From assembly GCF_003312875.1 (NCBI RefSeq), contig NZ_CP015163.1, forward strand, positions 7,936,001 to 8,000,000: 64,000 nucleotides of DNA, read 5' to 3'. The position numbers and the translations under genes were made by a program. Origin of the DNA: Amycolatopsis albispora. Lineage in GTDB: Bacteria > Actinomycetota > Actinomycetes > Mycobacteriales > Pseudonocardiaceae. This document shows positions 1 to 64,000 of the stretch, one piece after another. Numbering within the stretch: the first letter of the stretch is position 1; every line of letters starts with the position of its first letter. The notes under the pieces are model-generated. The model was given only the letters and a program-made list of their open reading frames with translations. It was not told where the DNA came from and did no database searches.

Positions 1-44
1 GCTTTCGGGACGTTTGGTGTCTCGAATGTGGCTTTCGTGACATC
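1..44. repeat. ATGTGGCTTTCG repeat, partial, cut by window edge
   Basis: Right-hand part of a type-A dispersed repeat in its direct-repeat form: GCTTTCGGGACGTTTGG, then TCTCGAATGTGGCTTTCG and GTGACATC. The same arrangement occurs in full at 40000-40054 and reversed at 17840-17894. Confidence 0.8.
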
Positions 45-116
45 GGCGTGGGGCACCGGGGCGGGGCCGGCGGGCGCTCGGAGTGGAGAGGGTACTCGGA
101 GCGAAAGGGGCGCGGC

Positions 117-172
117 GGACACGAATGTGGCTTTCGGGGCGGGATTTGCCACATAAGCCACATTCGTGTCCG
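117..172. repeat. ATGTGGCTTTCG palindrome (type A)
   Basis: Imperfect inverted repeat with arms GGACACGAATGTGG and CCACATTCGTGTCC around a degenerate centre. It begins 16 bases beyond the stop codon of the acyl-CoA dehydrogenase gene, so it may end that transcript. Bases 45-116 between the two repeats show no gene. Confidence 0.85.
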
Positions 173-187
173 GGAGGGGCCGAGGAA

Positions 188-1342
188 TCAGGGCGTGAGG
201 AGGTCTCGGGAGATGAGCATTCGCTGGACCTCGCTGGTGCCTTCGCCGATTTCCAGGATCTTCGCGTCGCGGTAGAAGCGGGCGACGGGGTAGTCGTTCA
301 TGAAACCGTAACCCCCGAAGATCTGGGTGGCCTCCCGCGCGTTGTCCATGGCGGCGTTCGACGAGACGAGCTTGGCGATCGCGGCCTCCCGCTTGAACGG
401 TTCGCCTGCCACCAATCTCGAGGCGGCGTGGTACCACGCCAGGCGCGCGGTGTGCGCCCGTGCCTCCATGTCGGCGATCTTGAACGCGATCGCCTGGTGG
501 TCCGCGAGCGGGCGGCCGAAGGCCTCCCGCTCCCGCGCGTACCGCACGCATTCGTCCACGCAGCCCTGCGCGAGACCGGTGCCGACCGCGGCCAGCGCGA
601 TCCGGCTTTCGTCCAGCACCGAGAGGAACTGGGCGAAGCCGCGGCCCTCGGCACCCAGCAGGTGCGACACCGGCACCCGGCAGTCCGAAAAGGACAGCTC
701 ATGGGTGTCCGAAGCACACCAGCCGACCTTCGAGTACGAAGGTGCCACCGAGAAGCCCGGCGTGCCCGACGGCACGATGATCGCGGAGATCTCCTTGCGG
801 CCGTCCGGCCCCACCCCGGTCACCGCGGTGACCGTGACCAGCGCGGTGATGTCGGTGCCCGAGTTGGTGATGAAGCACTTGCTGCCGTTGATCACCCACT
901 CGTCACCGTCGCGCACCGCGGTGGTGCGGGTGGCGCCGGCGTCGGTGCCGCCGCCGGGTTCGGTCAGCCCGAACCCGGCCAGCGCCTCGCCCGCGCACAA
1001 CGCGGGCAGCCACCGCCGCTTCTGCTCCGGCGTGCCGAACTTGTGGATCGGCAGCGCGCCGAGCGAAACCCCGGCGGACACCGCGATCGCCACCGACGAG
1101 TCCACCCGCGCCAGTTCCTCCAGCACCAGCGCCAGCGCGAAGAAGTCGCCGCCCATGCCGCCGTGCTCCTCCGGGAACGGCAGCCCGAACAACCCCATCC
1201 GGCCCATTTTCGCGACCAGCTGGTACGGGAACTCCTCGCGCTGGTAGATCTCCCCGATCACCGGGGCGACCTCGGCGGCGGCGAACTCCTCGACGGTCTT
1301 GCGCAGCGTCTCGAGTTCCTCCGGCAGGCGGAAGTCGATCAC
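188..1342 (-). CDS. acyl-CoA (or acyl-carrier) dehydrogenase
   Basis: A 384-residue protein of normal acyl-CoA dehydrogenase length, predicted to oxidise the alpha-beta bond of a CoA- or carrier-bound acyl group with FAD. Seen: the flavin-binding stretch FGLTEPGGGTD, the substrate-loop region ITNSGTD, and the C-terminal EGTSEVQRM whose first Glu is the usual catalytic base. A GTG at 1342 is chosen because homologues begin with MIDFRLPEE-like sequence; the frame is open further upstream but overlaps the SDR gene. It is the last gene of a seven-gene minus operon, 11 bases after the SDR stop. In that setting it may act on an aminoacyl or acyl group held on the A-PCP protein, as prolyl-PCP dehydrogenases do; ordinary fatty-acid oxidation is the alternative. 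Confidence 0.85.
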   Translation of the reverse strand: MIDFRLPEELETLRKTVEEFAAAEVAPVIGEIYQREEFPYQLVAKMGRMGLFGLPFPEEHGGMGGDFFALALVLEELARVDSSVAIAVSAGVSLGALPIHKFGTPEQKRRWLPALCAGEALAGFGLTEPGGGTDAGATRTTAVRDGDEWVINGSKCFITNSGTDITALVTVTAVTGVGPDGRKEISAIIVPSGTPGFSVAPSYSKVGWCASDTHELSFSDCRVPVSHLLGAEGRGFAQFLSVLDESRIALAAVGTGLAQGCVDECVRYAREREAFGRPLADHQAIAFKIADMEARAHTARLAWYHAASRLVAGEPFKREAAIAKLVSSNAAMDNAREATQIFGGYGFMNDYPVARFYRDAKILEIGEGTSEVQRMLISRDLLTP

Positions 1343-1353
1343 GTCCGGGCCCC

Positions 1354-2106
1354 TCAGGCGGCCACGGCGGTCACCAGGCCGCCGTCGACGACGAACTCCT
1401 GCCCGGTGACGTAGGCCGACTTCGCCGAGAGCAGGAAGGCCACCGTCTCCGCGACGTCGCCCGGCTGCCCGAGCTTGCCGAGCACCACCTGGCTGCGGAA
1501 GAACTCGCGGACCTGCTCGTTCGGCGCGACCTGGTCGAACATCTCGGTCTCGGTGTGCCCGGGGGTCACCGCGTTGACCCGGATGCCCTGCGGCGCCAGG
1601 TTGGCGGCCAGCGAGCGGGCCAGGTTCAGCACGGCGGCCTTGCTCGCCGCGTACAGCGCGCCCGGCGCCATGCCGCGGTGCACCAGCCACGAACCGTTCA
1701 GCACCACCGAAGCGCCCTCGTTCAGGAACGGCACGGCCTTGGCCACGGTGAAGTAGGTGCCCTTGAAGTTGGTGCCGACGACCCGGTCGAACTCCTCCTC
1801 GGAGACGTCGCCGAGCAGGCCCGCCGAGGCGGTGCCCGCGTTGGCGAACACGCCGTCGAGCTTGCCGACGGTCTCGCCCACCTTGGTGAACAGCGCGTCG
1901 AGGTCGGCGGTGCTGGACACGTCGGCCTGCACGGCCACCACACGGTCACCGGCGTCGAGTTCCTTGACCGCGGTGTTCAACCGTTCGCGGCTGCGACCGG
2001 CGAGCACCACGCGCCCGCCGGCGGCGACCAGCCGCTGCGCGGTGGCCAGGCCGATACCGCTGCCACCACCGGAAATCAGTACGGACTTGCCTTCGAACTC
2101 AGTCAT
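1354..2106 (-). CDS. short-chain dehydrogenase/reductase
   Basis: Classical SDR of 250 residues. Seen: the N-terminal cofactor motif SGGGSGIG near residue 11, the NAG element of strand 4, a catalytic Ser in NGSW, and the YAASK form of YxxxK. The C-terminal TGQEFVVDGG is typical. These features predict NAD(P)-dependent oxidation or reduction of an alcohol or ketone. It begins one base before the thioesterase stop, so the two are almost certainly co-transcribed. The substrate is unknown; partners in the operon suggest a carrier- or CoA-bound intermediate. Confidence 0.85.
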   Translation of the reverse strand: MTEFEGKSVLISGGGSGIGLATAQRLVAAGGRVVLAGRSRERLNTAVKELDAGDRVVAVQADVSSTADLDALFTKVGETVGKLDGVFANAGTASAGLLGDVSEEEFDRVVGTNFKGTYFTVAKAVPFLNEGASVVLNGSWLVHRGMAPGALYAASKAAVLNLARSLAANLAPQGIRVNAVTPGHTETEMFDQVAPNEQVREFFRSQVVLGKLGQPGDVAETVAFLLSAKSAYVTGQEFVVDGGLVTAVAA

Positions 2107-2107
2107 G

Positions 2108-2890
2108 TCACCAGGGTCCTTCCTCGGTCTCGACCTGCGCGTCTTCCCGATTGCCGAGGCAGGCTCGAGCGATCTCGGCAGCCACCTCGCCCACGTGCGG
2201 TTCGTCCAGCAGGTAGAAGTGCCCGCCGTCGAACATGCGGGCCCGCAGGCCCGCCCCGGCCCGCTCGCGCCAGGCGGGCAGCTCGGCCGACGGCACCAGC
2301 TGGTCGTCGTGCCCGCCGAGCACGGTCAGCGGGACCGCGACCGGGCCGAGAAAGCTCACCTGGGCCAGCCGCAGGCCCAGCGTCAGGTCCGAGCGCAGCA
2401 ACGCCATCACGTGCTCGCGCCAGAACGGGCTGGCCAGGATCTCCTCCGGCGTGCCGCCCCCGGCGCGCATGATCTTGACCAGGTCGTCGTCGCTCCACCG
2501 GCCCGCGCGCTCCGCCGCCGAGCCGCCCGACGGGTAGGCGCTGAGCACCAGCCCGGTGAACGGTTCCGGCTTCGCCAGCGCGATCGCGGCGGCCACCGCC
2601 GCGCCCATGCTGTGTCCGAAGAGGACGGTGCGCAACTGCGGCAGCGCGAGGAGTTCGTCCAGCACCCCTTCGACCACCGCGTGCGGATCCGACGGGGTTT
2701 CCTTGAAACTCTCGGAGAACCGCCGCTCGCGCCCGGGCAGCGTGACCCCGAGCACCTCGAACCCGGCTGGCAGCCGTTCGGCCAGCGGCATCAGCACGTT
2801 CGGCCCGGCACCGGCGTGCGGGATGAGCACCACCCGCGCCTGGGGCGTTCCCTGGGCGGCACGCAGCACCGCCGTCCACGATCCGGCCAT
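2108..2890 (-). CDS. type II thioesterase
   Basis: Alpha/beta-hydrolase of 260 residues of the GrsT/TEII type that clears misprimed carrier proteins in NRPS/PKS systems. Seen: an N-terminal IPHAGAGPN element, the nucleophile motif GHSMG, an Asp in GGHDDQLVP and a His in GGHFYLL. The ATG at 2890 is preceded by GAAGGAG seven bases away and is preferred over an in-frame GTG at 2911 that overlaps the racemase stop. It sits in the same operon as the A-PCP synthetase, its likely client, but could also serve the C-A-PCP or free carrier proteins nearby. Confidence 0.85.
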   Translation of the reverse strand: MAGSWTAVLRAAQGTPQARVVLIPHAGAGPNVLMPLAERLPAGFEVLGVTLPGRERRFSESFKETPSDPHAVVEGVLDELLALPQLRTVLFGHSMGAAVAAAIALAKPEPFTGLVLSAYPSGGSAAERAGRWSDDDLVKIMRAGGGTPEEILASPFWREHVMALLRSDLTLGLRLAQVSFLGPVAVPLTVLGGHDDQLVPSAELPAWRERAGAGLRARMFDGGHFYLLDEPHVGEVAAEIARACLGNREDAQVETEEGPW

Positions 2891-2907
2891 CAGTACTCCT
2901 TCGAAAC

Positions 2908-3621
2908 TCACACAGCGATCCGGAGCGGCGTGGCCGCCCGGTAGAGCTCATCCGCGCACGCCGTGGCCAGCGCGTCCAAACTGGACACCGCGGCCTCCGG
3001 TGGCAGCCCGGCCGCGGCGTACGCGATCGGCAGTTCCGTGCACGCGGTGACCACCGGCCGCGGGTCCCGCTGCCACAACGCGGCGACCGCCGAGGCGAAC
3101 ACCTCGCCGCCCTCGTCCGTCCGGTTCGCCTTCACCAGCGAAGCGGCGTGGTGGATCCGGTGCTGCTCGGCCTCGTCCGGCACCAGCAGCGGGTAACCGA
3201 GCCCGGCCGCCCGCTCCTGGTACAGGCCGCTGGCCACGGTGCCGGTGGTCGCGGTCAGCCAGGCGCCCGGCGGACTGGCCAGCCGCGCCATCCGCAGTGT
3301 CGCGTCCACGATGTGCACCAGCGGCACCGGCAGCTGCGCGCTGACCCGGTCGACGTAGGCGTGCGCGGTGTTGCACGGCACGGCCAGCAGGTCCGCGCCC
3401 CAGCTCACCAGGGTCCGCAGCCCGTCGCGGATCGGGCGCAGCGGCGTGTCGTCCCCGGCGAGCAGGGCTTCGGTGCGGTCCGGGATCGACGGCTCGGACA
3501 GCAGCACGATCCGCGGGTGCTCCTGGTCGGAACGCGCCGGGACGCGCAGCGCCAGCAACCGCAGGAACTCGGCGGTGGCCGCGGGTCCCATGCCGCCGAG
3601 CACGCCCAGCGTCGCGGGCAC
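2908..3621 (-). CDS. aspartate/glutamate racemase family protein
   Basis: A 237-residue member of the Asp/Glu racemase superfamily. Seen: the N-terminal GVLGGMGP loop and the two catalytic cysteines in PCNTAH and ACTELP, which abstract and donate the alpha proton without a cofactor. With both Cys present, racemisation is more likely than the one-Cys decarboxylase chemistry of relatives. The GTG start lies one base from the stop of the amidotransferase gene. Together with an AsnB-like enzyme and an A-PCP protein in one operon it suggests a D-configured acidic amino acid or amide as building block; this is inference. Confidence 0.82.
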   Translation of the reverse strand: MPATLGVLGGMGPAATAEFLRLLALRVPARSDQEHPRIVLLSEPSIPDRTEALLAGDDTPLRPIRDGLRTLVSWGADLLAVPCNTAHAYVDRVSAQLPVPLVHIVDATLRMARLASPPGAWLTATTGTVASGLYQERAAGLGYPLLVPDEAEQHRIHHAASLVKANRTDEGGEVFASAVAALWQRDPRPVVTACTELPIAYAAAGLPPEAAVSSLDALATACADELYRAATPLRIAV

Positions 3622-3622
3622 G

Positions 3623-5896
3623 TCAGGCCAGCCGATCGGTGGCCCGCTGCACGACCTCCTCCGGCGCGCCCCGCCAGCTCAGGCGCAGCTTCCCGCCGCG
3701 GACCGCGCCGGTGATCGAGATCCGGTGCGGGCCCTCGCCGGGCAGCTCGGTGAAGTCGACCTCGGGCAGGTCGGACACCCGCACCGGCGACCCGGGCGGC
3801 AGCAGCGTGGTCACGTCACCGAAGTGGTCGTACCGGATGTCGGCCGGACCGTCGGCTGGCTCGATCCGGTCCGGCCGGATCCGCCAGAAGTCCACATCGG
3901 ACACCCGGCCGACCACGCGGCCCGCCCGGTGGTGCGGGGCGGTGTGGTCGGCCACCTCGACGACCACCGAGTCCTGGCCGAGCCAGGCGGGCAGCACGTC
4001 GGCCAGCACGCCCAGCGCCGCCCCAGCCGGGCCGGGGTCGGTGGCGGCGGGCGGCGGCTCGATCGGCGTGGTGCCCGGGAAGGCCTCTGAGCGCGCCAGC
4101 TCGACCGGTTCCCCCGCGCCGAGCTGACGGCAGGCCGTCACCACGTCCTCCAGGATCAGCCGCCACGACGCGGTGTCGGCGGCGAGTTCGTGCAGCACCA
4201 GCAGCAAGCCGGCCGGCCGCGACCCCCGCTCCAGCGCGGTCACCTGCAGCACCCGGCCCTCCGCCGGGTCCAGCCGCGCCCGCAGCTTCGCCACCGCGCG
4301 CTTGAGCAACGCGGGCTCCTGCTCCGGGCTGACCGCCGACAGGTCGAGCCGGACCACCGGCAGCGAGCCGCCGGCCCCGATGGGCTGCTGCCGCCACCCG
4401 TGCTCGTCCTTGGTGAACTTCATGCGCATCGTGTCGTGCTGCATCAGCAGCTGCAGCACGATCTTCTTGACCTTCGCGGTGTCCACCGCGCCCGGCAGCG
4501 TGACCAGCAGCGCGCGGGCCTGCTCGGCCAGCGGCGTCCGCTCGGTCACCCGCAGCTGCGACGGCGTGAGCGGATGCGACGAGTCCTCGTTGCCCCGGCC
4601 GAAGCGGGTCGCGACCGGGGCCTTGAGCGCCGACCGGTCCACCACGCCCGCCTTGCGCGGGATCTCGCTGACCGCCACCCAGCGCTCGGGCACCAGTCCT
4701 TCCGGCAGCACCGACGCGACGGCCGCCCGGACGGCTTCTTCCGTACTACTGCCCTGAACGTAATACGCTGTCATACGCGCCCCGAGGTGCGGGTGCTCGG
4801 CCGGGTCCGGGTAGCCGATCTTGGCCAGCATCCGCTTGACCCGCGTGCTGTTGACCGGCCCCTGGAGTTCCTCGTCGGCCTCGGCGACCGCGAGGTGCCC
4901 GAGCCGCACCTCCCACCGGGTCGGCGCCTCGTAGTTGTGGAAGCCGCGCTCGGCGTTGTGCACGTACACACCGACGTCGTTGATCAGGCAGTTCGAGCTG
5001 CAGAAGCCGGTGTCGTCCGGGTGCGCCCAGATCTTCGACCGCGACTTGAGCAGGGCGCGGATCTCGTCCTTGGTCACCTCGGAGTAGCGGTAGAAGTCGA
5101 CCACCTCGACCGCGTCCACCGCGGCCGCCTCCGCGCCGTCCCCACCGGCCTGGTGGTAGACGCGACGGCCGAGCGCCAGCTTCTCCTCGATCTCGTCGCG
5201 GTCGAAGATGCCCTGCTGGTGGAACCACGACAGCCGCTCGTCCATGATCTGCCCGCGCGAAAGCCCGGTGACGATGCTGGGAATGCCGCGGTGGTGCGCC
5301 AGCTCCGTGCTCAGGTCCAGCAGCGAGCGGAAGCAGCCGTTGCACACGCTCTTGTGCTCCTGCAGGCTGAGCAGGAAGATCTTGTTCTGGTCGGCGCGGG
5401 TCTTGGTGACGTGCTCGATGCCGAGTTCCCCGGTCACCTCTTCGACGTTGCGCAGCGCGGTGGTGGAGATGAAGCCGTTGTCGAAGGTGAAGGTCATCAC
5501 CCGCAGCCCGAGGTCGACCAGCCGGTAGAGCACGTAGGTGCTGTCCTTGCCGCCGCTGAACAGCAGCAGGCAGTCGTACTCCGAACCGGCCGCCTCGGCC
5601 TTCGCGCGCAGTTTCGGGGCCAGCTCGGAGAGATCACCCCAGTAGGCGTCGATCTGCTCGCGGTTCTCCTCGTACAGCACACAAAGCGAGCAGACGCCCG
5701 CGTCGTCGAAGGTCAGGCCGGGGTACTTGCCGGTGATGCCGCAGCGAACGCAGTTCCGCCTGGCCGACTCGCCGGCCCCGGCAAAAACCACCGCGCAGTC
5801 GGCGACGCCGCCGTGGCGCCGCAGCGCGGCCTCGACCTCCTGCTCGATCACCTCCGCCTGCGCGGGTTCGGTCGAGAGCAGCTTCGGTTCGGTCAT
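3623..5896 (-). CDS. PP-loop amidotransferase fused to degenerate NRPS segments
   Basis: A 757-residue composite. Residues about 47-75 carry paired cysteines (NCVRCG, GVCSLC) like those of N-acetyl-sugar amidotransferases (WbpG type), followed by the PP-loop SGGKDST and further Cys pairs (CNGC, CSSNC), so an ATP-dependent carbonyl activation with ammonia transfer is predicted. From about residue 380 the chain resembles the C-terminal subdomain of an NRPS adenylation domain (LPEGLVPERW, then RKAGVVDRSAL where NGKxDR is usual). The rest resembles a condensation or epimerisation domain with HELAAD in place of HHxxxDG, so its catalytic second His is Glu. The ATG is preceded by GGAGG. It lies between the A-PCP gene and the racemase gene. 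I know no characterised protein of this architecture; ammonia could come from the neighbouring AsnB-like enzyme. Confidence 0.75.
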   Translation of the reverse strand: MTEPKLLSTEPAQAEVIEQEVEAALRRHGGVADCAVVFAGAGESARRNCVRCGITGKYPGLTFDDAGVCSLCVLYEENREQIDAYWGDLSELAPKLRAKAEAAGSEYDCLLLFSGGKDSTYVLYRLVDLGLRVMTFTFDNGFISTTALRNVEEVTGELGIEHVTKTRADQNKIFLLSLQEHKSVCNGCFRSLLDLSTELAHHRGIPSIVTGLSRGQIMDERLSWFHQQGIFDRDEIEEKLALGRRVYHQAGGDGAEAAAVDAVEVVDFYRYSEVTKDEIRALLKSRSKIWAHPDDTGFCSSNCLINDVGVYVHNAERGFHNYEAPTRWEVRLGHLAVAEADEELQGPVNSTRVKRMLAKIGYPDPAEHPHLGARMTAYYVQGSSTEEAVRAAVASVLPEGLVPERWVAVSEIPRKAGVVDRSALKAPVATRFGRGNEDSSHPLTPSQLRVTERTPLAEQARALLVTLPGAVDTAKVKKIVLQLLMQHDTMRMKFTKDEHGWRQQPIGAGGSLPVVRLDLSAVSPEQEPALLKRAVAKLRARLDPAEGRVLQVTALERGSRPAGLLLVLHELAADTASWRLILEDVVTACRQLGAGEPVELARSEAFPGTTPIEPPPAATDPGPAGAALGVLADVLPAWLGQDSVVVEVADHTAPHHRAGRVVGRVSDVDFWRIRPDRIEPADGPADIRYDHFGDVTTLLPPGSPVRVSDLPEVDFTELPGEGPHRISITGAVRGGKLRLSWRGAPEEVVQRATDRLA

Positions 5897-5915
5897 CGTT
5901 CAGCCTCCATGGGGC

Positions 5916-7760
5916 TCAGCTCGACGCGGAGACGTCCAGCCCGAGGTCGTCGAGGTCGTCGGTGTCGTCGGAAACCAGGGAGCCCTCGATCAGCCCGGCG
6001 ACGGCCGCCACGGTCGGCGCGGACAGGAAGTCGTGCAGCGGCACGGAAACGCCGAACTCGGCGCCGAGCCGCGAAAGCAGCTCGATGACCAGCAGGGAGC
6101 TGCCGCCCGCGTCGAAGAAGTCCTGCCGGATGTCCACCGTGCCCGAGTGGCCGGGCAGCACGCTCGCCCAGATCCGGGCGATGGCCTGCTCGGCGGGCGA
6201 CCGCGGGGCGAGCACGTCGGCTCGCTGGTCCGAAGTGGACGGGGCAGTCGCGGGCAGCGCGCGGCGGTCGATCTTGCCGCTGATCGTGCGCGGCAGCTCG
6301 GGCGTCGGCGCGAAAACCGCGGGCACCGCGCTCTCCGGCAGGCGCTCACGCAGGAAGGCCCGCAGCAGCGCGGCATCGACGTCGGTGTGCTGCTCGTAGT
6401 GCGCGCACAGGAACGGCGTGCCGTCGGCGGATTCCCCGGCGACAACCGCGACCTCGGTGATCGCGGGGTGTTCGCGCAGCACGCTTTCCACCCCGCCGAG
6501 TTCGACGCGGACCCCGCCGATCTTCACCTGGTGGTCCTTGCGCCCCAGGTACTCCAGCAGGCCCTCGTCGGAGAAGCGGCCGAAGTCGCCGGTGCGGTAG
6601 ACGACCTCACCGGGCGAGCGCGGGTCGGGCACGAACGCCTTGCTGGTGGCGTCGGGCTGGCGGTGGTAACCGAGCGAGCGGTGCGGGGTGCGCAGGTGGA
6701 TCTCGCCGACCTCACCGGGCGCGGCGGGCTCACCGCGGTCGTTGAGCACCAGCACCTCGGTCTCCGGCATGGCACGGCCGATCGGGATCGAGTCGCGCTC
6801 GGTGTCGGCACGCGTGACGAAGTGGAACGTCTTGGTCATCGTGGTTTCCGACGGGCCGTACAGGTTCAGCAGCTTGGTGCGCTCGCCGAAGCGGTCGAAC
6901 CAGCCCGCGGCATCACGCGGCGCCAGCTTCTCGCCGGACAGCGCGACGCACTCCAGCGAGGCGAACACCGGTGACCCCGGCGCGGTGGCCAGCCGCCGGA
7001 ACAACGACGGTACACAGTGGACCAGCGAGATCTTCGACTCGTCCAGCCAGCGGCTCAGCGCGGCGGCGTCGAGCAGGGTGTCCGGCGGCGGCACGCAGAC
7101 GGTGGCGCCGGTGGTCAGCGGGACGAAGAGGTCACGCAGCACGGCGTCGAAGGCCGGGCTGATCAGCTGGCTGACCCGCCAGCCGGCGTGCACGCCGAGC
7201 AGCTCGGTCTCCCAGCGGATGTAGTGGTCGATCGAGCCGAGCCTGCCGACGATGCCCTTGGGACGGCCGGTGGAACCCGAGGTGAAGAAGACGTAGCAGG
7301 GGTCGTCGGCCGACGGCTCGTGCGCGACGACGGTCCGGCGGTTGCTGGCGCCCAGCGTGTCCGCGATGTCGATGCGCGTGGTCTCGGCGGCGCCCGCCGC
7401 GGCCAGCACCTTCGCGGGCAGCCCGCCGAGCCCGGACCCGGTGACCACCCAGGAGGCGTCGGTGTCGATGAGGGCCTGCTCCAGCCGCCGCTGCTGCGCG
7501 GTGGCGTCCAGCGGCACCACCACACCGCCGATCCGCAGCACCCCGAGCAGCGCGGCGACCAGCTCCCGGCGGTCCTCGGCGAGCACCGGCACCAGCGCGC
7601 CGGGCGCCGCGCCCGCTTCCTGCAGGGCGGCGGCGATGTCGTCGGCACGCCGGTCGAGTTCCGCGTAGGTGAGCGTGCCGCCGGGGCACTCGACCGCGAC
7701 GTGGTCGGGGAAGCGCCGGATCGCCTTCGCCACCAGCGCCTGGATCGCTTCGAAAGCCAT
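5916..7760 (-). CDS. NRPS adenylation-carrier didomain (A-PCP)
   Basis: A 614-residue stand-alone loading protein. The A domain shows FFTSGSTGRPKG (A3), YGPSE (A5), YRTGDF (A7) and SGKIDRRAL with the A10 Lys; the PCP shows DAGGSSL, phosphopantetheine site near residue 555, followed by an acidic tail (SDDTDDLDDLGLD). Reading the ten specificity positions by eye gives D-A-R-H-A-S-L-M-T-K. The leading Asp indicates an alpha-amino acid, and the Arg and His are compatible with an acidic side chain, but I match it to no known code. It lies 10 bases after the AsnB-like gene. The tethered amino acid is probably modified in trans by operon partners, and no condensation domain is attached. Confidence 0.88.
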   Translation of the reverse strand: MAFEAIQALVAKAIRRFPDHVAVECPGGTLTYAELDRRADDIAAALQEAGAAPGALVPVLAEDRRELVAALLGVLRIGGVVVPLDATAQQRRLEQALIDTDASWVVTGSGLGGLPAKVLAAAGAAETTRIDIADTLGASNRRTVVAHEPSADDPCYVFFTSGSTGRPKGIVGRLGSIDHYIRWETELLGVHAGWRVSQLISPAFDAVLRDLFVPLTTGATVCVPPPDTLLDAAALSRWLDESKISLVHCVPSLFRRLATAPGSPVFASLECVALSGEKLAPRDAAGWFDRFGERTKLLNLYGPSETTMTKTFHFVTRADTERDSIPIGRAMPETEVLVLNDRGEPAAPGEVGEIHLRTPHRSLGYHRQPDATSKAFVPDPRSPGEVVYRTGDFGRFSDEGLLEYLGRKDHQVKIGGVRVELGGVESVLREHPAITEVAVVAGESADGTPFLCAHYEQHTDVDAALLRAFLRERLPESAVPAVFAPTPELPRTISGKIDRRALPATAPSTSDQRADVLAPRSPAEQAIARIWASVLPGHSGTVDIRQDFFDAGGSSLLVIELLSRLGAEFGVSVPLHDFLSAPTVAAVAGLIEGSLVSDDTDDLDDLGLDVSASS

Positions 7761-7770
7761 CGTCTCTCCT

Positions 7771-9621
7771 TTAGCCGGACAGCTCGAACTCGTCGAGCAA
7801 GATGCCGAACGTCAGCACGACGAGCAGCAGGTCGTCGTCGAAATGCGGGTGGACGTCGAAGCCGTCGCGCAGGTAACGCGCCTTGAGGTGGTCGACCACG
7901 TGCGGGTCGAAGAAGCCCTGCCGCCTGATCCGGTCGTGGGAGAGCAGGTCCTGCACCCACTCGAGGTTCCGGCGCAGCAGGCCGGGGCTGCCCGGCGCGC
8001 GGAACCCGTACTTCTCCCGCCCGATGATCTCCGGCGGGACCAGCCCCTGCGCGGCCTGCTTGACCACGAACTTCTCGCCGAGCCGGTGCACCTTGAGGTG
8101 CGCGGGCACGGTGCGCGCGAACTCGACCACATCGCGGTCCAGGAACGGGTACCGCGCCTCGATCGAGTTGGCCAGGGCCATCCGGTCGCCGTGGTCGGAG
8201 AGCAGGTGGTCCGACATCCGCAGCTTGAAGTCCAAATAGGACCGTTGGCTGAGCCGGGGCCGCCCGGCCAGCATGGCCGGGTCGACCACCGGCCCGGCGA
8301 GGCAGTCGAACTCGGCGAAGGAGGCTTGCAACTCTTCGCTGAAGATGTCCATTTTGGTCTGCCGCCAGGCGTGGTACTGCCGCTCGTAGAACAGTTCCGC
8401 GTCACCCCAGAGCTTCTGGCGCAGGTTGTCTTCGAGCGCGTCCTCGAGCGGGTCGCCGGTGCGGCCGGTGCCGCGGCGGCCGTCGAACCGGTAGCCGACG
8501 TAACCGCCGAACAGCTCGTCCGCGCCTTCACCGGTCAGGATGACCTTGACCCCGTGCTCGCGCGCGAGCGCGGAAAGCACCATCGAGCAGGTGTTGTAAG
8601 TCTCCTTCACCGGGGTTTCCGCGTGCACCACCATTCGCCGGAGTTCGGTGGCGATGTCGTCGTCGGAGAACGGCGCCTCGTGGTGGATCGAGCCGATCTT
8701 GCCCGCCATCAGCCGCTGGTGCCCGGATTCGTCGATATCCGCTTCCGGGAAGGTGATGGAGAACGAATGCGGGTCACGCACCTGCTCGCCGACCAGCGCG
8801 CCGATCAACGAGGAATCGAGCCCGCCGCTGAGGTAGAAACCGACGCCGACATCGGCCTGCAACCGGCGGCGCACCGAAGTGGTCAGCAGTTCCCGCAGCG
8901 TTTCGACGTAGTACTCGTCCGGCTGCGACTGGCTCTCTTCGACCGGGAAATCCAGGTCCCAGTACCGCTTTTCCCGCACCTCGCCGTCGCGGACGAGCAG
9001 GTAGTGCCCGCCGGGCAGGCTGGACACGCCGCGGAACATGGTGCGCGGGCTGACCAGGCCGGGAAAGGTGAGCACCTGGTCCAGCCCGGTCAGGTCCACC
9101 GCACGCGGCACACCGGGGTGCCGCAGGATCGCCTTGATCTCCGAGCCGAACACGAAGTGGTCATTTGTCCTGGTGTAGAACAACGGCGCGATGCCGGCGT
9201 GATCGCGGGCCAGGAACAGCTGGCGTTCGCGGCGGTCGTAGAGGGCGAAAGCGAACTGGCCGTTGAGCCGGTTCAGCAGTTCCGGCCCTTCTTCCTCGTA
9301 CAGGTGGACAACCACTTCGACGTCGCAGTCGGTGCGGAAGCGGTGCCCCTTCGCTTCCAGTTCCGCGCGCAGTTCCCGGTGGTTGAAGATTTCCCCGTTG
9401 CACACCAGCGCGACTTCGCCGTCCTCGCTGAACATCGGCTGGCTGCCGCCGCCGAGGTCGATGATGCTCAGCCGGCGGAAGCCCAGCGCGGCGGGGCCGT
9501 CGAGGAAGAAGCCGTCCTCGTCCGGCCCGCGGTGCACCAGCTCGGCGGTCATCCGGCCCAGCTCGGCGGCCGCGATCGGCCGGGCGTGGGGCAGGGCGAC
9601 CGATCCCGCGATTCCGCACAT
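7771..9621 (-). CDS. AsnB-type glutamine-hydrolysing amidotransferase
   Basis: A 616-residue asparagine-synthetase-type enzyme. The mature N-terminus begins Met-Cys-Gly-Ile-Ala-Gly, giving the class II glutaminase nucleophile Cys2, and CNGEIFNH and RGPDEDG complete that site. The synthetase half has the PP-loop SGGLDSS and GEGADELFGGY. Both halves look intact, so glutamine-driven amidation of an adenylated carboxylate is predicted. It is the first gene of the minus operon and faces the FAD monooxygenase gene across 247 bases. In a secondary-metabolite operon such enzymes often amidate something other than aspartate, and the Asp/Glu racemase and A-PCP partners support an acidic amino acid or its product. 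Confidence 0.85.
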   Translation of the reverse strand: MCGIAGSVALPHARPIAAAELGRMTAELVHRGPDEDGFFLDGPAALGFRRLSIIDLGGGSQPMFSEDGEVALVCNGEIFNHRELRAELEAKGHRFRTDCDVEVVVHLYEEEGPELLNRLNGQFAFALYDRRERQLFLARDHAGIAPLFYTRTNDHFVFGSEIKAILRHPGVPRAVDLTGLDQVLTFPGLVSPRTMFRGVSSLPGGHYLLVRDGEVREKRYWDLDFPVEESQSQPDEYYVETLRELLTTSVRRRLQADVGVGFYLSGGLDSSLIGALVGEQVRDPHSFSITFPEADIDESGHQRLMAGKIGSIHHEAPFSDDDIATELRRMVVHAETPVKETYNTCSMVLSALAREHGVKVILTGEGADELFGGYVGYRFDGRRGTGRTGDPLEDALEDNLRQKLWGDAELFYERQYHAWRQTKMDIFSEELQASFAEFDCLAGPVVDPAMLAGRPRLSQRSYLDFKLRMSDHLLSDHGDRMALANSIEARYPFLDRDVVEFARTVPAHLKVHRLGEKFVVKQAAQGLVPPEIIGREKYGFRAPGSPGLLRRNLEWVQDLLSHDRIRRQGFFDPHVVDHLKARYLRDGFDVHPHFDDDLLLVVLTFGILLDEFELSG

Positions 9622-9868
9622 GCGCCCGCGCTCCTCGCTCGTCTCGAAAGGGAATTCTCACCGCCGAAAATCAGCGTACGACAGCGGAACTCGTTTGTGC
9701 GCGCGCCGAACGCGGTCCCGCAATGACGGAGAAGAACCGCGCAGGCCAGCAGTCCAGGAGATGCTTCGGAGCACCGCCGGGCCTGACGATGTCGTGGTGA
9801 AGATCGATGGTTCGCCGGAATTCGTCGGCACCTGATCACTATCTGCGGATTTCGAGGAGACAACCGTT
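9622..9868. promoter_or_regulatory. divergent promoter region with partial cluster motif
   Basis: Gene-free 247 bases between the AsnB-like operon and the FAD monooxygenase operon, so it should hold promoters for both. At 9719-9733 it contains CGCAAT-GACG-GAGAA, close to the half-site GGCAAT-N4-GAGAA seen in the two other divergent regions of the cluster (19856-19892 and 24011-24046). No inverted partner is visible here. Confidence 0.5.
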
Positions 9869-11326
9869 ATGGCCGACGTGACCAAAACACGCGCGGTGGT
9901 GCTCGGCGGGAGCATCGCGGGGCTGTTCGCCGCCCGGGTGCTCGCCGATGCCTACGACGAGGTGCTCATCGTGGACCGCGACGCGCTCATCGGCGTCGAC
10001 GGGCCGCGCCGGTCCTGCCCGCAGGGCAAGCACATCAACGGCCTGCTCGCCCGTGGTCAGCTGGCGATGGAGGAGATGTTCCCCGGCATCACCGAGGAGA
10101 TCTTCGCCGACGGCGTGCCCACCGGTGACCTGGCCGGCGACGTGCGCTGGTACTTCAAGGGCAAGCCGATCAAGCAGCAGGACGCCGGGCTGACCTGCGT
10201 CGCGGCCAGCCGCCCGATGCTGGAGAAGCACATCCGCCGCCGGACGCAGGCGCTGGCGAACGTCACCTTCGTGGAGAAGCACGACATCCTCGGCCTGGTC
10301 ACCAGCGAGGACAAGCGGCGCGTCACCGGTGTCAAGGTGCAGCGCCTCGGCAGCAAGACGACAGAGGGTGGGCGGGCGGGCCTAAAGAACACGGAGAAGG
10401 TGCTCAACGCCGACCTGGTCGTCGACGCCACCGGCCGCGGCTCGCGGACCCCGATCTGGCTGGAGGAACTGGGTTACGGCCGGGTCGAGGAGGAGCGCAA
10501 GAAGATCGGCCTCGGTTACGTCACCCAGCACTACCGGCTCACCGAGGACGTCTACCACGGTGACCTGTCGATCAACCCGGTCGCCTCGGCCGCCCTGCCG
10601 CGTGGCGCGATCTTCACCAAGACCGACGGCGGCCGCGTGGAGCTGACCACCTACGGCCTGCTCGGCGACCACCCGCCCACCGACCAGGAGGGCCTGTTCG
10701 AGTGGCTGAAGACGCTGTCCACCCAGGACATCTACCACGCGGTGAAGACCGCGGAGATCCTGGACGAGCCGGTCGCCTTCCGCTTCCCGACCACGCTGCG
10801 CCGCCGGTACGAGAAGATGGACCGCTTCCCGGACGGGCTGCTCGTCGTCGGTGACGCGGTGACCTGCTTCAACCCGGTGTACGCGCAGGGCATGACGGTG
10901 TCCGCGCTGTCCGCGCTGACCATCCGCGGTCACCTGCACAGCGGCGCCACCCCCGACCCGAAGATGTACTTCGCCGACCTGGCCCGCGACGTGATCGACC
11001 CGCCGTGGGAGATGACCAACACGGTGGACCTGAGCTTCCCCGGCGTCGAGGGCAACCGCACCTTCGCGCTGAAGGTGCAGCAGTTCTTCCTTTCGCTGAC
11101 CCAGACCGCCGCCTCGCGCGACGGTGACGTGGCGGCGGCGTACATGAAGACCGCCGGCATGGTGGCGAAGCCGGAAACGCTGATGCAGCCGAAGATCCTG
11201 TTCAAGATCATCAAGGCGGTGCTGTTCGGCAAGAAGAACCAGGCGGTGCCGCGCAGCGCCGCCGCGCCGAAGGTGACCGCGCTGCCGTCGGCCGGCACCA
11301 CCACCGAGGAGAAGAAGGCGGCGTAA
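9869..11326 (+). CDS. FAD-dependent monooxygenase (epoxidase-like)
   Basis: A 485-residue flavoprotein with an N-terminal dinucleotide fold (VVLGGSIAGLFAARVL) and the second FAD motif GDAVTCFNPVYAQG near residue 330. The GGSxAG variant recalls polyether epoxidases of the MonCI/LasC type. The WxWxIP motif of flavin halogenases is absent, so I do not call this the halogenase expected for a chlorinated beta-tyrosine. GAGGAG precedes the ATG. It is first in a plus operon with the C-A-PCP synthetase, aminomutase and HpaB-type hydroxylase, so it may oxidise the tyrosine-derived unit or the polyketide core. The Lys-rich C-terminal tail (FGKKNQAV to EEKKAA) is unusual and has no obvious role. Confidence 0.75.
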   Translation: MADVTKTRAVVLGGSIAGLFAARVLADAYDEVLIVDRDALIGVDGPRRSCPQGKHINGLLARGQLAMEEMFPGITEEIFADGVPTGDLAGDVRWYFKGKPIKQQDAGLTCVAASRPMLEKHIRRRTQALANVTFVEKHDILGLVTSEDKRRVTGVKVQRLGSKTTEGGRAGLKNTEKVLNADLVVDATGRGSRTPIWLEELGYGRVEEERKKIGLGYVTQHYRLTEDVYHGDLSINPVASAALPRGAIFTKTDGGRVELTTYGLLGDHPPTDQEGLFEWLKTLSTQDIYHAVKTAEILDEPVAFRFPTTLRRRYEKMDRFPDGLLVVGDAVTCFNPVYAQGMTVSALSALTIRGHLHSGATPDPKMYFADLARDVIDPPWEMTNTVDLSFPGVEGNRTFALKVQQFFLSLTQTAASRDGDVAAAYMKTAGMVAKPETLMQPKILFKIIKAVLFGKKNQAVPRSAAAPKVTALPSAGTTTEEKKAA

Positions 11327-11360
11327 CCGCCATCGTCCCGCACCGGAACGGAGGAAAGCA

Positions 11361-14300
11361 GTGTCGGAGCACAAGGGCGGCCCCGCCGTCACCTCCGTCC
11401 GGCAGGACGAGGCCTGGTTCGCCGACCGGCTCGACCCCGGTTCGCCCACGGCCACCCGCAACCGGGCCTACCGGGTGAGCGGGGCACTGGACGTCGAGCT
11501 GCTGGGCCAGGCGTGGCAGGAGGTGGTGCGCAGGCACGACGTGCTGCGCACCACCATCACCGAGGTCGGCGGCAGACCGGTGCGGCGCACCGCCGCCGCC
11601 GACCAGGTGGCCAAGTCCTTTGTGGACATGGGATTGGTGCCCGACGCGGAGGACGCCGAGGACGAGCTGTGCGCGGACATCATCGCCGAGCCGCTGTGGC
11701 TCGCCGAAGGCCCGCTCGCGCGGCTCACCGTGGCGGGCACCGCGCCCGGCGAGTACGTGGTCGTGCTGGTCGCGCACCGCGCGGTCGCCGACGAGTCGTC
11801 GATGGTGATCCTGCTCGACGAGCTGTCCCGGTGCTACACCGCCGCGGTGGCCGGGCGCTCGCCGTCGGAGGCCCTGCGCGCGCCGCTGCTCCAGTACGAC
11901 GAATTCGCGCGCTGGCAGCGGGAACGCGAGAGCTCCGACGAGCACGCTCGAGTGCTTGACTGGTGGCGGTCGGAACTGACCCCGCCGGCGCCGCCCCTGA
12001 CGCTGCCGTTGCACCGCGACCGACCGGCCGGGCCGTCCACCGCCGGTGGTGTGGTGCGCTTCAACTGGGGTGCGGAGCTGGCTGGCACGCTCGGGCAGTT
12101 CGCCCGTGAGCAGGGCGTGGACCCGGCGGCCGTGCTGCTCACCGCGTTCACCTGCCTGCTGCACCGCTTCGGTGGCGCGGACCGGATCCCGGTCGGGCTG
12201 CCGGTGCGGTCGCGGCCCTGGTCGGCCTTCGACCGCGCGGTCGGCCCGTTCGACTCGACGCTGGTGGTCACCCCCGGATTCGCCGGGCGGCCGAGCTTCC
12301 GCGAGGTGCTCAACCGTGTGCGGATCCAGCTGCGTGAAGCGGCCGCGCACGGCGGGCCGACCGAAGGGCAGCTGGCCAGGGCGGTCAACCCGGCTCGCGA
12401 TCCGCGGCACAGCCCGTTTTACGACGCCGGGTTCGTCTACCGCGAGCACGAGTCCATTGTGGAGTCGGATGGCCTGCTCCGTGGCGTGGACGTGAAGGAC
12501 CCCGCGTTGCGGCTGCGCGGTTGCACGGTGCGCCGCGAGCGCGTGGACCCGCAGTGGTCCGAAGTGGACTTCACACTGCTGGTGGACGAGGTCAAGCCCG
12601 AGATCAGCGGCGGCTTCCGGTCGCGCACCAGCATGATCGATGCGCGCATCGCGCGGTTTGTCGCGGTGCAGCTGCGCACGCTGGTCGAGGCCGCGCTGGC
12701 GCACCCCGACCTGCCGGTGGCGCACCTGCCGCTGGACACCCCGCTCCGGATCAAGACCGCGGTGGTCGCCGGTGACCGGATCGAGGCGACCGCACCGGTC
12801 ACCGCCACCGTGGCCGAGCTGGTTCGCGCACACAGCGGCGAGGCGCTGCCTGGGGTTTCCTATGCCGAACTGCTGGCGCGCGCCGATTCCATCGCCGCGG
12901 AGCTGCCGCCGGGACCGGTCGCGGTCCGGATGGCGAGCGGGGCCGGGCAGGCGGCCGCCGTGCTCGGCGCGTTCACCGCGGGGGCACACGTGGTCTGCCT
13001 GGCGGCCAGCGATTCGGGGGAGCGGGCGCGGTCGGTGCTCGCGGACCTCAAGCCCGCCGTGCTGCTGGTGGAAAACGCAGCCGACGACGACCAGATCGTG
13101 CGGTGGTACCGGGACGAACTCGACGGCACCGTGCTGGACACCGCCGCCGTCGAGCCCGCGAAGCCGCGCCCGACCGCCGTCGCGACTACCGATCTCGCTT
13201 ACGTGGCTTACACTTCCGGCTCCACCGGCCAGCCGAAGGGCATCACGCAGAACCACGCCGCGCTGGCGCAGTTCACTGCCTGGTTCGCCACGGAGTTCCG
13301 CATCGGACCGGGCTCGCGGGTGGCCCAGTGGGCGGCGCCCGGGTACGACGCCGCGTTGTGCGAGACGTTCGCCGCGTTGAGCAGCGGCGCGACCCTGCAC
13401 CCGGTGCCCGAGCGCATCCGCGCGAACCCGGAGAAGTTGGCCGCGTGGCTGGCCGCCGAAGGCATCACGCACTTCCAGACGGTGCCCAGCTTCGCGCGTG
13501 AGGTGCTCGGCGTGCTGAGCCGCACCGGCGAACGGCTGCCCGAGCTGACGCACCTGCTGCTGGCCGGGGAAGCGCTGCCCGCGGAACTGGCCAACGGCCT
13601 GCGGGCGGCGGTGCCGTCGGCGCGGCTGATCAACCTGTACGGCCCCACCGAAGCGATCCTGGCCACCTGGTACGAGATTTCGGTGACGCTGCACGGTGTC
13701 GCGCCGATCGGACGCCCGATCCCGGGCCGCCAGGTGCTGGTGGTCGACGCCGAGGACCGCCCGTGCCCGGCCGGGGTCACCGGGAACCTGGTGCTGCGCA
13801 GCCCGTACCTGACGCCCGGTTACCTCGGTGACGTCACCACGACCGCCTTCGAGCCGCTGCGGCCCCGGCCGGAACTGGGCGTGGCGGGCGGTGCCTGCTA
13901 CCGCACCGGGGACCTCGGGCGCCTCCGGCACGACGGCGTGCTCGAGTTCCGCGGTCGCGCGGACTCCCAGGTCAAGGTGCTGGGCATGCGGATGGAGCTG
14001 GGCGAGGTGGAGGCCGCGCTGGCCGCGCACCCGTCCATCGCCGACTGCGCGGTGGCCGGCGTGCCCGGCGCGGACGGGCTGATCTCGCAGCTGCTCGCGT
14101 ACGTGGTGCTCGCCGAGCCGGGGGAGGCGCCGGTGGCCGAGTGGCGCAGGCACCTGGTGCGCCGGTTCGGCAAGACCCTGCTGCCGGTGACCTACCAGAC
14201 CGTGGCCGCCTTGCCCCGCAACGTCGGCGGCAAGATCGACCGGCGCCGCCTGCCGGCGCCGGAGCCGGCCGTGACGGCGGTGCACACCGAGCCGGACGGC

Positions 14301-14549
14301 CCGGTGCAGCGCACCATCGCGGAGATCTTCGCGGAGCTGAGCGGCTCCGCGCCTTCGGAGATCACCGCGGACGACACGTTCTTCGCCGTGGGCGGGCATT
14401 CGGTCCAGCTGCCCCGGCTGCTGCACCTGATCCGCGTGCGGCTGGGCGCCGAACTGTCCCTTGGGGACTACTTCGCCGATCCCACGCCGGCCGGGCTGGC
14501 GGTGGCGGTTTCGAAGAGTTCTTCCGCTGTTGGAGTAGATGAGGAGTGA
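11361..14549 (+). CDS. NRPS C-A-PCP protein with degenerate condensation domain
   Basis: A 1062-residue synthetase. Residues about 15-440 form a condensation domain whose HHxxxDG motif reads HRAVADE, so the catalytic second His is Arg. The A domain has AYTSGSTGQPKG, YGPTE, YRTGDL and GGKIDRRRL, and the PCP has AVGGHS. By eye the specificity positions read D-A-C-Q-L-A-L-L-A-K, which I cannot assign. A GTG with GGAGGAAAG upstream is the start. It lies 34 bases after the FAD monooxygenase and just before the tyrosine aminomutase, so it is the best candidate for activating beta-tyrosine, the job of free-standing SgcC1 in C-1027. The A-PCP at 5916 is the alternative. The inactive-looking C domain may be structural, with bond formation left to the SgcC5-type enzyme. 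Confidence 0.85.
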   Translation: MSEHKGGPAVTSVRQDEAWFADRLDPGSPTATRNRAYRVSGALDVELLGQAWQEVVRRHDVLRTTITEVGGRPVRRTAAADQVAKSFVDMGLVPDAEDAEDELCADIIAEPLWLAEGPLARLTVAGTAPGEYVVVLVAHRAVADESSMVILLDELSRCYTAAVAGRSPSEALRAPLLQYDEFARWQRERESSDEHARVLDWWRSELTPPAPPLTLPLHRDRPAGPSTAGGVVRFNWGAELAGTLGQFAREQGVDPAAVLLTAFTCLLHRFGGADRIPVGLPVRSRPWSAFDRAVGPFDSTLVVTPGFAGRPSFREVLNRVRIQLREAAAHGGPTEGQLARAVNPARDPRHSPFYDAGFVYREHESIVESDGLLRGVDVKDPALRLRGCTVRRERVDPQWSEVDFTLLVDEVKPEISGGFRSRTSMIDARIARFVAVQLRTLVEAALAHPDLPVAHLPLDTPLRIKTAVVAGDRIEATAPVTATVAELVRAHSGEALPGVSYAELLARADSIAAELPPGPVAVRMASGAGQAAAVLGAFTAGAHVVCLAASDSGERARSVLADLKPAVLLVENAADDDQIVRWYRDELDGTVLDTAAVEPAKPRPTAVATTDLAYVAYTSGSTGQPKGITQNHAALAQFTAWFATEFRIGPGSRVAQWAAPGYDAALCETFAALSSGATLHPVPERIRANPEKLAAWLAAEGITHFQTVPSFAREVLGVLSRTGERLPELTHLLLAGEALPAELANGLRAAVPSARLINLYGPTEAILATWYEISVTLHGVAPIGRPIPGRQVLVVDAEDRPCPAGVTGNLVLRSPYLTPGYLGDVTTTAFEPLRPRPELGVAGGACYRTGDLGRLRHDGVLEFRGRADSQVKVLGMRMELGEVEAALAAHPSIADCAVAGVPGADGLISQLLAYVVLAEPGEAPVAEWRRHLVRRFGKTLLPVTYQTVAALPRNVGGKIDRRRLPAPEPAVTAVHTEPDGPVQRTIAEIFAELSGSAPSEITADDTFFAVGGHSVQLPRLLHLIRVRLGAELSLGDYFADPTPAGLAVAVSKSSSAVGVDEE

Positions 14550-14554
14550 GGAAC

Positions 14555-16165
14555 GTGACTGATTCTGTGGTCGATGCCGAGATGCCGGTTACCTTCGACG
14601 GCGAAAGCCTCGACATCGCCGGCGTCCGCCGGGTCGCCGCGCGCGAGGTGAAGTGCACGGTGGCCCCGGAGTCCATGGCCAAGGCCGCGACCAGTCGCAA
14701 GATCTTCGAGGAGACGGTCAACCAGGGCGCGCCGGTGTACGGGGTCACCACCGGCTACGGCGAGATGATCTACATGCAGGTGGACGTCTCGAAGGAGGTG
14801 GAACTGCAGACCAACCTGGTGCGCAGCCACAGCGCCGGGGTGGGTCCGCTGTTCTCCGAAGAGGAGTCCCGCGCGATGCTCGCGGCGCGGCTCAACGCGC
14901 TGGCCAAGGGCTACTCCGCGGTGCGCCCCGAACTGCTCGACCGGCTGGCGCTGTACCTGAACCTCGGCATCACCCCGGCCATCCCGGAGATCGGCTCGCT
15001 GGGCGCCAGCGGCGACCTCGCCCCGCTCTCGCACATCGCGATCACCCTGATCGGCGAGGGCTACCTGCTCAAGGACGGCAAGCGGGTGGAGACCGGGCCG
15101 GTGCTCAAGGCCCACGGCATCAAGCCGCTCGAACTGCGGTTCAAAGAGGGCCTGGCGATGATCAACGGCACCTCGGCGATGACCGGGCTCGGCTCGCTGG
15201 TGGTCGGCCGCGCGCTGGACCAGGTGCGGCAGGCGGAGATCGTCACCGCGCTGGTGCTGGAGACCCTGCAGGCCTCGACCAGCCCGTTCCTGGCCGAGGG
15301 CCACGACCTCGCGCGCCCGCACCGGGGTCAGATCGACACCGCGTTCAACATGCGCGCGCTGATGGAGGGCACCGCGCTCGCGCTGGAGCACGCCGAACTG
15401 CGCCGCCAGGCCGAGGCCGCCCGCGACGACACCGGCGTCACCAAAACCGAGGTGTACCTGCAGAAGGCGTACACGCTGCGGGCCATCCCGCAGGTGGTCG
15501 GCGCGGTGCGCGACACCGTCTACCACGCCATCGAGAAGCTGACCACCGAGCTGAACTCGAGCAACGACAACCCGTTGTTCTTCGAGGGCCAGGAGATCTT
15601 CCACGGCGCCAACTTCCACGGCCAGCCGATCGCCTTCGCGCTCGACTTCGTGAACCTGGGCCTGACCCAGCTCGGCGTGTTCTCCGAGCGGCGCACCAAC
15701 CGGCTGCTCAACCGGTACCTCAGCGAGGGCCTGCCCGAGTTCCTGGTGGCCGGCGACCCCGGCCTGAACAGCGGGTTCGCCGGGGCGCAGTACCCGGCCA
15801 CCGCGCTGGTCGCGGAGAACCGGACGATCGGCCCGGCCAGCATCCAGAGCGTGCCGTCCAACGGCGACAACCAGGACGTGGTCAGCATGGGCCTGATCGC
15901 CGCGCGCAACGCGCGCAAGGTGCTCGGCAACGTCAACTACATCCTGGCCGTGGAGTACCTGGCCGCGGCGCAGGCGGTGGACCTGTCCCAGCGCTACGCC
16001 GGGCTGAGCCCGGTCTCCAAGGCGACCTACGACATGGTGCGCTCGCTGGTGCCCACGGTGGAGCGCGACCGCTTCATGAGCGACGACATCGAGACCGTGG
16101 CCGCGGCGATCTCCCGCGGCGAGTTCATCGAGGCCGCCCGCCAGTGCGGCGTCGAGCTCCGCTGA
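14555..16165 (+). CDS. MIO-dependent tyrosine 2,3-aminomutase (SgcC4 type)
   Basis: A 536-residue member of the aromatic ammonia-lyase/aminomutase family. Ala151-Ser152-Gly153 in GASGDLAPLSH is the tripeptide that cyclises to the MIO prosthetic group, and Tyr62 in VYGVTTGYG matches the catalytic Tyr of SgcC4. Such enzymes convert L-tyrosine to beta-tyrosine, the amino acid joined to enediyne cores in C-1027, maduropeptin and kedarcidin. The GTG at 14555 has GAGGAG at a suitable distance; an in-frame GTG at 14546 overlaps the NRPS stop. Its place between the C-A-PCP and HpaB-type genes supports beta-tyrosine formation over plain lyase activity. Family members release 4-coumarate as a side reaction, so a lyase cannot be fully excluded. 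Confidence 0.9.
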   Translation: MTDSVVDAEMPVTFDGESLDIAGVRRVAAREVKCTVAPESMAKAATSRKIFEETVNQGAPVYGVTTGYGEMIYMQVDVSKEVELQTNLVRSHSAGVGPLFSEEESRAMLAARLNALAKGYSAVRPELLDRLALYLNLGITPAIPEIGSLGASGDLAPLSHIAITLIGEGYLLKDGKRVETGPVLKAHGIKPLELRFKEGLAMINGTSAMTGLGSLVVGRALDQVRQAEIVTALVLETLQASTSPFLAEGHDLARPHRGQIDTAFNMRALMEGTALALEHAELRRQAEAARDDTGVTKTEVYLQKAYTLRAIPQVVGAVRDTVYHAIEKLTTELNSSNDNPLFFEGQEIFHGANFHGQPIAFALDFVNLGLTQLGVFSERRTNRLLNRYLSEGLPEFLVAGDPGLNSGFAGAQYPATALVAENRTIGPASIQSVPSNGDNQDVVSMGLIAARNARKVLGNVNYILAVEYLAAAQAVDLSQRYAGLSPVSKATYDMVRSLVPTVERDRFMSDDIETVAAAISRGEFIEAARQCGVELR

Positions 16166-16186
16166 GAATCCACAAGGGAGAGTCCG

Positions 16187-17749
16187 ATGACGGACGAGCA
16201 GAACGGGGTGCGGAAGACGCGCCCGTTCACCGGTGACGAGTACATCGAAAGCCTGCGGGACGACCGGGAGATCTACATCTACGGCGACCGGGTCAAGGAT
16301 GTGACCACGCACCCGGCGTTCCGCAACCCGATCCGGATGACCGCCCGGCTCTACGACGCGCTGCACGACCCCGCCCAGCGGGACGTGCTGACCGCGCCGA
16401 CCGACACCGGGTCCGACGGGTACACCCACCGGTTCTTCACCACCCCGCACAGCGCCGAGGACCTGGTCGCCGACCAGCAGGCGATCGCCGCGTGGTCGCG
16501 GCTGAGCTACGGCTGGATGGGCCGCAGCCCCGACTACAAGGCGTCGTTCCTCGGCACGCTCGGCGCGAACGCGGACTTCTACGCGCCGTTCGAGGACAAC
16601 GCGCGGCGGTGGTACCGGGAGTCGCAGGAGAAGGTGCTGTACTGGAACCACGCGATCGTGCACCCGCCGGTGGACCGCAACCGCCCGCCGGACGAGGTCG
16701 AGGACGTTTTCATCCACGTGGAGAAGGAGACCGACGCCGGCCTGGTGGTCAGCGGCGCGAAGGTGGTGGCCACCGGATCGGCGCTGACGCACTACAACTT
16801 CATCGCGCACTACGGGCTCCCGATCAAGAAGAAGGAGTTCGCGCTGGTCGCCACGGTGCCGATGGGCGCGCCGGGCATGAAGCTGATCTGCCGCCCGTCG
16901 TACACCGCGACCAGCGCGGTGATGGGCAGCCCGTTCGACCACCCGCTGTCGTCCAGACTGGACGAGAACGACACCATCCTGGTGCTGGACAAGGTGCTCA
17001 TCCCGTGGGAGAACGTGTTCATCTACGGGCACATCGGCAAGGTGCAGCTGTTCACCGGCCGGTCCGGCTTCCCGGAGCGGTTCACCTTCCACGGCTGCAC
17101 GAGGTTGGCGGTGAAACTGGAGTTCATCGCCGGTCTGCTGGCGAAGGCGCTGGAGATCACCGGCACCAAGGACTTCCGCGGGGTGCAGAGCAGGCTGGGT
17201 GAGGTGCTCGCCTGGCGGAACCTGTTCTGGGGCCTGTCGGACGCCTCGGCGCGCAACCCGGTGGCGTGGAAGAACGGGGCCGTGCTGCCGAACCCGGCGT
17301 ACGGCCAGGCGTACCGGTGGTTCATGCAGATCGGGTACCCGCGGGTGCGCGAGATCGTGATGCAGGACGTGGCCAGCGGGCTGATCTACGCGAACTCGAG
17401 CGCCGAGGACTTCGCGAACCCGGAGATCCGGCCGTACCTGGACAAGTACGTCCGCGGTTCGGACGGGGTCGACTCGGTGGAGCGGATGAAGGTGATGAAG
17501 CTGCTCTGGGACGCCGTCGGCACGGAGTTCGGCGGGCGGCACGAGCTGTACGAGCGCAACTACGCGGGGAACCACGAGAACACCCGGGTGGAGCTGCTCA
17601 ACGCGCAGCTGGCGAGCGGTGAGGTGGACGGGTACAAGGCCTTCGTGGACCAGTGCATGTCGGAGTACGACCTGAACGGCTGGACGGTGCCGGACCTGTC
17701 TTCGTTCGAAGACCTGCGCTCCTTCCGAGGCAACATCCTGAACGGCTGA
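16187..17749 (+). CDS. FADH2-dependent phenol 3-monooxygenase (SgcC/HpaB type)
   Basis: A 520-residue protein of the 4-hydroxyphenylacetate 3-monooxygenase large-component family. Length and blocks such as [22 protein letters not shown] and the C-terminal YERNYAG match it. SgcC of C-1027 hydroxylates carrier-bound beta-tyrosine ortho to the phenol, and the gene here follows the aminomutase by 21 bases in the same operon. It needs reduced flavin from a partner; the flavin reductase at 30656 is the obvious candidate. A chlorinated substrate is not implied, since no halogenase is in view. Confidence 0.88.
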
Positions 17750-17767
17750 CGCCCACCGGTTGGCTGC

Positions 17768-17820
17768 GACACGAATGTGGCTTTCGGGGCCGAATACGCC
17801 CCGAAAGCCACATTCGTGTC
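17768..17820. repeat. ATGTGGCTTTCG palindrome (type A)
   Basis: Perfect long inverted repeat: left arm GACACGAATGTGG CTTTCGGGGC, loop CGAATAC, right arm its exact complement. It starts 18 bases beyond the stop of the HpaB-type gene, between convergent genes, and could act as a terminator. Confidence 0.9.
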
Positions 17821-17839
17821 CGCGCCGCGGCCCAGGTGA

Positions 17840-17894
17840 TGTCACGAAAGCCACATTCGAGACGCCAAACGTCCCGAAAGCCACATTCGTGACA
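17840..17894. repeat. ATGTGGCTTTCG repeat, direct-repeat form (type A)
   Basis: Ends are inverted (TGTCACGAAAG and TTCGTGACA), but CGAAAGCCACATTCG occurs twice in the same direction inside, so the centre is not palindromic. The same variant is at 1-44 and 40000-40054. Confidence 0.88.
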
Positions 17895-17895
17895 C

Positions 17896-18000
17896 CCGGG
17901 CCGCCCCCACCACCATTCCGACGCAAGCCGCCCCGCCGCCATCCCGACGCAAGGCGAGCCCACCACCATCCAAACCGGAAGCCGGGCACCCAGCCCCCAG
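17896..18000. repeat. GC-rich degenerate tandem unit
   Basis: Read on the minus strand this holds repeats of CTTGCGTCGG-GATGGCGG and CTTCCGGTTTGG-ATGGTGG. The same units follow the terminator repeat at 39602, so the terminator, tandem units and type-A palindromes recur together as a composite. Confidence 0.6.
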
Positions 18001-18047
18001 GCCCCGCCCGAACTCCCCCTTCCCCACCCCGGTCCACAGCCAAAAAC

Positions 18048-18107
18048 ACGGCGAAGACCCCTTTGTCAAGGTGCTCTCCCCAGCCTTGACAAAGGGGTCT
18101 TCGCCGT
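18048..18107 (-). terminator. conserved TTGTCAAGG intrinsic terminator (type B), copy 1
   Basis: A 24-base stem, ACGGCGAAGACC CCTTTGTCAAGG paired with its complement across a 12-base loop. On the minus strand GTGTTTTTGG follows, a proper U-tract for the SgcJ-type gene ending at 18155. The hairpin and both flanks recur at 22440 and 39602. Confidence 0.85.
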
Positions 18108-18154
18108 AGTCACAATCAACGGCCGGGGCGGGGCTCCCCACCCCGGCCGTATGC

Positions 18155-18571
18155 TCACCCCCGCGGGCTGTTCTGGTAGGCGGCCAGCTTCCACTGGCCG
18201 TCCTCCTTCACCACCACCCACGAAGCACGAATCGCCCGCTCGTCAGCGACTTCCGTCTCCGAGCCGTGCAAAACGCCCCCCTGCGTGATCAGCACACCGG
18301 CCTCCGCGCTGAAGAACTCGATGCTGATCGGCTGCCCGGTGACCCGGGTCCCGTGGTACGGCCCGGCGAAGGCGCCGGCCATGAACGCGCGGATCTCGTC
18401 CTTGCCCTTGCGGAACAGCCCGGGCAGGATCATCGTGCCGTTCTCGGTGAACACCTCGGCGAAGGCGTCGGCGTCGTGCGCGGCCCACGCCGCGATGATG
18501 CGCTGCGGGATGTGCGCGACGGCGGCCTGGTCCCCGGCGGTCGGGGTGGTCCGGACTGCGGCAGTGGTCAT
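18155..18571 (-). CDS. NTF2-like protein of the enediyne SgcJ family
   Basis: A 138-residue SnoaL/NTF2-fold protein. The segments RIIAAWAAHDADAFAEVF, GTMILPGL, FAGPYHGTRV and WKLAAYQNSPRG follow the layout I recall for SgcJ of C-1027, whose homologues occur in nine-membered enediyne loci; the precise biochemical role of SgcJ is not settled. The ATG has GGAG upstream. It follows the flavin monooxygenase gene by 19 bases on the same strand. Its presence is the main hint that this locus is of the nine-membered rather than ten-membered type; the assignment rests on recall, without an alignment. Confidence 0.75.
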   Translation of the reverse strand: MTTAAVRTTPTAGDQAAVAHIPQRIIAAWAAHDADAFAEVFTENGTMILPGLFRKGKDEIRAFMAGAFAGPYHGTRVTGQPISIEFFSAEAGVLITQGGVLHGSETEVADERAIRASWVVVKEDGQWKLAAYQNSPRG

Positions 18572-18590
18572 CTCCGTTGGCTCCCTACGC

Positions 18591-19772
18591 TCAGATGTAC
18601 AGGGTGTTCGGCTCGAGCCCGCACAGGACCCGCCCGTACAGCTCGTTGTTGGTGTTCGGGTGCATCAGCGCGTGCAGGTTGACCGCCTGGATGTCCCGCG
18701 AGATCCGCTGGATCGGCACGTCACTGTAGATCGACGACCCGCCGCTGGCGGTGGCGAAGATGTCCACGGCCTCCTTGGCCAGCTTGACCACCGCGCCCAT
18801 GTCGGCGCGGGCCTGGGCGCGCTCCTCGAGCTTCCACTCGGTGCCCTGCTCGCCCTTGCCGTCCACAAGGGACGTCAGCCGCTGCGCGTGGAAACCGATC
18901 TGGTCCACCTTCAGCGTGCCCTCGGCCGCCTGGAAGTGGGTGATCGGCGCCTCGGCCTGGTTTTCGTAGGCGGTGTAGGTGATCTTCCGCTTGCCGACGC
19001 GCTCGAAGAAGGCCTCCTTCGCGGCCTGCGCCACGCCGACCACGGTGCCGATCGACGACGCCGATGCCACCGGCAGCAGCGCGTTGCGGTAGATCGGCGA
19101 GTTCGCGTTCAGCTGCGACGCGTACTGGCCCTGCAGCACCAGCGGCAGCGGGATGACCCGGGCCGACGGCACAAAAAGGTCCTGCGCGACGGTGCTGACG
19201 CTGCCGGTGCCCTTGAGGCCGGAGGTGTGCCAGTCGTCCACGATGGTCAGCTCGGACATCGGCACCAGCGCCATCACCGGCACCGGCTGCTGGTCGGGCG
19301 CCACCAGCACGGCGATGATCTCCTGCCAGTGCGCGTGGTGCGCACCGCTGATGAAGCTCCACTTGCCGTTGACCACGATGCCGCCGTCGACCGGCGCGGC
19401 CATCGCCGACGGGCTGAGCGTGCCGCAGATGCGCACGTCCGGGGTGGCGAAGACCTCGTCCTGGACCTCGTCCGGGAACGTGCAGGCCATCCAGGTGGGG
19501 ATCCAGTAGACGGACGCGGTCCACGAGGTGGACGCGTCGGCGCGGCCGAGTTCGGTCGCCACGTCGACGAGGGTGCGCGTGTCGGCTTCGTAGCCGCCGT
19601 AGCGCTTCGGCACGCGGAGCTTGAACACGCCGGCGTCGGCCAGCGCCTCGATCGACTCGTCGTGGATGCGCCGGTTCTCCTCGGCCCAGGCCGCGTGCTT
19701 CTTGATCAGCGGCGAAAGCTCGGACGCGCGACGAACAAGTTGCTCCCGCGTCGGAAGATCGATCGTCGTCAT
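18591..19772 (-). CDS. acyl-CoA-dehydrogenase-fold flavin monooxygenase
   Basis: A 393-residue group D flavin monooxygenase relative, with the HsaA or dibenzothiophene-monooxygenase-like layout: an N-terminal helical LSPLIKKHAAWAEENRR, then GRADASTSW, GKWSFISGA and a C-terminal TASGGSSIYSD. The Glu base of true dehydrogenases is not seen, which favours oxygenation with supplied FADH2. GGAGGAAA precedes the ATG. It is the first gene of a two-gene minus unit with the SgcJ-like gene and diverges from the condensation enzyme gene across 193 bases. The substrate is unknown: it could hydroxylate the tyrosine-derived unit or the polyketide core. The flavin reductase at 30656 is the likely electron supplier. 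Confidence 0.78.
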   Translation of the reverse strand: MTTIDLPTREQLVRRASELSPLIKKHAAWAEENRRIHDESIEALADAGVFKLRVPKRYGGYEADTRTLVDVATELGRADASTSWTASVYWIPTWMACTFPDEVQDEVFATPDVRICGTLSPSAMAAPVDGGIVVNGKWSFISGAHHAHWQEIIAVLVAPDQQPVPVMALVPMSELTIVDDWHTSGLKGTGSVSTVAQDLFVPSARVIPLPLVLQGQYASQLNANSPIYRNALLPVASASSIGTVVGVAQAAKEAFFERVGKRKITYTAYENQAEAPITHFQAAEGTLKVDQIGFHAQRLTSLVDGKGEQGTEWKLEERAQARADMGAVVKLAKEAVDIFATASGGSSIYSDVPIQRISRDIQAVNLHALMHPNTNNELYGRVLCGLEPNTLYI

Positions 19773-19855
19773 CAGTATTTCCTCCTAGAAAAAAATCAGC
19801 CGAGAATCACCCGACAATCCTCCCGATGGTCGCATTCGGCCGACCACGCGGAGTC

Positions 19856-19892
19856 TTCTCGATTGCCGCGCTGGCCAGGCAATTCGGGAGAA
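19856..19892. promoter_or_regulatory. inverted repeat shared with the PKS promoter region
   Basis: TTCTC-G-ATTGCC, ten-base spacer, GGCAAT-TCGG-GAGAA. It lies in the divergent region 19773-19965. The 16 bases TCTTCTCGATTGCCGC at 19854 recur exactly, reversed, at 24009-24024. A common operator for a pathway regulator outside the window is the simplest reading. Confidence 0.6.
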
Positions 19893-19965
19893 GCGCGTGG
19901 CCTCGGGCGCTGGCTACGATCCGCTTTGACGACGGTTGACCACACCCAGAAGGGTTCGGAAGAAC

Positions 19966-21309
19966 ATGAGTGCTGCACAGGACCGGATCCCGCTCTCGCT
20001 CAACCAGGAGTTCCTGTGCATGTGGGACCAGGGTGACGAAGCCGGTCCGTTCGGGCCGAAGTACAACATCATCTTCGGGGTCCGGCTCACCGGCCCGGTC
20101 GACGAAGCCGTGCTGCGGTCCGCTTTGGACGATGTGGTGGTCCGGCACGAGGCGTTGCGCACGCTGGTGATCCGCGATGAGAAGTACCAGAAGGTGCTGC
20201 CGCCGAGCGCGGTCCCGCTGACCGTGAGCGAGCTGGGCGAGGTCCCCTCAAGCGACCGCCAGCTGCGCGCCGAGCAGTTCATCGGCGAGATCGAGTCCGG
20301 TTCGTACAGTGCGGTGGAGCTGCCGCTGATCCGGGCCTTCCTCGGCCGGTTCGACGCCGGCGACGCCGTGCTGGTGCTGATCGTGCACCACACCGCGGCC
20401 GACGAGTGGTCGATGCCGCTGATCATGCGCGACCTCGCCGCGCTTTACGCCGGACGGCTGGAGAACCGCCCGCACGGCCTGCCCGAAGCCCGGCAGTACC
20501 CCGAGTATTCGGTGTGGGAGAAGGAAAAGCTGACCTCCGAGTCGGCGGCGAAGTCCCGCGAGTTCTGGGCGAAGGAGCTCGAAGGCGCGCAGATCGTCCC
20601 GCTGAAGACGCACTTCCCGCGGTCGGCCGGGCGCGACAAGACCACCTCCTGGCACCGGTTCTCCATCGCCGAGGACCTCGGCGCGGCGCTGCTGAGCACC
20701 GCGAAGGCCACGCGCAGCTCGCCGTTCATGGTGCTGCTCGCCGCGTACAACGCCTTCCTGCACAAGCTGACCGGCGAAACCGACATCGTGGTGATGACCT
20801 TCACCTCGGGGCGTGGCGAGGCCGCCTTCCACGACACCGTCGGCGCCTTCTTCAACTACCTCCCGCTGCGCACCGACCTGAGCGGCTGCGAGACCTTCGC
20901 CGACGTGGTGAGCCGCACCCGGCGCACCTGCCTGCGTGCCTACGCGCAGGACATCCCGTTCGGCGAGATCGCCGCGCAGGCCCCGCAGCTGATGGGGCCC
21001 GGCATGGCCGACGACGGCGCGCCGTGTGCCTTCCAGGTGTTCCGCTCGCCGTTCGCCGCGGCCGGGGACGCGGGCGGGTTCACCTACACCGAAATCCGGC
21101 GGCGCCTGCTGCCGCAGGCCGCCGGCGGGGACATCCCGGACGGCTCGATGTGGCACATCGACATGGAGTTCGAGGGCGAGATGGCAGGCACCCTCGGCTT
21201 CAACACCAACCTGTACGACGCGGACGGCATGCGGGAACTGGCCGCGAACTTCCTCGGCACGCTGAAGAACACCGTCGGCGCGCCGGACACCCCGCTGGAC
21301 CAGATCTAG
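19966..21309 (+). CDS. free-standing condensation enzyme (SgcC5 type)
   Basis: A 447-residue single condensation domain. The motif HHTAADEWS keeps the catalytic second His and the structural Asp, unlike the two degenerate C domains in this locus. SgcC5 of C-1027 joins carrier-bound beta-tyrosine to a hydroxyl of the enediyne core, forming an ester. GPFGPKYNI near residue 25, SGRGEAAFHDTVG and FFNYLPLR are typical of the fold. The ATG at 19966 is chosen over a TTG extension to 19936 because GGAAG lies six bases before it. The next gene, 26 bases on, is the matching carrier protein. Confidence 0.88.
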   Translation: MSAAQDRIPLSLNQEFLCMWDQGDEAGPFGPKYNIIFGVRLTGPVDEAVLRSALDDVVVRHEALRTLVIRDEKYQKVLPPSAVPLTVSELGEVPSSDRQLRAEQFIGEIESGSYSAVELPLIRAFLGRFDAGDAVLVLIVHHTAADEWSMPLIMRDLAALYAGRLENRPHGLPEARQYPEYSVWEKEKLTSESAAKSREFWAKELEGAQIVPLKTHFPRSAGRDKTTSWHRFSIAEDLGAALLSTAKATRSSPFMVLLAAYNAFLHKLTGETDIVVMTFTSGRGEAAFHDTVGAFFNYLPLRTDLSGCETFADVVSRTRRTCLRAYAQDIPFGEIAAQAPQLMGPGMADDGAPCAFQVFRSPFAAAGDAGGFTYTEIRRRLLPQAAGGDIPDGSMWHIDMEFEGEMAGTLGFNTNLYDADGMRELAANFLGTLKNTVGAPDTPLDQI

Positions 21310-21335
21310 CCGACAAACACCGGAGGATGGGCGAG

Positions 21336-21581
21336 ATGACGAGCAACCTGGACCTCGAGCAGGCGGTCGGGAAGATCTGGAAGGAGGTGCTGAGCGTGCC
21401 CGACGGCAAGGGCGAGGCCACCTTCTTCGACCTCAACGGCGACTCGATCACCGCGGTGCGGCTGGTTTCCCGGATCGAGGACGAGCTGGGCGTGGAGATC
21501 GAGGTCGGTGACATCTTCGAGGAGGACCCCTCGCTGGCGGTGCTGGTCAAGGACGTGACCGCGAAGGCGGCGGCCCGGTGA
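21336..21581 (+). CDS. free-standing peptidyl carrier protein (SgcC2 type)
   Basis: An 81-residue carrier protein with the phosphopantetheine motif DLNGDSIT, Ser near residue 38, on a normal four-helix carrier layout. GGAGGATGGGCGAG precedes the ATG. It lies between the condensation enzyme and the dioxygenase and overlaps the latter by four bases (GTGA). By analogy with SgcC2 it should carry beta-tyrosine while the HpaB-type and other oxygenases modify it, then present it to the SgcC5-type enzyme. The A domain that loads it in trans is not certain; the C-A-PCP at 11361 is my first choice. Confidence 0.88.
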   Translation: MTSNLDLEQAVGKIWKEVLSVPDGKGEATFFDLNGDSITAVRLVSRIEDELGVEIEVGDIFEEDPSLAVLVKDVTAKAAAR

Positions 21582-22414
21582 GCGGTCTGGTCCGCGTCCG
21601 GTCCGGCCACAGCCTCGACGACGTCGAAGAGATCCTCGAGCGCGACGGTGCCATCGTCGTCGAGGACTTCACCGACGACATCACCCGCGAGGCGCTGCTG
21701 GCCGACTTCCGGCCGGCGCTGGACGCGCAGGGCTACGGTGACGACTGGTACAACGGCACGAAGACGCGCCGGGTGTCGTCGCTGTTCGGGCGGACGAAGG
21801 AACTGACGCCGATCGTGACGCACCCGCTGTACCTGGGGGCGGCGCGGCGGATCATGCAGAAGCCGGTGCCGATCTGGCTGGGGAAGTCGCGGGTCGAGAT
21901 GACGCCGACCATCCAGATCAGCGGTACCCAGCTGATCGAGATCCACCCGGGGCAGGGCAAGCAGCCGCTGCACCGCGACGACGCGCTGCACCTGCGGCGG
22001 CACCCCGGCCCGACGAGCCGGGTGCAGATCATGGTGGCGCTGAGCGAGTTCACCGCGGAAAACGGGGGGACGCTGGTCATCCCGGGCAGCCACCACTGGG
22101 ACGACGAACGGCCGCCGCTGGCGAGCGAGGCCATTCCGACGGAGATGCCGCCCGGTGGCGCGTTGATCTGGCTCGGCGGGGTTTACCACGGTGGCGGGAA
22201 GAACGTGGCCGATACGCCGCGGACCGGGATGACGATCGCGCTGGACCTGGGGAACCTGCGGCAGGAGGAGAACCAGTACCTGGCCGTGCCGCGGGAAATG
22301 GTGCTGGCCTACCCGGAGGAAGTGCGGCGGTTGCTGGGGTATGACCGGTGTCCGCCGGGGCTGGGGTGGTACGAGATGGAGGATCCGTACTTGTTGCTGG
22401 AGGATTCGGAGTAG
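21578..22414 (+). CDS. PhyH-family Fe(II)/2-oxoglutarate dioxygenase
   Basis: A 278-residue phytanoyl-CoA dioxygenase relative. The facial triad is visible as His-Arg-Asp in LHRDDALH and a distal His in VYHGGG; VIPGSHHW is the family signature around strand II. The GTG start overlaps the carrier-protein stop, so translation is coupled. That coupling suggests it oxidises the unit on that carrier, for example by hydroxylation of beta-tyrosine, but a role on the polyketide core is equally possible. C-1027 has no obvious equivalent that I recall, so this may reflect a difference in the product. Confidence 0.85.
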   Translation: MSGLVRVRSGHSLDDVEEILERDGAIVVEDFTDDITREALLADFRPALDAQGYGDDWYNGTKTRRVSSLFGRTKELTPIVTHPLYLGAARRIMQKPVPIWLGKSRVEMTPTIQISGTQLIEIHPGQGKQPLHRDDALHLRRHPGPTSRVQIMVALSEFTAENGGTLVIPGSHHWDDERPPLASEAIPTEMPPGGALIWLGGVYHGGGKNVADTPRTGMTIALDLGNLRQEENQYLAVPREMVLAYPEEVRRLLGYDRCPPGLGWYEMEDPYLLLEDSE

Positions 22415-22439
22415 GCCACCCCGGTTGATCATTGTGACG

Positions 22440-22498
22440 ACGGCTGGGAACCCCTTGTCAAGGCGGGAAAAGTACCTTGACAAGGGGTTCCCAGCCGT
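22440..22498 (+). terminator. conserved TTGTCAAGG intrinsic terminator (type B), copy 2
   Basis: A 24-base stem, ACGGCTGGGAAC CCCTTGTCAAGG with its complement, 11-base loop, followed by GTGTTTTTGG. It starts 26 bases after the dioxygenase stop. Outside the hairpin, CATTGTGACG before and TTTTTGGCTTTGGACCGGGG after match copy 3. Confidence 0.9.
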
Positions 22499-22597
22499 GT
22501 TTTTGGCTTTGGACCGGGGATGGGGGAGGGGTGGGTGGTCGGGTGGTCGGCTGCCGTTGCCGGGCGCCGGTTGGTAGCCGAGCGGCCGCGCCCAGAC

Positions 22598-22650
22598 GTC
22601 ACGAATGTGGCTTTCGGGACGTTTGGCGTCTCGAAAGCCACATTCGTGAC
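22598..22650. repeat. ATGTGGCTTTCG palindrome (type A)
   Basis: GTCACGAATGTGGCTTTCG, GGACGTTTGGCGTCT, then CGAAAGCCACATTCGTGAC; the arms pair with a single mismatch. It ends 11 bases before the P450 stop, between convergent genes. Confidence 0.9.
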
Positions 22651-22661
22651 AGTGCAGGGGG

Positions 22662-23891
22662 TCAGGCGGCGGGCTTCAGGACGACGGGCAGGCTGCGGTG
22701 GCCGTTCATGATGAACGTGGGCAGCGGCTGCAGCTCCGAGGGCGCCACAGCCAGGTCCAGCTCCGGGAAGCGCTCGAACAGGGTGGACAGGCCGATCGTC
22801 GCCACCGCGCGGGCGATGCCGGCGCCGAGGCAGAAGTGGGGGCCCAGGCCGAAGGACAGGTGTTCCTTGTCCTCGCGGGTGATGTCGAAGACGTCCGCGC
22901 TGTCACCGTGCACCGCGGGGTCCCGGCCGATGGCGCTGTAGTTCACCAGCAGCGCGTCGCCCTTGGGGATGGTGACGCCGTCCAGTTCGATGTCCTCCAC
23001 GGCGTACCGCAGCGGCAGGTGCGCCAGCGGGGACTCCACGCGCAGGGTCTCGTCGATCACCGCGTCCCAGTCCAGCCGGCCGCTGGTGACCAGGTCCAGC
23101 TGGTCGCGGTGGGTCAGCAGCGCGGTGATCGCGTTGTCGAAGAAGTTGATCGTGGTCTCCGAGCCCGCCCCGAGGATCGCGAAGATCGTGTCGGTCAGCT
23201 CGTCCTCGGACAGCCGCGTGCCGTCCTCGTCGCGGGAGGCGATCAGGTCGCTGGTGATGTCCTCACCCGGGTTCGCGCGCTTCTCCGCGATCAGCTCGGC
23301 CATCGCGCCGCGCCAGCCGCCGAGGATGGCCTGTGCCTGCTCCGGGGTGACCGTGGTGTCCACCATCATGTCGATCACCTTGGCGGTGCTCTGCCGCGCC
23401 GCCTCGCCCATCCCGATCAGGTCGGCGACCAGCATCGCGGGCAGCGGGTAGGCGAACCGCTCGCGCAGGTCGACCACCTCACCCGCGGGCACCTGCTCCA
23501 GCGCGCCGATCAGCATCTCGGTCAGCTCGCGGATGCGCGGCTTGATCGCCTCGGTGCGGCGGCGGGTGAACGCCTTGCCGACCAGCCGGCGCAACCGCAC
23601 GTGGTCCTTGCCGTACGCGGTCACCATGTTGTCCATGGCGATCCAGCTGATCATTTCCCAGTCGCGCGGGATCTCGCCGTTGATGAACGCGGGCCAGTGG
23701 TTGCGGGCGCTCTTGGTCACGCGCGAGTCGGTGAGCACCTTCTTGATCTCGGCGTAGCTGTTCAGCGACCACACGACCACGCCGCCGGGCAGCTCCACCT
23801 GGACCGCCGCGCCCTGCTTGCGCAGGCCGTCGGCTTCGCCGTGGATGTCGCGGCCGGTGGTGTCGAGGGCGTAGGGGCAGCGTTTCTCCAT
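22662..23891 (-). CDS. cytochrome P450
   Basis: A 409-residue soluble bacterial P450. Seen: the I-helix stretch GAGSETT, ETLR as the ExxR pair, and the haem-ligand loop FGLGPHFCLGAGIAR with the proximal Cys. The ATG at 23891 has GGGAGAG upstream. It stands alone and diverges from the PKS gene across 409 bases, with a motif shared with another cluster promoter region, so it is probably co-regulated. Nine-membered enediyne loci carry P450s acting on the core or side chains; which step applies here is unknown. Electrons could come from the ferredoxin and reductase at 48519-49900 or from housekeeping partners. Confidence 0.9.
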   Translation of the reverse strand: MEKRCPYALDTTGRDIHGEADGLRKQGAAVQVELPGGVVVWSLNSYAEIKKVLTDSRVTKSARNHWPAFINGEIPRDWEMISWIAMDNMVTAYGKDHVRLRRLVGKAFTRRRTEAIKPRIRELTEMLIGALEQVPAGEVVDLRERFAYPLPAMLVADLIGMGEAARQSTAKVIDMMVDTTVTPEQAQAILGGWRGAMAELIAEKRANPGEDITSDLIASRDEDGTRLSEDELTDTIFAILGAGSETTINFFDNAITALLTHRDQLDLVTSGRLDWDAVIDETLRVESPLAHLPLRYAVEDIELDGVTIPKGDALLVNYSAIGRDPAVHGDSADVFDITREDKEHLSFGLGPHFCLGAGIARAVATIGLSTLFERFPELDLAVAPSELQPLPTFIMNGHRSLPVVLKPAA

Positions 23892-24010
23892 CTGTTCTCT
23901 CCCGGATTCTGTGCCAAAGGCCCCCGGAAAGCCGGCGGGGCTACTCGCTGCGGATGCTACGGACGGAAAACGCGCAGGTGAAGGCCCATTGGCGCCATTC
24001 GGAGCAAGGC

Positions 24011-24046
24011 GGCAATCGAGAAGAGGGACAATTCTCCGGTATTGCC
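24011..24046. promoter_or_regulatory. inverted repeat in the P450/PKS divergent region
   Basis: GGCAAT-C-GAGAA, nine-base spacer, TTCTC-CGGT-ATTGCC: the same half-sites and the same one- and four-base gaps as at 19856-19892, in inside-out order. The rest of 23892-24300 should hold both promoters. Confidence 0.6.
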
Positions 24047-24087
24047 GCGGAATGCTCCGGAGATTGACCTTCGAGGCCGTCCGGTGA

Positions 24088-24108
24088 TTCACTCGCGATT
24101 CGCGTGAA
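24088..24108. promoter_or_regulatory. possible operator upstream of the PKS gene
   Basis: TTCACTCGCGA-T-TCGCGTGAA, a palindrome apart from one extra base in the left arm, 193 bases before the chosen PKS start. It is distinct from the GGCAAT/TTCTC motif. Confidence 0.35.
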
Positions 24109-24300
24109 CGATTCCCCGCCGGTGCGTGAAGATCCCATACCCGGCACCGGAAGAAGTTCGCTCGAGTACCGCTGACCTGCGCGAAGGCGGCGTGGCGCTG
24201 GGCACAATGGGAGAAGACGGCGCCGGAACCGCCCTGCATGCTGGAACCCGATCGTGTGAACCTCGCGGTGAGACCAAAAAGGACTGATGGGGAGTGCGGC

Positions 24301-27300
24301 GTGAGTGTTGAGCGGATTTCGATTGTCGGCATCGGTCTCAGCTACCCCGACGCCAGTTCTCCGGACGAGCTCTGGGAGAACGTGCTGGCGGGGCGGCGGG
24401 CGTTCCGCCGGCTACCCGACGAGCGGATGAACCGCGAGGACTACTACTCGCCGGACCCCGAGGCGCCGGACCGGTTCTACGCCGAGAAGGCCGCGGTGCT
24501 GCGGGACTTCGAGTTCGACCGGGTCAAGTACAAGGTCGCGGGCAGCACCTTCCGCACCACCGACATGACGCACTGGCTGGCGCTGGACGTGGCCGCCAGG
24601 GCGCTGGCCGACGCCGGGTTCCCCGACGGCGAGGGCCTGCCCAAGCTCAGCACCGGCGTGGTGCTCGGCAACAGCCTCACCGGCGAGTTCTCCCGCGCGA
24701 ACGTGATGCGCCTGCGGTGGCCGTACGTCCGCCGCACGGTCGCCGCCGCGCTGGCCGAGAAGGGCTGGGGCGAAGAGGACGTCGCCACCTTCCTCGGTGA
24801 GCTGGAGGTCCAGTACAAGGCGCCGTTCCCGGAGATCAACGAGGACACCCTCGCCGGTGGCCTGGCCAACACCATCGCCGGCCGCATCTGCAACTACTTC
24901 GACCTCGGCGGCGGCGGGTTCACTGTGGACGGTGCCTGCTCGTCCTCGCTGCTGTCCATCGTCACCGCGGCCAACGCGCTCGTCGAGCACGACGTGGACG
25001 TGGCCCTCGCCGGTGGGGTGGACCTTTCGATCGACCCCTTCGAGGTGATCGGCTTCGCCAAGACCGGCGCGCTGGCCACCGGCGAGATGAAGGTCTACGA
25101 CGCCGACTCCAACGGCTTCTGGCCCGGTGAGGGCTCCGGCATGGTCGTGCTGATGCGCGAGGAGGACGCGATCGCCCGCGGCGCCCGCATCTACGCGACG
25201 CTGGCCGGCTGGGGCGTTTCCTCCGACGGCAAGGGCGGCATCACCCGGCCCGAGGCCGCCGGTCACCGCCTCGCCCTGCAGCGCGCCTACAACCGCGCCG
25301 GGTACGGCGTCGAAAGCGTCTCCTACTTCGAGGGCCACGGCACCGGCACCGCGCTCGGCGACGAAACCGAGATCATCGCGCTGTCCGGCGCCCGCCGCGA
25401 CGCCGCCCCCGGCGCCGAAAAGGCCGCGCTCGGCACCATCAAGGGCAACTTCGGCCACACCAAGGCCGCCGCGGGCATCGCCGGGCTGATCAAGGCCACG
25501 CTGGCGGTCTACCACCAGGTCATCCCGCCGGGCACCGGGCAGAACGAGCCGCACCCGCTGCTCACCGCCGACGACGCCACCATGTACGTCCCGCGCGAAG
25601 CCGCGCTCTTCCCGGCGGGCAAGGAAATCCGCGCCGGTGTCTCGGCGATGGGCTTCGGTGGCATCAACTCCCACGTCACCGTCGAGCAGGGCCCGGACAT
25701 CCAGCGCCGCGAGGACCTCGACGAGCGCACCCGCGCGCTGGTCACCGGCCGCCAGGACGCCGAGCTGCTGCTGCTCGACGCCGACGACCTGACCCAGCTG
25801 CGCGACCGCGCCGGTGAACTGGCCGTCGTCGCCGCGAAGCTGTCCATGGCCGAGCTGACCGACCTGGCGGGCACGCTGGCCGGTGAACTCTCCGGCGGCG
25901 CCGCCCGCGCCGCGGTCGTGGCCACCAGCCCGGAAGACGCCGCACGCAAGCTCGACCGGCTGCGCGGCCGCCTCGAAGGCGGGGAGACCAGCGTCTTCAG
26001 CGCTTCCGAGGGCATCTACGCGGGCAACCGCAACGCCACCCCGAAGATCGCTTACCTGTTCCCCGGTCAGGGTTCCGGCCGTGGTGCGGTCGGCGCCATC
26101 CGCCGCCGGTTCACCGCCGCCGAGGAGATCTTCACCCAGGCCGGGCTGCCCACCGACGGCGACCAGGTGGCCACCGAGGTGGCGCAGCCCCGGATCGTCA
26201 CCGGCTCGCTCGCCGCGCTGCGGGTGCTGCGCGGGCTGGGCATCGAGGCCGACACCGCGGTCGGGCACAGCCTCGGCGAGCTGACCGCCCTGCACTGGGG
26301 CGGCGCGATGGACGAGCAGCAGGTGCTGCGGCTGGCCGGGATCCGCGGCAAGGTGATGGCCTCGGCCAGCGACGGCGGTGGCGCGATGGCCGGGCTGCAG
26401 GCCGAGCCCAACCAGGCCGAGCGCTTCGCCGAGGGCGAGGACGTGGTCATCGCCGGGTACAACGCCCCGCGCCAGACCGTCCTTTCCGGACCGGCCGACG
26501 CGATCGAGCGGGTTTGCGAGAAGGCCCGCGCCCAGGGCGTGACCGCCACCCGGATCAACGTTTCCCACGCCTTCCACTCGCCGCTGGTCGAACCGGCCGC
26601 GGTGGCGATGACCGAGCAGCTCGACGGCTTCGGCTTCGACCGGCTCACCCGCCCGGTGATCTCCACGGTGACCGGTGACGTGCTGCACGCCGCGGAGAAC
26701 CTGGCCGAGCTGCTGCGCGACCAGATCGTGCAGCCGGTCCGGTTCCGCGAGGCCGCCGCGAAGGCCGCCGAGCGCAGCGACCTGGTGATCGAGGTCGGCC
26801 CCGGCCGCGTGCTCGCCGGGTTGTTCAGCGAGATCGCGCCCGACACCCCGGTGCTTTCGGTGGACACCGACAGCGGCTCGCTGTCCGCGGTGCTCGGCGT
26901 CGCCGGTGCCGCGTTCGCGCTGGGTGCCGCGCTGGACGCCGAGGCGCTGTTCGCCGGTCGCGCGGTCCGCCCGCTGCCGCTGGACGGCGAGATGTCGTTC
27001 CTGGAAAGCCCCTGCGAGGCGGCGCCCTCGATCGACCTCGAACTGCTCCGCAGCCAGCAGAGCGCCGAGGCCAAGGCGACCGCGGCCGCGCAGGCCGGTT
27101 CCGCCACCGAGGCCGACCCGGCCAGCAGCACCCTCGACCTGCTGCGCAAGCTCGCGGCCGAGCGGGTGGAGCTGCCGCTGGAGACGGTCACCGCGGACAC
27201 GCACCCGCTGGACGACCTGCACCTGTCCTCGATCACCGTCGGCCAGATCGTCAACGACGTGACCCGCGCGCTCGGCCGCCCGCCGCTGGAGGGCATGCCG

Positions 27301-30150
27301 AACTTCGCCACCGTCTGCCTCGGCGAGCTGGCCGAGATGATCGACGAACTCGCCGAGACCGCGCAGCGCTCGGACGACACCGCCCCGAAGGGCGAGGTCC
27401 CCGGTGTCGCTCCCTGGGTGCGGCCGTTCGCGGTGCAGTACGTGCGGGCCCCGCGGCCCTTCGCCGACATCGGTTCCGGCGGCACCACCGCCGACTGGAC
27501 CGTGTTCTCGCCGGAGGACCACCCGCTGGCCGAGCCGCTGCGGTCCGCGCTGGCCTCGGCGGGCATCGGTGACGGCGTGCTGCTCTGCTTGCCGCCGGAC
27601 GCCGACGAAAGCCACGTCGGGCTGTTCCTCGACGCCGGCCGCGCGGTGATGGGCGCCCCCACCGGCACCCGGTTCGTGCTGGTGCAGCAGGGACTCGGCG
27701 CTTCGGGCCTGGCCAAGACGCTGCGGCTGGAGGACCCCTCGATCCGCACCACGATCGTCGACCTGCCCGACGCCGCGGCCACCAACCCGCTGGCCGTCGA
27801 GGAGGCGATGGGCTTCGTGGTCAGCGAGGTCGCCTCGACCATCGACTTCGCCGAGGCCCGCTACGACGCGGCGGGCAACCGCTGGGTGCCGGTGCTCAAG
27901 CCGCTGCCCGCGCCACCGGAGGACCCCGGCCCGTCGCCGCTGACCGCCGGCGACGTGCTGCTGGTCACCGGTGGTGGCAAGGGCATCACCGCGGAGAGCG
28001 CGCTGGCCATCGCCAAGGAGTCCGGCGCGAAGCTGGCGCTGCTGGGCCGCAGCCTGCCCGAGTCCGACACCGAACTGGCCGAGAACCTGGAGCGGATGAC
28101 CGCGGCGGGCATCGACTTCCGCTACGAGTCCGCCGACGTCACCTCCGCCGAGCAGATCAAGGACGCGGTGGACCGGATGCAGGGCGAACTCGGTGCGGTG
28201 ACGGCGATCCTGCACGGCGCGGGCCGCAACGAGCCGAGCGCGTTGTTCAGCCTCACCGAGGACACCTTCCGCAAGACCCTCTCGCCCAAGATCGACGGCC
28301 TCAAGGCGGTGCTCGCCGCGGTCGACGAGGACAAGATCAAGCTGCTGGTCACCTTCGGCAGCATCATCGGCCGCGCCGGTCTCCGCGGTGAGGCGCACTA
28401 CGCCACCGCGAACGACTGGATGACCGAGCTGACCCTGCGCTTCGGCCAGGAGCACCCGAACGCCAAGGTGCTCGCGCTGGAGTGGTCGGTCTGGTCCGGG
28501 GCGGGCATGGGCGAGAAGCTCGGCGTGGTCGGCGCCCTGATGCGCGACGGCATCACGCCGATCCCCACCGAGAACGGCATCGAGATGCTGCGCCAGGTGC
28601 TGGCCGACCCGGACTCGCCGCCGGTGCTGGTGGTCTGCGGGCGGACCGGTGGCCTGGCCACCCTGCCGGTGGAGCGCCAGGAACTGCCGCTGACCCGGTT
28701 CGTCGACCGCGCGGTGGTGCACTACCCGGGCGTCGAGCTGATCACCGAGGCCGACCTGTCCGCGGGCAGCGACCCGTACCTGGCCGACCACCTGCTCGAC
28801 GGCGACCTGCTCTTCCCCGCGGTGATCGGCATGGAGGCGATGACCCAGGTGGCCGCCGCGGTCACCGGGCAGAGCGGCCCGCCGCTGCTGGAGAACGTCG
28901 AGTTCCTGCGGCCGATCGTGGTCTCGCCCGGTGGTTCGACCACCATCCGGCTGGCCGCGCTGGCCCGCAGCGGCGAGGCGGTGGACGTGGTGATCCGCAG
29001 TGAGGACACCGGGTTCAGCGCCGACCACTTCCGGGCCCGCCTGCGCTTCCCGCGGCCGGACCTCGCCGCCCAGCCGGGTGCCTTCGCCGACCTGACCAAC
29101 CCGCTGCCGCCGGTCCCGGTGGACCCGGTGACCGAGCTGTACGGCACGGTGCTGTTCCAGGGCAAGCGGTTCCAGAAGCTGACCGGCTACCGGCGGGCGG
29201 CTGCCCGGCACGCGGTGGCCGAGGTGTCCACCGACACCGGCCACTCGTGGTTCGCGCCCTTCCTGCCGCAGCAGAAGCTGCTGGCCGACCCGGGCACCCG
29301 CGACACGATGATGCACGCGATCCAGTGCTGCGTGCCGGACGCGACGCTGCTGCCGCAGGGCATCGAGCGGCTGTACCTGGCCGACCAGGCCGACCAGGAC
29401 GTGGAGTACGTGGTGCTCGACGCCCGCGAGCGGTCGCAGGACGGGGACACCTACGTCTACGACCTCGACATCCGCGAGCCGGGTGGCGATCTGGTGGAGC
29501 GCTGGGAAGGGCTGTCGCTGCGGGCGGTCCGCAAGCGCGACGGGGCCGGGCCGTGGACGCCGTCGATGCTGGGTTCCTACCTCGAGCGGGCGTGTGAGCG
29601 CGTGCTCGGCGGCACCCGCGCGGTCGTGGTGGAACCGGACCCGCTGGGCATCGACGTCGGCGCCACCCCCGAGCGGCGGGCGCAGACCAAGCTGGCGCTG
29701 TCCAGGGCGATCGGCCGCCCCGCCGAGATCCAGTACCGGCCGGACGGCAAGCCCGAGACCGACGGCTTCGAGATCTCCGCTTCGCACAGCTCGCGGCTGA
29801 CCCTCGCGGTGGCCGGCTTCGGGCAGCTCACCTGCGACGTGGAAACCGTGGTGGAACGCACCGACGACGACTGGGCCGGCCTGCTCGGCAGCGAGCTGCT
29901 GGCGGTCCGCGACCTGCTGGCCGCCGAAACCGGCGAGTCCGTGGCGGCGGCGAGCACCCGGGTGTGGAGCGCGCTGGAGTGCATCCGCAAGACCGGCGAG
30001 ATGACCCAGGCGCTGACCGTGCAGCAGGTGCACCCCGACGGGTGGGCGCTGCTGTCCAGCGGACAGGCCCGCATCGCCACCTGGGCGACCACGATCGAAG
30101 ACCGGCCGGACCCCGTGGTCTTCGCGGTACTCGAGGGAGAGGAAAGCTGA
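24301..30150 (+). CDS. pksE: enediyne polyketide synthase (KS-AT-ACP-KR-DH-PPTase)
   Basis: An iterative type I PKS of 1949 residues, the usual size for enediyne PKSs. KS: Cys213 (GACSSS), His346 (EGHGTGT), His386 (NFGHTK). AT: Ser657 in VGHSLGE. ACP: Ser near 976 in the enediyne-type LHLSSI. KR: TGGGKGI near 1223. DH: catalytic His near 1497 in DHLLDGDLLFP. The C-terminal phosphopantetheinyl transferase domain spans about 1790-1949 (DVET, then WSALECIRKTG), so the protein can modify its own ACP. It builds a linear polyene from malonyl-CoA that becomes the enediyne core. The GTG at 24301 gives the normal VERISIVG start; an in-frame ATG at 24238 is less likely. The thioesterase follows three bases after the stop. 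No domain looks damaged. Confidence 0.95.
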   Translation: MSVERISIVGIGLSYPDASSPDELWENVLAGRRAFRRLPDERMNREDYYSPDPEAPDRFYAEKAAVLRDFEFDRVKYKVAGSTFRTTDMTHWLALDVAARALADAGFPDGEGLPKLSTGVVLGNSLTGEFSRANVMRLRWPYVRRTVAAALAEKGWGEEDVATFLGELEVQYKAPFPEINEDTLAGGLANTIAGRICNYFDLGGGGFTVDGACSSSLLSIVTAANALVEHDVDVALAGGVDLSIDPFEVIGFAKTGALATGEMKVYDADSNGFWPGEGSGMVVLMREEDAIARGARIYATLAGWGVSSDGKGGITRPEAAGHRLALQRAYNRAGYGVESVSYFEGHGTGTALGDETEIIALSGARRDAAPGAEKAALGTIKGNFGHTKAAAGIAGLIKATLAVYHQVIPPGTGQNEPHPLLTADDATMYVPREAALFPAGKEIRAGVSAMGFGGINSHVTVEQGPDIQRREDLDERTRALVTGRQDAELLLLDADDLTQLRDRAGELAVVAAKLSMAELTDLAGTLAGELSGGAARAAVVATSPEDAARKLDRLRGRLEGGETSVFSASEGIYAGNRNATPKIAYLFPGQGSGRGAVGAIRRRFTAAEEIFTQAGLPTDGDQVATEVAQPRIVTGSLAALRVLRGLGIEADTAVGHSLGELTALHWGGAMDEQQVLRLAGIRGKVMASASDGGGAMAGLQAEPNQAERFAEGEDVVIAGYNAPRQTVLSGPADAIERVCEKARAQGVTATRINVSHAFHSPLVEPAAVAMTEQLDGFGFDRLTRPVISTVTGDVLHAAENLAELLRDQIVQPVRFREAAAKAAERSDLVIEVGPGRVLAGLFSEIAPDTPVLSVDTDSGSLSAVLGVAGAAFALGAALDAEALFAGRAVRPLPLDGEMSFLESPCEAAPSIDLELLRSQQSAEAKATAAAQAGSATEADPASSTLDLLRKLAAERVELPLETVTADTHPLDDLHLSSITVGQIVNDVTRALGRPPLEGMPNFATVCLGELAEMIDELAETAQRSDDTAPKGEVPGVAPWVRPFAVQYVRAPRPFADIGSGGTTADWTVFSPEDHPLAEPLRSALASAGIGDGVLLCLPPDADESHVGLFLDAGRAVMGAPTGTRFVLVQQGLGASGLAKTLRLEDPSIRTTIVDLPDAAATNPLAVEEAMGFVVSEVASTIDFAEARYDAAGNRWVPVLKPLPAPPEDPGPSPLTAGDVLLVTGGGKGITAESALAIAKESGAKLALLGRSLPESDTELAENLERMTAAGIDFRYESADVTSAEQIKDAVDRMQGELGAVTAILHGAGRNEPSALFSLTEDTFRKTLSPKIDGLKAVLAAVDEDKIKLLVTFGSIIGRAGLRGEAHYATANDWMTELTLRFGQEHPNAKVLALEWSVWSGAGMGEKLGVVGALMRDGITPIPTENGIEMLRQVLADPDSPPVLVVCGRTGGLATLPVERQELPLTRFVDRAVVHYPGVELITEADLSAGSDPYLADHLLDGDLLFPAVIGMEAMTQVAAAVTGQSGPPLLENVEFLRPIVVSPGGSTTIRLAALARSGEAVDVVIRSEDTGFSADHFRARLRFPRPDLAAQPGAFADLTNPLPPVPVDPVTELYGTVLFQGKRFQKLTGYRRAAARHAVAEVSTDTGHSWFAPFLPQQKLLADPGTRDTMMHAIQCCVPDATLLPQGIERLYLADQADQDVEYVVLDARERSQDGDTYVYDLDIREPGGDLVERWEGLSLRAVRKRDGAGPWTPSMLGSYLERACERVLGGTRAVVVEPDPLGIDVGATPERRAQTKLALSRAIGRPAEIQYRPDGKPETDGFEISASHSSRLTLAVAGFGQLTCDVETVVERTDDDWAGLLGSELLAVRDLLAAETGESVAAASTRVWSALECIRKTGEMTQALTVQQVHPDGWALLSSGQARIATWATTIEDRPDPVVFAVLEGEES

Positions 30151-30152
30151 CC

Positions 30153-30653
30153 ATGTCAGGCACGCCAAGCACGCCGGGCTACTACGAGATCCGCCACACG
30201 GTCGGGTTCGAGGAGACCAACCTCGTCGGGAACGTCTACTACGTCAACTACCTGCGCTGGCAGGGCCGCTGCCGGGAGATGTTCCTCAAGGAGAAGGCGC
30301 CCGCGGTGCTGGAGGACGTCCGCGACGACCTGAAGCTGTTCACGCTGAAGGTCGAGTGCGAGTTCTTCTCCGAGATCACCGCCTTCGACGAGCTCTCCAT
30401 CCGGATGCGGCTGGAGGAACTGACCCAGACCCAGATCCAGTTCAGCTTCGACTACGTCCAGATCACCGGCGGGCAGGAGAACCTCGTCGCCCGCGGCCGC
30501 CAGCGGATCGCCTGCATGCGCGGCCCGAACACGAACACCGTGCCGTCGCGGGTGCCCGAGCAGTTGCGCGAGGCGCTCGCACCCTACGCCGAAGGTCCGA
30601 AGGCCGCGGCCGCCGTGAAAGAGACGGCGGCGGCCAGGAGCAAGGGGGTCTGA
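30153..30653 (+). CDS. enediyne hotdog thioesterase (E10 type)
   Basis: A 166-residue hotdog-fold thioesterase of the CalE7/DynE7/SgcE10 family, which releases the polyene from the enediyne PKS. The signature NVYYVNYLRWQGRCREMF and the following LKLFTLKVECEFFSEITAFD are highly characteristic. The C-terminal tail from about residue 145 (KAAAAVKETAAARS) is a low-complexity extension. GAGGAAAG precedes the ATG, only three bases from the PKS stop, so the pair is translationally linked. Alone, PKS and thioesterase in known systems give a conjugated heptaene; further genes are needed for the enediyne. Confidence 0.93.
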   Translation: MSGTPSTPGYYEIRHTVGFEETNLVGNVYYVNYLRWQGRCREMFLKEKAPAVLEDVRDDLKLFTLKVECEFFSEITAFDELSIRMRLEELTQTQIQFSFDYVQITGGQENLVARGRQRIACMRGPNTNTVPSRVPEQLREALAPYAEGPKAAAAVKETAAARSKGV

Positions 30654-30655
30654 CC

Positions 30656-31270
30656 GTGTCGGAAACCGTGCAGGCAGCGGTCGAGCCGGTGGAGCAGGCC
30701 GCGCGGCCGGCTCCGGTGGCGCCGTTGAAATCGCTGTCGGTGCTGCCTTCGCAGCGCCGCAAGCGGTTGTCCACGCCGACCACGCTGCGCGAGGTCATGT
30801 CCCAGTTCGCCACCGGGATCACGGTGATCACCGCCGGTGGCGAGCGGGGGCACGGGATGACCGCCAACGCGTTCAGCTCGGTGTCGCTGGATCCGCCGAT
30901 GGTGCTGTGCTGCGTGTCCCGCGCGGCGCGCATGCACGACGCGATCCTTTCGGCGAAGGCGTTCGCGGTGTCCATCCTCGGTGCGGAACAGCGTGAGCTG
31001 GCGCGGTACTTCGCCGACTGGCGGCGGCCGCGCGGGCTGGCCCAGTTCGACTCGGTGGACTGGTTTCCCGGCCCGCACACCGGATCGCCCCTGCTGTCGG
31101 GCTCGCTGGCGTGGGTCGAGTGCAACCTCGCCGAGGTCTACGAAGGCGGGGACCACTCGATCTTCCTCGGCAACGTGGTCAGCTCGAAGCGGGGCACCGG
31201 ACCGCAGGCGCTGACCTTCTTCGGCGGCGACTACCACCAGGTCGGTCCGGATGTCCGCGCCACGGCATAA
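30656..31270 (+). CDS. flavin reductase (SgcE6 type)
   Basis: A 204-residue member of the HpaC-like flavin reductase family, predicted to reduce FAD or FMN with NAD(P)H. Seen: the core LREVMSQFATGITVITA, GMTANAFSSVSLDPPMVLCC and FFGGDYHQV. An N-terminal extension of about 45 residues precedes the domain and has no recognised function. The GTG lies three bases after the thioesterase stop. In C-1027, SgcE6 supplies FADH2 to SgcC and SgcC3; here it can serve the HpaB-type hydroxylase at 16187 and the group D monooxygenase at 18591. Confidence 0.9.
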   Translation: MSETVQAAVEPVEQAARPAPVAPLKSLSVLPSQRRKRLSTPTTLREVMSQFATGITVITAGGERGHGMTANAFSSVSLDPPMVLCCVSRAARMHDAILSAKAFAVSILGAEQRELARYFADWRRPRGLAQFDSVDWFPGPHTGSPLLSGSLAWVECNLAEVYEGGDHSIFLGNVVSSKRGTGPQALTFFGGDYHQVGPDVRATA

Positions 31271-31375
31271 GTGGTCACCATCGGAAGGCCTTCGGGGTCT
31301 CGGCGGCCCAGCTTCCCGCTGGCCGCACCGCGCCAAGGCCCGCCTGGATCCGCCGATACCCGCAAAGGACTTCCG

Positions 31376-32464
31376 ATGGCAACCACCAAGTTGCTGATCA
31401 CCGTCACCGGGGGCACCGGGTTCGCCGGTGCCCACTCGGTGGCGGCCATCGTCGCCCGCGGGCACCGCGTCCGGCTGCTGGCGCGGGACCCGGCTTCGGC
31501 CGGTCCCGCGCTGGAGCCGCTGGGCGTGGACCCGGGTGCGGTCGAGGTGGTGGCCGGTGACGTCACCGACGAAGCCGCGGTGGCCGCCGCGGTCCGCGGT
31601 GCCGACGCGGTGCTGCACGCGGCCGCGGTGTACTCGTTCGACAGCAGGCAGCGCGCGGTGATGCGCGCGGTCAACGAGCGCGGCACCGAAGTGGTGCTGG
31701 GGGCGTCGAGGCGGGCCGGGGTCGGCCGCGTCGTGCACGTGTCCAGTGTGGCCGCGTTGTTCCCGTCCACTGTGGACCTCGGCCCGGACTCGCCGGTCGG
31801 GCGGCCACGGGAGACGTACATGGCAACCAAGGCCGCCGCGGAAGTGGTTGCGCGGCGGCACCAGGCCGACGGCGTGCCGGTGGTGATCAGCTATCCACCG
31901 GCCATGCTCGGCCCGCACGACCCTAAGTGGTCACCACCGGCAACCACTCAGCTCGGCGACCAGAACGCCAGGCTGCGCAACGTGTTGCGCGGGCTGATGC
32001 CGTTCTGGCCGCGGGGCGGACTGCCGATGGGCGACGTCCGCGACACCGCGGAACTGCACGCGATCGCGCTGGATTCCCCCGGCCCCAACCGGGTTTTCGG
32101 CCCGGGGCACGCAGTGTCCACACGCGACTACGTGGCGGCGGTGCGCGCGGTCACCGGCCGCGCGCTGCCCGCGTTGTTCCTGCCGCCCGCCGCGCTGGTG
32201 CCGGTCGGCAGGCTGGCCGACCTCGCCCAGCGGGCCTGGCCGTGGCGGATCCCGGCGGAGTACGGCGCGATCTACGCCTGCGCGTGCGACGCGCGGGTCG
32301 ATCCGGCGGCGCCGTCCGCCGGCCTGAGCCCGCGGCCGCTGGCCGCGACCTTGACCGACACGGTGCGGTGGCTGCACCGCACCGGTCAGCTGTCCGATCG
32401 GCAGGCCGGTGTGCTCGGCACGCCGGTGCCGATTCCGTTGTTAGCAGGAAGGGCTGTCCGATGA
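31376..32464 (+). CDS. extended SDR, NAD(P)-dependent epimerase/dehydratase family
   Basis: A 362-residue extended SDR with the TGGTGFAG dinucleotide loop near residue 10 and YMATK as the YxxxK pair; the C-terminal half is the substrate domain. AAAGGAC precedes the ATG, which lies 105 bases after the flavin reductase. The stop overlaps the next start (ATGA). A TTA leucine codon at 32441, near the 3' end, would make full translation depend on the bldA-type tRNA. The gene is coupled to the carboxylase genes, but no sugar-pathway partners are in view, so reduction of a carbonyl in the core pathway is as plausible as a sugar step. Confidence 0.8.
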   Translation: MATTKLLITVTGGTGFAGAHSVAAIVARGHRVRLLARDPASAGPALEPLGVDPGAVEVVAGDVTDEAAVAAAVRGADAVLHAAAVYSFDSRQRAVMRAVNERGTEVVLGASRRAGVGRVVHVSSVAALFPSTVDLGPDSPVGRPRETYMATKAAAEVVARRHQADGVPVVISYPPAMLGPHDPKWSPPATTQLGDQNARLRNVLRGLMPFWPRGGLPMGDVRDTAELHAIALDSPGPNRVFGPGHAVSTRDYVAAVRAVTGRALPALFLPPAALVPVGRLADLAQRAWPWRIPAEYGAIYACACDARVDPAAPSAGLSPRPLAATLTDTVRWLHRTGQLSDRQAGVLGTPVPIPLLAGRAVR

Positions 32465-32694
32465 GCGCCGAATCCGTTCCCCAGCAGGCCGACGAGCCGA
32501 ACAACGAGCCGATCCCGCTGTTCGGCCGCGCCGAGCCGCCCGCCGCCGACACGCACGACGTGCCGGACCCCCGCTGGCTCAGCGGCCCGCCGTACCCCTC
32601 GGTGCCGCGGCTGGGCCGCGGGCTGCGCTGGAGCGACCTGGTCGCGCAGATGGAGGCCGACCACGCCGAGCGAGAGGCCAGGAGGGCGGCGTGA
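32461..32694 (+). CDS. small unrecognised protein coupled to carboxylase genes
   Basis: A 77-residue, Pro- and acid-rich protein. It overlaps the upstream SDR stop by four bases and the downstream carboxyltransferase start by four bases (GTGA), so it is surely translated with them. Visible features are a disordered N-terminal half, the block PDPRWLSGPPYPSVPRLG and a C-terminal amphipathic helix (WSDLVAQMEADHAEREARR). I recognise no family. Its position suggests an accessory of the carboxyltransferase, perhaps a second epsilon-like or assembly subunit, but a true epsilon-like gene already lies downstream. Confidence 0.75.
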   Translation: MSAESVPQQADEPNNEPIPLFGRAEPPAADTHDVPDPRWLSGPPYPSVPRLGRGLRWSDLVAQMEADHAEREARRAA

Positions 32695-34439
32695 GCGAAC
32701 GGACGGACGCCAACGCCTATGCGTTCGACCGCGGCCCGGTGGCTCCCGCCGGGCCCGCGGCGGGCGAGCGCGCCGTGGGTGGTGACGACGTCGTTGTGCC
32801 CTTTCCTCGCCACCGCACCGAAGAAGGCCGCAAGGCGCGCACCGCGGCGGGCGGGCGGCAGCAGTCCGTCCGCGAGCGCGGCCGGGACTTTTCGGCTTCG
32901 CGCACCATGGACGGCCTGCGCGAGCAACTCGGGCAGCGGCGCGCGAAGATCGTCGAAGGCACCCCGGAGCGCCAGCACAAGCTCGGGAAGCTGACCGCCC
33001 GCGAGCGCATCGACCTGCTGCTGGACGAGGACTCGTTCACCGAGGTCGAGCTGTACCGCAGGCACCAGCTGAGCGGGCCGAAGCTGGGGGACAACCGGCC
33101 GTACACCGACGGTGTGGTGGCCGGTTCCGGCACCATCGAGGGCCGCCGGGTGTTTGTCTACTCCCAGGACTTCACCCTGTTCGGCGGCTCGCTCGGGCAG
33201 GCGCACGCGGCGAAGATCCACAAGGTGATGGACCTGGCGCTGGCCACCGGGTCCCCGCTGATCGGGCTGAACGACAGCGGGGGCGCGCGGATCCAGGAAG
33301 GCGTCGAAGCCCTGCACGGCTACGGCGGCATCTTCCGCAGGCACGCGGCCGCGTCCGGGGTGATCCCGCAGATCAGCGTGATCCTCGGGCCGTGTGCCGG
33401 TGGCGCGGCCTACTCGCCGGCGCTGGCCGACTTCACCTTCATGGTCCGCGACACCGCGCGGATGTACCTGACCGGGCCGGACGTGGTCGAGGTGGTCAGC
33501 GGGGAGCGGGTCAGCCACGACGAACTGGGTGGCGCCGACGTGCACGGCGAGCTGTCGGGCTCGGCCGCCGTGGTGCACGACGACGAGGAGAGCTGCCTCG
33601 CCGACGTGCGCTACCTGGTGGCCATGCTGCCGCGCAACAACCTCGAACCGGCGCCTCGCACGGTCGGCAGCGGGGCCGGGCAGGAGGTGCGCCCGCGGCT
33701 GGCCGAGATCGTGCCGGTGGAGCCGAACCAGCCCTACGACATCCGCGAGGTGATCGCCGAGGTCGTCGACGACGAGGACTTCTTCGAGATCCACGAACTG
33801 TGGGCACGCAACGTGGTGTGCGCGTTCGGGCGGATCGACGGCGAGGTGGTCGGCGTGGTCGGCAACCAGCCGATGGTGCTGGCGGGCGTGCTGGACCGGG
33901 AGGCCTCGCAGAAGGCCGCGCGGTTCGTCCGGTTCTGCGACGCGTTCAACATCCCGTTGATCACCCTGGTCGACGTGCCGGGGTTCCTGCCGGGCACCGA
34001 GCAGGAGCACAACGGCGTCATCCGGCACGGGGCGAAGCTGCTCTACGCCTACTGCGAGGCGACCGTGCCGCGGATCCAGGTGGTGCTGCGCAAGGCCTAC
34101 GGCGGCGCGTACATCGTGATGGACTCGCGGTCGATCGGCTGCGACCTGTCGCTGGCCTGGCCGACCAACGAGATCGCGGTGCTCGGCGCGGAGGGCGCGG
34201 TCAACGTGCTGTTCCGCAAGGAGCTGGCGGCCGAGGAAGACCCGGAACCGCTGCGCGCGGAGCTGATGGCCGCCTACAGCGAGGAGTTCCTCGACCCGGC
34301 CTACGCCGCCGAGCGCGGGCTGGTCGACGACGTGATCGACCCGGCGGACACCCGGGCCGCGATCGCGCGCGGGCTGGCCATGCTGCGGGACAAGCGGACC
34401 GAGCGGCCACGCCGCAAGCACGGGAACGTGCCGTTGTGA
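32691..34439 (+). CDS. acyl-CoA carboxylase carboxyltransferase (beta) subunit
   Basis: A 582-residue beta subunit of a biotin-dependent acyl-CoA carboxylase. Both oxyanion regions are present (GGARIQEGV and GGAYIVM), and length and layout match the PccB/AccB family apart from about 65 extra, poorly ordered N-terminal residues. At the position that is Asp in propionyl-specific PccB, GGAYIVM has Ile, which in Streptomyces carboxylases goes with acceptance of acetyl-CoA. Malonyl-CoA supply for the PKS is therefore the likely role. The biotin carboxylase/BCCP subunit is absent and would come from primary metabolism. Start and stop both overlap neighbours. Confidence 0.9.
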   Translation: MSERTDANAYAFDRGPVAPAGPAAGERAVGGDDVVVPFPRHRTEEGRKARTAAGGRQQSVRERGRDFSASRTMDGLREQLGQRRAKIVEGTPERQHKLGKLTARERIDLLLDEDSFTEVELYRRHQLSGPKLGDNRPYTDGVVAGSGTIEGRRVFVYSQDFTLFGGSLGQAHAAKIHKVMDLALATGSPLIGLNDSGGARIQEGVEALHGYGGIFRRHAAASGVIPQISVILGPCAGGAAYSPALADFTFMVRDTARMYLTGPDVVEVVSGERVSHDELGGADVHGELSGSAAVVHDDEESCLADVRYLVAMLPRNNLEPAPRTVGSGAGQEVRPRLAEIVPVEPNQPYDIREVIAEVVDDEDFFEIHELWARNVVCAFGRIDGEVVGVVGNQPMVLAGVLDREASQKAARFVRFCDAFNIPLITLVDVPGFLPGTEQEHNGVIRHGAKLLYAYCEATVPRIQVVLRKAYGGAYIVMDSRSIGCDLSLAWPTNEIAVLGAEGAVNVLFRKELAAEEDPEPLRAELMAAYSEEFLDPAYAAERGLVDDVIDPADTRAAIARGLAMLRDKRTERPRRKHGNVPL

Positions 34440-34639
34440 CGGCCGGGGAACCGCTGGTGCGGGTGCTCCGCGGCGAGCCGGACGAGTTCGAGCTGGCCGC
34501 GGTCACCGTGGTGGTCGCGGCACTGCTGGCCGCGGCGGACACGACGGCCGCGCCGGTGGTGCCCGCACCCCGCGGAGGCTGGGCCGACCAGGCGCGCACG
34601 CTGGGTGTTCAGCATGCCCCGGGAGCGTGGAATTCCTAG
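34436..34639 (+). CDS. acyl-CoA carboxylase epsilon subunit
   Basis: A 67-residue protein with the epsilon-subunit pattern: PLVRVLRGEPDEFELAAVTVVV near the N-terminus and a C-terminal Trp-containing tail. Epsilon subunits strengthen the alpha-beta complex in actinobacterial carboxylases. The GTG overlaps the beta-subunit stop. This ends the biosynthetic transcription unit; I see no hairpin in the next 90 bases. Confidence 0.85.
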   Translation: MTAGEPLVRVLRGEPDEFELAAVTVVVAALLAAADTTAAPVVPAPRGGWADQARTLGVQHAPGAWNS

Positions 34640-34731
34640 GGATTCCCTCCGTTCCGGTCGCGGGACAGTAAGAATTTAGTGAGCTGGGGCACACTCGCCC
34701 CGGTAGGTGCAGTCGTAACGGAGGTCCGCTG

Positions 34732-34920
34732 ATGGAGTACTCGAACCCGGGGGAGCAGGTCGCCACCACGCTGGCGCCGGACCTCATCGAGGAGGCCTTC
34801 GGCGTGGAGCCCGCCGACAACGCCGATCACGCCGACAACGCTGCCGGGGCAATGGCCGTGCCGCCGCCGCGGGCACACCGCGAATACGTCGAAGGTCCCA
34901 TCGTGCTGGGGTACAACTGA
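34732..34920 (+). CDS. small peptide gene of unknown function
   Basis: A 62-residue acidic peptide with a strong ribosome site (GGAGG, seven bases before the ATG). There is no signal peptide, no transmembrane segment and no Cys. The middle is Asp/Asn/Ala-rich (NADHADNAAG) and the C-terminus is RAHREYVEGPIVLGYN, which looks ordered and conserved-like. It lies between the carboxylase epsilon gene and marR. A leader-plus-core layout would suit a ribosomal peptide precursor, but no modifying enzyme is adjacent; it may simply be a small regulatory or accessory protein. The 92 bases before it probably hold its promoter. Confidence 0.65.
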   Translation: MEYSNPGEQVATTLAPDLIEEAFGVEPADNADHADNAAGAMAVPPPRAHREYVEGPIVLGYN

Positions 34921-34941
34921 TTCCTCGTTAGGCTCGCCCCC

Positions 34942-35415
34942 ATGGGCGAGGACGGTGCGATCGGGGTGGTGGCCGGGCTGGTGCGCTCGGCGTTCCTGGT
35001 GAACGCGGTGTACGCCGAGTCGGGCCGGGAGCACGGGGTCACCCCGCAGCAGGGCCAGTTGCTGTGCGTGCTGATGGCCGGACCGCGGGGGATGAGCGAG
35101 CTGGGCGGCATGCTCGGGCTCGCCAAGTCCAGCCTGACCGGGCTGGTGGACCGCAGCGTGCGCAACGGACTGGTCCGGCGCGAGCCGGATCCGGCGGACA
35201 CGCGTGCGGTCCGCGTCGCGCTCACCGAGCACGGCCGGGTGCTGGCCGCGGAGTTCTACGCCGAAACCTGCCGCCGGGTGGAGCGGCTGACCGACGGCCT
35301 CGACACCGCCGAGCGCGAGGTGCTCGGGAAGCTGCTGGGCCGGGTCGTGCTGGACAACGAGGTGCCGGAGGTCTTCCTGGAGGCCACCACGGTTGCAGTT
35401 CGTGACACGAACTAA
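34942..35415 (+). CDS. MarR-family transcriptional regulator
   Basis: A 157-residue winged-helix regulator: the recognition region GMSELGGMLGLAKSSLTGLV and the wing RREPDPADTRAVRV are standard. The stop codon lies just inside the second of two palindromes shared with the next promoter, so MarR probably represses the luciferase-like oxidoreductase gene. There is no palindrome upstream of marR itself, which starts 21 bases after the small peptide gene. The ligand is unknown. Confidence 0.88.
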   Translation: MGEDGAIGVVAGLVRSAFLVNAVYAESGREHGVTPQQGQLLCVLMAGPRGMSELGGMLGLAKSSLTGLVDRSVRNGLVRREPDPADTRAVRVALTEHGRVLAAEFYAETCRRVERLTDGLDTAEREVLGKLLGRVVLDNEVPEVFLEATTVAVRDTN

Positions 35416-35435
35416 TATAGTTCGTAGCACGAACT
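35397..35435. promoter_or_regulatory. paired MarR operators and promoter
   Basis: Two sites with identical arms: AGTTCGT-GAC-ACGAACT at 35397-35413 and AGTTCGT-AGC-ACGAACT at 35419-35435, centres 22 bases apart, two helical turns. TAATAT between them could be a -10 element for the next gene. The first site overlaps the marR 3' end. Confidence 0.8.
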
Positions 35436-35453
35436 CAACTGGGGGTGCCCGAC

Positions 35454-36374
35454 ATGACCGCACAGGACGTGCTCTTCGGCTTCGGAACGCTGCACGACAT
35501 CGCCGACCGGGCGACGCTGCTGCGCACCATCGAGCAGGCCGACCGCGACGGCCTCGACCTGTTCTCGATGAGCGACCACCCGTACCTCGGCGCCCGGCTG
35601 GACGCCTACGCCACGGTCGGCTTCGCGCTCGGCCGGACGGAACGGATCGCGGGTCTGGTCAACGTCACGAACCTGCCGACGCGACCCGCGCCGATGCTCG
35701 CGCGCACGGTCACGTCGCTGGCCGCGCTGTCGGAGGGGCGGCTCGTGCTCGGCATGGGCGCGGGCGGGCTGTGGCAGCGGATCGCGGACATGGGGGTGGA
35801 GCCGCTTTCGCCCGGTGACGCGGTGGACGCCTTCGAAGAGGGCATCACGCTGATCAGGAAGCTGTCCGGCGGCGGACCGGCCGTCACCCACGAGGGTAAG
35901 CACTATCGGGTGAGCGGTATCGAGCCCGCGCCGGTCGCCGCCCCGCCGGTGTGGACCGGCTCGGTCGGCCGGAAGTCGCTCGCCGCCACCGGCCGCGTGG
36001 CCGACGGCTGGATTCCCGGGCACGCCGCGGACTGGCTCAGCCGCCGCTACCGCGAGTCACGTCCGGTGATCGACGAGGCCGCGGTGTCCGCCGGCCGGGA
36101 CCCGCGTGAGATCCGCACCATCTACAACTTGCCAGGGCGGATCACCGAGCGGCCGCTGGCCGAGACCCGCGACCGCGAGGGCCGCTGGATCGGCGGCTCG
36201 CCCGAGCAGTGGGTCGAGGAATTGACCGGTGCGGTGCTGGACCACGGCGCTTCGGGCTTCACCCTGTTCGGCCCGGGCGGCAGCGAACAGGACTCGCTCA
36301 CACTGGGCCGGTGGGCCGCGGAAATCGCCCCCGCCGTCCGAGAGGCGGTCAGCGCGGCTCGCCAACCGGCCTAG
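35454..36374 (+). CDS. luciferase-like (F420/FMN) oxidoreductase
   Basis: A 306-residue LLM-class TIM-barrel oxidoreductase: FGFGTLHD near the start, SMSDHPY, RTERIAGLVNVTNLPTRPAPMLARTV and GLGMGAG-like RLVLGMGAG are typical. It probably uses F420 or FMN. The ATG at 35454 is used because GGGGG lies about eight bases upstream; a GTG at 35445 is possible. The twin MarR operators immediately upstream suggest induction by a small-molecule ligand and a role in its conversion or detoxification. Confidence 0.85.
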   Translation: MTAQDVLFGFGTLHDIADRATLLRTIEQADRDGLDLFSMSDHPYLGARLDAYATVGFALGRTERIAGLVNVTNLPTRPAPMLARTVTSLAALSEGRLVLGMGAGGLWQRIADMGVEPLSPGDAVDAFEEGITLIRKLSGGGPAVTHEGKHYRVSGIEPAPVAAPPVWTGSVGRKSLAATGRVADGWIPGHAADWLSRRYRESRPVIDEAAVSAGRDPREIRTIYNLPGRITERPLAETRDREGRWIGGSPEQWVEELTGAVLDHGASGFTLFGPGGSEQDSLTLGRWAAEIAPAVREAVSAARQPA

Positions 36375-36402
36375 CGAGTCGTTGAAGGTGGTGCGCAACG
36401 GG

Positions 36403-36469
36403 CGCCGATGTCACGAATGTGGCTTTCGAGACGTTTCGCGTCTCGAAAGCCACATTCGTGACATCGGCG
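36403..36469. repeat. ATGTGGCTTTCG palindrome (type A), perfect copy
   Basis: A 67-base inverted repeat with 31-base perfect arms (CGCCGATGTCACGAATG... then TGGCTTTCGAGACG) and the five-base loop TTTCG. It lies between the convergent oxidoreductase and dinB genes and could end both transcripts. Confidence 0.92.
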
Positions 36470-36487
36470 GCGCGCGGTCCGTCCCGG

Positions 36488-37525
36488 TTAGCTGTCCTCC
36501 GGTGGGGTGAATTCGGCGCGTACGCCCAGCAGTCGCACCGGCCGCCCCACCTCGAAGCGGCCGAACACCTCCAGCGCCGCCCGTTCCAGTTCGGCGCCAT
36601 CGGTGGTCGGCGCGGGCAGCGTCAAGCTGCGGGTCTGTGTGAGGAACGGAGCGAAGCGCACCTTCACCGCGACCCGCACGGCAGGCCGCTGCTCCGCGAG
36701 CACGTCCTGCGTGACACGTTCGGCGAGCTTCCGGATTTCCGCGGCCATTTCACCCGGATCGGTGAGGTTCTGCTGGAAGGTGGTCTCGCGGCTGCGTGAG
36801 CGCGCCACCCACGGCGTGCCGGTCACCTCGGTGTCGCCGACGCCGAGCGCCAGGATCCGGTACCACGGCCCCATGGTCGGCCCGAAGCGCGCGGCGAGCG
36901 CCTTCGGGTCCGCCGCGGCCAGTTCGGCCACTGTGGACAGTCCCAGCTCGGCCAGCTTCTTCGCCGTCTTGCGGCCGATGCCCCAGAGCGCCTCGGTCGG
37001 GCGCTCGTGCATCACCTCGGCCCAGTTCGCCTCGGTCAACCGGAACACCCCGGCGGGCTTGGCGAACCCGGTGGCGAGCTTGGCGCGCAGCTTGTTGTCC
37101 CCGATGCCGACCGACGAGGCCATCCCGGTCTTCTCGGCGATCGCCGCGCGGATCCGGTTCGCCAGGTCCTCCGGGTCGTCGGTCTCCGCGCCGATGAAGC
37201 CCTCGTCCCAGCCCATCACCTCGACCACCACCGGGAACTCCCGCACCGCGGCGAAAACGCGTTCGGAGACCTCCTCGTAGGCGGGGGCGTCGGTGGGCAG
37301 GAACACCGCGTCCGGGCAGCGCTTCGCGGCCAGCCGCAGCGGCATGCCCGAGTCGATGCCGAAGGCCCGCGCCTCGTAGGAGGCGGTGGCCACCACCGCG
37401 CGCTCGGCCGGGTCGCCGTTGCCGCCGACCACCACCGGCCGCCCGCGCAGCTCGGGGTGCCGCGCGACCTCCACCGCGGCGATGAACTGGTCGAGGTCCA
37501 CGTGCAGGACCCAGCTTGTCGGCAT
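36488..37525 (-). CDS. dinB: DNA polymerase IV
   Basis: A 345-residue Y-family polymerase for translesion synthesis. The catalytic acids are seen in HVDLDQF and GWDEGF, and the little-finger region (RSRETTFQQNL) follows. KTAKKLAELG marks the helix-hairpin-helix. The ATG at 37525 begins MPTSWVLHVDLD, the family N-terminus; upstream in-frame codons are ignored. It diverges from the SRPBCC gene across 84 bases. No LexA-type box was recognised. Confidence 0.92.
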   Translation of the reverse strand: MPTSWVLHVDLDQFIAAVEVARHPELRGRPVVVGGNGDPAERAVVATASYEARAFGIDSGMPLRLAAKRCPDAVFLPTDAPAYEEVSERVFAAVREFPVVVEVMGWDEGFIGAETDDPEDLANRIRAAIAEKTGMASSVGIGDNKLRAKLATGFAKPAGVFRLTEANWAEVMHERPTEALWGIGRKTAKKLAELGLSTVAELAAADPKALAARFGPTMGPWYRILALGVGDTEVTGTPWVARSRSRETTFQQNLTDPGEMAAEIRKLAERVTQDVLAEQRPAVRVAVKVRFAPFLTQTRSLTLPAPTTDGAELERAALEVFGRFEVGRPVRLLGVRAEFTPPEDS

Positions 37526-37552
37526 GTGCCCAGTGTGCACGGCGAACCGGGG

Positions 37553-37580
37553 TTGACATGTGACCATTTAGTCACATAAT
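37553..37580 (+). promoter_or_regulatory. promoter with embedded ArsR-type operator
   Basis: TTGACA (37553-37558), 16 bases, CATAAT (37575-37580): a near-consensus vegetative promoter. A palindrome ATGTGAC-CATTTA-GTCACAT (37558-37577) fills the spacer, so a bound repressor would block RNA polymerase. No ArsR gene is adjacent. Confidence 0.75.
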
Positions 37581-37609
37581 CTCTCCGCAACCGACCTGGA
37601 GGAAGAGTC

Positions 37610-38113
37610 ATGACCAGCACCGCGACCGACACCGTGCAGATCCACCGCGTCTACATCAAGGCCACCCCGGAGCGCGTCTGGGAGGCGATCACGTCGCCGG
37701 AGTGGAACGGCAAGTACGGCTACGGCGCGCCCGCGAAGTACGAGCTGCGCGCCGGTGGCAAGTACGAGGCCTACGCCACCGAGGAGATGAAGGCCTACGA
37801 CCCGAACCTCGGTGATCTCTGCGTGGACGGCGAGGTGATCGAGGTCGACCCGCCGCGCAAGCTGGTGCAGACCTGGCGGATGTGCATGGACGAGGGCATG
37901 AAGGAAGAAGGGTTCACCCGTCTCACGTGGCAGATTGATCCCAGTTTCGACGGCGTGTGCAAGCTGACCGTGACCCACGAGCTCAGCGGCGCGCCGAAGC
38001 TGGCGGAGATGGTCAACGGCGGGCTGGAGCACACCGGCGCCGGCGGGGGCTGGGCCTTCGTTCTCAGCGACCTCAAGTCGCTGGTGGAGACCGGGGCGCC
38101 GCTGGCTGGCTGA
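37610..38113 (+). CDS. SRPBCC (AHSA1-like) domain protein
   Basis: A 167-residue START/SRPBCC-fold protein: IKATPERVWEAITSPEW at the N-terminus, GEVIEVDPPRKLVQTW, then TVTHELSGAP and the C-terminal GGWAFVLSDLKSLVETG helix. Such proteins bind small hydrophobic ligands. GGAGGAAG precedes the ATG. In many actinomycetes relatives are paired with an ArsR regulator; here only the operator-like palindrome in the promoter is seen. Confidence 0.88.
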   Translation: MTSTATDTVQIHRVYIKATPERVWEAITSPEWNGKYGYGAPAKYELRAGGKYEAYATEEMKAYDPNLGDLCVDGEVIEVDPPRKLVQTWRMCMDEGMKEEGFTRLTWQIDPSFDGVCKLTVTHELSGAPKLAEMVNGGLEHTGAGGGWAFVLSDLKSLVETGAPLAG

Positions 38114-38173
38114 CGTGACGGTGGCCGGGCGGCACTGCTTCCCGGCCACCACGAGCCCGCGAGGACGGAGACC

Positions 38174-39568
38174 ATGGAGCTGCGCTCGAGGAGGTGGGGC
38201 AGGGCCGTGGTGCTGGTGGTCGTCCTGCTCGCCGGACTGCTCACCGCCACCCCCGCCACCGCGACCGGGCGGCAGACCCACACCGGGGTGATCGACGGCG
38301 CGGCCTTCCGGGTGGAAACCCCGGAGCGCTGGAACGGCACGCTCGTGCTGTACAGCCACGCCTACTTCAGCGACGGGCTGCCGATCCCGCCCGAGGTGTG
38401 GCTGGCCAACCGCAAGGAGACCGAGCACTGGCTGCTGGCCAACGGGTACGCGCTGGCCGCGTCGGACTACCAGGGCCGCTTCGGCTTCGCGGTGGAACCG
38501 GCGCTGCGTGACCAGATCGCCGTGCTGGACTGGTTCGAGCGCAACGTCGGCAAGCCGCGGCGGACCGTCGCGAGTGGAATGTCGATGGGCGGCGGCATCG
38601 CGGTGCTGCTCGCCGAGCGGAACCCGCGCCGGATCTCGGGCGTGGTGGCGACCTGCGCCGACCTCGACCACCTGGCGCCGTACAACATGTCGCTGGACGT
38701 CACCTTCGCCATCCGCACGCTGCTCGCGCCCGGGGAGGACATCGACCTGGTGCTCGCGGACGATCCGGCGGCCAGCACGCAGGCGCTGCTGACGGCGATC
38801 GAGCGGGCGCTGGCCACCCCCGAGGGCCGGGCGCGGCTGGCGCTGGCCGGCGCTTTCGCCAACCTGCCGCCGTGGCGGCACGCGCACCACGCGCCACCGG
38901 TCGAGCTGGTCGAGCGGATCAAGCAGCAGGCGGCGTGGGCCGAGGGTTCCGCGTCGGCGCTGGGCCCGGCGGGCCGCGCCGATCTGGAACGACGCGCGGG
39001 CGGCAACCCGGCGTGGAACGTCGGCGTGGACTACGGCCGTCAGCTGGCGCGGTCGAGCCAGCGGGGGCTGGTCGAGGAGGCCTACCGGGCCGCCGGATTG
39101 GACCTCGGCGCCGACCTGGCGCGGCTCGCCGCGGAACCGCGCATCTTCCCGGACGCGTGGGCGACGGGGTACATGTACCGGTACGCGATCCCGCGCGGGA
39201 TCACGCCCGCGCCGGTGCTGACCCTGCACAACACCGCCGACGGTGGTGCCTCGACGGACCAGGAGAACTGGTACGCCGCACAGGTCGCGGCACGCGGCGA
39301 CCAGGACCGGCTGCGGCAGCTGTTTTCCGATCGGGGGAACCACTGCGCGTTCAGCGGGGCGGAGGAGATCGTCAGCCTGCGGACCATGTTCACGCGCGTG
39401 GAAACGGGGCGGTGGCCGGATACCTCGCCTGGGGCGCTGAATGCTGAGGTGGCGGAGTTCGGGCCGGAGTACCAGGTGGTGACGAACTTCGGGGACTTCG
39501 CGGACGCGGTGCTGGGGCCGTCCTTTGTGGAGCATCGGCCGGCGGGGTTGCAGAGGGCTTCTCGGTAG
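38174..39568 (+). CDS. secreted alpha/beta-hydrolase
   Basis: A 464-residue protein with a Sec signal peptide (RRWGR, hydrophobic VVLVVVLLAGLLTA, cleavage likely after ATPATA). The nucleophile elbow is GMSMGG, and the C-terminal DRGNHCAFSG holds a candidate catalytic His; PVLTLHNTADGG fits the Asp loop. An esterase or peptidase of unknown substrate, secreted. It is followed 34 bases later by the type-B terminator. Confidence 0.82.
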   Translation: MELRSRRWGRAVVLVVVLLAGLLTATPATATGRQTHTGVIDGAAFRVETPERWNGTLVLYSHAYFSDGLPIPPEVWLANRKETEHWLLANGYALAASDYQGRFGFAVEPALRDQIAVLDWFERNVGKPRRTVASGMSMGGGIAVLLAERNPRRISGVVATCADLDHLAPYNMSLDVTFAIRTLLAPGEDIDLVLADDPAASTQALLTAIERALATPEGRARLALAGAFANLPPWRHAHHAPPVELVERIKQQAAWAEGSASALGPAGRADLERRAGGNPAWNVGVDYGRQLARSSQRGLVEEAYRAAGLDLGADLARLAAEPRIFPDAWATGYMYRYAIPRGITPAPVLTLHNTADGGASTDQENWYAAQVAARGDQDRLRQLFSDRGNHCAFSGAEEIVSLRTMFTRVETGRWPDTSPGALNAEVAEFGPEYQVVTNFGDFADAVLGPSFVEHRPAGLQRASR

Positions 39569-39601
39569 GGGGTGGGGCCACCCCGGTGTTTCATTGTGAC
39601 G

Positions 39602-39661
39602 ACGGCGAAGGGCCCCTTGTCAAGGCTGGGGAGAGTACCTTGACAAGGGGCCCTTCGCCGT
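39602..39661 (+). terminator. conserved TTGTCAAGG intrinsic terminator (type B), copy 3
   Basis: A 24-base stem, ACGGCGAAGGGC CCCTTGTCAAGG with its complement, 12-base loop, then TGTTTTTGGC. It shares CATTGTGACG before and TTGGCTGTGGACCGGGG after with the other copies. Confidence 0.9.
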
Positions 39662-39717
39662 GTTTTTGGCTGTGGACCGGGGCGGGGAAGGAGGAGTCTG
39701 GGTGGTCGGTGGGGGTT

Positions 39718-39880
39718 GGTGCCCGGCTTCCGGTTTGGATAGTGGCGGGTCCAGCTTTCTGGTTTGGAGGGTGGCGGGCCCGGCTTCCGGTTTGGATGGT
39801 GGCGGCCCGGCTTCCGGGTTGGATGGTGGCGGGCCCGGCGTCCGGTTTGGAGGGATGGAGGTGGGCCCCACTTCGGTTGG
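39718..39880. repeat. GC-rich tandem repeat, about 28-base unit
   Basis: Four to five degenerate copies of GGCTTCCGGTTTGG-ATGGTGGCGGGCCC in direct orientation, the last ones diverged. No gene is evident in 39569-40135; the stretch consists of repeats. Confidence 0.8.
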
Positions 39881-39999
39881 GATGAGGGTGGGCCAAGCCT
39901 CCGGTTTCGCGGGGGACGTCTGGCTTGGATGGTGGCGGGCTGCCTGCGCCGGGATGCTGGAGAGCGGCCGCGTCTGGTGGCGCGCCGGGGTGGCGCCGA

Positions 40000-40054
40000 T
40001 GTCACGAATGTGGCTTTCGAGACGTTTGGCGTCCCGAATGTGGCTTTCGTGACA
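40000..40054. repeat. ATGTGGCTTTCG repeat, direct-repeat form (type A)
   Basis: TGTCACGAATGTGGCTTTCG, AGACGTTTGGCGTCC, then CGAATGTGGCTTTCGTGACA. The ends are inverted but the inner element is repeated directly. Confidence 0.9.
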
Positions 40055-40062
40055 TGGGCGGG

Positions 40063-40117
40063 GGACACGAATGTGGCTTTCGGGGCGTGATCGGCCCCCA
40101 AAGCCACATTCGTGTCC
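40063..40117. repeat. ATGTGGCTTTCG palindrome (type A)
   Basis: GGACACGAATGTGGCTTT-CGGGGC paired with GCCCCCAAAG-CCACATTCGTGTCC, near-perfect. It ends 18 bases before the stop of the carboxymuconolactone-decarboxylase-like gene. Confidence 0.9.
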
Positions 40118-40135
40118 GAAGCGGGCGCGGGTGGG

Positions 40136-40678
40136 CTAGGTCAGTAGCTTGGCCAGGCCGGTGTAGCCGCCATCGTGCAGCCGTTTGCCGGAGACGCCGA
40201 AGTAGTCCGGCGAGGCCTCCACCCCCAGGCCTTCGACCATCCGGTTCATGAAGTTGAACAGCGCGCACACCAGCACCGCGTCGTGCAGGGCCTTTTCCTC
40301 CCAGCCCGCCGCGTACACGGCCTCCGCGTCCGCCTCCGTCATTCGGGACGGCGTTCGCGTCAGCTTGCCGACGTACCGCAGCACCGGCTTCATCTTCGAG
40401 TCCACCGGCGAACCGTCGAGATCGGTCAGCGCCGCCACCAGCAGGCCTTCCGGGACGCCGAACTGCTCGGCCGTCACCGTGTGCACCCCATGACAGTAAT
40501 CGCAGCCGTTGATGCCCGAAACATAAGCGGCGATCAGTTCCCGCTCGCCCGCCGAAAAAGGCGAAGGCGCGCGCATCACCAATTCATGGTAATCGAGCAG
40601 CGGACGCGCCGTTTCCGGGAATTTCCGGAACACCGAGAGCAGCGCCGAATCCGTGCCCAATGACTTCAGGAAAGACAT
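40136..40678 (-). CDS. carboxymuconolactone-decarboxylase/AhpD-like protein
   Basis: A 180-residue AhpD-like protein. CDYCHGVH supplies the redox CxxC and the nearby His of the peroxidase-related branch; AAYVSGINGC precedes it. It probably acts as a thiol peroxidase or thiol-disulfide enzyme. It is the last gene of the minus operon starting at 44125, 12 bases after the 140-residue gene. In that setting it may protect against, or use, an oxidised intermediate made by the FAD protein upstream. Confidence 0.85.
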   Translation of the reverse strand: MSFLKSLGTDSALLSVFRKFPETARPLLDYHELVMRAPSPFSAGERELIAAYVSGINGCDYCHGVHTVTAEQFGVPEGLLVAALTDLDGSPVDSKMKPVLRYVGKLTRTPSRMTEADAEAVYAAGWEEKALHDAVLVCALFNFMNRMVEGLGVEASPDYFGVSGKRLHDGGYTGLAKLLT

Positions 40679-40690
40679 CGGAAGGAACCC

Positions 40691-41113
40691 CTAATCAGAG
40701 TGACGGTCGATTTCCTCGCGGCGCAGCCAGCACGCGGCGAGATACGCCACCGTGGCCGGGCCCGCGTCGCCGAGGTCGCAGCCCGCCAGCAGGCGCAGGG
40801 TCTGCTCCCAGGCCAGCCGCAGTGAGGCGAAGTCCGCTGGCGGACCGCCGGCCGCGGCGAGGGCGTCGCGGGCGGCGAGCCAGCGGGTGGCGCCCGCGGC
40901 GACCAGGGCGTCGAGCGAGAACTGCAGCGGGGCGTCGTGCCGGGCGTGGTCCACCGCCAGGGTGACCTGGCCCGGATCGTCGAACAGCGAAGCGAGCCCG
41001 AGCCCGGCGAGCAGTCGCCGGGCGTCCAGCCCCATCAGGATGACGCCGGTCTCCGTCGACGCCGGACCGTCCACCGCCGGCAGCGTGAACCGCGTGTCGT
41101 GCGTGCTAGACAC
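40691..41113 (-). CDS. unrecognised 140-residue protein
   Basis: A soluble, Ala/Leu-rich, mostly helical protein without signal or membrane segment. The GTG at 41113 overlaps the stop of the FAD enzyme gene by eight bases, showing coupling; a longer in-frame extension would sit inside that gene and is rejected. Visible blocks are MGLDARRLLAGLGLASLFDDPGQ in two parts around LLAGLG, and YLAACWLRREEID at the C-terminus. I know no family; it looks like a partner of the FAD protein. Confidence 0.7.
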   Translation of the reverse strand: MSSTHDTRFTLPAVDGPASTETGVILMGLDARRLLAGLGLASLFDDPGQVTLAVDHARHDAPLQFSLDALVAAGATRWLAARDALAAAGGPPADFASLRLAWEQTLRLLAGCDLGDAGPATVAYLAACWLRREEIDRHSD

Positions 41114-42425
41114 CGGCGACCGCCTTCGAAGCCGCCAGCGGCGCGCCGCGCTGCACCCCGTGCGCCACCGCCGCCGCGACGCGCGCGGTGGCCACGCGGT
41201 GACCATCGATGTTGCGCGCCGCCGGGCCCAGCGCCATGCCCGCCGCCGCGCCGACCGCGAACACCCGCGGCGCCCGGCAGTAGGCCAGCGACCGCTCGTC
41301 CAGATCCGGCCAGCCGTCGCGTGCGCCGACGACCTCCTCAGGCAGCAGCTGGTCACCGATCCACGGCACCGTGCCGAGCGCGAGCGCGACGTGGTCACCG
41401 TGCACCGCCGAGCCGTCGGCCAGCCGGACCTCGCCGGTGCCGACCCCGGTGACCGCCTGCCCGCGGTGCACGACCAGCCTGCCGTTGGCCTCGGCCCGCT
41501 CCAGCCCCGGCCGGAACTCGAACATCACCGACGCCCGCCGGAACGCGCGCATCAGCCCGAGCCGGTCCTCCCAGCTCACGCTGTCGAACCGGGTGCGCCC
41601 CTCCGGGCGGAAGAACGACGAGTTCACGTCCGCGCACTGGTACCGCTCGCCGGTCTCCCGGAACACCCAGTGCACCTTGGCGCCCCCGGCGAGCCCGTTC
41701 GCGACCAGGTGCGCGGCCGACAAACCCGCGCCGACCACGATCAGCTCATCAACACCGCCGGGCGCCCGTTCGTCCCAGTAGCGAACACCCTCCGGAGTCT
41801 CCGGCCCCGGCCACCAGCCATCCGGTGCCTTCCGGCGCTCTTCACCCGTGCAGAGCACCACGAACCGCGCCGACACCTCGTGCTCGCCCGCGCACACGGT
41901 GACCGAGTTCTTCCCCGGCAGCACCGCGTGCACGGTGGCCTGCCAGGTCCGCTCGGTCACCCGGTGCGTCGAGGCGACCTGGCGGCAGTAGGCCTCGAAC
42001 ACGTCGACCGGGACCACCGACCGGTGCCCAGCCTGCGACATCCGGACCTCGCGGCGTTCCACCGGCGTCAGCCGCGCCCAGTTCAACCGCGCGAAGTCCA
42101 GCAGTTCGCAGTCGCGGTAGCCCTCCGCGCCGGGGTGGTGTTCGTACGGGGAGCGCAGCACGCGCTGACCGAGGGTGTCCACCCGGTCGAAGAACCGCCC
42201 GCACGGGCGAGTCCCGCGATCGAACAGGACGACGTCGCGCACTCCGTGGTGCCAGAGCGCGGCGGCGACCGCCAGGCCGGCCGGGCCGGTGCCGACGATC
42301 ACCGCGTCGGCGGTGCGGGGAGGCTCGTCCAGCCTCGCCGCACCGCCGAGAGCGGTCGGCAGCGGCCAGTCACGGCCGCGAGGGGAGTCCAGGAGGTGGG
42401 GCTCCGGGACGAAGACGGTCGACAC
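41106..42425 (-). CDS. FAD/NAD(P)-dependent oxidoreductase, monooxygenase-like
   Basis: A 439-residue flavoprotein with two dinucleotide folds: VIVGTGPAGLAVAAAL near residue 43 (FAD) and IVVGAGLSAAHLVANGL near 225 (NAD(P)H). The order resembles N-hydroxylating and Baeyer-Villiger-type monooxygenases and thioredoxin-reductase relatives; the C-terminal FAVGAAAGMALGPAARNIDG closes the FAD site. The GTG start lies three bases from the upstream stop, so it is within the operon. The substrate is unknown; coupled small proteins suggest a dedicated local pathway. Confidence 0.82.
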   Translation of the reverse strand: MSTVFVPEPHLLDSPRGRDWPLPTALGGAARLDEPPRTADAVIVGTGPAGLAVAAALWHHGVRDVVLFDRGTRPCGRFFDRVDTLGQRVLRSPYEHHPGAEGYRDCELLDFARLNWARLTPVERREVRMSQAGHRSVVPVDVFEAYCRQVASTHRVTERTWQATVHAVLPGKNSVTVCAGEHEVSARFVVLCTGEERRKAPDGWWPGPETPEGVRYWDERAPGGVDELIVVGAGLSAAHLVANGLAGGAKVHWVFRETGERYQCADVNSSFFRPEGRTRFDSVSWEDRLGLMRAFRRASVMFEFRPGLERAEANGRLVVHRGQAVTGVGTGEVRLADGSAVHGDHVALALGTVPWIGDQLLPEEVVGARDGWPDLDERSLAYCRAPRVFAVGAAAGMALGPAARNIDGHRVATARVAAAVAHGVQRGAPLAASKAVAGV

Positions 42426-42428
42426 CGA

Positions 42429-42986
42429 TCACCCGACGATGGTCACGGGCACGATCAGTTCGACCACCTGGCGCTGCGGCATGCCGTTGGTGATCAGGCC
42501 GTCGAGCGTCTCGGCCGACTTCTCGGCGCTGTCGGTGGCGATCGGGCTGTAGCGCGAGTACGCGTAGGCGGGGTTGGTACCGCTGGTCTCCAGCGTGTAC
42601 ACCTTCAGCACCGCCTCGCCGGGGCGGACCTCACCGTCGTAGAAGGTGACGCGCCGCTGGTCCGGGGTCATGAAGGTCTTCGAGAACTGCCGCGACATCA
42701 GCATGGTGTCGGCGTCGTTGACGATGGTGGAGTCCTCGTCGGTGGTGACCTGCATGGCCACCCAGGTCTTGTCGGTCAGGTTGGTCTCCGACTTGATGAT
42801 CTGCCAGCGGCCCGGCGCCGGCAGGTTGACCGTGACCGACACGTCGTGGTCGGTGGTGTCGATCGCACCGGTGATCATCAGCACCCGGCGGGCGACGTCG
42901 GCGACGCCCGCCATTTGAATGTCGCGAGCGCGCACACGGCCTGAAACATCAAGGCCGGGAAATTCCGGGTTTTCCGGTGACTCCAT
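42429..42986 (-). CDS. unrecognised 185-residue protein
   Basis: A soluble beta-rich protein beginning MESPENPEFPGLDV. The ATG at 42986 has GAGGAG eight bases upstream and is preferred over an in-frame start at 43052. Alternating hydrophobic strands (VLMITGAIDTTDHDVSVTVNLP, then VLKVYTLETSG) and a conserved-looking C-terminal VVELIVPVTIVG suggest a jelly-roll or lipocalin-like fold, but I recognise no family. The 191 bases before it contain TTGACA on the minus strand and may hold an internal promoter. Confidence 0.72.
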   Translation of the reverse strand: MESPENPEFPGLDVSGRVRARDIQMAGVADVARRVLMITGAIDTTDHDVSVTVNLPAPGRWQIIKSETNLTDKTWVAMQVTTDEDSTIVNDADTMLMSRQFSKTFMTPDQRRVTFYDGEVRPGEAVLKVYTLETSGTNPAYAYSRYSPIATDSAEKSAETLDGLITNGMPQRQVVELIVPVTIVG

Positions 42987-43177
42987 TTTATTTACTCCTC
43001 GCAATTCCCGGCGAAGAACGCCCCATTTGTCAACCGAAACAAAGAGTTTCACACGGTCAGGGGACTGTCAAGGAGTCGGTTATGGGTGCGATAAGCCGTC
43101 ATGCGGGAATGTGAAATCCTCATCCGGCGACGGCCGCGGCTGGGCCGTTCGGCCTATTGCCGGCGCGGCGGTTCGGG

Positions 43178-43492
43178 CTAAGCCGCCGCCGGCGGTGCCT
43201 CGGGGGGTGAGCCGGCCTCGGGCAGCCCGGCGTCCTCTGGCGTGCCGATGAACACCACGCCGAACGAGTCGAAGTGGTGCAGCCTGATCTTCATCAGCAG
43301 CTTCGGCCGGACCCGGACGTAGAACTCCTCGGCCCGTTCCTCGTCGTCGATGATCTCGTAGGTGCGGAACACCGACCCGTCCAGCACCGTGAACAGCGCC
43401 GTGTACAGCGCGTTCTTCTCCGCCTGGTAGGCCTCGGCCGCCCAGTGCTCGATCACCCGCATCCCGGACCGCAGTCTCGCGCTCATGGTCAT
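43178..43492 (-). CDS. small protein, possibly DUF6235-like
   Basis: A 104-residue protein. The segments LRSGMRVIEHWAAEAYQAEKN, EFYVRVRPKLLMKIRLHHFDSFGVVFIG in sequence, and a Pro/Ala tail recall small actinomycete proteins annotated DUF6235; that recall is weak. The ATG at 43492 has GGAGGAGG nine bases upstream. Function unknown. It follows the 156-residue gene by 162 bases. Confidence 0.7.
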   Translation of the reverse strand: MTMSARLRSGMRVIEHWAAEAYQAEKNALYTALFTVLDGSVFRTYEIIDDEERAEEFYVRVRPKLLMKIRLHHFDSFGVVFIGTPEDAGLPEAGSPPEAPPAAA

Positions 43493-43654
43493 CTGGCCGG
43501 CCTCCTCCAACGGGCTCCAGCCGATCCTGACAAAGGAGCACAACGACGCACGCCCCGAAGCCACCCGCTCCCGACCCCACCCGCGTGCACCCATCCATGG
43601 TGCTCCGGCGGGGCCGCCGCGTCTTCTCCGATCTTGCGCGCCCTCAGCGAACCG

Positions 43655-44125
43655 TCAGCACATGCGGACTTCGACCGGCGGGCTGAACCGGGTCCGCTTC
43701 GACCAGCCCTGCTCGGCGCCGATGGAAAGAATGAGGGTGCGATCCGACGGTGCCCAGTAACCGATGCGCTGGAAATACGTTTCCATCGTGCACAGCTTTT
43801 CGCAGGTGCGTTTTCCGCTGATCAGGTCCCAGCCCCACTGGCGGCCGCTGGCCTCACCGCCGTTGCGGCGGACGAACATGCGCGGATTCCCGATTTCGCG
43901 GTAGTAGGCGTGCCCGCTGACGATGCGCAGCCTGCCGTCGATGAGGTAGCTGTGGTTGTCGTTGTAGAGGCTGAGCAGCCCCGAGATCTCGAATTCCACG
44001 CTGCCGCTCTTCGGCCCGGTCAGCGTCCAGCGCAGGAGGAAGTTCTTGATGCCGTCGTCATCGGCACCGCCGGCGCTGTCCGCCTGGCTGCCCGTCGCGT
44101 TTTCCGGTGCCGTGCTCGACGACAT
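43655..44125 (-). CDS. unrecognised 156-residue protein
   Basis: First gene of the minus operon. A disordered, Asp-rich N-terminus (QADSAGGADDDG) leads into a beta-rich domain with FLLRWTLTG, FEISGLLSLYNDNHSYLIDGRL in two parts around LSLYNDN, and four Cys in all, two of them in CEKLC. No signal peptide is seen, although the domain looks lectin- or sandwich-like. I recognise no family. Confidence 0.7.
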   Translation of the reverse strand: MSSSTAPENATGSQADSAGGADDDGIKNFLLRWTLTGPKSGSVEFEISGLLSLYNDNHSYLIDGRLRIVSGHAYYREIGNPRMFVRRNGGEASGRQWGWDLISGKRTCEKLCTMETYFQRIGYWAPSDRTLILSIGAEQGWSKRTRFSPPVEVRMC

Positions 44126-44139
44126 GTCCGCCTCCCGTC

Positions 44140-44172
44140 CAATACCGTGGTTGTCCGATTTTTACGGTATTG
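44140..44172. promoter_or_regulatory. inverted repeat before the 44125 operon
   Basis: CAATACCGT, 15 bases, ACGGTATTG: perfect nine-base arms 15 bases upstream of the first start codon of the operon. An operator is likely; no adjacent regulator gene fits. Confidence 0.55.
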
Positions 44173-44240
44173 CCACTGACCGGAAGCGCAATGCGCGTCA
44201 GCGGTTTTCACTCGAAGAGGTAGGACGAATTCTTTTCGCG

Positions 44241-44633
44241 TTACCCGATGGCTAGTGCGTTCAGGTACAACCACTGTCCACTCTCACGGCGGAATCGGCT
44301 GTTCTCCCGTAACTCGCCGTCATGTCCGTGCTGCCGGTACCGCGCCACGAATTCCACCGTGCCTTCGGTGTGCAGCAACCCGCCGCCGGTGTGCCCGAGT
44401 ATCTCCAGCGAGGTCCACCGCTGCGCCGGGTCCAGTTCGAGCGAGGCCGGTCGGGTGTCCGGGTGCCAGGTCCGCAGCAGGTAGTCCGCGTCGCCGACGG
44501 CGAACGCGCTGAACCGCGAGCGCATCAGCTGCTCGGCCGTGGCCGCGGTGGCCTCACCGCGGTGGAGGCGACCGCAGCAACCGGCGTACGGCTCACCCGA
44601 TCCACACGGGCAGAGGCGGTGCTTTCGCGACAT
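44241..44633 (-). CDS. ychJ: YchJ-family (UPF0225) SEC-C motif protein
   Basis: A 130-residue protein with the N-terminal SEC-C zinc motif CPCGSG-x8-CC and the YchJ domain (LMRSRFSAFAVGDADYLLRTWH). The family is widespread and its function is unsettled. The ATG at 44633 is followed by the usual short N-terminus. It is 25 bases downstream of the repeat-protein gene on the same strand. Confidence 0.9.
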   Translation of the reverse strand: MSRKHRLCPCGSGEPYAGCCGRLHRGEATAATAEQLMRSRFSAFAVGDADYLLRTWHPDTRPASLELDPAQRWTSLEILGHTGGGLLHTEGTVEFVARYRQHGHDGELRENSRFRRESGQWLYLNALAIG

Positions 44634-44658
44634 GCCGTGATTGCACCACAGTGGAGGA

Positions 44659-45942
44659 TCAGTAGTCCGGACGGTCCTCGTCGCTCGTGTCGGGTGGGTC
44701 GATCACGACGAGCAACGCCCGCCCGGCGTCGGTGTTCCCGGCCGCGGCGCGCTCGGCCAGTTCGTGGACCAGGCGCTTGCGCCCCAGCACGGCGGCCAGG
44801 TGCCGGGCGGCCTCGGCGTCCCCGGCGTCGGCCAGCGGGCGGAGTTCGGTGTCGCGGTCCTGTTCGGCCAGCACCCACAGGTAATAACGCCACGCCTTCG
44901 CGCGCCCGGCCTTGGCGTGTTCGAGCAGTTCCCCGGCCCGTCCGGCCACCCGCAGCTCGTTGATCAGGACGCCGGCCGCTTCTTCGTCGCCGTCCGCCAC
45001 CCGGGCGCGGAGCGTGCCGAGATCCGGTTTCGGTGGTCTGCGGGCCCGGACGGGCGCCGGTTCGGCGGGGCGGCGCAGCCGGGCCAGCATCGCCTCGGCT
45101 CGTGGGTACCCCTCGGCCGCCAGCTTCTGCAACGCCTGTTCGTCACCGCGGGCGAAGTAGGCGCTGACCAGGTACTTCTTGGCCTTGGCGTCACCGGCGC
45201 CGGCGAACTCGCGCAATCCGGCCAGGTCCTCCCGCTTGGCCAGCAGTTCGACCAGTTCCGACCGGGCATGCCAGCTGCCGGGCACCCTGGCACGCAACTC
45301 TTCGACCCGGCCCTGGGCGGCCAGCAGGCTTTCCAGCTTCCACCCGCCCCAGGTGGCCGCGTGGTCGGCCCAGTACAGGACTTCGATCGCCCTGTCCGGT
45401 TCGGTCCGGGCGTACCGGTAGACCAGGAAGGTGGCCGCCGTGCGGTCTCCCGCCTGGGCCAGCCGCTCGATTTCGGCGACCTCGTTGGTGCTCCACAGAT
45501 GCCGGACGTAGGCGTCCATGCTCGGCTCGTCCCCGGCTTCGGCGCTTTCACGTACTTCGTCCAGCCTGCCCATCCGGACGAGCAGCGACGGCAGTTCGTA
45601 CTTGGCGTAGCGGGAACCGGCTTCCGCGCGGGCACGCAGTTCCTCGACGGCTTCCTGTGCGACCAGCCGCCGCACGAGCATTTCCTCCGACGGCCGGTGG
45701 CCCTGGTCGGCCAGGGCGCGGAGGCCGGTCAGGTCGTCGGAGAAGGAGCGCCGCTCGGCCATCCGCCGCACCGCGTAGGCGTTGCCCGCGTCCGCGAGTG
45801 CCGGTAGCTCGTCCTCCCAGCCGAGCAGACCGGCCAGGTGGTCGAGGAAGATCGCGGCGGTGGTGTGCCCGGCGTAGGCGCGCTCGCGCAACTCCGCGAA
45901 CGAGCCCGAAACGACCAGCTGCCGGACTTCGTCGCGCTCCAT
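44659..45942 (-). CDS. helical repeat protein
   Basis: A 427-residue, entirely alpha-helical repeat protein beginning MERDEVRQLVVSG. Units of 30-36 residues recur with the pattern ELRARAEAGSRYAKYEL and LRALADQGHRPSEEML, close to Sel1 or TPR-like repeats. The ATG at 45942 is the first start that does not run into the LanKC gene on the other strand; the very long upstream extension of the frame is not real. No catalytic motif is seen. Probably a scaffolding protein. Confidence 0.78.
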   Translation of the reverse strand: MERDEVRQLVVSGSFAELRERAYAGHTTAAIFLDHLAGLLGWEDELPALADAGNAYAVRRMAERRSFSDDLTGLRALADQGHRPSEEMLVRRLVAQEAVEELRARAEAGSRYAKYELPSLLVRMGRLDEVRESAEAGDEPSMDAYVRHLWSTNEVAEIERLAQAGDRTAATFLVYRYARTEPDRAIEVLYWADHAATWGGWKLESLLAAQGRVEELRARVPGSWHARSELVELLAKREDLAGLREFAGAGDAKAKKYLVSAYFARGDEQALQKLAAEGYPRAEAMLARLRRPAEPAPVRARRPPKPDLGTLRARVADGDEEAAGVLINELRVAGRAGELLEHAKAGRAKAWRYYLWVLAEQDRDTELRPLADAGDAEAARHLAAVLGRKRLVHELAERAAAGNTDAGRALLVVIDPPDTSDEDRPDY

Positions 45943-45999
45943 GTGCCGAACGCTACGGTGAAAATCGGGGCGTCGCCGGGCCTTTCCCCGATTCGAGCG

Positions 46000-46018
46000 C
46001 GATGAACGCCGTTCATCG
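46000..46018. promoter_or_regulatory. perfect palindrome between divergent genes
   Basis: CGATGAACG-C-CGTTCATCG in the 174-base divergent region of the repeat-protein and LanKC genes. It is the right size for a dimeric repressor site. Confidence 0.55.
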
Positions 46019-46116
46019 GCCGTGTTAATCGTCAGTTCGCCGTTGGACCGTTCGGCGCCTGGACTGGTCTCCCCCGATGTGCGGGAATTCCGGGGAGAGG
46101 GGGTCAGTGCACGCCA

Positions 46117-48444
46117 ATGACAGAGGAACTGCTCGACCGGCTCGGGGAGATCGCCGCCGGGAGGCGGATCACCGTGCGCGGGAACTGGGCCGGAATCCGC
46201 GGCCAGGGCACCATTCCGGCGCGGGGCTGGAAGATCCACGTCTCGGCCCGGCCGGTCACGCTCGCGCAGACCGTCGAACTGGCGTTGCCGATCCTGCTCG
46301 CCGCCGAGTGCGAGTTCCGCGTGGTGCGCTCGGCGCGCGTGCTGCGTGAGCTGAACGCCGGAGATCCGGCGACCACCGGGCACGCGCTGATCGTGCACGC
46401 CGCCGACGAGGTCGCCGTCCGGCTGGCCACCGAACTGGCCACCGCGCTGACCGGGCTGGCCGCGCCCGAAGTCACCGGAGCGCGCCGACTCCGCCCGGAC
46501 GCCCCGGTGTACTACCGGTTCGGTGCCTTCACACCACAGTTCGATGTGGACGAATTCGGCGAGTTCACCCCGGCCGTCTGCGAACCAGCCGGCGTGCCGG
46601 ATCCCTTCCATCACAACGATCCGGTGGCCGCGCCCGAGTGGATCGGCCGCTACCGCCTGCTTTCCGGCCCGGACGGCAACGTCTACCGGGCGTTGGACCC
46701 GTCGGGCCGGGCCGTGGTGCTCAAGCGCGCGAAGGCCTTCGTCGGCGAGACCGAGGACGGCATCGACCTGCGCTGGCAGCTGCGCAACGAACGCCGCGTG
46801 CTCCAGGCGCTGGCGGGCGTGGCCGGGGTGCCGGACCTGATCGACCACTTCCGCATCGACGAGAACGAGTACCTGGTCACCGCCGACGCGGGCGCGGTGA
46901 CCCTCGCCGAATCCGGGCGGGTCCGCCGGATCGGGCCGCTCGCCGCGCAGCTGGTCGCCGTGCTCGACGCGGTGCACGAACGCGGGGTGGTGGTCCGCGA
47001 CCTGTCGCCGAAGAACATCGTGCTCTCCGACCGCGGCTGCACGCTGATCGACTTCGGCACCAGCCGGTACGACGGTTACCAGCTGCCCGGCTGGACCCCC
47101 GGTTACGGCGTGCCGGACCAGAGCGCCGATCGCCCGGCGGTGCCCGAGGACGACTACTTCTCCCTCGGCGCCACCCTGTTCTTCGCCGCCACCGGGATGG
47201 ATCCGGTGACCACGGACCCGGATCCGCTGCGGAACCTCGAGCGCACGCTGCTGGCCTATCGGCGGGTCGAATCCGGTGGCCTGGTGCCGCGGCTGCTCAG
47301 CCTCGACCCGGCCGAGCGCGTGGCGGCGGTCGCGGACATCCGCGCGGGCAGGCGCCGCCGCGCGCCGAAGCCCGCCGCCACCGGCCCGGAGATCACCGGC
47401 GACCTGCTCGAATCGGCGATCGAGTGGACGGTGGCCGAATGCGTGCACCACGCCGAGCGCCTGATGGACGACGAACCACCGGTCACGAACGTCCACCGCG
47501 GGGCCACCGGGCTGGGCATGGAGCTGCTGCACCACCCCGGCGGTGAGGCCGTCGCGCGGGAACTCGCCCGCCGGATCGCCGGGCACCAGCCACCCGTGCC
47601 GCCGCCGAACGGCCTGTTCTCCGGCCGCACCGGCACCGCCCTGTTCCTGGCCACCGCCGGGTTGCCGGAAACCCCGCGGCTCGAACTCACCGGGCGCGAG
47701 GGCCCCGGCTACGTGCACGGGCTGGCCGGGATCGGCATGGGGCACCTGCTGCTGCAGTCCGTGGCCGAGCATTCGGACAACTTCACCGTCGCCGACGAGT
47801 GCGCCCACCGCGTCTTGACCGATACCGGCACCGAGCGTGGTTTCGCCGGGGGACAGGCCGGCGTCGCCGCCTTCCTGCTCGCGCACCACCGCGCCACCGG
47901 CGACCCGGCCACCGGCACCACCGCGCTCCGGCTGTTCGACCGGCTGCGCACCGAGGTGGCCGAGCGGACGCGGGTGCTGCGCCGCCGGACCGCCCCGGCG
48001 CACGCGGCGGACTGGTGGCAGGGCCTGGCCGGGCTCATCCCCCCGCTGCTCGCGGCCGCGCGGGCCTACGGCGAGGACCGCTACCTCGACCTGGCCGGTG
48101 AAGGCGCGCGGGCCTGCCTGTCCGTGGCGCCGCGGGTCCCGTCGGTCTCGCAGACCCACGGGCTGGCCGGGATCGGCGAAACCCTCGCCGACGTCGCGCT
48201 GGCCACCGGTGACGAGGAGTTCTGGGACGGGGCCACGCGGATCGCCGAGCTGATCCTGCTGCGGTCCGGCGGCGACTACGCCAAGCCGGTGTTCCCCGGG
48301 GGTGGCGGCTGGGCGCACGGGGCCGCCGGAGTGCTCAGCTTCCTGCGCAGACTTCACGGCCGGGCGGGGGCCCGGCCGTGGAGCCCGGAGTGGTCGCCGC
48401 CCCCGCGATCACTCCGGGTCACGCCGAATCGCGCTAGCGTGTGA
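46117..48444 (+). CDS. class III/IV lanthionine synthetase-like protein (LanKC)
   Basis: A 775-residue protein with lyase, kinase and cyclase-like parts. Residues about 120-170 match the lyase N-terminal block (PVYYRFGAFTPQF). The kinase has VVLKRAKAF, catalytic VVRDLSPKNIV and LIDFGTS. The LanC-like half from about 420 has GLAGIGMG, WWQGLAG, THGLAGIGE and GWAHGAAG, but no Cys at the zinc positions where class IV enzymes have them, so it resembles class III. It is shorter than the usual 850-900 residues. No precursor peptide gene is adjacent on either side. The ATG has GGAGAGG upstream. It could process a peptide encoded elsewhere, or have another role. Confidence 0.85.
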   Translation: MTEELLDRLGEIAAGRRITVRGNWAGIRGQGTIPARGWKIHVSARPVTLAQTVELALPILLAAECEFRVVRSARVLRELNAGDPATTGHALIVHAADEVAVRLATELATALTGLAAPEVTGARRLRPDAPVYYRFGAFTPQFDVDEFGEFTPAVCEPAGVPDPFHHNDPVAAPEWIGRYRLLSGPDGNVYRALDPSGRAVVLKRAKAFVGETEDGIDLRWQLRNERRVLQALAGVAGVPDLIDHFRIDENEYLVTADAGAVTLAESGRVRRIGPLAAQLVAVLDAVHERGVVVRDLSPKNIVLSDRGCTLIDFGTSRYDGYQLPGWTPGYGVPDQSADRPAVPEDDYFSLGATLFFAATGMDPVTTDPDPLRNLERTLLAYRRVESGGLVPRLLSLDPAERVAAVADIRAGRRRRAPKPAATGPEITGDLLESAIEWTVAECVHHAERLMDDEPPVTNVHRGATGLGMELLHHPGGEAVARELARRIAGHQPPVPPPNGLFSGRTGTALFLATAGLPETPRLELTGREGPGYVHGLAGIGMGHLLLQSVAEHSDNFTVADECAHRVLTDTGTERGFAGGQAGVAAFLLAHHRATGDPATGTTALRLFDRLRTEVAERTRVLRRRTAPAHAADWWQGLAGLIPPLLAAARAYGEDRYLDLAGEGARACLSVAPRVPSVSQTHGLAGIGETLADVALATGDEEFWDGATRIAELILLRSGGDYAKPVFPGGGGWAHGAAGVLSFLRRLHGRAGARPWSPEWSPPPRSLRVTPNRASV

Positions 48445-48518
48445 GTCGAGCCGGGCCCTAGGAATGTTTCGACCGCACTGTGGGCACAATGTCCGGTAGC
48501 CAAGGACTGGAGGCGCCG

Positions 48519-48713
48519 ATGAAGATCACGATCGACCGCGACCGCTGCTGTGGTGCGGGCCAGTGCGTGCTCGCCGCACCGGACGTGTTCGACCAGGACG
48601 ACGAAGAGGGCCTGGTCGTGGTGCTCGACGAGTCGCCGGCCCCCGAGCACCACGAGGCGGTGCGCGAGGCGGCGTCGGTCTGCCCGACCGCCACGATCGA
48701 AGTCACCGAGTGA
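48519..48713 (+). CDS. small 3Fe-4S/4Fe-4S ferredoxin
   Basis: A 64-residue P450-type ferredoxin: CCGAGQCVLAAPDVF near the N-terminus and the distal Cys in SVCPTATIEV, the pattern of single-cluster actinomycete ferredoxins. GGAGG lies seven bases before the ATG. Its stop overlaps the reductase start. No P450 gene is adjacent, so it may serve the P450 at 22662 or others. Confidence 0.9.
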   Translation: MKITIDRDRCCGAGQCVLAAPDVFDQDDEEGLVVVLDESPAPEHHEAVREAASVCPTATIEVTE

Positions 48714-49900
48714 GCGTTGTCGTTGTCGGCGCTTCGGCCGCCGGTTTCGCCACGGCCGAAGGACTCCGCCGCAACGGCTACGACGGCGCGCTGACGTTGG
48801 TCGGCGCCGAACCGGAGCTGCCGTACGACCGGCCGCCGCTGTCGAAGCAGGTGCTCACCGGGCAGTGGGACGCCGAGCGCATCCGCCTGTGCGGTCAGGA
48901 CAAGGCCGCCGAACTGGGGCTGGACCTGCGCCTGGGCACCCCGGCCGCGGCGCTGGACACCGGCGCGCGGCGGCTGAGCCTCGCCGACGGCACCGAGCTG
49001 CCCTACGAGCAGCTGGTGATCGCCACCGGTGTCGCGCCGCGTCCGCTGCCCGGCACCGAGGGCCTGCGTGGTGTGCGCATGCTGCGCAGCCTGGAGGACA
49101 CGCTCGCGCTGCGTGCCGAACTGCGCCCGGGAACGCGGCTGGTGGTGATCGGTGCCGGGTTCCTCGGCACCGAGATCGCCGCCGCCGCGCGCACGCTGGG
49201 CGCCGAGGTGTGGCTGGTCGAACCGGAGCCCGTGCCGCTGGGGGTCGTCGTCGGCCCGGAGGTCGGCGAGTTCGTCGCCGGGCTGCACCGGGAGCGCGGT
49301 GTGCAGCTGCGGACCGGGATCGCGGTCCGCGACTTCAAAGCGAACGCCGGTGCCGTCGAGGCGGTCGTGCTCGGCGACGGCACGGAACTGCCGTGCGATC
49401 TGGTGGTGGTCGCGATCGGCTCGGTGCCCTCGACCGGCTGGCTGGCTGGTTCGGGACTCACCCTGGGTGACGGGATCGAATGCGACGCCCGGTGCTCGGC
49501 CGCGCCGGGGGTGTACGCCGCCGGTGACGTCGCGTCCTGGTTCCACGAGCGCGTAGGCGCCCGCGTCCGGCTCGAGCACCGCACCAACGCCACCGAGCAG
49601 GGCCTGTACGTGGCGAAGGCGCTGCTGGGCCAAGCGGGCGAATCCTTCACCCCGGTGCCGTACTTCTGGTCCGACCAGTACGACACCAAGCTCACCGCCT
49701 TCGGCCTGCTCCGCGGTGCCGACGAGCGCCGCGTGGTCGAAGGCTCGATCGCCGACGGCGAATTCGTTGTCCTGTACCGCAAGGCAGACCGGCTGACCGG
49801 CGTGCTCGGCGTGCGCCGCGCCAAGTCCGTGCGGCGGTGGCGCGCCCTGCTCGCGGCCGGCTCCGGCTGGGCCGAAGCGCTCGCCGATAGTCCTAAATAG
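48710..49900 (+). CDS. ferredoxin reductase (FAD/NAD-dependent)
   Basis: A 396-residue Pdr/BphA4-type reductase: VVVVGASAAGFATAEGLR (FAD), VVIGAGFLGTEIAAAA (NAD), the YDRPPLSKQVL segment and the C-terminal domain that begins near PYFWSDQYDTKLT. GTG start overlapping the ferredoxin stop (GTGA), so the two form an electron-transfer operon. They likely serve a P450 or other oxygenase encoded elsewhere. Confidence 0.92.
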   Translation: MSVVVVGASAAGFATAEGLRRNGYDGALTLVGAEPELPYDRPPLSKQVLTGQWDAERIRLCGQDKAAELGLDLRLGTPAAALDTGARRLSLADGTELPYEQLVIATGVAPRPLPGTEGLRGVRMLRSLEDTLALRAELRPGTRLVVIGAGFLGTEIAAAARTLGAEVWLVEPEPVPLGVVVGPEVGEFVAGLHRERGVQLRTGIAVRDFKANAGAVEAVVLGDGTELPCDLVVVAIGSVPSTGWLAGSGLTLGDGIECDARCSAAPGVYAAGDVASWFHERVGARVRLEHRTNATEQGLYVAKALLGQAGESFTPVPYFWSDQYDTKLTAFGLLRGADERRVVEGSIADGEFVVLYRKADRLTGVLGVRRAKSVRRWRALLAAGSGWAEALADSPK

Positions 49901-49903
49901 ACA

Positions 49904-49919
49904 TGTCCGCTATCGGACA
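49904..49919. promoter_or_regulatory. palindrome of TetR-site type
   Basis: TGTCCG-CTAT-CGGACA, four bases beyond the reductase stop codon. It may be an operator for a promoter further downstream; it has no T-run, so a terminator is less likely. Confidence 0.45.
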
Positions 49920-49982
49920 GCTCCGGCGTCCTCGCTTGCCCTGACCGGCCCCGGCTCGGTAATGTCTGCTTCCGCTGGCCTT

Positions 49983-49996
49983 TGAAAGCGCTTTCA
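49983..49996. promoter_or_regulatory. LacI-family operator
   Basis: TGAAAGCGCTTTCA, the classical LacI/GalR-family palindrome, 24 bases before the start codon of the sugar dehydrogenase gene. It points to carbohydrate control of the two secreted-protein genes. Confidence 0.8.
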
Positions 49997-50019
49997 CGAC
50001 GTCGTGGGAGGTAGCTGGG

Positions 50020-51477
50020 ATGAGCGGACACGCCAAGGCGGCGCGCTGGTTGCTCACCGTGTGCACGGTGCTCGCGCTGGCCGCCCCGCCCGCGCTCGCG
50101 CGGGACGACGAGCCGATCACCGATCCGTTCCCGGAGGACCCCGCGCTCGCGGACTTCGGGCTGGTGCTCGAGGAAATGACGCAGCTGCCGAAAACCGAGC
50201 CGGTGCCGCCGACCACGGACGACCGGATCAAGCGCCACGCGCGGATCAACTACGTCGGTGAGGTGCCCGACGGCTCCGGCAGGCTGTACGTGCCGGACCT
50301 CAACGGCCCGATGTACCTGCTGGAGAACGGCGTGCCGCGGGTGTACCTGGACGTGGGGAACACCTTCGAACCGGACTTCTGGTCGCACAAGGGACTGGGC
50401 AGCGGCTTCGGTTTTGTCGCCTTCGACCCGGAGTTCGCCGAGAACGGCCGGTTCTACACCACGCACACCGAAGCGGACGCCGCGCTGACCACCAAGCCGC
50501 CGGACCTGTGGCCGCAGCCGAAGACGGTGATCCACAGCGTGATCACCGAGTGGACCGCCGACGACCCGTCGGCTCCGGTTTTCACCGGCACGAAACGGGA
50601 AATGCTGCGGATCGGCTTCATGAGCTACATCCACGCGATCCAGCAGATCGGCTTCAACCCGGTGGCGAAGCCGGGTGACGAGGACTACGGCCTGCTCTAC
50701 CTCGCCGTCGGTGACGGCGGGCGCGGCGTGAGCAGCGACGACCCGCAGAACCTCGCCGTGCCGCAGGGAAAGATCCTGCGCATCGATCCACGCGGGACGA
50801 ACAGCGCGAACGGCAAGTACGGCATTCCGGCGGCGAACCCGTTCGTGGGCAAGGAAGGCGCGCTCGGCGAGATCTACGCCTACGGCTTCCGCGACCCGCA
50901 CCGGTTCAGCTTCGACACCGGCGGCCGCAACCGGCTCTACGTCGGCAGCATCGGCGAGCACGAGATCGAGTCCATCTACGAGGTGCGGGCCGGGGACAAC
51001 CTCGGCTGGGGCGAGCGCGAAGGACCGTTCGTCTACAAGCGATCCGACAAGTGCAACCTCTACCCGCTGCCCGCCGACGACGCGAAGTACCGCTACACCT
51101 ATCCCGTCGCCGCCTACGACCACGACCCGCCGCCGGACCTGCCGTGCGGCGCGGACAGCGGGCACGCGGTGGCCGGCGGGTTCGTCTACCGCGGCGGCAA
51201 CATCCCGTTCCTGCAAGGGAAGTACCTGTTCGGCGACCTGGTGGACGGCCGTATCTGGTACACCGAGTCCGGCGAGATGCGGCACGGCAGCAAGAAGATG
51301 GCCACCATGCACCAGCTGCGCCTGTTCGACACCGCGGGCAACGAGAAGACGATGGCCGACTTCGCCGGAGACGACCGGATCGACCTGCGGTTCGGCGTGG
51401 ACGGCTCGGACGAGCTGTTCGTACTGGCCAAGGCCAACGGCAAGATCTGGCGGGTCACGGGGGTCAAGCATGTCTAG
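50020..51477 (+). CDS. secreted glucose/sorbosone dehydrogenase-like protein
   Basis: A 485-residue beta-propeller of the PQQ-dependent soluble aldose (glucose/sorbosone) dehydrogenase family, with a Sec signal peptide (cleavage near APPALA). Blocks YLAVGDGGRGVSSDDPQN, GKILRIDPRG, YAYGFRDPHRFSFD and GDLVDGRIWY are diagnostic. GGGAGG precedes the ATG. The next gene starts inside its 3' end. A LacI-type operator upstream fits sugar induction; activity depends on PQQ supply, for which no genes are here. Confidence 0.88.
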   Translation: MSGHAKAARWLLTVCTVLALAAPPALARDDEPITDPFPEDPALADFGLVLEEMTQLPKTEPVPPTTDDRIKRHARINYVGEVPDGSGRLYVPDLNGPMYLLENGVPRVYLDVGNTFEPDFWSHKGLGSGFGFVAFDPEFAENGRFYTTHTEADAALTTKPPDLWPQPKTVIHSVITEWTADDPSAPVFTGTKREMLRIGFMSYIHAIQQIGFNPVAKPGDEDYGLLYLAVGDGGRGVSSDDPQNLAVPQGKILRIDPRGTNSANGKYGIPAANPFVGKEGALGEIYAYGFRDPHRFSFDTGGRNRLYVGSIGEHEIESIYEVRAGDNLGWGEREGPFVYKRSDKCNLYPLPADDAKYRYTYPVAAYDHDPPPDLPCGADSGHAVAGGFVYRGGNIPFLQGKYLFGDLVDGRIWYTESGEMRHGSKKMATMHQLRLFDTAGNEKTMADFAGDDRIDLRFGVDGSDELFVLAKANGKIWRVTGVKHV

Positions 51478-52402
51478 GCGCGTCCTGGCGGGCGCGCTCG
51501 CCGTGCTCGGCTGCCTCTCCCTGACCACACCCGCGTCGGCGGCGCCCGAGTACGTGCTGCCGTCGCTGAAACCCGATCTCGTCGTGTACTACGACTTCGA
51601 GCACCCGCTGCCGGGCAACCCGGCGAAGGAGCAGGACCAGGGCTTTTCCGGCACCACGCTGGACCTGGTCAACGGCGGCGCGGAGATGCGGGCCGCGGGC
51701 GGGGCCCATCCGGCCAGCGCGAATCACCTCACCACCAGGCAGGTCGCGCCGGACACCGCGGGCAACGACGACTGGAAGGCCGGGGTCTACTCGCCGACCG
51801 GCGTGCCGAGCATGCGCGCGTTCAACGCGGTGCGCCAGACCACGGTGATGGGCTGGTTCCGGATGTCGGCGCACAACCCGGCGCCCAACTCCGGCACGCC
51901 CGCGCCCGGTGACTTCTACAACGCCGTCGGGCTCGCGGGTGTGCTTTCCGGCACATCCGACGGCCACGGCGTGCGGGCGCTGCTGGAGCTGATCCAGGTC
52001 GACGGGGAACTGCGGGTGGTCGCGCTCGGCCGCCGCCTCGACAGCGGAGCGTCACAGACCTTCGCCGCCCAGCAGGACTGGCGGAGCATCCTGCCGCCGG
52101 ACGAGTGGGTGTTCCTGGCCGCCACCTTCGACTTCGGCACCGGGGAAATGGCGCTGTACCGCAACGGCAGGCCGCTGCCCGGCTTCTACGTCACCCCCGG
52201 TGACCCCTGGGAACTCGGCGGCCCCGGCCCGCACGTCAGCTCGCCGACCGATCCACGCGGCATCAAGATCGGCGGCAGCTTCCCGCAGGACACCCGCGAG
52301 GCGAACCCGTGCGACTGCGGGTTCGACAGCCTGATGTTCCTCGACCGCGCGGTCACCCGCTGGGAGGTGCTCGCGCAGTACCATCGCGCCGTGCGCGAGT
52401 GA
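51470..52402 (+). CDS. secreted LamG-like (concanavalin A-like) protein
   Basis: A 310-residue protein with a signal peptide (RRVLAGALAVLGCLSL, cleavage near PASAA) and one LamG/concanavalin-like sandwich: YYDFEHPLPG, MGWFRM, WVFLAATFD, MALYRNGRPL and the closing FLDRAVT. It overlaps the dehydrogenase gene by eight bases, so the two are co-translated. Probably a glycan-binding or accessory exoprotein. Confidence 0.82.
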   Translation: MSRRVLAGALAVLGCLSLTTPASAAPEYVLPSLKPDLVVYYDFEHPLPGNPAKEQDQGFSGTTLDLVNGGAEMRAAGGAHPASANHLTTRQVAPDTAGNDDWKAGVYSPTGVPSMRAFNAVRQTTVMGWFRMSAHNPAPNSGTPAPGDFYNAVGLAGVLSGTSDGHGVRALLELIQVDGELRVVALGRRLDSGASQTFAAQQDWRSILPPDEWVFLAATFDFGTGEMALYRNGRPLPGFYVTPGDPWELGGPGPHVSSPTDPRGIKIGGSFPQDTREANPCDCGFDSLMFLDRAVTRWEVLAQYHRAVRE

Positions 52403-52426
52403 TCCGTGGCTCTCCCGGCTGACACG

Positions 52427-52464
52427 CGGGCACCCTCGACCGAACATATGGTCGGTGGTGCCCG
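52427..52464. terminator. hairpin after the secreted-protein operon
   Basis: CGGGCACC, CT, CGACC, short loop, GGTCG, GT, GGTGCCCG. It starts 25 bases after the stop codon and has no T-run. Confidence 0.6.
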
Positions 52465-52556
52465 CTAGTCTCGAGTAGGGTAGGACGCCGCCGCGCGCCG
52501 CCGCCCATGTCGAGATCAGGCGTGCCTCGCACGCCGTGAGCTGGGAGAACGACCCT

Positions 52557-54614
52557 GTGACTGCTTCTGCCGAGTCCCTGTACGGGGCAAACGACCTCAC
52601 CCACCTGGAAGGTCTGGAAGCGGTCCGGAAGCGGCCCGGCATGTACATCGGGTCCACCGACAGCCGCGGCATCAACCACCTGTTCTCCGAGGTGGTGGAC
52701 AACTCCACCGACGAGGGCGTGGCCGGGTACGCCACGAAGGTGGTGGTCACCCTGCACGCCGACGGCAGCGTCCAGGTCGACGACGACGGCCGCGGCATCC
52801 CCACCGGTGTGCACACCAAGTCCGGCCTGTCCGGGGTCGAGCTGGTGCTCACCCGGCTGCACGCGGGCGGCAAGTTCGGCGGTTCCGGCTACAAGACCTC
52901 GGGCGGCCTGCACGGTGTCGGCGCCTCGGCGGTGAACGCGCTGTCGCACCGGTTCGACGTGACCGTGAAGCAGGACGGCAAGGTCCACCAGATGTCCTTC
53001 GCGCACGGGAAACCCGGGAGTTTCGACGGCCCCGGCCCGAAGGCGAAGTTCACCCCGCGCTCTGGGCTGCAGGTGGTCCGGAAGATGAAGCGCGGCGAGC
53101 GCACCGGCACGTCCATCCGGTACTGGTACGACGCGCGTTACTTCGAGAACGGCGCCGCGCTGGACACCGAGGCCGTCCGGACGAAGCTGCGCAACACCGC
53201 GTTCCTGGTGCCGGGCGTCACCTACGTGCTGCGCACCGCGGTGGACGACTCGATCAGCGAGGAGACCTTCCACTTCCCCAACGGCCTCCAGGACATGGTC
53301 GAGTTCCTCGCGCCGGACAACGAAAAGCCGGTCTCCGGCACGCTGCTGATCACCGGCGAGGGCACCTACCGCGAGAACGCCGCCGACGCGAACGGCGTGA
53401 TGCAGTCCAAAGTGGAGCGCCGCGCCGAGGTGGAGGTGGCGCTGCGCTGGGGCACCGGCTACGAGCGCACGATCGAGTGCTTCAGCAACACCATTCGCAA
53501 CGTGCACGGCGGCACGCACCGGCGCGGGTTCGACCGCGCCATGGTGAAGGCGATCAACGAGGCGGTGGCGAAGACCCGCGGGCTGCTCAAGCCCAAGGAG
53601 GACCCGCCGACCGTCGAGGACGTGCTCGAGGGCATGACCGCGGTGATCCACGTGCGAATCCCGGAACCGCAGTTCACCTCGCAGACCAAGGACGAGCTGT
53701 CCACCGCGGGCATCACCAAGGTGATCCAGGGCGTGGTGGAGCGCCACATCAAGGCCTGGACCGAGGACCGCAAGACCAAAACCGAAGCCAAGACCGTGCT
53801 GCAGAAGGTGGTCGACGCCTCGCGCGTGCGGCTGACCCAGAAGCAGCAGAAGGACGCCGCGCGCCGCAAGACCGCGCTCGAAGGCGCCGCGATGCCGCCG
53901 AAGCTGGTCGACTGCCGGTCCACCGGTGTCTCGCGCGCGGAGCTGTTCCTGGTGGAGGGTGACAGCGCGCTCGGCTCGGCACGCATGGCGCGGGTTTCGG
54001 AGTACCAGGCGCTGCTGCCGCTGCGCGGCAAGATCCTCAACGTGCAGAAGGCCAGCCTCGGCGACACGCTCAAGAACGCCGAGATCGCCTCGATCGTGCA
54101 GGTGCTCGGCGCGGGCACCGGGCGCACCTTCGACCTGGCCTCGATGCGGTACGGCCGGGTCATCCTGATGGCCGACGCCGATGTGGACGGTTCGCACATC
54201 CGGACCCTGCTGATCACGCTCTTCGCCAAGTACATGCGGCCGGTGATCGAGGACGGCAGGCTGTACGCCGCGATGCCGCCGCTGCACAAGGTGGTCACCA
54301 AGGGGCGCAACCCGGAGACCGTCTTCACCTTCACCCAGCGCGAGATGGAGAGCACGGTGGCCAGGTTGGAGGCCGCCGGCAAGCAGATCGTCACCCCGGT
54401 GCCGCGGTTCAAGGGCCTCGGCGAGATGGACGCCGACGAGCTGTGGGAGACCACGATGAACCCGGCCACCCGCTCGGTCCGCCGGATCACGCTGGACGAC
54501 GCCGAAGCCGCCGAAGCCGCGCTCGAACTGCTGATGGGCGAGAAGGTCGAGCCACGCCGCAACTGGCTCGTCGAGTCCTCGCACCGGGTCGACGCCGAAG
54601 CCATCGACGCGTAA
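52557..54614 (+). CDS. parE: type IIA topoisomerase subunit B (ParE)
   Basis: A 685-residue GyrB/ParE protein. ATPase (GHKL) features: VVDNSTDEG, DDDGRGIPTG, GLHGVGASAVNALS; TOPRIM: VEGDSA and DADVDGSH. It decatenates and relaxes DNA with ParC, whose gene follows after 24 bases. The GTG at 52557 with GGGAGAA upstream is preferred over an in-frame GTG at 52536. ParE rather than GyrB because it lies next to an 828-residue ParC-like subunit and away from dnaA-recF; the distinction rests on context. Confidence 0.9.
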   Translation: MTASAESLYGANDLTHLEGLEAVRKRPGMYIGSTDSRGINHLFSEVVDNSTDEGVAGYATKVVVTLHADGSVQVDDDGRGIPTGVHTKSGLSGVELVLTRLHAGGKFGGSGYKTSGGLHGVGASAVNALSHRFDVTVKQDGKVHQMSFAHGKPGSFDGPGPKAKFTPRSGLQVVRKMKRGERTGTSIRYWYDARYFENGAALDTEAVRTKLRNTAFLVPGVTYVLRTAVDDSISEETFHFPNGLQDMVEFLAPDNEKPVSGTLLITGEGTYRENAADANGVMQSKVERRAEVEVALRWGTGYERTIECFSNTIRNVHGGTHRRGFDRAMVKAINEAVAKTRGLLKPKEDPPTVEDVLEGMTAVIHVRIPEPQFTSQTKDELSTAGITKVIQGVVERHIKAWTEDRKTKTEAKTVLQKVVDASRVRLTQKQQKDAARRKTALEGAAMPPKLVDCRSTGVSRAELFLVEGDSALGSARMARVSEYQALLPLRGKILNVQKASLGDTLKNAEIASIVQVLGAGTGRTFDLASMRYGRVILMADADVDGSHIRTLLITLFAKYMRPVIEDGRLYAAMPPLHKVVTKGRNPETVFTFTQREMESTVARLEAAGKQIVTPVPRFKGLGEMDADELWETTMNPATRSVRRITLDDAEAAEAALELLMGEKVEPRRNWLVESSHRVDAEAIDA

Positions 54615-54638
54615 GCGCGCCGATCTACTAGGAGAGAA

Positions 54639-57125
54639 ATGGCTCGCCGCAAGGGAACCACCACCAAGATCGATCCGGCCGCCTTCGACCAGGCCGGCGC
54701 GAACGTCTACGACAACCCGGTCAAGACCGAGATCGAGGACTCGTACCTCGAGTACGCCTACTCGGTGATCCACTCGCGCGCGCTGCCCGACGCGCGTGAC
54801 GGGTTGAAGCCGGTGCACCGCCGGATCCTGTTCTCCATGAACGAGAACGGCTACCGGCCGACGCACGCGTACGTGAAGTCGTCGCGGGTGGTCGGTGACG
54901 TGATGGGCAAGTACCACCCGCACGGCGACACCGCGATCTACGACGCGATGGTCCGCATGGCGCAGGACTTCTCGATGAACGTGCCGCTGATCGACGGGCA
55001 CGGCAACTTCGGCAGCCCCGACGACGGCCCGGCGGCCAGCCGGTACACCGAGGCGCGGATGTCGCGCGAGGCCATGCTGCTGGTCGGCGAGCTGGGCGAG
55101 GACACCGTCGACTTCCGGCCGAACTACGACGGTTCGCTGGCCGAGCCGTCGGTGCTGCCCGCGGCGTACCCGAACCTGCTGGTGAACGGGACCTCCGGGA
55201 TCGCCGTCGGCATGGCGACGAACATGATCCCGCACAACATGTTCGAGGTGATCACCGCCGCGCGCTGGCTGATCAACCACCCGAACGCCTCGCTGGACAA
55301 GCTGATGGAGTTCGTGCCGGGGCCCGACCTGCCCACCGGCGGCATGCTGCTCGGCCTGGACGAGGTGCGCAAGGCGTACGAGACCGGGCGCGGGGTGGTC
55401 CGCATGCGTGCCAAGGCCGAGACCGGCCCGCTGGAGGGCAGCCGCGGCCGCCAGGCGATCACCGTCACCGAGCTGCCCTACGGCGTGGGCACCGAGCGGA
55501 TCATCGAGAAGATCACCGACGAGGTCAACAAGTCCAAGCGGCTCACCGGCATCGCCGACGTCAAGGACCTGACCGACCGCGAGAACGGCACGCGGCTGGT
55601 GATCGAGTGCAAGGTCGGCGTGAACCCGCAGGCGCTGCTCGCGGACCTGTACCGGCTGACCCCGCTCGAGCAGTCCTTCGGCATCAACAACCTGGTGCTG
55701 GTCGACGGCCAGCCGCGCACGCTCGGGCTGAAGGCGCTGCTGGAGGTGTTCCTGGCGCACCGGTACGACGTGGTCACCCGACGGACCAGGTACCGGCGGC
55801 GCAAGCGGGAGGAGCGGCTGCACCTGGTCGAGGGCCTGCTCAAGGCGCTGCTGAACATCGACAAGGTGATCAAGCTGATCCGCGGCAGCGAGAACGCGCA
55901 GGACGCCAAGGACGGCCTGATGAAGCAGTTCAAGCTGTCCGAGATCCAGGCCACCTACATCCTGGACACGCCGCTGCGGCGGCTGACCAAGTACGACCGG
56001 CTGGAGCTGGAGGCTGAGCAGGACAAGCTGCGCGAGGAGATCGCGGAGCTGACCAAGATCCTCGACGACGAGTCCGTGCTGAAGAAGGTGGTCTCCAGCG
56101 AGCTGGGCAAGATCGCCAAGGAGTTCTCCAGCGAGCGCCGCACCGCGCTGATCGACGGTGACCTCAAGGAGGTGCTGGCCGCGTCGAAGCCGGCCGGGCC
56201 GCTGGAGGTCGCCGACGACCCGTGCCAGGTCATCCTGTCCGCCACCGGGCTGGTGGCGCGCACCGCGGCCGAGTCGGAGGAGGTCTCGGAAGGCCGCCGC
56301 CGCAACGGCCGCGCCCGGCACGACGCGGTCGCGGCCGTGGTGCACTCGACCGCACGCGGGCAGATCCTGCTGGTCACCAGCCGCGGGCGGGCGTTCAAGA
56401 CCGACGTGCTGCCGTTGCCGGTGCTGCCCGAGCAGGTCGGCACCGTGTCGCTGCGCGGTGGCATGGCGGCGAGCGAGCTGGTGCCGCTGGAGAAGGGGGA
56501 GCGGGTGATCGGCGTGGCGCCGCTGGGCGAACAGGCCGAGGGCTCGCCCGGGCTGGCGCTGGGCACGCGCAACGGCGTGGTGAAGGTCTGCGCGCCGGAG
56601 TGGCCGGTGCGGTCGGACGAGTTCGAGGTGATCTCGCTCAAGGACGGCGACGAAGTGGTCGGCGCGACCTGGCTCACCGACGGTTCGGAGTCGCTGGCGT
56701 TCCTGACGTCGCAGGCTTCGCTGCTGCGGTACTCGGCTTCGCTGGTGCGGCCGCAGGGGCTCAAGGGCGGTGGCATGGCCGGGATCAACGTGGGCGCGGA
56801 CGCGCACGTGGTGTTCTTCGGTGCCGTGCGCACGGACGACGGCGAGCACGGCGAGCCGATGGTGGTCACCGCGACCGGGCAGAGCGTGAAGGTGACGCCG
56901 TTCGAGGAGTACCCGGCGAAGGGCCGCGGCACCGGGGGCGTGCGCACGCACCGTTTCCTGAAGGGCGAAACCGGGCTGGCGGTCGGGTGGATCGGCCCGC
57001 GCCCGGCGGGTTCGTCCTCGAGCGGTTCCCCGGTCGAGCTGCCGGAAGTGGACCTCCGCCGAGACGGCTCGGGTGCCGCGCACCCGGGCCCGGACGTCGT
57101 CGGCCACCTGATCGAACGAGGCTGA
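54639..57125 (+). CDS. parC: type IIA topoisomerase subunit A (ParC)
   Basis: An 828-residue GyrA/ParC subunit that cleaves DNA through the Tyr in ASRYTEAR. The quinolone-determining region reads HPHGDTAIYD, with Thr where E. coli GyrA has Ser83 and the acidic residue of position 87 kept. The C-terminal beta-pinwheel (LVTSRGRAFKTD, GTRNGVVKVC, VTATGQSVKVT) is complete. It is followed directly by a type-A palindrome that is split by an IS110 element. Confidence 0.92.
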   Translation: MARRKGTTTKIDPAAFDQAGANVYDNPVKTEIEDSYLEYAYSVIHSRALPDARDGLKPVHRRILFSMNENGYRPTHAYVKSSRVVGDVMGKYHPHGDTAIYDAMVRMAQDFSMNVPLIDGHGNFGSPDDGPAASRYTEARMSREAMLLVGELGEDTVDFRPNYDGSLAEPSVLPAAYPNLLVNGTSGIAVGMATNMIPHNMFEVITAARWLINHPNASLDKLMEFVPGPDLPTGGMLLGLDEVRKAYETGRGVVRMRAKAETGPLEGSRGRQAITVTELPYGVGTERIIEKITDEVNKSKRLTGIADVKDLTDRENGTRLVIECKVGVNPQALLADLYRLTPLEQSFGINNLVLVDGQPRTLGLKALLEVFLAHRYDVVTRRTRYRRRKREERLHLVEGLLKALLNIDKVIKLIRGSENAQDAKDGLMKQFKLSEIQATYILDTPLRRLTKYDRLELEAEQDKLREEIAELTKILDDESVLKKVVSSELGKIAKEFSSERRTALIDGDLKEVLAASKPAGPLEVADDPCQVILSATGLVARTAAESEEVSEGRRRNGRARHDAVAAVVHSTARGQILLVTSRGRAFKTDVLPLPVLPEQVGTVSLRGGMAASELVPLEKGERVIGVAPLGEQAEGSPGLALGTRNGVVKVCAPEWPVRSDEFEVISLKDGDEVVGATWLTDGSESLAFLTSQASLLRYSASLVRPQGLKGGGMAGINVGADAHVVFFGAVRTDDGEHGEPMVVTATGQSVKVTPFEEYPAKGRGTGGVRTHRFLKGETGLAVGWIGPRPAGSSSSGSPVELPEVDLRRDGSGAAHPGPDVVGHLIERG

Positions 57126-57131
57126 CCTTCC

Positions 57132-57144
57132 AGGAACACGAATG
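57132..57144. repeat. left fragment of split ATGTGGCTTTCG palindrome
   Basis: AGGAACACGAATG. Joined to TGGCTTTCGGGGCG at 58433 it restores the left arm of a perfect palindrome ending at 58476. The IS110 insertion separates the halves. Confidence 0.9.
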
Positions 57145-57155
57145 AAGCTTCTATG

Positions 57156-58184
57156 TCAAGTGAGGTCGGTGGTGAGTGCTCGGTAGATGGTGTTGGCGAG
57201 GTGGCGTTTGAGGGCGCGGAGGGCGGCTTTGGTGGTGGCGTGGGGGTGGTGTTTGGTCCAGTTGTCGCGGTAGGTGCGGGCGGGTGGGTGGTGGGTGAGT
57301 TGGGTGATGGCGATGCGGTGGAGGCAGGTGTTGAGTTGGCGGTTGCCGCCGCGGTTGAGGCGGTAGTGGGGTTTGTTGGCTGTCCAGGTGGGGATGGGTG
57401 CGGTGCCGGTGTGCATGGCGTAGGCGGCGGGTGAGCGGAAGCGGGTGATGCCGGCGGTTTCGCCGATGATTTTCGCGGCGAGGACGGTGCTGACGCCGGT
57501 GATGGCCAGCAGGGTGGGGGCCAGGGGCTGGACTCGGGTGCGGAGTTGGTGTTCGAGCTGGGTGATCTGCTGGGTCAGGGTGGTGATCTCGGTGAGCAGG
57601 TCCAGGGCGAGGTCGCGGCGGACGCTGGCGGGCAGGGTGGACAGGGCGGTGGTGAGGGTGTGCTGGGCGCGGGGCCCGGTCAGGCGGGGGTGGGTCTGGT
57701 CCAGGGCGGGGTCGAGGTCGTGCAGGTGCCAGCGCAGTTGGTTGATGCTGGCGGTGCGGCGGTTGACCAGGTGTTCGCGCCGGTCGGAGAGCAGGCGCAG
57801 GTCCAGGGCGGTCTGGTCCAGGTGTGCGGTGGGCAGGTCGGGTTCGCGCAGGGCGGCGCGGGCGATGGCCAGGGCGTCGATCGGGTCGGATTTGCCGCGG
57901 GTGCGGGCGCTGGCGCGGCAGGCGGCCATCAGTTTGGGTGGGACCCAGACCACGGTGGCGCCGGTGCCGATCAGGGTGCGGACCAGTCGCCCGGCCACGC
58001 CGCGGCCGTCTTCGACCGCCCAGCGCGGCCCGGTGCCGAACTGGGTGGCCCAGGACCGCAGCCGCAGCAGCCCGTCGGGGTCGGCGGTCACGGTTTTCTG
58101 CCCCAGGCGGCGGCCGGTCTGATCGACCGCGACCGCGGTGTGGCTGGACTTGTGCGGATCGATGCCAATGACCACCATGGACAC
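57156..58184 (-). CDS. IS110-family transposase (DEDD recombinase)
   Basis: A 342-residue IS110 recombinase. N-terminal RuvC-like domain: GIDPHKSSHTA, AVEDGRGVAGR, KSDPIDALAIAR supply the DEDD acids. C-terminal Tnp20-like domain: GVSTVLAAKIIGE and RLNRGGNRQLN. In place of the Ser-Gly segment usual before that motif I read PTWTANK, so the catalytic Ser may be replaced by Thr; this needs an alignment. The GTG at 58184 has GGAAGG ten bases upstream. It should act with a bridge RNA encoded in the left end. Confidence 0.9.
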   Translation of the reverse strand: MSMVVIGIDPHKSSHTAVAVDQTGRRLGQKTVTADPDGLLRLRSWATQFGTGPRWAVEDGRGVAGRLVRTLIGTGATVVWVPPKLMAACRASARTRGKSDPIDALAIARAALREPDLPTAHLDQTALDLRLLSDRREHLVNRRTASINQLRWHLHDLDPALDQTHPRLTGPRAQHTLTTALSTLPASVRRDLALDLLTEITTLTQQITQLEHQLRTRVQPLAPTLLAITGVSTVLAAKIIGETAGITRFRSPAAYAMHTGTAPIPTWTANKPHYRLNRGGNRQLNTCLHRIAITQLTHHPPARTYRDNWTKHHPHATTKAALRALKRHLANTIYRALTTDLT

Positions 58185-58430
58185 CGCGTGTGTTCCTTCC
58201 CTAGCCGGAGAACATGCGTCTTTTCCGGGCCGGGCTGGTCGGACACACCTCAGTCGAGGTTGATGGCGTATGCCCACGCTTCTATCAAGTCAGGCCAGCC
58301 AGGCCCGGACCTTGATCACGCTGGACAATTCGTTCGCAAGCCAGCAACGGCAGTGGCTTTCAGAGTCACCACGCGATCAAGACCGGACCCTAACCGCCCA
58401 CCACGAGCGGCCACACCAACCCTGACACTG
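58185..58430 (-). ncRNA. predicted bridge RNA of the IS110 element
   Basis: The noncoding left end, read in transposase orientation, contains four guides in the order known for IS621 bridge RNA. Target loop: GAAAGCCACT (58361-58352, same as the left target) and ACGAAT (58333-58328, complementary to right target ATTCGT). Donor loop: ATAGAAGC (58285-58278, same as the element right end) and ACTGAG (58254-58249, complementary to core plus left end, CTCAGT). The RNA ends and folding were not computed. Confidence 0.75.
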
Positions 58431-58432
58431 AG

Positions 58433-58476
58433 TGGCTTTCGGGGCGAAATCCGCCCCGAAAGCCACATTCGTGTTC
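58433..58476. repeat. right fragment of split ATGTGGCTTTCG palindrome
   Basis: TGGCTTTCGGGGCG, loop AAATC, then CGCCCCGAAAGCCACATTCG-TGTTC. The last three bases before the protease stop codon follow at 58478. Confidence 0.92.
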
Positions 58477-58477
58477 G

Positions 58478-59592
<1,115 letters not shown>

Positions 59593-60459
59593 TTATGCGC
59601 AGGCTGCGGCGAGGGCGCGGATGCGGGTGGTTTCGCCGGAGGTGGGCCAGACCAGGCCCCAGTGCACGGGTGGCGTGTGCCGGAACGGGATGAAGCGTAG
59701 TGACGGGCGGGCGAAGTAGTCCGCCGCGTGGGCGGCCAGTGGGCAGACGCCCGCGCCCGTCGAGACGGCGGAGAGCAGTTCCTGGAAGGTGCGCACCGGC
59801 GCACCGCGGCGGATCGGGTGGCCGTCCGGGGTGTGCCACGGCTCGTCCTGCCAGTACGGCGCCGGTGGGTGGGCGGCACGCAGCACGGTGTCGCGTGCCA
59901 GGTCCTCCAGGGTGACGAAATCCTTGCGGGCGAACGGGTGCTTCGCGGAGACCGCCAGCACCATCTGTTCACTGTAGACAGTCGGACCGGTGGTGATGCC
60001 CGGTTCGTCCGCCGGGAGCAGGGTGACCAGTGCGTCCGCGTCGCCGTCGCGGAGGATGGTGAACACGTCCGCGAAGTCGGCCTCGCGGATCTGCACCTCG
60101 CAGCCCGGGTTTTCGCGGCGGAATCGCTCCAAAGTGGACTCCACCAGGTCGGCGACGCCCGGTGCTTCGAAGGCGAGGCGCAGCACGCCGGTGACACCGC
60201 GGCCCGCCGCCTTCGCGCGGGCGAGGCCTTCTTCGATGCGGCGGTACGCCGGGCCGAGGTCACCGCGCAGGCGAGCGCCGATCGGGGTCAGCGCCACCCG
60301 TCGGCTGGTGCGCTCGAACAGCGGGGCACCGAGCTGCCGCTCCGTCTTCCGGATCGACTGGCTGACCCGCGCCTGCGACACCCGCAGCCGCTCGGCGGTC
60401 CGGCCGAAGTGCAGTTCCTCGGCCAGCACCAGGAAGATCTCGATCTCACGCAGCTCCAC
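59593..60459 (-). CDS. LysR-family transcriptional regulator
   Basis: A 288-residue LTTR. The N-terminal winged helix LREIEIFLVLAEELHFGRTAE (in two parts around FLVLAEE) and SQSIRKTERQLGAPLFERTSR are standard; the C-terminal effector domain follows. It diverges from the cupin gene across 99 bases containing an LTTR-type site, so it probably regulates that gene. Confidence 0.9.
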   Translation of the reverse strand: MELREIEIFLVLAEELHFGRTAERLRVSQARVSQSIRKTERQLGAPLFERTSRRVALTPIGARLRGDLGPAYRRIEEGLARAKAAGRGVTGVLRLAFEAPGVADLVESTLERFRRENPGCEVQIREADFADVFTILRDGDADALVTLLPADEPGITTGPTVYSEQMVLAVSAKHPFARKDFVTLEDLARDTVLRAAHPPAPYWQDEPWHTPDGHPIRRGAPVRTFQELLSAVSTGAGVCPLAAHAADYFARPSLRFIPFRHTPPVHWGLVWPTSGETTRIRALAAACA

Positions 60460-60462
60460 GGA

Positions 60463-60484
60463 TCGATAATACTGAGGTTATCGA
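60463..60484. promoter_or_regulatory. LysR-type operator between lysR and cupin genes
   Basis: TCGATAA, eight bases, TTATCGA; it contains the T-N11-A spacing. It starts four bases upstream of the LysR start codon and 75 bases before the cupin start. Confidence 0.65.
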
Positions 60485-60558
60485 GCATGTCGTGGATCGG
60501 CGTTGTTCCGCCTGGTCGGCGCGGCGAAGGTGGAGTCATCACCGCAGAAGGAGCCACG

Positions 60559-61035
60559 ATGAACCACCACCTGGTCCGCGCCACCGAAGCCGAAACCCTG
60601 ACCGGCGACCCCGGCGCGCTGATCGAGCTGCTCGCCGACACCGGCACCACCGGCGGCGCGCTCACCGCGAACCGCACGGTCTTCCGCACCGGCGCCGACG
60701 GCGCGCCACCGCACTTCCACACCAAGGCGTCCGAGCTGTTCTTCGTGCTCGACGGTGAGCTGGAGGTCCTGCTCGGCGAGGACGTCGTGGTGCTCAAGAA
60801 GGGCGACCTGCTGGTGGTCCCGCCGCGCACCCCGCACGCTTTCGGCGCCGTCGAGGGCAAGGAAGCCGACGTGCTCTTCGTGTTCGCGCCCGCGATGGGC
60901 CGGTTCGACTACTACCGCCTGCTCGACCGCGTGCACCGCGGCGAGACCGAGCCGAAGGAGATCGGCGCGTCGCAGGAGCGCTTCGACAACCACTACGTCG
61001 ACAGCCCGGAATGGCGCAAGGCGCGGTCACACTGA
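60559..61035 (+). CDS. cupin-domain protein
   Basis: A 158-residue single cupin: PPHFHTKASELFFVLDGELEV split around HTKASE gives motif 1 (H-x-H, E) and PPRTPHAFGA gives motif 2 His. The metal site looks complete. GAAGGAG precedes the ATG. The gene overlaps the convergent hydrolase gene by nine bases. Function is unknown; regulation by the divergent LysR is likely. Confidence 0.88.
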   Translation: MNHHLVRATEAETLTGDPGALIELLADTGTTGGALTANRTVFRTGADGAPPHFHTKASELFFVLDGELEVLLGEDVVVLKKGDLLVVPPRTPHAFGAVEGKEADVLFVFAPAMGRFDYYRLLDRVHRGETEPKEIGASQERFDNHYVDSPEWRKARSH

Positions 61036-62208
61036 AATGAGCCTGCCGAGGGCGAGCCGCGCGGTGAGCAGGTTGCCGAGCAATCTGGCCGGGCCCCGGC
61101 GCGGCAGCGCGGCGAGCCGCGGGGCCAGCTCGGGCAGTCGCCGGTGCCCGCCGCCGGCGACGATGCGCGCGGCGGTCAGCGCCGCCAGCCGGTGCGTGTC
61201 CAGCGCGCTGTGCCCGGTGTCCGCCAGCGGCACCAGCACCCCGTCCGGAGCCAGCGAAGCGACCCGCGCGGCGATCGACCGCGGCGTGCGGATGTCGTTG
61301 TCCCCGGAGAGCACCGACACCGGCCAGTGGAACCGGCGCAGCGCGGTGGTCAGGTCGAACGGCTCGCCGCGGAACGGCGGGTACTTCGCCGCCAGCGCAC
61401 CGAAGTAGAGGTTGACGTCGAGCGGCCTGCCGTCGGGCTCCGGCGCGAACCCCAGCTCACCGAAGGCGATCGCGCCGACCAGGTCGAACTCCATCACGAA
61501 CCGGTTGACCTTGGTGGTTTCCAGCTCACCGAGCCCGCTCAGCCACCGCCAGACCCCCTGGCCGCGGCCGTCGGCCAGCAGCCGCAGCAGTCGCTCGACC
61601 TGCGGCCTGCCCCCGAACTCGTGCACCACCTGGAGCACCTGCCCGGTCTCCTCGGCCGCCACGATCCCGGCGTCGACCAGGTCGGTCAGCGAGCTGTTCA
61701 GGTACAGCTCACGCAACGCGGCACGCTGCGCGTGGTCGTCGTGCGCGGACAGCATCGGCGAATCGAGCACCATCGACTGGACACGCGCCGGGTGCCGCAC
61801 GCCGAGCCCCTGCGCGAGATACGTGCCGTACGAAGAGCCGTACACCACCGCGCGCCGCACCCCGCAGTCGTCCAGCACGGCGGCGAGGTCGTCGATCACC
61901 TGCTCGACGGTCAGCGCGGAGAACGGCAGGTCGTCGCCGTTGTCGTCGGTGCGCGACAGGCCGACGCCCCGGTGCTCGACCATCACCACGTCGAGACCGC
62001 GTGCGGCGGCATCCCGGCGCAGGCGGTGGTACGGCAGGACCGACGCCAGCCCCGGCCCGCCCGGCAGCACCAGCAGCGGGCAGTCACCCGGCGGCCCGGC
62101 GCGGACGTAGTGCAGGTCGAAGTCGCGCCCGTCACCGACCGGACGGCGCAACCGCCGCACGCCCGGCATGGCGGCCACCCTCGCGCGCAGGGCTTCGCCC
62201 TTGATCAT
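61027..62208 (-). CDS. alpha/beta-hydrolase, proline iminopeptidase-like
   Basis: A 393-residue hydrolase of the prolyl aminopeptidase/tripeptidyl peptidase type: oxyanion loop LPGGPGLAS, VEHRGVGLS, nucleophile YGSSYGTYLA, Asp in LSGDNDIRTP and His in DTGHSALD. The ATG at 62208 with GGGAGG is preferred over 62232. Cytoplasmic, no signal peptide. It overlaps the convergent cupin gene. Confidence 0.85.
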   Translation of the reverse strand: MIKGEALRARVAAMPGVRRLRRPVGDGRDFDLHYVRAGPPGDCPLLVLPGGPGLASVLPYHRLRRDAAARGLDVVMVEHRGVGLSRTDDNGDDLPFSALTVEQVIDDLAAVLDDCGVRRAVVYGSSYGTYLAQGLGVRHPARVQSMVLDSPMLSAHDDHAQRAALRELYLNSSLTDLVDAGIVAAEETGQVLQVVHEFGGRPQVERLLRLLADGRGQGVWRWLSGLGELETTKVNRFVMEFDLVGAIAFGELGFAPEPDGRPLDVNLYFGALAAKYPPFRGEPFDLTTALRRFHWPVSVLSGDNDIRTPRSIAARVASLAPDGVLVPLADTGHSALDTHRLAALTAARIVAGGGHRRLPELAPRLAALPRRGPARLLGNLLTARLALGRLISV

Positions 62209-62248
62209 CGTCGACCTCCCGCGGTCGAACATACAAGGGCGCGGCCGG

Positions 62249-64000
62249 TCAGTGTGGTTGTCGCAGGTGGGAAAGGACCATCGCGGCCATCGTCACCGGG
62301 TCGCCGTCCTCCGGGTGGAGCACCAGCTCCGGTGCGTCCGGGGCTTCGTACGGGTCGTCGACGCCGGTGAAACCGGTGATCAGCCCGGCGCGCGCCTTGG
62401 CGTACATGCCCTTCGGGTCGCGGCTCTCGCAGATCGGCAGCGGGGTGTCGACAAAAACCTCGACAAACGGCAGGCCCGCCAGTTCGTGCGCGGCCCGCAC
62501 CTTCGCCCGGTCGGCGGTGTACGGGCTGATCAGCGACACCACCGCGACCACCCCGGCGTCGGCGAACAGCTTCGCCACCTCGCCGGCGCGCCGCACGTTC
62601 TCCGCGCGGTCGGCGGCGCTGAACCCGAGCCCGGCGTTGATGCCGAGCCGCAGGTTGTCGCCGTCGAGCAGGTACGCGGGCTGTCCCGCGCCCACGAGCA
62701 GGCGTTCGATCTCCATCGCCACCGTCGACTTGCCGGAGCCGGACAGCCCGGTCAGCCAGATCGTCGCGCCCCGCGTGCCGCGGTCCTCCCTGGTCACCGC
62801 GGTCGCCTGCCAGACCACGTCGGCGGTGCCGCCGGGCGCGAGAATGGTGCCCGCGGCGACGGTGGCGCCGCTCTGCTCGTCGATCAGGATGAAACCGCCG
62901 GTGGCGCGGTTGCGGCGGTACTCGTCGAAGAACAGCGGTTCCTGCGTGCGCAGGCTGATGCGGCCGATTTCGTTGAGCGCCAGCGCTTCCGCCTGCTCGT
63001 CGCGATGCAGGGTGGTGATGTCCAGCCGGTAGTCGACCGCGCGGACCAGCGCCCTGGTGCTGCGCGTGGTGTGGCGGATGACGTATTTCGTGCCCGGAGT
63101 CAGTTCGGTGCGATCGGTCAGCCAGCAGACCATCGCGTCGATTTCCTGGCTCACGTGCGGCTGGTTGCGCGGACGGCAGATCAGGTCGCCGCGGCCGACG
63201 TCGAGTTCGCCGTCGAGCTGCACGGTGACCGCCTGCGGCGGGAACGCCTCGGCCAGCGGTTCACCGCCGGGGCCGGAGATCGCCGAGATGGTGGTTCTGG
63301 TGCGCGACGGCAACACGAGCACTTCGTCGCCGGGCTTGAACACACCGCCCGCGATGGTGCCCGCGTAACCGCGGAAGTAGCCGGTTTCCTCCTGCCGCCG
63401 GATCACGTACTGCACGGGGAACCGCGCGTCGATCAGGTTCCGGTCCGAGGCGACGTGCACCTCCTCGAGGTGGTGCAGCAGCGAAGTGCCTTCGTACCAA
63501 GGCATCGGGGCACCGCGGTGCACCACGTTGTCGCCGGTGAGCGCGGACATCGGGACGAAGGTCAGGTCGTGCACGTCCAGCTTGGCGGCGAACCGGCCGA
63601 ACTCGGCACGCAGTTCGTCGAACCGCTCCCGCGACCAGTCCACCAGGTCCATTTTGTTCACGCACAGCACCAGGTGCGGAATTTCCAGCAGGGAAGCCAG
63701 GAACGCGTGCCGCCGCGACTGCTCGAGAATGCCCTTGCGCGCGTCGACGAGGATGAGCGCGAGGTCGGCGGTGGAGGCGCCGGTGACCATGTTGCGCGTG
63801 TACTGGGTGTGGCCGGGGGTGTCGGCGATGATGAACTTGCGCCTGGGCGTGGCGAAGTAGCGGTGCGCGACGTCGATGGTGATGCCCTGTTCGCGTTCGG
63901 CGCGCAGGCCGTCGGTGAGCAGGGCGAGGTTCGGTTGCTCTTCGCCGCGTTCGCGGCTGGTGCGTTCCACGGCGGCGAGCTGGTCGGTGAACAGGGCCTT
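62249..64000 (-). CDS. cysNC: sulfate adenylyltransferase subunit 1/APS kinase fusion, 5' part outside window
   Basis: The 3' part of a CysN-CysC fusion; the frame is open to base 64000, so the N-terminus with the first GTPase P-loop is missing. CysN part: [27 protein letters not shown] (G3) and NKMDLV (G4). CysC part, from about 62300-62840: [10 protein letters not shown]-loop and LDGDNLR. Together they make APS and PAPS from sulfate and ATP, with CysD expected upstream outside the window. Confidence 0.93.

Follow-up and report, generated by a model that had tools for sequence, protein, structure and literature searches.

What directs an insertion sequence to one point of a repeat that its host carries hundreds of times, and how are the two DNAs joined there when the letters at the two junctions differ? 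This question is raised by a locus in the window (the whole stretch of 64,000 nucleotides of the Amycolatopsis albispora genome that was analysed), where an earlier note, made from the sequence alone, had described an IS110 element with a readable bridge RNA, apparently programmed for a dispersed host palindrome, and had explained the junction letters, CT and CA, as a tolerated mismatch in the core.

The recombinase of the element contains both domains by which the IS110 group is recognised, namely the N-terminal DEDD_Tnp_IS110 (PF01548; 1.5e-28, 100 bits with a cut-off of 29) and the C-terminal Transposase_20 (PF02371; 3.9e-14, 53.2 bits with a cut-off of 21.3), which confirms the assignment to this group. 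The span first proposed, 57132-58476, takes in the target palindrome and was corrected to 57144-58431 (Table 1); it comprises a single gene on the minus strand and a left end, about 250 nt long, that is noncoding. The host genome (9.12 Mb, a single contig) contains eight copies, each of 1288 bp and with 0-3 differences from the window copy, and the feature in the window is a member of the IS110 group that was active recently. Among the closest protein relatives with a name, several come from Amycolatopsis. When the window was scanned with Rfam, no family reached its gathering score. Distant IS110-like genes of the same genome (L009-L013) gave partial matches with 28-32% identity; two of them, with equal scores, may represent a single element in two copies.

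Table 1. Features of the element and of its insertion site, in window coordinates
Feature	Position	Strand	Basis
Whole IS110-group element, 1288 bp, T9 ... C8	57144..58431	-	Comparison of 8 copies and flanking palindrome
Recombinase gene, 340 aa; DEDD residues present; Thr (TWTAN) in place of the catalytic Ser	57156..58178	-	Pfam, alignment with IS621/ISCro4 chains, 223-sequence alignment
Element right end ATAGAAGCTTC (left donor half)	57144..57154	-	Found in 8/8 copies
TTGACA, putative -35-like box, overlapping the stop codon	57154..57159	-	Sequence
CAGGGT, putative -10-like box	58419..58424	-	Script
Predicted bridge RNA region (ends approximate): 5' stem-loop, target-binding loop, donor-binding loop	58205..58412	-	RNAalifold with 20 relatives; single fold
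Predicted left target guide GAAAGCCACT	58352..58361	-	Equals left junction at 8/8 sites; permutation test over relatives
Predicted right target guide CGAACG, homologous register	58331..58336	-	Alignment of relatives, permutation tests
Predicted handshake bases AA, which could pair with TT in the element right end (GCTTC)	58329..58330	-	Right-end pairing test
Predicted left donor guide ATAGAAGC	58278..58285	-	Identical to right end 57147-57154
Predicted right donor guide ACTGAG, able to pair with CTCAGT of the left junction	58249..58254	-	Sequence
Larger part of the target palindrome, on the left side of the insertion as the element reads	58432..58476	+	Sequence, arm counts
GAACACGAAT, remainder of the interrupted palindrome arm	57134..57143	+	Sequence

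All eight copies are inserted at the same point, between CGAAAGCCAC and ATTCG, and in one orientation. Their left junction reads CT and their right one CA, the letters that had been noticed in the window copy. The target is indeed the arm of a dispersed host palindrome: the 15-bp arm CGAAAGCCACATTCG occurs 646 times in the genome (327 + 319) and its reversed control 0 times, and 234 full palindromes have both exact arms. Those listed, a part of the total, are all 45 bp long, and their inner stems vary yet mostly stay paired. Removal of the element restores an intact palindrome in six of the eight copies. As to the other two, L003 lies in a palindrome with the inner 7 nt of one arm inverted and L006 in a lone arm; counting L003, seven copies are therefore within a palindrome, and the search for further copies that the earlier note had suggested gave none at an unrelated sequence. 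By analogy, this corresponds to the REP type of insertion, in a dispersed extragenic palindrome, with all eight copies at the arm. According to the accessible part of PMC1525189, ISPpu9, ISPpu10, ISPa11 and other REP-targeting insertion sequences are likewise specific for host repetitive extragenic palindromes; their hosts and repeats differ from those of the window element. REP-targeting IS110 elements are already known, and here the target is another host repeat. The titles found in the literature on such repeats in Amycolatopsis do not suggest this one.

The bridge RNA is encoded in the right end of IS1111 elements and in the long left end of IS110 elements. That predicted for the window element lies in the left end, where its four guides follow one another in the order of IS621, as had been read before; they are supported by permutation tests (target guides) and by the sequence of this element (donor guides), and the target guides spell the two halves of the target. 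With IS621 of E. coli the element shares, as far as the available portions of PMC11208160 and PMC11208158 go, the DEDD and Tnp domains, a left-end bridge RNA with target and donor loops, the order of the guides and the insertion in dispersed palindromes (REP). The ISEc21/seekRNA elements are also IS110-type, with an upstream noncoding RNA and without target duplication, but have other targets (PMC11187229, accessible text).

A consensus fold computed with RNAalifold from 20 aligned left ends has 42 pairs, 16 of which show changes on both sides, and consists of a 5' stem-loop, a long covarying stem that closes the target loop, and a donor hairpin. Since the donor stem hardly varies among the 20 left ends, it shows no covariation, which speaks neither for nor against it; the consensus also pairs a few donor-guide columns among themselves. 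The fold of the single sequence gave a z value of -2.44, with 1 of 200 shuffles as good, and its minimum-energy structure pairs 7 of the 10 left-guide bases, for which reason the fold alone is not decisive. The expectation that the guides lie in loops holds for the target guides in the consensus, where their columns are unpaired, and does not hold for most of the left target guide in the single fold. Also the right target guide of the earlier note, ACGAAT, was partly retained: this sequence exists and pairs fully with ATTCGT, but the relatives place the homologous guide, CGAACG, 3 nt to its 5' side. In this homologous register the base for target position 9 is mismatched to the target A, and judged from the window element by itself either register can pair; the relative L046, with the right guide UGAAUG plus AA against CATTCA, favours the homologous one. 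A handshake of the donor loop with the target, looked for by eye in the window element, does not hold.

The agreement between guides and targets was determined across the relatives. The set comprised 103 loci, including the eight of the window genome. Three loci without a readable donor guide (L063, L074 and L078) were left out, as were 12 more without a readable left guide or flank, and the remaining 88 represent 78 distinct insertions. Because sites were pooled by the 16 bases that flank them on each side, the host's own eight copies count as five; L061 and L062 were merged as repeats of L045 and L046, and two 5'-truncated matches of the G070 element (L054 and L056) were excluded from the guide table. 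The left guide matched the left flank at 7.02 of 8 bases (offset of 0-2 allowed; 78 insertions, 48 guides) as compared to 3.88 with shuffled guides, the maximum of 2000 shuffles being 4.44. The right guide formed 4.57 of 5 pairs (G-U allowed; 76 insertions, 25 guides) as compared to 2.51, with a maximum of 3.15 in 2000 shuffles; in both tests the shuffling leaves the relatedness among elements in place. RNA-guided insertion of the element into the dispersed repeat is, in our judgement, very probable. In one of the relatives, L121 (from a Chloroflexi MAG), part of the left end is directly repeated.

The relatives do not all use palindromes. The right end could be read in 84 distinct insertions. 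Of these, 47 are placed exactly 2 nt upstream of a start codon (ATG in 40, GTG in 7), which in 41 of the 47 begins a frame that is 80 codons or longer or that is still open at the contig end. They belong to more distant relatives, with about 46-53% identity, and eight of them are found in the Amycolatopsis genomes G075, G069 and G028. At 38 of the 47 sites, or 38 of 44 if a readable left flank is required, TANNNT precedes the start codon by 5-8 nt, as compared to 0.45% of random points, whereas a -35 signal was sought at these sites and not found. Most guides of this class spell TAnnnT and NNCATG, and the targets resemble the region of the -10 box and start in leaderless genes; before the gene the element end, TAGGAG(A/C)AAC, would then set a ribosome-binding-like site. 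The class comprises L048-L050, L055, L057-L060 and many of L075-L139, mostly just after TANNNT; three Williamsia loci were taken out of it because their guides spell another target. IS900 of Mycobacterium avium subsp. paratuberculosis has also been reported to target translation initiation signals (Doran 1997, cited in the accessible text of PMC8141618); it is likened to the class by target alone, whereas the -10-like box and NNCATG are spelled by the relatives' own guides. A quick tree of 48 recombinases has five changes between start-codon and other targets, three of them forced by well-supported branches; without L087, classed as 'other' and having ATG one base further on, there are four changes, two of them forced. 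Judged from such trees, with two to five changes, the target class has changed more than once among the relatives.

How the ends are joined could be read from the junctions. T is the last base of the left junction in 75 of the 78 distinct insertions (the exceptions are L052, L053 and L070, the first two of which look mis-parsed), and the right junction keeps the element's base 8 (C in 69 and T in 7 of 76), followed by any target base. Empty sites were sought in relatives for the eight start-codon-class insertions of Amycolatopsis. In seven of them the joined flanks aligned to an empty site without gaps, and in six the five bases per side were letter-identical to it, with the target reading G/G, C/G, G/G, G/T, C/C and G/G at positions 8/9 beside the donor C/T. 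The seventh, L057, has G/A at the insertion and G/G in the empty-site relatives, and in four of the seven there is no base common to donor and target at these positions. The sole empty-site relative of L055 (76%) shows a 1-nt gap, and one of the two empty sites of L059 has an extra base. Insertion is therefore scarless for seven of the eight insertions tested in the relatives, and at the window locus by palindrome symmetry. Here, the search for empty sites in related strains, also proposed in the earlier note, yielded an element-free orthologous intergene in three congeners: G053 and G057 have the same pair of gyrase A-like and trypsin-like genes and a palindrome with drifted arms, and in G026 the same two genes enclose a palindrome whose arms are those seen in the window, set about 230 bp more distant from the gyrase gene. 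Since the arms in G053 and G057 have diverged, the exact empty letters rest on palindrome symmetry and the many copies.

In the relatives with empty sites the point of exchange falls between positions 8 and 9, irrespective of any base being shared there. A shared dinucleotide core is therefore not the rule of this clade, and the explanation of CA as a tolerated core mismatch was abandoned. The exchange, as read from these alignments, appears to take place one base earlier than in IS621, whose top strands are cut after the shared CT (PMC11208158, accessible text). An ordinary IS621 mechanism with a CT core, in which CA would be a mismatch due to drift after insertion or to mismatch repair, is nevertheless an alternative that must be weighed. 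In its favour, L044 and L045 lie in a full CT target with T in the host repeat arms, and CT is read in 14 of the 76 targets. Nevertheless, both bases at positions 8 and 9 are shared with the donor in only 11 of the 76, one in 42 and none in 23; the same CT/CA mosaic is present in all eight copies of the window genome; the empty sites confirm targets reading G/G, C/G, G/T and C/C beside a donor C/T; and exchange of the dinucleotide 8-9 should yield either both target bases or CT, unlike the mosaic of a left T (75 of 78 insertions) and a right element base 8. We consider this alternative unlikely. A staggered cut repaired always from one strand could give the same junctions.

The guides point to another way of joining. 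Guide base 9 agrees with the target base (0.92 as compared to 0.41 for shuffled guides; 26 elements, p <= 2e-4), although it is unpaired with the target in 19 of 76 insertions, and it could pair with the donor T in just 9 of the 26 elements. Guide base 8 is paired in 76 of 76 insertions (1.0 as compared to 0.94, p 0.029), but being nearly constant its pairing says little. This base and the next three pair with the element right end at all four positions in 60 of the 76 insertions, at three in 15 and at two in 1; across 28 elements the mean is 3.64 of 4 as compared to 2.42 in shuffles, the largest of which gave 3.18, and the window element itself pairs at three of the four. Considering that the guide pairs with target base 9 as well as with the element right end, the complementarity of the predicted target loop spans the joined right junction and takes in 3-4 bases from the end of the element itself. 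Because the loop continues into these bases it would act as a splint, and coreless exchange with such a splint is, in our judgement, rather likely.

The promoter of IS110-group elements is re-formed across their joined ends. Joining the ends of the window element in a circle would bring TTGACA and CAGGGT to a spacing of 17 nt, and the bridge RNA would be transcribed from the promoter so formed. Its target loop would hold the chromosomal arm and its donor loop the circle junction, bringing the two together. The target loop would read about five target bases and then, with the following 3-4 bases, capture the incoming donor strand in an extended 'handshake'; the recombinase would then swap the strands between positions 8 and 9, a step that in the relatives appears to need no core common to both DNAs, and leave a scarless insertion. 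In IS621, pairing of the handshake with the incoming strand promotes exchange (PMC11208158, accessible portion). According to the same partly available descriptions, its handshake has 2 nt, as compared to 3-4 nt here counting base 8, and its CT core is matched in target, donor and all four guides, whereas the window element has CA in the target and CT in the donor in 8/8 copies; the common core that marks the IS621 subtype is therefore absent from it. By analogy, the clade looks like a natural, longer version of the IS621 handshake. In the published search for element boundaries the cores were defined as repeats near the element ends, with CT prioritised (PMC11208160, available text), and we infer that coreless elements could therefore have been passed over. 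The accessible text on the ISEc21/seekRNA elements (PMC11187229) contains no statement on junction bases that are not shared.

The recombinase differs from IS621 also at the active site, where the catalytic Ser of IS621 is replaced by Thr. Alignment with the IS621/ISCro4 chains, counting a 2-residue chain offset, places the Thr of TWTAN at S241 of IS621, and the DEDD residues are kept in the alignment of 223 sequences. All eight genome copies have Thr instead of the highly conserved catalytic serine of the group; the element is considered a variant within IS110 because domain and RNA features are those of the group and the nucleophile is altered. The position is occupied by S in 94, T in 24 and C in 1 of 120 homologous proteins, the window's included, with one gap, and by S in 89, T in 12 and A in 2 of the 103 loci. 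The two with Ala, L070 and L071 of Pseudonocardia dioxanivorans, are perhaps inactive or moved in trans. The same might be said of the Thr copies, that is, that they are dead and were mobilised by another recombinase, considering that mutation of S241 abolishes recombination by IS621 (PMC11208158, accessible part). This seems improbable to us: Thr is present in all eight spread copies and recurs in distant relatives, and the genome has no other close relative of the recombinase, the next matches being partial. For this last reason the Thr enzyme most likely moved the eight copies, and it seems probable that Thr is the covalent nucleophile. The word 'threonine' does not occur at all in the searchable text of the three main IS110 papers, and neither coreless junctions nor a Thr nucleophile are described in the IS110 literature searched, a set that lies mostly outside the subscription papers.

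Joining these parts, the window element would belong to an actinobacterial clade without a homologous core, with an extended-handshake splint, a Thr nucleophile and an architecture reprogrammed repeatedly between targets. We regard this joint reading as evenly poised between being right and being wrong, and with the same reserve its targets would include both dispersed terminator-like repeats and the -10 box plus start codon. Bridge recombinases are under development as programmable DNA-joining tools, for which the shared core is one constraint; if the reading is true, a natural clade often without a common core would make the role of core identity versus handshake pairing directly testable.

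A further alternative is recognition by the recombinase of the palindrome's hairpin shape, in which case the guide matches would be incidental. Detectable inverted repeats are indeed present at 15 of 35 non-start-codon loci examined, as compared to 0 of 47 start-codon loci. However, at the latter the guides match nonetheless, and two of the eight copies of the window genome (in the lone arm and in the arm with the inverted middle) lie outside a regular palindrome and yet at the same sequence point, which makes recognition of shape very improbable. That insertion was random and copies survived just in terminators, other insertions being harmful, deserves practically no credence, since, even though convergent or tandem genes flank 14 of the 15 repeats examined (of the 15 calls, 7 are weak), all eight copies are at one base position and in one orientation, and eight independent hits on 646 arm points have a chance of about 2.5e-36.

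The setting of the repeats was analysed with gene orientations called by a codon-usage score. Of the 15 palindromes, seven have convergent, seven tandem and one divergent gene neighbours, the divergent call being among the seven weak ones, and the eight insertions lie in five convergent and three tandem settings, with weak calls for L003, L007 and L008. These orientations fit host repeats of a terminator-like or REP-like nature. The window's arm was found in 10 of 80 genomes of the genus, with most occurrences in G000 (646), G026 (132) and G057 (43), and a variant arm with T at position 9 in 27 of 80. The 81%-identical relatives L044 (in G060) and L045 (in G023) sit in this variant arm, which their hosts contain 137 and 281 times, respectively, whereas the window's arm is absent from both. 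In these three genomes, guide and host repeat therefore go together.

Further copies of the 45-bp palindrome family are present in the window at 23-166, 17772-17889, 22602-22646, 36414-36458 and 40005-40112. Arm variants differ among congeners, as in the gyrase-trypsin intergene of G053 and G057, whose palindromes have other arms, and the arms look as if they had evolved in concert. At 17845-17889 and 40005-40049 of the window, and in L003, both arms of the palindrome point the same way. One arm of these variants has its inner 7 nt, which lie between CGAA and TTCG, in inverted order, and this would resemble the outcome of loop inversion in a small hairpin.
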